From: Actinomycetota bacterium | GTDB lineage: Bacteria; Actinomycetota; Actinomycetes; Nanopelagicales; Nanopelagicaceae | Length of the DNA: 12,600 bases | Assembly: GCA_947463335.1 (NCBI GenBank) | Contig: CANHRF010000016.1 | Location: forward strand, 1-12,600 | Direction: 5' to 3' | Part shown: positions 1-12,600 of the stretch, piece by piece | How positions within the stretch are numbered: the first letter of the stretch is position 1 | Layout: each line of letters begins with the position of its first letter | The notes under the pieces: model-generated | Told to the model about the DNA's origin: nothing | Database searches by the model: none | The model's input: only the letters and a program-made list of their open reading frames with translations | Program-made: the position numbers and the translations under genes

Positions 1-1557
1 GTAGAAGTTCCGCGCCAGGTTCAGGCACCTGTAGCGGCTTCAACAACTGCTGCAACCGCGAAGAGACCGGAACAATTACTACTGACGGCAGACTCTCATT
101 ACTCACTGCCTCCGCAAGATTTACTTCGCACTGGCCCAGCTGCAAAAGCCAAGTCAAAGGCCAATGACACCGTTGTTGCCGCCCTCACTGAAGTCTTTGC
201 TCAATTTGAAATTGATGCACAAGTCACCGGTTTTATGCGTGGACCGACCGTTACTCGCTATGAAGTCGAGTTAGGCAACGCTGTTAAAGTCGAACGGATT
301 ACAGCGCTGGCTAAGAATATTTCTTATGCAGTTGCAAGCAGTGATGTTCGAATACTTTCGCCGATCCCCGGAAAATCTGCAGTTGGAATTGAGATTCCTA
401 ACGCTGATCGAGAAATCGTTGCTTTAGGCGATGTAATGCGCTCAACCGTGGCTGGCCAAGACCATCATCCAATGTTGGTCGCGCTTGGCAAGGATGTCGA
501 AGGTAATTTTGTCTGTGCGAACTTAGCCAAGATGCCTCACTTGCTTGTCGCGGGCGCAACTGGTGCAGGTAAGTCATCAATGATCAATGCGATGATTACC
601 TCGATATTGATGCGCGCCACACCAGATGATGTTCGTTTGGTTCTGATTGATCCGAAGCGCGTTGAATTAACCGCCTACGAAGGTATTCCGCATTTGATTA
701 CCCCGATTATTACAAATCCAAAGAAGGCTGCAGATGCGCTTACTTGGGTGGTTCGCGAGATGGATCTGCGCTATGAAGATCTCTCTACATTTGGGTTTAG
801 ACATATTGATGATTTCAACAAAGCGGTCCGCGCCGGAAAGGTGATTGCACCTCCCGGAAGCGATCGCGTTGTCGAGCCTTACCCATATCTATTGGTGATC
901 ATCGATGAATTGGCAGATTTGATGATGGTTGCGGCTCGTGAAGTTGAAGAATCTGTTGTGAGAATTACTCAATTAGCGCGATCTGCAGGTATCCACCTGG
1001 TACTTGCTACACAGCGTCCATCAGTCGATGTAGTAACCGGCTTAATCAAAGCGAATGTACCGTCACGCCTTTCTTTTGCCACAAGTTCATTGGCCGATAG
1101 TCGCGTTATCTTGGATAGTCCAGGTGCAGAAAAGTTGGTCGGTCAAGGCGATGGTTTATTTATTCCAATGGGAGCATCGCGCGCGATTCGTATTCAAGGA
1201 GCATATGTATCAGAACGTGAAATCGAAGCGGTTACAAATCACGTAAAGAAGCAGTTATCTCCGCGTTATCGTGAAGATGTCACAGTGGCTCCGCAAACTA
1301 ATAAGCTCGTCGATAAAGATATTGGTGATGATTTAGATTTGCTCTTGCAAGCCGTTGAACTTGTAGTCGGAACGCAATTCGGATCTACTTCTATGTTGCA
1401 ACGTAAGTTGCGAGTTGGATTTGCAAAAGCGGGACGGTTGATGGATCTAATGGAGTCTCGTGGAATCGTGGGACCTTCGGAAGGTTCCAAGGCGCGAGTG
1501 GTTATGGTCAAGCCTGACGAGTTGGATTCAGTGCTGGCCACCTTGCGTGACTACTAA
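1..1557 (+). CDS. ftsK: DNA translocase FtsK (3' part; start lies upstream of the window)
   Basis: FtsK is a membrane-anchored hexameric ATPase that pumps chromosomal DNA through the closing septum and helps resolve chromosome dimers. The frame is open from base 1, giving 518 residues of the C-terminal half. A Pro/Ala-rich linker tail comes first, followed by the motor from about residue 45. Walker A GATGAGKS is at residues 185-192 (553-576), Walker B LLVIIDE is at 889-909, and the downstream motif [11 protein letters not shown] is present. A winged-helix gamma domain (about residues 440-505), which reads orientation sequences in DNA, closes the protein. The N-terminal membrane domain is outside the window. 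A start at the internal ATG at 235 would cut the motor, so it is rejected. The next gene is 144 bases downstream. Confidence 0.97.
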
Positions 1558-1701
1558 TTTCACTCGGTGTTAACCGAATAGGGGACTACTCCTTGGGGTG
1601 ATATTGGATCCTGATCACCCTAATCGCTAGGCACGGGGTGATAGGCGCTCTAGACTTTTACTCTTCGGAGAATATGGATATATAAAGAATTGTAGGTTTC
1701 A
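1558..1701 (+). promoter_or_regulatory. ftsK-rodZ intergenic region with repeated GGGGTGAT and a possible promoter
   Basis: This gap holds two direct copies of GGGGTGAT (1595-1602 and 1635-1642) with the complementary ATCACCC (1614-1620) between them. The middle segment can pair with either copy, giving two mutually exclusive 7-bp stems. A short inverted repeat TCGGT/ACCGA (1564-1568, 1573-1577) follows the ftsK stop, but without a T-run. A weak promoter candidate TAGACT-N16-TATGGA lies at 1651-1678. Function is inferred: an operator or leader fold ahead of the next gene, or a weak end signal for ftsK. Confidence 0.35.
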
Positions 1702-2442
1702 ATGTCGCTAGGAGAGTTCTTGCAAGGTGCGCGCGAAAGCGCCGGCCTGAGCATTGACGAACTCGCCGAACGCACCAGCATACGCGCTGGATTACTAAGA
1801 GAAATTGAAAAGAATAACTTTTCACATTGTGGTGGTGATACATACGCACGCGGACACTTAAGAAATATTGCACCGATTATTTCCGTTGATCCCCAGACTT
1901 TAATTGATCTGTATAACAAAGAGCACTCATCTGAAGTCCGAAAAATTCACGATATGTTGGTTGAGAACAATGTCACGCGAATACCAACGGAGCGCAAATC
2001 AATCTCGTGGAAATCTTTAGCAATAGCCTCAGTTGTAGTGTTGGCGGCAGTCGCTGTCGGACAGATAATTATTTCAAATTCAAAAACCACAGTTACTTCA
2101 AATAGCGTTGCCGTTGCGACGCCATCCAGCACGCCTTCCGAAGAAGTTTCACCGTCAGTTGCTCCACCCCAGGAGAGCGAAGCAGCCCCATCTATCACTG
2201 GTGAGTTAACACTTTCTATTTCAGCGGCTCGGGGAAATTCTAATATTGATGTTGTCGTTGGTGGAGAGAGTTTATTTAAGGGTCCGTTATTTCAAGGCGA
2301 GACCAAGAGCTTTAAAGCACCAGATTCGATCAGTATTTATCTGAGTAATGCTGGAGATCTAGATTTAACCTTAAATGGTGAGAAAATTGCCCCACTTGGC
2401 GGACGTAACGAAGAGATTCGCAAGACTTTCAGATCTAAGTAG
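1702..2442 (+). CDS. rodZ: RodZ-like HTH membrane protein (HTH_25 / DUF4115 architecture)
   Basis: This is a 246-residue protein with an N-terminal Cro/C1-type helix-turn-helix (about residues 3-75), a basic stretch and a single transmembrane helix (about 103-125). A Ser/Pro/Thr/Glu-rich linker (about 130-165) and a C-terminal beta-rich domain ending near NGEKIAPLGG complete it. That architecture matches RodZ and related proteins, which link the cytoskeleton to elongation-mode wall synthesis. In actinobacteria lacking MreB the role may differ. The HTH faces the cytoplasm and the C-terminal domain faces outward. The ATG at 1702 is preceded by an in-frame stop at 1693-1695, which fixes the start, with a weak AGG at 1694-1696. 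Position between ftsK and rimO is the usual actinobacterial order. The architecture is clear; the precise function is inferred. Confidence 0.8.
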   Translation: MSLGEFLQGARESAGLSIDELAERTSIRAGLLREIEKNNFSHCGGDTYARGHLRNIAPIISVDPQTLIDLYNKEHSSEVRKIHDMLVENNVTRIPTERKSISWKSLAIASVVVLAAVAVGQIIISNSKTTVTSNSVAVATPSSTPSEEVSPSVAPPQESEAAPSITGELTLSISAARGNSNIDVVVGGESLFKGPLFQGETKSFKAPDSISIYLSNAGDLDLTLNGEKIAPLGGRNEEIRKTFRSK

Positions 2443-2454
2443 CCAGCAACGCTG

Positions 2455-2467
2455 TACCATCTGACAA
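2455..2467 (+). promoter_or_regulatory. putative -10 element for a leaderless rimO transcript
   Basis: TACCAT (2455-2460) fits the actinobacterial -10 consensus TAnnnT and ends 7 nt before the rimO ATG at 2468, so transcription would begin at the start codon. No Shine-Dalgarno is present in the 25-base gap, which fits a leaderless message. No good -35 is seen. Confidence 0.4.
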
Positions 2468-3862
2468 ATGAGTCGGACCGTTGCAATTGTGACTATGGGC
2501 TGTGCCCGTAATGAAGTCGACTCCGAAGAGTTAGCCGGTCGCCTAGCTGCTGATGGTTGGACCTTAGTTTCTGATGTTGAATCTGCAGAAGTTGCAGTCG
2601 TAAATACCTGTGGTTTTATTGAGTCCGCAAAGAAAGATTCAATTGATGCGCTCCTTGAAGCTAATTCGCTTAAGGGCCACGGGAAAACGCGCGCAGTCGT
2701 GGCAGTGGGCTGTATGGCAGAGCGCTACGGACAAGAGTTAGCCAAAGCGCTTCCGGAAGCAGATGGCATTTTAGGTTTTGATGATTACCAAGATATTTCT
2801 GCTCGCCTGCAATCAATAGTTTCTGGAAACGCACATACTCCGCACGTTCCACGTGATCGTCGCTCGCTCTTGCCAATCGCTCCAGCTGATCGCCCTGCTG
2901 CTCGACAAGAAGCGATAAATGAATCTTATGCATCATCACTGGGAGCGGGAGGTTCGCTCTTTCGCAAACGCCTCGGAAACGCTCCGTGGGCTCCGCTCAA
3001 GATCGCATCCGGGTGTGATCGACGTTGTTCATTCTGCGCGATTCCATATTTCAGAGGTTCATTTATCTCTCGCAAACCAACTGAAATCATTGAAGAAGGC
3101 AGATGGCTCGCCCAAAATGGCGTTAGCGAACTTTTCTTAGTCAGTGAAAATACAACTTCATATGGCAAGGATCTCGGCGATCTGAAGTTAATGGAGAAAA
3201 TTCTTCCGGAGTTTGCCGCAATTGAAGGGGTGGAGAGAGTCAGACTTTCCTATCTGCAACCTGCAGAGATGCGCCCCTCCTTGCTACAGGCGATGATCGA
3301 GACAGAGAAGATTGCACCGTACTTCGATCTCTCATTCCAGCACACCAGCCCAACGGTGCTACGACGGATGCGTCGCTTCGGAGATTCTGAGAAATTCTTA
3401 CATTTGATTACACAGATCCGAGCGTTATCCCCGGAGGCTGGGATTCGCTCTAACTTTATAGTTGGTTTTCCGGGGGAGACGCAAGCAGATTTTGATGAAC
3501 TCGCTGACTTTATAAGCGCAGCAAAGTTAGATGCGATAGGAATCTTTGGTTACTCCGACGAAGACAATACCGAAGCGTTGGGATTAACTGACAAGGTCGA
3601 TGAAGATGTCATCCGCCAAAGAGTTGAATCGCTATCTTCTCTGGCGGATGAGATGGTCTCAGTACGCGCGACCGCTCGAATAGGCGAAACGGTTCGCGTT
3701 TTGATTGAGGATCAGGAACTTCAAGAAGGTCGCGCCGCCCATCAGGGCCCAGAAGTAGATGGCACAACCTCATTTATAGATACTAATTTCGAAGTCGGTC
3801 AGTACGTTGATGCCGTGGTTGTTGATTCGATGGGCGCAGATTTGGTAGCTCGCGCTTTATGA
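2468..3862 (+). CDS. rimO: ribosomal protein uS12 (S12) methylthiotransferase RimO
   Basis: RimO is a radical-SAM enzyme with two iron-sulfur clusters that adds a methylthio group to a conserved aspartate of ribosomal protein S12. The 464-residue product shows the full layout. An N-terminal MTTase domain opens with [16 protein letters not shown] and has cluster ligands C12, C48 and C82. The radical-SAM CxxxCxxC motif is C183-C187-C190 (CDRRCSFC), and a C-terminal TRAM domain covers about residues 400-464. Actinobacterial RimO and MiaB are related, but [12 protein letters not shown] at the N-terminus is the RimO form. The ATG at 2468 gives the expected N-terminus. The stop overlaps the pgsA start (ATGA), which suggests translational coupling. 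Confidence 0.96.
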
Positions 3863-4404
3863 ATCTTCCCGCCTTCATAACCCCGAATTCGCTAACGATA
3901 GGTCGATTACTTCTAATTCCCTTTGGCGCGATCGCTTTATTTATGAACGGTGGAGATGATTACAACTGGCAGATTATCTCTTGGTGGATATTTTTTATCT
4001 TGGGTCTAACCGATATCGTTGATGGAAAGTTAGCGCGCAGCAGACATCAGATAACTGAGTTAGGTAAGTTCCTTGACCCTGTAGCCGATAAGGCGATGGT
4101 GGGAACCGCGATGATCTGCCTATCGATTCTCGATCGCCTGCCTTGGTGGATAACTATTGTTATCTTGGCGCGCGAAATCGGAATCACGCTATTCCGGTTG
4201 GCGATCGTAAAGCGCGGTGTTATTCCCGCAAATAAGGGCGGAAAGATCAAAGCGATGTTCCAAGGATTTGGCACGGGATTTTATGTAATGCCTTTGGATC
4301 CAGATCTGTACTGGTTTAGAGATGGATTTATGTATGTAGCCATCGCCTTAACGGTTCTTACTGGCGCTTACTATGTACGATCTGCCTTTAGACCTAAGAG
4401 TTGA
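3859..4404 (+). CDS. pgsA: CDP-diacylglycerol--glycerol-3-phosphate 3-phosphatidyltransferase
   Basis: This CDP-alcohol phosphatidyltransferase of 181 residues makes phosphatidylglycerol phosphate, the committed step to phosphatidylglycerol and cardiolipin, in the inner membrane. The family signature is complete: D52, D55-G56, A59-R60, G69, D73 and D77 (DG-x2-AR-x8-G-x3-D-x3-D). Several hydrophobic helices are visible (about residues 13-30, 38-53, 78-115 and 155-175). The ATG overlaps the rimO stop by 4 bases, and the end overlaps a possible TTG start of the next gene. The substrate could be another polyol phosphate, since several paralogues exist in actinobacteria, but the location beside rimO and cinA matches PgsA. 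Confidence 0.9.
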
Positions 4405-4415
4405 TTGGACTTCTC

Positions 4416-4934
4416 GTGGCACTGACCAATGAAATAATCGGATTGATTTCTGATATTCATGACTGCCTACGCGCCCGCGGAGAAACCCTGTCAACTGCTG
4501 AATCGCTAACTGCTGGAGGGTTGAGCCAAGCGCTAACCATGGTTCCGGGGGCATCCGATGTTTTTCTCGGATCTATTACTGCCTATCGTGCAGAGATAAA
4601 GAGTTCGCATCTAAACGTTTCGCCAGATTTAATTAAGGAGCGCTCTGTAGTTAGCGAAGAAGTTGCTATTGAAATGGCGAAAGGCGCAAATAAATCATTC
4701 GGCTCAAGCTGGGCTATTGCAACAACTGGAGTCGCCGGCCCAGGGCCTTCTGATGGCTCCGATGCGGGCCGGGTCTTTGTGGCTTTTGTTGGCCCAGTTG
4801 TGCAAGTTATAGAACTTTCGCTCTCGGGCGACCGCGAAGTCGTGCGAAACGCCACTGTGGCAAGCGCGATAGCCTCTTTTGCGCGTATCCTTAGACAACA
4901 AGACGAGAGCGCTTCGGCGCAGCAGAAAGGGTGA
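4416..4934 (+). CDS. cinA: CinA C-terminal domain protein / nicotinamide-nucleotide amidohydrolase
   Basis: The product is a stand-alone CinA C-terminal (PncC) domain of 172 residues. In characterised members it deamidates nicotinamide mononucleotide to nicotinate mononucleotide, recycling pyridine nucleotides. Signature segments are TAESLTAGG (about 27-35), [15 protein letters not shown] (43-57), SEEVA, and [12 protein letters not shown] followed by GRVFVAF. The N-terminal MoCF-like domain of full CinA is absent, as is common in actinobacteria. GTG at 4416 is chosen because a GGA lies 6 nt upstream. A TTG at 4401 overlapping the pgsA stop would add five residues and cannot be excluded. It sits directly before clgR, as in many actinobacteria, so a link to competence or DNA damage is traditional rather than shown. 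Confidence 0.92.
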
Positions 4935-4939
4935 CGGTT

Positions 4940-5206
4940 ATGGCATTGCTACGAACCGCAGTTGGTCAGACCCTTCGCGCTGCACGAACTGAGCAATCAC
5001 GCACCTTGCGCGATGTTGCTCGCGAAGCACGAGTCTCTCTTGGTTATCTCTCTGAAGTAGAACGTGGCCAGAAAGAAGCCTCATCTGAACTTCTTAATGC
5101 AATCTGCGAAGCACTTGGGTTAACTCTTTCCACAGTGATCGCAAACGTCTCAACTGAACTTAAAGTTCTCGAGAGCGCGAAGTTGTCCGTTGTCGACGCA
5201 GCCTAA
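4940..5206 (+). CDS. clgR: ClgR-type XRE-family transcriptional regulator
   Basis: This is a small helix-turn-helix protein of 88 residues. ClgR in corynebacteria, mycobacteria and Streptomyces activates clp protease and chaperone genes, and in some species also DNA-repair genes including recA. The HTH spans about residues 21-44 and carries the family hallmark [20 protein letters not shown]. The ATG at 4940 is preferred because AGAAAGGG (4924-4931) lies about 8 nt upstream; an in-frame GTG at 4931 overlapping the cinA stop has no room for a ribosome site. The C-terminus VVDAA is short and hydrophobic, reminiscent of the Clp-degradable tails of ClgR proteins, which suggests turnover control (inference). 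The end overlaps the start of the TetR gene by 17 bases. Confidence 0.93.
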
Positions 5207-5717
5207 GTACGCAACTCAAGGCGCAACACATCGCCGAACAGAGAGCGCCATTCTCGAAGGTACCAAAACTTTAATCTCTCAATTTGGTCTATCAAATATT
5301 TCTATGATTGAAATTGCAGATGCATCTGAAGTATCACGCGCAACTTTATACAATCACTACAGAGATAAGAACGCAGTCATCTCTGCACTTATTGCTGCTG
5401 AAGTAGAACATATGGTCGCGTTAGCAAATAAAGCCGGAACCCCCGCTGATGCTCTGGAAGCGCTCTCGCGCTATATCTCTGGAGATTTAGCGCTAGCGGC
5501 AATGCGAGCCCATGACCAAAGCGCTTTAACAAACGCTTTAGCTCATGCTGATCATCCTCTTTACCTGGAAATTGCCCGCTGTCTATATGGCGCTACCAAG
5601 TCTGAGCCGGGAACCGGTGTTGCGATGCGCTGGTTGATCGGCCAAGTAATGCAGCCACTAAGTGCAAAACAGTCGCGGGAACAAGCAGAACTTCTCGTCG
5701 ATCGCACCCTTTTTTAG
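5190..5717 (+). CDS. TetR/AcrR-family transcriptional regulator
   Basis: The 175-residue protein has a TetR-type N-terminal DNA-binding domain (about residues 18-63) with the recognition-helix segment [17 protein letters not shown] helical ligand or dimerisation domain follows (about 65-170). The TTG at 5190 is the only usable start: the next in-frame ATG, at 5304, would remove part of the HTH. It overlaps clgR by 17 bases, so translation is probably coupled. The ligand and target cannot be read from sequence. A TetR gene is not part of the usual clgR - DUF3046 - recA order, so it may be lineage-specific. Nearby targets could include the sulfur module or the operon itself (inference). Confidence 0.85.
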
Positions 5718-5735
5718 CCACTTAAAAGTAATTCG

Positions 5736-5933
5736 ATGCGCATCTCTGATCTCCGTGAACGCTTAACGCTATCTTTCGGCGAAGATTGGACACCTTCTTT
5801 CTGCAAAGATATTGCAATTACAGAATTAGGCAGTAAGAGCGTCGATGAATCCCTGCAATTAGGAATTGAACCGAGCGATATCTGGCGCGCAGTATGTGCT
5901 GCATATCCAATGGAAACTTCTAAATACCGATAG
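5736..5933 (+). CDS. DUF3046 family protein
   Basis: This small 65-residue protein matches the actinobacterial DUF3046 family by its MRISDLRERL opening, FGEDW, the central AITELGSKSVDESLQLG and the closing DIWRAVCAAYP. The family has no established function and is normally encoded immediately upstream of recA. Here about 3.7 kb of other genes separate the two. The ATG at 5736 lies 18 bases after the tetR stop. The upstream AAAAG is only a weak ribosome site, so coupling to tetR is plausible. Confidence 0.85.
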   Translation: MRISDLRERLTLSFGEDWTPSFCKDIAITELGSKSVDESLQLGIEPSDIWRAVCAAYPMETSKYR

Positions 5934-5940
5934 CGCGCAG

Positions 5941-5966
5941 TTGCAAGTAATTAGCGTGTTGCAAGT
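5941..5966 (+). repeat. direct repeat TTGCAAGT x2, 18 bp apart
   Basis: TTGCAAGT occurs at 5941-5948 and 5959-5966, each containing the palindrome TTGCAA. The second copy doubles as the -35 of the leader-peptide promoter. The 18-bp phasing next to a promoter suggests binding of a regulator (inference). Confidence 0.5.
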
Positions 5967-5987
5967 TATCAGTTAAGACTTTATATT
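5959..5987 (+). promoter_or_regulatory. promoter for a leaderless sulfur leader transcript
   Basis: A -35 TTGCAA (5959-5964), a 17-nt spacer and a -10 TATATT (5982-5987) are spaced ideally. Seven bases after the -10 comes the ATG of the leader peptide (5995), so the transcript should start at or next to that codon. There is no Shine-Dalgarno ahead of the ATG, consistent with leaderless translation. Confidence 0.65.
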
Positions 5988-5994
5988 TCTGCTT

Positions 5995-6051
5995 ATGTTT
6001 ACCAAGCGTCGTGTAATTGACTTCTGTCGCGTAAACACCTCTGCCTGCTGA
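5995..6051 (+). CDS. cysteine-containing leader peptide (18 aa) upstream of the sulfur genes
   Basis: The small frame encodes MFTKRRVIDFCRVNTSAC followed by TGA. The arrangement R-R-x-x-D-x-x-R-x-x-S-A-C is the pattern seen in short actinobacterial leader peptides placed ahead of sulfur and cysteine genes. Related leaderless cysteine-rich short frames act as cysteine-responsive attenuators in mycobacteria. Cysteine codons are 6025-6027 (TGT) and 6046-6048 (TGC), the latter being the last sense codon. The frame starts 7 nt after a strong -10 and ends 93 bases before the rhodanese ATG. The peptide itself probably has no separate function; the act of translation would be the sensor. The motif match and promoter placement are seen directly; the regulatory role is inferred from family knowledge. 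Confidence 0.75.
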   Translation: MFTKRRVIDFCRVNTSAC

Positions 6052-6140
6052 TTTTTAACTCAGCCGCATTACCTCGTTGTCTAGAATAAAAAACTTTCAT
6101 CTAATTTATTCCAATCAATTTATGTTATTTCAAGGGAGAG
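5996..6140 (+). promoter_or_regulatory. putative translational attenuator of the rhodanese gene
   Basis: Two pairings are visible. TGTTTAC (5996-6002) pairs with GTAAACA (6031-6037), extended by GCG/CGC (6006-6008, 6028-6030), closing a stem over the leader-peptide codons. CTCTGCCT (6039-6046) covers codons just before and into the last Cys codon and can pair with AGGGAGAG (6133-6140), the rhodanese Shine-Dalgarno, with one internal G-G mismatch. A ribosome slowed at the cysteine codons would therefore change access to the ribosome site. Which state is active is not decided by the sequence. An alternative promoter TTGTCT with TAATTT (6077-6107, spacer 19) is weak. Confidence 0.45.
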
Positions 6141-6144
6141 TCAT

Positions 6145-7107
6145 ATGTTAAGAAAAGCAGTTATACGAACAAATGTATTTATCACAGCGCTAATTAGCCT
6201 TGCGCTGGTAGCTGGTCTATCTGTTGCGCCTGCCAACGCAGCACCAAAGAACTTAGCCCGCGCAGTGGTTCAGGCTGATTGGCTAGAAAAGAATCTAAAC
6301 AATCCTGATGTAAAAATTATCGAAGTAAGCACTGAATCTGGCTTGTACGAACGTGGCCATATTAAGAACGCCGTTAAGTTCAACTGGTACACAGACCTGG
6401 TTGAAGTTGTTAATCGCGATATCGTGGCAGCCCCAAGATTCCAGAAGTTAGCTCGTGCAGCCGGAATCAATAAGGACTCAACGGTAGTTCTGTACGGAGA
6501 TAAGAACAATTGGTTTGCTGCGTGGGGTGCGTGGATCTTCAACACCTACGGAATCCAGGATGTTCGTTTGCTAGACGGTGGCCGAGTTAAGTGGGAGAAA
6601 GATGGACGTGGATTTACAACCGCAGTTCCAGCACCAAAAGCGGGTAACTTTGTTGCAACAAAAGCTGACCGAAGTATCCGTGCAACACTAAACCGCGATG
6701 TTATTCCTGCAGTTCGCAAGAAGGGCAGCGTTGATATGGTCGATATTCGCTCTGCTGATGAATTCAGCGGAAAGATTTTCGCACCTGCTGGTTTCCAAGA
6801 GTTAGCAGTGCGCGCTGGACATATTCCTGGTGCAGTAAATGTTCCTTGGGGCCAGAACGTTAATTCTGATGGCACCTTCAAGACTGTCGCTGAGTTAAAG
6901 AAGCTTTACTCTGACAAGGGAATTGATGGAAAGAAAACCATCATCACCTATTGCCGTATCGGTGAGCGCTCATCGCTCACTTGGTTCGTGTTGAGTGAGA
7001 TTCTGGGTTATGAAGTTAAGAACTATGACGGTTCTTGGACGGAGTACGGCAATAGCGTCGGTAACCCAATCAACAACCCAGCCGGCACAATTTGGGGAGC
7101 TTCCTAA
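6145..7107 (+). CDS. exported two-domain rhodanese (thiosulfate sulfurtransferase)
   Basis: The 320-residue protein has a Sec-type signal peptide: basic MLRKAVIRTN, a hydrophobic core at about residues 11-27, and likely cleavage after ANA (30-32). Two rhodanese domains follow. The first (about 38-160) lacks a catalytic cysteine, having LYGDKNNW at that loop. The second carries the active-site loop CRIGERSS with C270, the only cysteine in the mature protein, as in actinobacterial thiosulfate sulfurtransferases of the CysA/SseA type. These move sulfane sulfur from thiosulfate to an acceptor. Those relatives generally lack an obvious signal peptide, so export is notable. The ribosome site GGGAG (6134-6138) is strong. 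The stop lies inside the start of the transporter gene, suggesting a joint role in acquiring reduced sulfur (inference). Confidence 0.92.
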   Translation: MLRKAVIRTNVFITALISLALVAGLSVAPANAAPKNLARAVVQADWLEKNLNNPDVKIIEVSTESGLYERGHIKNAVKFNWYTDLVEVVNRDIVAAPRFQKLARAAGINKDSTVVLYGDKNNWFAAWGAWIFNTYGIQDVRLLDGGRVKWEKDGRGFTTAVPAPKAGNFVATKADRSIRATLNRDVIPAVRKKGSVDMVDIRSADEFSGKIFAPAGFQELAVRAGHIPGAVNVPWGQNVNSDGTFKTVAELKKLYSDKGIDGKKTIITYCRIGERSSLTWFVLSEILGYEVKNYDGSWTEYGNSVGNPINNPAGTIWGAS

Positions 7108-8357
7108 TTAATACAGATACTAACTTTGGCAGAGGTTCCGCTACAGGCGGAACCTCTGTTGAGGCTTCTATCTGGAGCAGAGCAGACACGCTTCGCACCA
7201 CTGCAGCAGGTGGAATTATCGTCCTGCTGCTTGCCACCGCATATTTTCTAAATGGCAAAGAGGGCGCTGGCGTAAATGCCGCTCTTTCATTGTTAATTGG
7301 AAGCGCGCTAGGTATTGCATTTGAACGTGGAAGATTCTGTTTCTTCTGCATTTTTCGCGATGCAGTGGAGGATAGAGATACAACTCCATTCCTGTCGATC
7401 CTTAGCGCAATCGCAGTAGGAGCGCTTGGTTACGCCATTATCTTCGGTCAATTCTTACCGGACACTAATTCAGAGAGAGTTCCACCCGGTGCACACATTG
7501 GTCCAGTAAGTCTGGCTTTAGTAGTTGCAGGGCTGGCATTCGGAATTGGTATGGCGCTATCTGGCGCTTGTATCAGTGGTCATTTATATCGAATCGGTCA
7601 GGGTTCACTTCGTGCTTATCCTGCGCTCTTTGGATCGTTAATTGGTTTCGGTCTTGGATTTAAGAGTTGGAACACCCTGTATTCAAAGTCAATCAGTGGA
7701 GCATCGAGCAGCTGGCTGCCACATAAATTAGGTTATGGCGGCGCACTGCTACTGACTCTTCTTGTGCTTTCTGTAATTGCGATTATCGCTATCAAGTGGG
7801 GAAAGAATTCAACTCCACTTGCAAATCCAGTTGCAGAGCGAGTTTCGCTAGCTTCGGTACGTCAATCACTCTTTATCAATCGCTGGCGCCCGCTAACAAC
7901 TGGCGCGATATTCGGCGTAATTGGAACCTTTGCATATCTTCGTATTGAACCTCTGGGCGTAACTCGCCAGATAAGCACGACTTCACGAACTTATTTTGAG
8001 GGCAAGAGTTGGATTCCTGAAAACCTCGACGGTCTTGATCTTATGGCTGGTTGTGTTGCGATTGTGTCGACTGCGATCGTTAACAACGGATGGCTAATTC
8101 TGGGAATTGTGCTCGCCTCATTTGCCGCTGCACTAACCGGAAATCGCTTTAAATTTCAGCAGATTACCTTGCGCAATGGCTTAACTGCTTTGCTTGGTGG
8201 CGTGCTTTTGGGGTGGAGTTCCATGATCGCCCTAGGTTGCACCGTTGGTGTTCTGCTATCAGGCACTCAATCTTTTGCGCTCTCTGGCTGGGTCTTCTTC
8301 GCAACTGTATTTATTGGCAGCTGGATTGGCATAAAACTTAAACTTCACAAGCTTTAA
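7092..8357 (+). CDS. YeeE/YedE (TsuA-like) sulfur-compound transporter
   Basis: This 421-residue membrane protein has about 10-11 hydrophobic helices. The three conserved cysteine motifs of the YeeE/YedE family are present: FERGRFCFF (C83), GMALSGACISG (C160) and IALGCTVG (C383). In the characterised thiosulfate transporter TsuA/YeeE such cysteines relay thiosulfate through the membrane. Extra cysteines are C86 and C321. The substrate is probably thiosulfate or another sulfane-sulfur compound, supported by the upstream rhodanese. The frame has no ATG or GTG before the first helix; TTG at 7092, overlapping the rhodanese stop by 16 bases, is the only standard start. It gives a soluble 30-residue tail that includes an 11-bp hairpin at RNA level. 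The start is therefore uncertain. Confidence 0.88.
   Translation: MGSFLINTDTNFGRGSATGGTSVEASIWSRADTLRTTAAGGIIVLLLATAYFLNGKEGAGVNAALSLLIGSALGIAFERGRFCFFCIFRDAVEDRDTTPFLSILSAIAVGALGYAIIFGQFLPDTNSERVPPGAHIGPVSLALVVAGLAFGIGMALSGACISGHLYRIGQGSLRAYPALFGSLIGFGLGFKSWNTLYSKSISGASSSWLPHKLGYGGALLLTLLVLSVIAIIAIKWGKNSTPLANPVAERVSLASVRQSLFINRWRPLTTGAIFGVIGTFAYLRIEPLGVTRQISTTSRTYFEGKSWIPENLDGLDLMAGCVAIVSTAIVNNGWLILGIVLASFAAALTGNRFKFQQITLRNGLTALLGGVLLGWSSMIALGCTVGVLLSGTQSFALSGWVFFATVFIGSWIGIKLKLHKL
7131..7157 (+). terminator. strong hairpin at the rhodanese/transporter junction (attenuator-like)
   Basis: AGAGGTTCCGC (7131-7141) and GCGGAACCTCT (7147-7157) form a perfect 11-bp stem with a 5-nt loop, beginning 24 bases after the rhodanese stop. 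No proper T-run follows, so full termination is unlikely. Partial termination, mRNA 3'-end protection or control of transporter translation are the options. It lies inside the transporter frame as called. Confidence 0.55.
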
Positions 8358-8361
8358 ACCG

Positions 8362-8395
8362 CCGACACACCAGCAGCTTCCACTAGGTTGATACT
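8362..8395 (+). promoter_or_regulatory. putative promoter for a leaderless tspO transcript
   Basis: CCGACA (8362-8367), a 16-nt spacer and TAGGTT (8384-8389, TAnnnT) are followed by 6 nt and the GTG at 8396. This puts the transcription start at the start codon. The AGG inside the -10 is an alternative weak ribosome site at 8-nt spacing if transcription comes from upstream. Confidence 0.4.
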
Positions 8396-8863
8396 GTGGA
8401 TTTCAAATTAATTACCGCCGCAATTGGAATCCTCTTTGTCTTTATCTATGCCTTTGGTTCAGGAATCTGGGTTTCTTCTGCACCCGGTTGGTATGCCTCG
8501 TTAAATCGTCCACCTTGGCAGCCACCCAGTTCAATCTTTGGATTGATCTGGCCATATAACTTTATAGTTCTTGGCATAGCCTCATACCAAGTCTCAAAAT
8601 CTTTGACGCGCTTTGAGAATATAACTTGGCTTGTATTCTTTGGATTAAGTATCGTCGCAGCGCTGATTTGGGCTTATCAATTCTATGTCCCACATAATTT
8701 CTTAATCGCGTCGATTGCTTTGACTTCGACTGCGGTGCTAACAATTCCGATGCTCTTGCTAACCTTCAGAGCATCGGTCGCAATGGGGCTATTTCTTCTT
8801 CCCTATCAAATTTGGGTAGCTATCGCCGCCAGTCTGGCTTGGGGTTATCTAGCAAGAAATTAA
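8396..8863 (+). CDS. tspO: TspO/MBR family tryptophan-rich sensory protein
   Basis: The 155-residue protein has five predicted membrane helices and eight tryptophans. The family core is clear: GWYASLNRPPWQPPSSIFG (residues 31-49) followed by LIWPYNFIVLGIASY, with the C-terminal helix ending WGYLARN. TspO proteins bind porphyrins and other ligands and have been tied to oxygen, light or oxidative-stress responses; a transport or porphyrin-degrading role is debated. The GTG at 8396 leads directly into the first helix, and no earlier start suits the family. It follows the transporter gene by 38 bases and may also be read from that operon. A sulfur role is not implied by sequence. Confidence 0.9.
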   Translation: MDFKLITAAIGILFVFIYAFGSGIWVSSAPGWYASLNRPPWQPPSSIFGLIWPYNFIVLGIASYQVSKSLTRFENITWLVFFGLSIVAALIWAYQFYVPHNFLIASIALTSTAVLTIPMLLLTFRASVAMGLFLLPYQIWVAIAASLAWGYLARN

Positions 8864-8868
8864 GAAGC

Positions 8869-8893
8869 AATCGCAAGCAACTAAACCGCGATT
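8869..8893. terminator. weak inverted repeat between convergent tspO and yaaA
   Basis: AATCGC (8869-8874) and GCGATT (8888-8893) form a 6-bp stem with a 13-nt loop across the 17-base gap and the 3' end of yaaA. No T-run is present on either side, so it is only a candidate bidirectional end signal. Confidence 0.2.
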
Positions 8894-9435
8894 ACCTCAA
8901 GAACCCAAGGGGATGTTCCATCGCTTGGAGTTAGCGCACAAGGGTATTTTTCAGAGACGATGGCATATAAATCTTCAGGAGTCTTTGGCATAGAACGAGA
9001 TTGCAAGAGCCACCGCGTGATTTCACCTCGCGTCTTTTTCGACATATGTGTCACAACGGTGCGCTCGCCATTTACAACGGTTGATACGCGAATCTCAACG
9101 GTCTTATCTACGGGGGAGTGCCAGACCGTTTTGTAGGTCGAAGAACGGCAATCGACAATCAGCGCACTTTTGATTGGATCTAAGACTGCAGCAACTGGCC
9201 CGCGCATGGCGTTGTTGTCGATCTTCTCTTTGTAGCTTTCAATGGGTTGATCTGGCCGGACCGCGCCGTACTTGGCCGAGATGATCACAACGGCGCTCGC
9301 GCCTCGCTTCTTGGCGGCTGCAGAAAGGCTCGCCCAATCCAGGGCCTGGTAGAGGACACCGGTATAAACGTTGATCGCAGGCGTCGGTTTACTGGTCGAA
9401 TTCTTCTTCTCAGACGGCGGCAGCAGGATCAACAC
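8881..9435 (-). CDS. yaaA: YaaA/DUF328 family peroxide-stress protein (compact form)
   Basis: The protein has the YaaA marks: LLPPSEKK at the N-terminus, VYTGVLYQALD, SAKYGAVRP, DCRSSTY and VTHMSKKTRGE. In E. coli YaaA limits free iron and DNA damage during hydrogen peroxide stress. At 184 residues it is well short of the roughly 240-260 usual for the family. The helical segment normally lying between PPSE and YTGVLY is almost gone (about 16 residues remain), and the stretch after the SAKYGAVRP loop is also shortened. The GTG at 9435 is preferred because GGGAGG (complement of 9445-9450) lies 9 nt upstream and it gives the standard MLILLPPSE opening; GTG at 9459 would add eight residues. It is divergent from recA, 59 bases from the LexA box. 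Confidence 0.88.
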   Translation of the reverse strand: MLILLPPSEKKNSTSKPTPAINVYTGVLYQALDWASLSAAAKKRGASAVVIISAKYGAVRPDQPIESYKEKIDNNAMRGPVAAVLDPIKSALIVDCRSSTYKTVWHSPVDKTVEIRVSTVVNGERTVVTHMSKKTRGEITRWLLQSRSMPKTPEDLYAIVSEKYPCALTPSDGTSPWVLEVIAV

Positions 9436-9472
9436 GCTTCGAATCCTCCCACGCGACACGCCAATTACCGCT

Positions 9473-9493
9473 GTCGGTGCCCCCTGCTACCTT
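9473..9493 (+). promoter_or_regulatory. recA promoter P1: PafBC-type (RecA-NDp) element
   Basis: GTCGGTG (9473-9479), 8 nt and TACCTT (9488-9493) match the mycobacterial LexA-independent DNA-damage promoter pattern (T)TGTCRGTG-N8-TAnnnT bound by PafB/PafC. The predicted start, about 9500, falls inside the LexA box that follows immediately, so this copy would be activated by PafBC and blocked by LexA. Confidence 0.7.
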
Positions 9494-9509
9494 TCGAACA
9501 GATGTTCGG
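9494..9509. promoter_or_regulatory. LexA (SOS) box
   Basis: TCGAACAGATGTTCGG fits the actinobacterial SOS box TCGAAC-N4-GTTCGA with one mismatch; the CGAAC/GTTCG core is fully symmetrical. It lies 153 bases before recA and 58 bases before the divergent yaaA start, so it may serve both. A TAAAGT (9511-9516) just downstream could be a further -10. Confidence 0.85.
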
Positions 9510-9580
9510 ATAAAGTTATCCCTGCACAACCAGAGCGGTTCCATCTTCCGCCCACAGGCTCTCTATAAGCCTCGTAGGCC

Positions 9581-9601
9581 GTCGGTGGCCCACCGTACCT
9601 T
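9581..9601 (+). promoter_or_regulatory. recA promoter P2: second PafBC-type element
   Basis: GTCGGTG (9581-9587), 8 nt and TACCTT (9596-9601) repeat every fixed base of the P1 element 108 bp upstream, while the spacers and flanks differ. The predicted start near 9608 gives a leader of about 55 nt. No LexA box overlaps it, so it should respond to damage without LexA. Confidence 0.7.
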
Positions 9602-9621
9602 CTGGGCCGACTACCAACGAA

Positions 9622-9636
9622 TATGCATCATGCATA
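9622..9636. repeat. 15-bp palindrome in the recA leader
   Basis: TATGCAT, one central C, and ATGCATA make a perfect 7-bp-arm inverted repeat located 14 bases before the AAAGGAG ribosome site (9650-9656) of recA. The 1-nt centre disfavours an RNA hairpin with full arms, so a DNA-binding dimer site is the simpler reading; the protein is unknown. Confidence 0.5.
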
Positions 9637-9662
9637 GACGTTCTTATCTAAAGGAGTAAAAC

Positions 9663-10745
9663 GTGGCTGCTGATAAAGCAAATAAAGCCGAAGAGAAAAA
9701 TACATCCGATCGCCAAAAGGCGCTCGATACCGCGCTCGCCCAGATTGAACGTCAATTTGGAAAAGGCTCAGTAATGAAGATGTCTGATCGTCAAAACGCG
9801 ATCATTGAAGTTATCCCAACTGGCTCAATCGCACTCGATATCGCACTCGGTATCGGCGGATTGCCACGTGGACGTATCGTAGAAATCTACGGACCAGAAT
9901 CTTCCGGTAAGACAACTCTTACCTTGCACGCAATTGCAAATGCACAGAAAGCTGGCGGTATCTGCGCATTTATCGATGCCGAGCATGCATTTGATGCAGA
10001 GTATGCAAAGAAACTTGGCGTTGATATCGATGCCCTTCTAGTTTCACAACCAGATACTGGTGAGCAAGCACTTGAGATCATGGATATGTTGATCCGTTCC
10101 GGTGCGCTCGATCTTGTTGTTGTTGACTCAGTTGCCGCTCTCGTTCCTCGCGCTGAAATTGAAGGCGAGATGGGCGATTCACATATGGGCTTGCAAGCAC
10201 GCCTTATGTCACAAGCGCTCCGCAAGATCACCGGTGCGCTGCACCAATCAAAGACAACTGCGATCTTTATCAACCAGCTCCGCGAAAAGATCGGTGTCTT
10301 CTTCGGTTCTCCTGAAACAACTACAGGTGGAAAAGCGCTTAAGTTCTACGCTTCAGTTCGCCTTGATATCCGTCGCATTGAAACTCTAAAGGATGGCACC
10401 GAATCAGTCGGTAACCGCACAAGAGTTAAAGTTGTTAAGAACAAGATGGCTCCACCATTTAAGCAAGCAGAATTCGACATTATTTACGGCACAGGTATCT
10501 CACGCGAAGGTTCACTAATCGACCTTGGCGTTGAGGTCGGCATAGTAAAGAAGTCTGGCGCTTGGTATACCTACGAAGCAGATCAATTAGGACAGGGCAA
10601 GGAGAATTCACGCGCCTTCCTAATCGATAATCCAGATCTAGCAAATGAGATCGAGACCAAGATTCGCGCACACTTCGTGCCGATCGAGGTTGATGCCGAA
10701 CTCGTTGCGGCGATCGATGAAGCAGCTGCAGAGGTTGATTTCTAA
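9663..10745 (+). CDS. recA: recombinase RecA
   Basis: RecA forms ATP-dependent filaments on single-stranded DNA, drives homologous recombination and triggers LexA self-cleavage. The 360-residue protein is full length with no intein. Walker A GPESSGKT is at residues 77-84, the catalytic Glu is E107 in FIDAEHA, Walker B is [10 protein letters not shown] (151-160), and loop L2 is [21 protein letters not shown] (positions 203-223). In L2 the residue before the conserved Phe is Phe (F213), where Met is usual (M202 in E. coli). The acidic tail ends AAAEVDF. The GTG at 9663 is set by AAAGGAG 6 nt upstream. Regulation by two PafBC-like elements and a LexA box is described separately. The stop TAA is followed by the recX frame and a hairpin. 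Confidence 0.98.
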
Positions 10746-11266
10746 TTAGCCTGGAATTTGTAAAGGTTCCTAGGCAATCTAGGAACGGTGGCGAAGGCTC
10801 CGACCCTTACGAAGTAGCACACACCATTGCTTTAAACGCTCTGGTTACCCGTGCGAAAAGTAAGGGCGAGCTTCTCGCTCACTTGAAACTTCGCGGCGTG
10901 GAAGATGATGTGGCAAGCGCGATTATCTTCCGACTCCAAGAAGCCGGTCTTGTAAACGATGAAGAGTTTGCTAAAGCCTGGGCTCAGTCACGCCATAACC
11001 ATAAGAAAATCTCTAAGCGAATTATCGCGGGGGAGCTTCGGCAGAAAGGCGTAGTGCAGAGCGCAATAGATGAAGCCCTCGATGAGATTGATGACGATAG
11101 CGAATATAGAAGCGCATTTGATCTCGCCTTTAAAAAATATAACACCATGTCGCGCCTCGAACCTGAGGTGCAGATCCGCAGGATTCAATCTTTGTTACAA
11201 CGTAAAGGTTTTGGCTTTGGTGTTATCTCTCAAGTTCTAAAGGAACTTGATTTGTTAAATAGTTAG
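10745..11266 (+). CDS. recX: RecX regulatory protein (non-canonical start)
   Basis: RecX binds RecA filaments and damps recombinase activity. The C-terminal part is clear: three-helix repeats with LVNDEEFAKAWAQSR, RIIAGELRQKGV and RIQSLLQRKGFGFGVI. Homology clearly continues upstream of the first standard start (TTG at 10883), because the same frame encodes DPYEVAHTIALNALVTRAKS, the usual RecX N-terminal helices. The frame is open back to 10739 but contains no ATG, GTG or TTG there. Candidates are ATT at 10745, which shares one base with the recA stop (TAATT) and has GAGG 10 nt upstream, or CTG at 10751. With ATT the protein is 173 residues, normal for RecX; from TTG it would be 127 and lack the first helices. 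Translation is probably coupled to recA. Confidence 0.85.
   Translation: MSLEFVKVPRQSRNGGEGSDPYEVAHTIALNALVTRAKSKGELLAHLKLRGVEDDVASAIIFRLQEAGLVNDEEFAKAWAQSRHNHKKISKRIIAGELRQKGVVQSAIDEALDEIDDDSEYRSAFDLAFKKYNTMSRLEPEVQIRRIQSLLQRKGFGFGVISQVLKELDLLNS
10766..10786 (+). terminator. hairpin 20 bases after the recA stop, inside the recX frame
   Basis: GTTCCTAG (10766-10773) and CTAGGAAC (10779-10786) form a perfect 8-bp stem with a 5-nt loop. No T-run follows, so it would act as a partial terminator, an mRNA end block or a brake on recX translation. E. coli also has a hairpin between recA and recX that limits recX expression. Confidence 0.5.
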
Positions 11267-11272
11267 TTTTTT
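11231..11272 (+). terminator. hairpin and downstream T-run at the recX end (candidate terminator)
   Basis: CAAGTTC (11231-11237) and GAACTTG (11243-11249) form a 7-bp stem with a 5-nt loop within the last recX codons. An AT-rich stretch and TTTTTT (11267-11272) follow. The 17-nt separation of stem and T-run weakens the terminator call. ndgR ends inside this same region on the other strand. Confidence 0.4.
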
Positions 11273-11979
11273 GCGAGATGCTCAGTAAGTCTGGCAGCGG
11301 TAGCAACTACTGCGGCGGCGTGTACGCGACCTGGTTGGCGACCTAAGCGTTCGATCGGTCCAGAGATAGAAACGGCAGCGATAACTCTTCCATTTGGACC
11401 TTTAACTGGTGCGCTAACGGATGCAACTCCAGCTTCGCGTTCGCCAACTGATTGCGCCCAGCCACGACGACGATCAGCGGCTAAATGCGCGGCTGTGAAG
11501 CGGGCGTTCTTAACTCCGCGATGAATCTTCTCTGAATCTTCCCAAGCCAATAAAATCTGCGCGGCAGAACCTGCCTGCATGGTCAGAGATGCACCGACCG
11601 GGACTGAATCACGTAGCCCAGATAAACGTTCGGCAACAGCGACACAAATTCGGATATCTCCTTGGCGACGGTATAACTGTGCTGATTCGCCGGTGGCATC
11701 GCGCAGTGCGGCTAAAGCTGGCGCAGCAGCGGCAAGTAAGCGATCTTCGCCAGCGGCTGCAGCGAGTTCACCAGAGCGTTGACCGAGAACAAAGCGGCCC
11801 TGCAGATCACGCGTGACCAAGCGGTGATGTTCTAACGCGACAGATAAGCGGTGCGCGGTTGGGCGAGCGATGCCCGTAGCGGCTACCAGTTCAGCAAGTG
11901 AGTGAGGCCCAGATTCGAGGGTTCCCAAAATGGTTACCGCTTTATCTAATACGCCAACTCCGCTATTCTTCTTATCCAC
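11263..11979 (-). CDS. ndgR: IclR-family regulator NdgR (leucine/amino-acid metabolism)
   Basis: This 238-residue IclR protein opens with [20 protein letters not shown], a winged HTH (about residues 9-68) with the recognition helix [15 protein letters not shown]. The effector domain (about 75-235) contains [51 protein letters not shown] and [15 protein letters not shown]. These are close to Streptomyces NdgR, which controls leucine and other amino-acid biosynthesis and sits divergent to leuCD, exactly the layout here. The GTG at 11979 follows a TAATCT -10 by 6 nt, so it is probably leaderless. The stop codon overlaps the recX stop on the opposite strand by 4 bases in total gene overlap. Confidence 0.94.
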
Positions 11980-11985
11980 TCAGCG

Positions 11986-12014
11986 AGATTAGCATCCCAC
12001 CTAATGAGATGCAA
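11986..12014 (-). promoter_or_regulatory. ndgR leaderless promoter with overlapping inverted repeats
   Basis: On the minus strand TTGCAT (12014-12009), a 17-nt spacer and TAATCT (11991-11986) precede the GTG by 6 nt. Two overlapping inverted repeats occupy the same DNA: ATTAG/CTAAT (11988-11992, 12001-12005) and GCATC/GATGC (11992-11996, 12008-12012). These are candidates for NdgR autoregulation and leuC control (inference). Confidence 0.45.
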
Positions 12015-12038
12015 GATATTGAAAAGGGACCATTGAAT

Positions 12039-12600
12039 ATGGGTAAAACACTGGCAGAGAAGATTTGGGCTGATCATGTTGTTCGCTCAGCTGCAGGAGA
12101 ACCGGATCTTCTTTACATAGACCTACAACTAATTCACGAAGTAACTAGCGCGCAAGCATTTGATGGACTGCGCCTTGCCGGTCGCAAAGTGCGTCGCCCT
12201 GATTTAACTATTGCAACTGAAGATCACAACACACCTACCTTAGATATTTTAAAGCCAATCGCTGATCCAGTTTCTAAATTGCAGATCGATACCTTGCGCA
12301 ACAATGCCAAAGAGTTCGGAATCCGCCTCCATTCACTTGGAGATGCTGATCAAGGCGTAGTTCACGTTGTTGGACCACAGCTAGGAATTACCCAACCAGG
12401 AATGACAATTGTTTGTGGAGATTCACATACCTCAACACACGGCGCATTTGGTGCAATCGCATTCGGTATCGGTACATCTGAAGTTGAACACGTACTTGCA
12501 ACTCAAACGCTGCCATCAACTCGACCAAAGATGATGGCGATAAATGTTGAAGGTAAGCTCAAGACTGGAGTAACAGCAAAAGATATTATCTTGGCGATCA
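12039..12600 (+). CDS. leuC: 3-isopropylmalate dehydratase large subunit LeuC (5' part)
   Basis: LeuC, with LeuD, isomerises 2-isopropylmalate to 3-isopropylmalate in leucine synthesis, using a [4Fe-4S] cluster. The first 187 codons are in the window. Family segments are [15 protein letters not shown], the active-site EDHNTPT (residues 61-67) and [14 protein letters not shown] (126-139). The three cluster cysteines lie further on, outside the window. The ATG at 12039 is preceded by AAAAGGG (12022-12028) at about 10 nt. The gene is divergent from ndgR with a 59-base intergenic region, so NdgR is the likely regulator. The frame is intact up to the window edge. Confidence 0.96.

Follow-up and report, generated by a model that had tools for sequence, protein, structure and literature searches.

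The short frame and its neighbours

The DNA analysed here (the window, 12,600 nucleotides of a Planktophila-like actinobacterium of acI, an abundant freshwater lineage of the Nanopelagicales) contains an 18-codon frame flanked by a DUF3046 gene (5736-5933) on one side and by a gene for an exported rhodanese on the other (Table 1). The frame begins with ATG at 5995-5997, and its last sense codon, Cys18 (6046-6048), is followed by a TGA stop at 6049-6051. Cys residues occur at positions 11 and 18 only, and adjacent Cys codons of the polycysteine type are absent from the window leader. The initial annotation had placed here, upstream of an exported rhodanese/YeeE pair, an 18-codon frame ending in Cys, with few Cys codons in place of a polycysteine tract, a TTGCAA-N17-TATATT promoter and two pairing segments. 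Every letter of these elements was present, and both the position and the small number of Cys codons were confirmed. The nearest solved chain to the exported rhodanese is a thiosulfate sulfurtransferase (3hwi), and the transporter resembles the TsuA (6leo) and YedE types, while scoring below all NCBIfam cut-offs. A TspO/MBR-family gene (8396-8863) lies 38 nt past the YeeE gene and is possibly co-operonic.

Table 1. Positions of the leader frame and associated features in the window
Feature	Position	Strand	Basis or remark
Promoter-upstream dyad, window copy TGCAAGTAATTAGCGT	5942..5957	+	Starts 40 nt before the -10 hexamer; consensus TGCRAATNAYTYGCAA
-35-like hexamer TTGCAA	5959..5964	+	Named in the initial annotation; hexamer not conserved in relatives
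-10 hexamer TATATT, 7 nt before leader start	5982..5987	+	Position; recurrence of TAnnnT
Leader peptide frame MFTKRRVIDFCRVNTSAC with TGA stop	5995..6051	+	Open reading frame, conservation, NCBIfam
G-depleted, pyrimidine-rich spacer with C above G, candidate Rho loading stretch	6052..6131	+	Composition
Rhodanese Shine-Dalgarno AGGGAGAG	6133..6140	+	Sequence
Exported rhodanese, thiosulfate-sulfurtransferase-like	6145..7107	+	Signal peptide judged by eye
YeeE/TsuA-type Sulf_transp membrane transporter	7092..8357	+	Tool-listed start codon, uncertain

Conservation of the frame was examined in the best 80 of 140 rhodanese loci, in which 500 nt of upstream DNA were scanned with a loose motif. The frame was present in 30 of the 80 (L001-L029 and L040), including each of the 29 that combine upstream DNA with a rhodanese identity of 70% or more; at L031, also with 70% identity, merely 2 nt of upstream DNA are available. 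It was not found in the other 50 loci, which come from Ilumatobacteraceae-like actinobacteria, Chloroflexota, Pseudomonadota and others, and among which the upstream DNA is short in L031, L038, L042, L045 and L046. By rhodanese identity, the nearest kin are L001 (95%) and L002, L005 and L003 (87% each), the last being Candidatus Planktophila lacus. The leaders share the core K-R-R-x2-D-x2-R-x5-C, and in L029 the inner Cys is replaced by Ala. The codon-level conservation that the initial annotation had proposed to look for, by alignment of orthologous 5′ regions, was found as a strong synonymous bias. Among codons differing by one base in 31 sequences (29 distinct cores), synonymous and nonsynonymous differences stood at 1885:495 in frame, compared with 393:2165 and 416:1979 in the other frames, counts that include the codons fixed by the selecting motif. 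Exclusion of the six motif-fixed codons left 841:495 in frame versus 117:1357 and 284:1073. A DNA pattern for KRRxID[FY]CR, run on 120 relatives of P. lacus, had a single match in each of 13, and its reversed control matched none. An orthologous rhodanese (at least 70% identity) was detected in 12 of 80 relative genomes, 11 of which also carry the leader pattern; in the twelfth, G049, the rhodanese begins at a contig end. As judged from these comparisons, the short frame is confirmed as real and as conserved beyond chance.

Two other searches were set aside: a loose leader pattern that matched 68 of 80 genomes and was too unspecific, and the NF042934 model run over three genomes, whose best E value was 0.036 and which also matched in 10 of 14 control genomes. 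The records of the MAG loci L014-L018, L020, L021, L024 and L043 are titled Bifidobacterium breve; these titles look wrong, and the rhodaneses concerned group with those of acI or Ilumatobacteraceae-like actinobacteria.

A YeeE gene comes next after the rhodanese in 29 of the 30 leader loci, the remaining one (L007) ending early. The same arrangement was found in 45 of the 50 loci where no leader was found, so the pairing of rhodanese and YeeE is independent of the leader.

In the window, the TTGCAA and TATATT hexamers are separated by 17 nt. The region 5900-6400 contains two promoter-like sites versus 1.1 in shuffles, and the promoter taken alone is within chance. Thirteen of the 31 sequences (the window, L001-L006, L008-L010, L014, L015 and L025) have a TAnnnT hexamer 6-7 nt upstream of the leader start, as expected of a leaderless type. 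A Shine-Dalgarno-like match was found in sixteen others, and in 15 of these TAnnnT ends 32-39 nt before the start. With L017, classed by eye, the Shine-Dalgarno-led type amounts to 17 of 31, and L029 fits neither class. On the tree of exported rhodaneses the start type changes at least four times, three of the changes being forced by well-supported branches. The leaderless start proposed in the initial annotation thus fits the window locus, where transcription would begin at or next to 5995, but it does not hold as a defining trait: since 17 of the 31 sequences are classed as Shine-Dalgarno-led, the device does not need it.

Kinship with mycobacterial cysteine leaders

Leader peptides of the Ms5788A family are Cys-rich and were reportedly described by Canestrari and colleagues in 2020. 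The corresponding NCBIfam model, leader_Ms5788A (NF042933), was the nearest to the window peptide, which scored 24.7 bits (E=1.4e-5, with two Ala as padding) against a cut-off of 45. With cis_reg_atten (NF042934) the peptide shares a short motif and scored 17.2 bits against a cut-off of 27, and so it reaches neither of the two curated cut-offs. Four other exported-type leaders (L017, L024, L011, L023) gave 15.8-22.5 bits with the Ms5788A model. Leaders were also found with a second type of rhodanese, about 50% identical to that of the window and which we take to be CysA2-like, either directly upstream of it or before a preceding DUF4395 gene. Three of five second-type leaders tested were at or above the 45-bit cut-off (L113, 54.9; L124, 45.0; L126, 51.7), and L112 and L179 were below it, so that six of the nine scanned leaders (L179, L112, L017, L024, L011 and L023) lie at 15.8-24.7 bits. 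The L113 leader contains a run of Cys. When 21 exported and eight second-type leaders were aligned (alignment A1), K, R, R, D, R and the last C were invariant with unchanged spacing, an invariance that is partly built in for the eight second-type rows because these were picked by motif. The window leader therefore has its motif and register in common with leaders that pass the Ms5788A cut-off, and the kinship with mycobacterial cysteine leaders named in the initial annotation is supported.

A motif search detected the leader at 14 of 18 second-type loci, or at 15 of 18 with L112. Among four further loci, L179 has a leader and L180 has none; L181 and L182, both with stop codons inside the rhodanese, gave no match. 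The leader is dispensable before DUF4395, because the operon lacks it in L115, L120, L123, L180, L239 and L241. A search of 74 genomes with a leader profile returned 61 places, spread over 45 of them (E of 0.05 or better). Thirty of the places were fetched, and every one stands before a gene of one of three kinds (11 exported rhodaneses, 17 DUF4395-type genes and 2 rhodaneses), with gene identity judged from the protein start and confirmed by Pfam for five proteins; the remaining 31 places, many of them weak, are outside this tally. In a midpoint-rooted rhodanese tree, the exported and second-type proteins were well separated. Thirty of the 31 leader-bearing exported rows fell into one clade (100/96), and L029 was placed in a neighbouring clade (98/87) together with 13 rows where no leader was found and L031, which has no usable upstream DNA. 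Since leaders precede two distinct rhodanese families that are separated in the tree, the leader was probably recruited to the exported operon.

Mycobacterial Cys-rich leaders are treated in PMC9031893 and PMC13236596. The window leader resembles the Ms5788A family in its KRR-x2-D-x2-R core with an end Cys, in its predicted leaderless-type start and in the rhodanese operons of the kin fetched. It differs in lying below the cut-off, in having two Cys codons rather than a polycysteine tract, and in preceding a different, exported rhodanese with YeeE; moreover, about half of its relatives are Shine-Dalgarno-led. The conserved coding frame, the fixed register to the last Cys and the place before sulfur operons are well supported by these comparisons. 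The feature is very probably a cysteine leader peptide, a minimal variant in a new operon and lineage, and we consider it quite likely that it controls the exported rhodanese-YeeE operon in cis, as a cysteine-responsive, Ms5788A-like leader. That the operon responds to cysteine, and in which direction, we infer from the mycobacterial kin. Transcription would start at the leader's own AUG, and the ribosome would make the conserved KRRxxDxxR segment and then reach Cys18. With sufficient Cys-tRNA, it would finish and depart and the operon would be turned down; under cysteine shortage, it would stall at Cys18 and the operon would be expressed.

Four acI strains are described in Kang et al. 2017 (PMC5301498) as being without assimilatory sulfate reduction. 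This agrees with a cysteine-sensing leader placed in front of genes for an exported sulfurtransferase and a likely transporter of sulfur compounds. One of the four, IMCC26077, is the source of L011. A PF01507 member was present in two of three genomes searched, and the lack of sulfate assimilation is taken from PMC5301498 only. If these strains do without sulfate assimilation, as PMC5301498 indicates, a switch on their genes for reduced sulfur bears on the flow of sulfur and carbon in lakes.

A shared dyad and a leader before cysK

Upstream of the promoter lies a dyad with the consensus TGCRAATNAYTYGCAA, which looks similar to the Nur box of Streptomyces. When TAnnnT was sought 36-44 nt downstream of the dyad start, 25 of the 31 exported loci had it at a distance of exactly 40 nt, regardless of the type of leader start; the six that deviate are L005, L006, L009, L010, L013 and L029. 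At L016, L018 and L019, the TAnnnT at 40 nt is a second hexamer, upstream of the one used for typing the start. A score of at least 12 over the 15 scored positions was reached by 27 of 31 exported, 13 of 13 DUF4395-type and 19 of 19 cysK-type promoters, compared with 1.4% of 10,000 random stretches of 120 nt. These scores, though not the spacing, are partly circular, because the consensus was drawn from the same sequences. The window copy scores 11 of 15, a value that 9% of random stretches of 120 nt attain as well; with so weak a copy, the case for a dyad in the window rests on its position. A dyad search of 50 genomes, from which 14 stretches were fetched, revealed four boxes before cysK, each then followed by a short frame, and two before DUF4395 without a leader (L239 and L241). 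The remaining boxes were located before other genes or inside coding sequence, as named by eye. At the six DUF4395 loci without a leader listed above, the dyad is kept and DUF4395 starts near the promoter. Near-identical dyads also occur just before CbiM-type metal transporter genes (L200:5371 and L178:10333).

A pattern for the cysK leader, a leaderless-type frame exemplified by MKSIINWLFTRNRVVDFCLSTSCSC, matched in 19 of 120 genomes (L247-L265), with no match in the control. The next gene is cysK in 17 of the 19, and none was detected in L254 or L260. The distance from the start of the dyad to the leader is 46-52 nt at every one of the 19 loci. With the nine pattern-fixed codons excluded, synonymous and nonsynonymous differences were 194:76 before the pattern (other frames 42:269 and 34:271) and 257:33 after it (other frames 0:312 and 53:243). 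Two cysK-leader peptides gave no match to NCBIfam at E values up to 1. The length from FT to the last Cys is equal in the cysK and window leaders, with 8 of 17 residues alike in our own alignment, and the register of the last Cys is kept in 18 of 19 cysK leaders, L248 being out of it. In the literature matches listed for the window's leader, which leave subscription journals mostly uncovered, no title or abstract pointed to leaders of that form in acI or before rhodanese-YeeE or cysK. The shared dyad and the cysK leader appear to be the newest parts of this work.

The recurrence of the dyad raises the possibility that a transcription factor at 5942-5957 sets the operon in the main and that the leader only fine-tunes it. 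The constant 40-nt spacing, the return of the dyad before the DUF4395 and cysK leaders and its persistence where the DUF4395 leader is missing all speak for such a factor. Set against these are the weakness of the window copy and the boxes before the CbiM genes, and we regard this alternative as possible but doubtful. A first candidate for the putative factor is the Fur-family-like protein whose gene lies after DUF4395 in some relatives.

From the leader to the operon

The preferred reading, control by a cysteine-responsive leader, calls for a way in which a stall at Cys18 is read. The initial annotation had suggested a translational attenuator, in which CTCTGCCT at 6039-6046 pairs with the Shine-Dalgarno AGGGAGAG and a stall at Cys frees the latter. 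In the window, 7 of 8 positions can pair and the predicted duplex was stronger than in all of 200 synonymous recodings; ranks of 0.05 or below were also obtained for L003 and L006, and L001 and L002 stood at 0.10. In PMC13236596, the cysteine cases of M. smegmatis are, moreover, termed translation attenuation. Over the 31 sequences, however, only these three (the window, L003 and L006) reached 0.05, the mean rank was 0.51, and in L005 both sides of the pairing are altered, so that by eye the pairing is lost rather than kept by covariation. Accessibility of the Shine-Dalgarno, with gene starts set by a scripted motif, was 0.283 versus 0.316 in shuffles (mean rank 0.435). The pairing is thus, on these sequences, specific to the closest kin at best, it does not stand as a conserved device, and the attenuator as formulated is rather unlikely. 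The stem that the initial annotation had drawn over the leader codons fared no better, being lineage-level at best: with gene starts set in the same way, the folding z score was -1.72 in the window but averaged +0.17 over the 31 leader-to-Shine-Dalgarno stretches, in which no conserved RNA structure was found.

It could also be argued that the peptide acts in trans as a functional micropeptide and stands before sulfur genes merely as an operon partner. Its amino-acid conservation reaches well past the Cys codons, and G043 has two operons with a leader on the exported one only (L104 with, L180 without). G004, on the other hand, has both operons with one variant leader before each (L100 and L179), all 30 fetched copies directly precede an operon, and in the leaders inspected the last motif Cys is at most five codons from the stop; we hold a function in trans to be very unlikely. 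A classical attenuator with an intrinsic terminator, to which a T-run after the leader stop in many loci might point, is still more improbable, as 5900-6400 contains no terminator-like site versus 0.5 in shuffles, the 31 stretches show no tendency to fold by the mean z score given above, and the window gave zero Rfam matches at gathering cut-offs.

The composition of the spacer directs attention to Rho. Between leader stop and Shine-Dalgarno, the 31 loci contain 6.5% G and 21.5% C, with a mean C-G skew of 0.55 and a lowest value of 0.20. A skew of at least 0.41 was found in 26 of 31 spacers versus 3 of 147 control upstream regions (control mean 0.01); the controls were taken from 800 kb of two relatives on the basis of crude gene calls, so that some may be coding, and the leader locus of P. 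lacus is itself among them (0.30, cut differently). Among AT-rich controls, 0.41 was reached by none of 14 with GC of 35% or less and by one of 33 with GC of 40% or less. Spacers behind second-type leaders averaged 0.50 at 11 low-GC loci (L211 just 0.13) and 0.24 at eight high-GC loci (L220 0.00). Rho was found in all three relatives' genomes tested, so that a G-poor stretch with C above G and the factor that might act on it are both present among the kin, as a Rho-dependent attenuator would require of the sequence.

In E. coli, TnaC senses free tryptophan, and the ribosome held at the end of the leader shields a Rho site past the stop. What we propose is like tnaC in its logic only, a stalled ribosome shielding a Rho site just after the stop, and unlike it in the signal, which at the window leader would be a shortage of cysteine. 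Seliverstov et al. 2005 (PMC1262725) predicted Cys leader peptides and, on the grounds that the mycobacterial cys leaders had polypyrimidine motifs behind them but no terminators, suggested that Rho acts there. Those leaders are like ours in that Cys codons lie close to the stop, a terminator is absent, pyrimidine stretches separate leader and gene, and Rho is the proposed agent. They differ in having runs of Cys codons and in belonging to cys operons of Mycobacterium and Propionibacterium and to cbs of Bifidobacterium, not to rhodanese-YeeE or cysK. Given this precedent, the G-poor spacer and the lack of a terminator or conserved fold, a tna-like route is ranked first, and Rho termination in the spacer, blocked by the stalled ribosome, is our tentative choice for the read-out. 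A read-out by masking of the Shine-Dalgarno seems doubtful, and the same applies to re-initiation or other routes.

On a wider view, which we hold to be possible but doubtful, acI would possess a two-tier cysteine regulon, made up of a 15-bp dyad at about -45 and leaders of a common register (R-x2-D, with the last Cys nine residues past D) before three operons, namely exported rhodanese-YeeE, DUF4395-rhodanese and cysK. With the last Cys codon in the A site, the upper exit tunnel would hold the conserved residues other than Cys, and the peptide may therefore itself aid stalling. A stall aided in this way would let a single Cys codon replace the polycysteine tract, and Rho would read it in the spacer.

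Constant among the leaders are KRR/D/R, one last Cys in a fixed register and the G-poor spacer; polycysteine, leaderlessness and Shine-Dalgarno pairing are variable. This division makes an old question, how leaders without a terminator work, directly testable.

An AT-rich inverted repeat, TTGTT...AACAA, was seen directly after the DUF4395 leader stop in L210, L214, L215, L226 and L227, with a variant, TTATT...AATAA, in L216; it was not noticed after an exported-type leader. In the same six fetched loci (L210, L214, L215, L216, L226 and L227), a Fur-family-like gene lies 3′ of DUF4395 and is followed by a GCV_T/YgfZ-like gene, Pfam having been run on L210 only.
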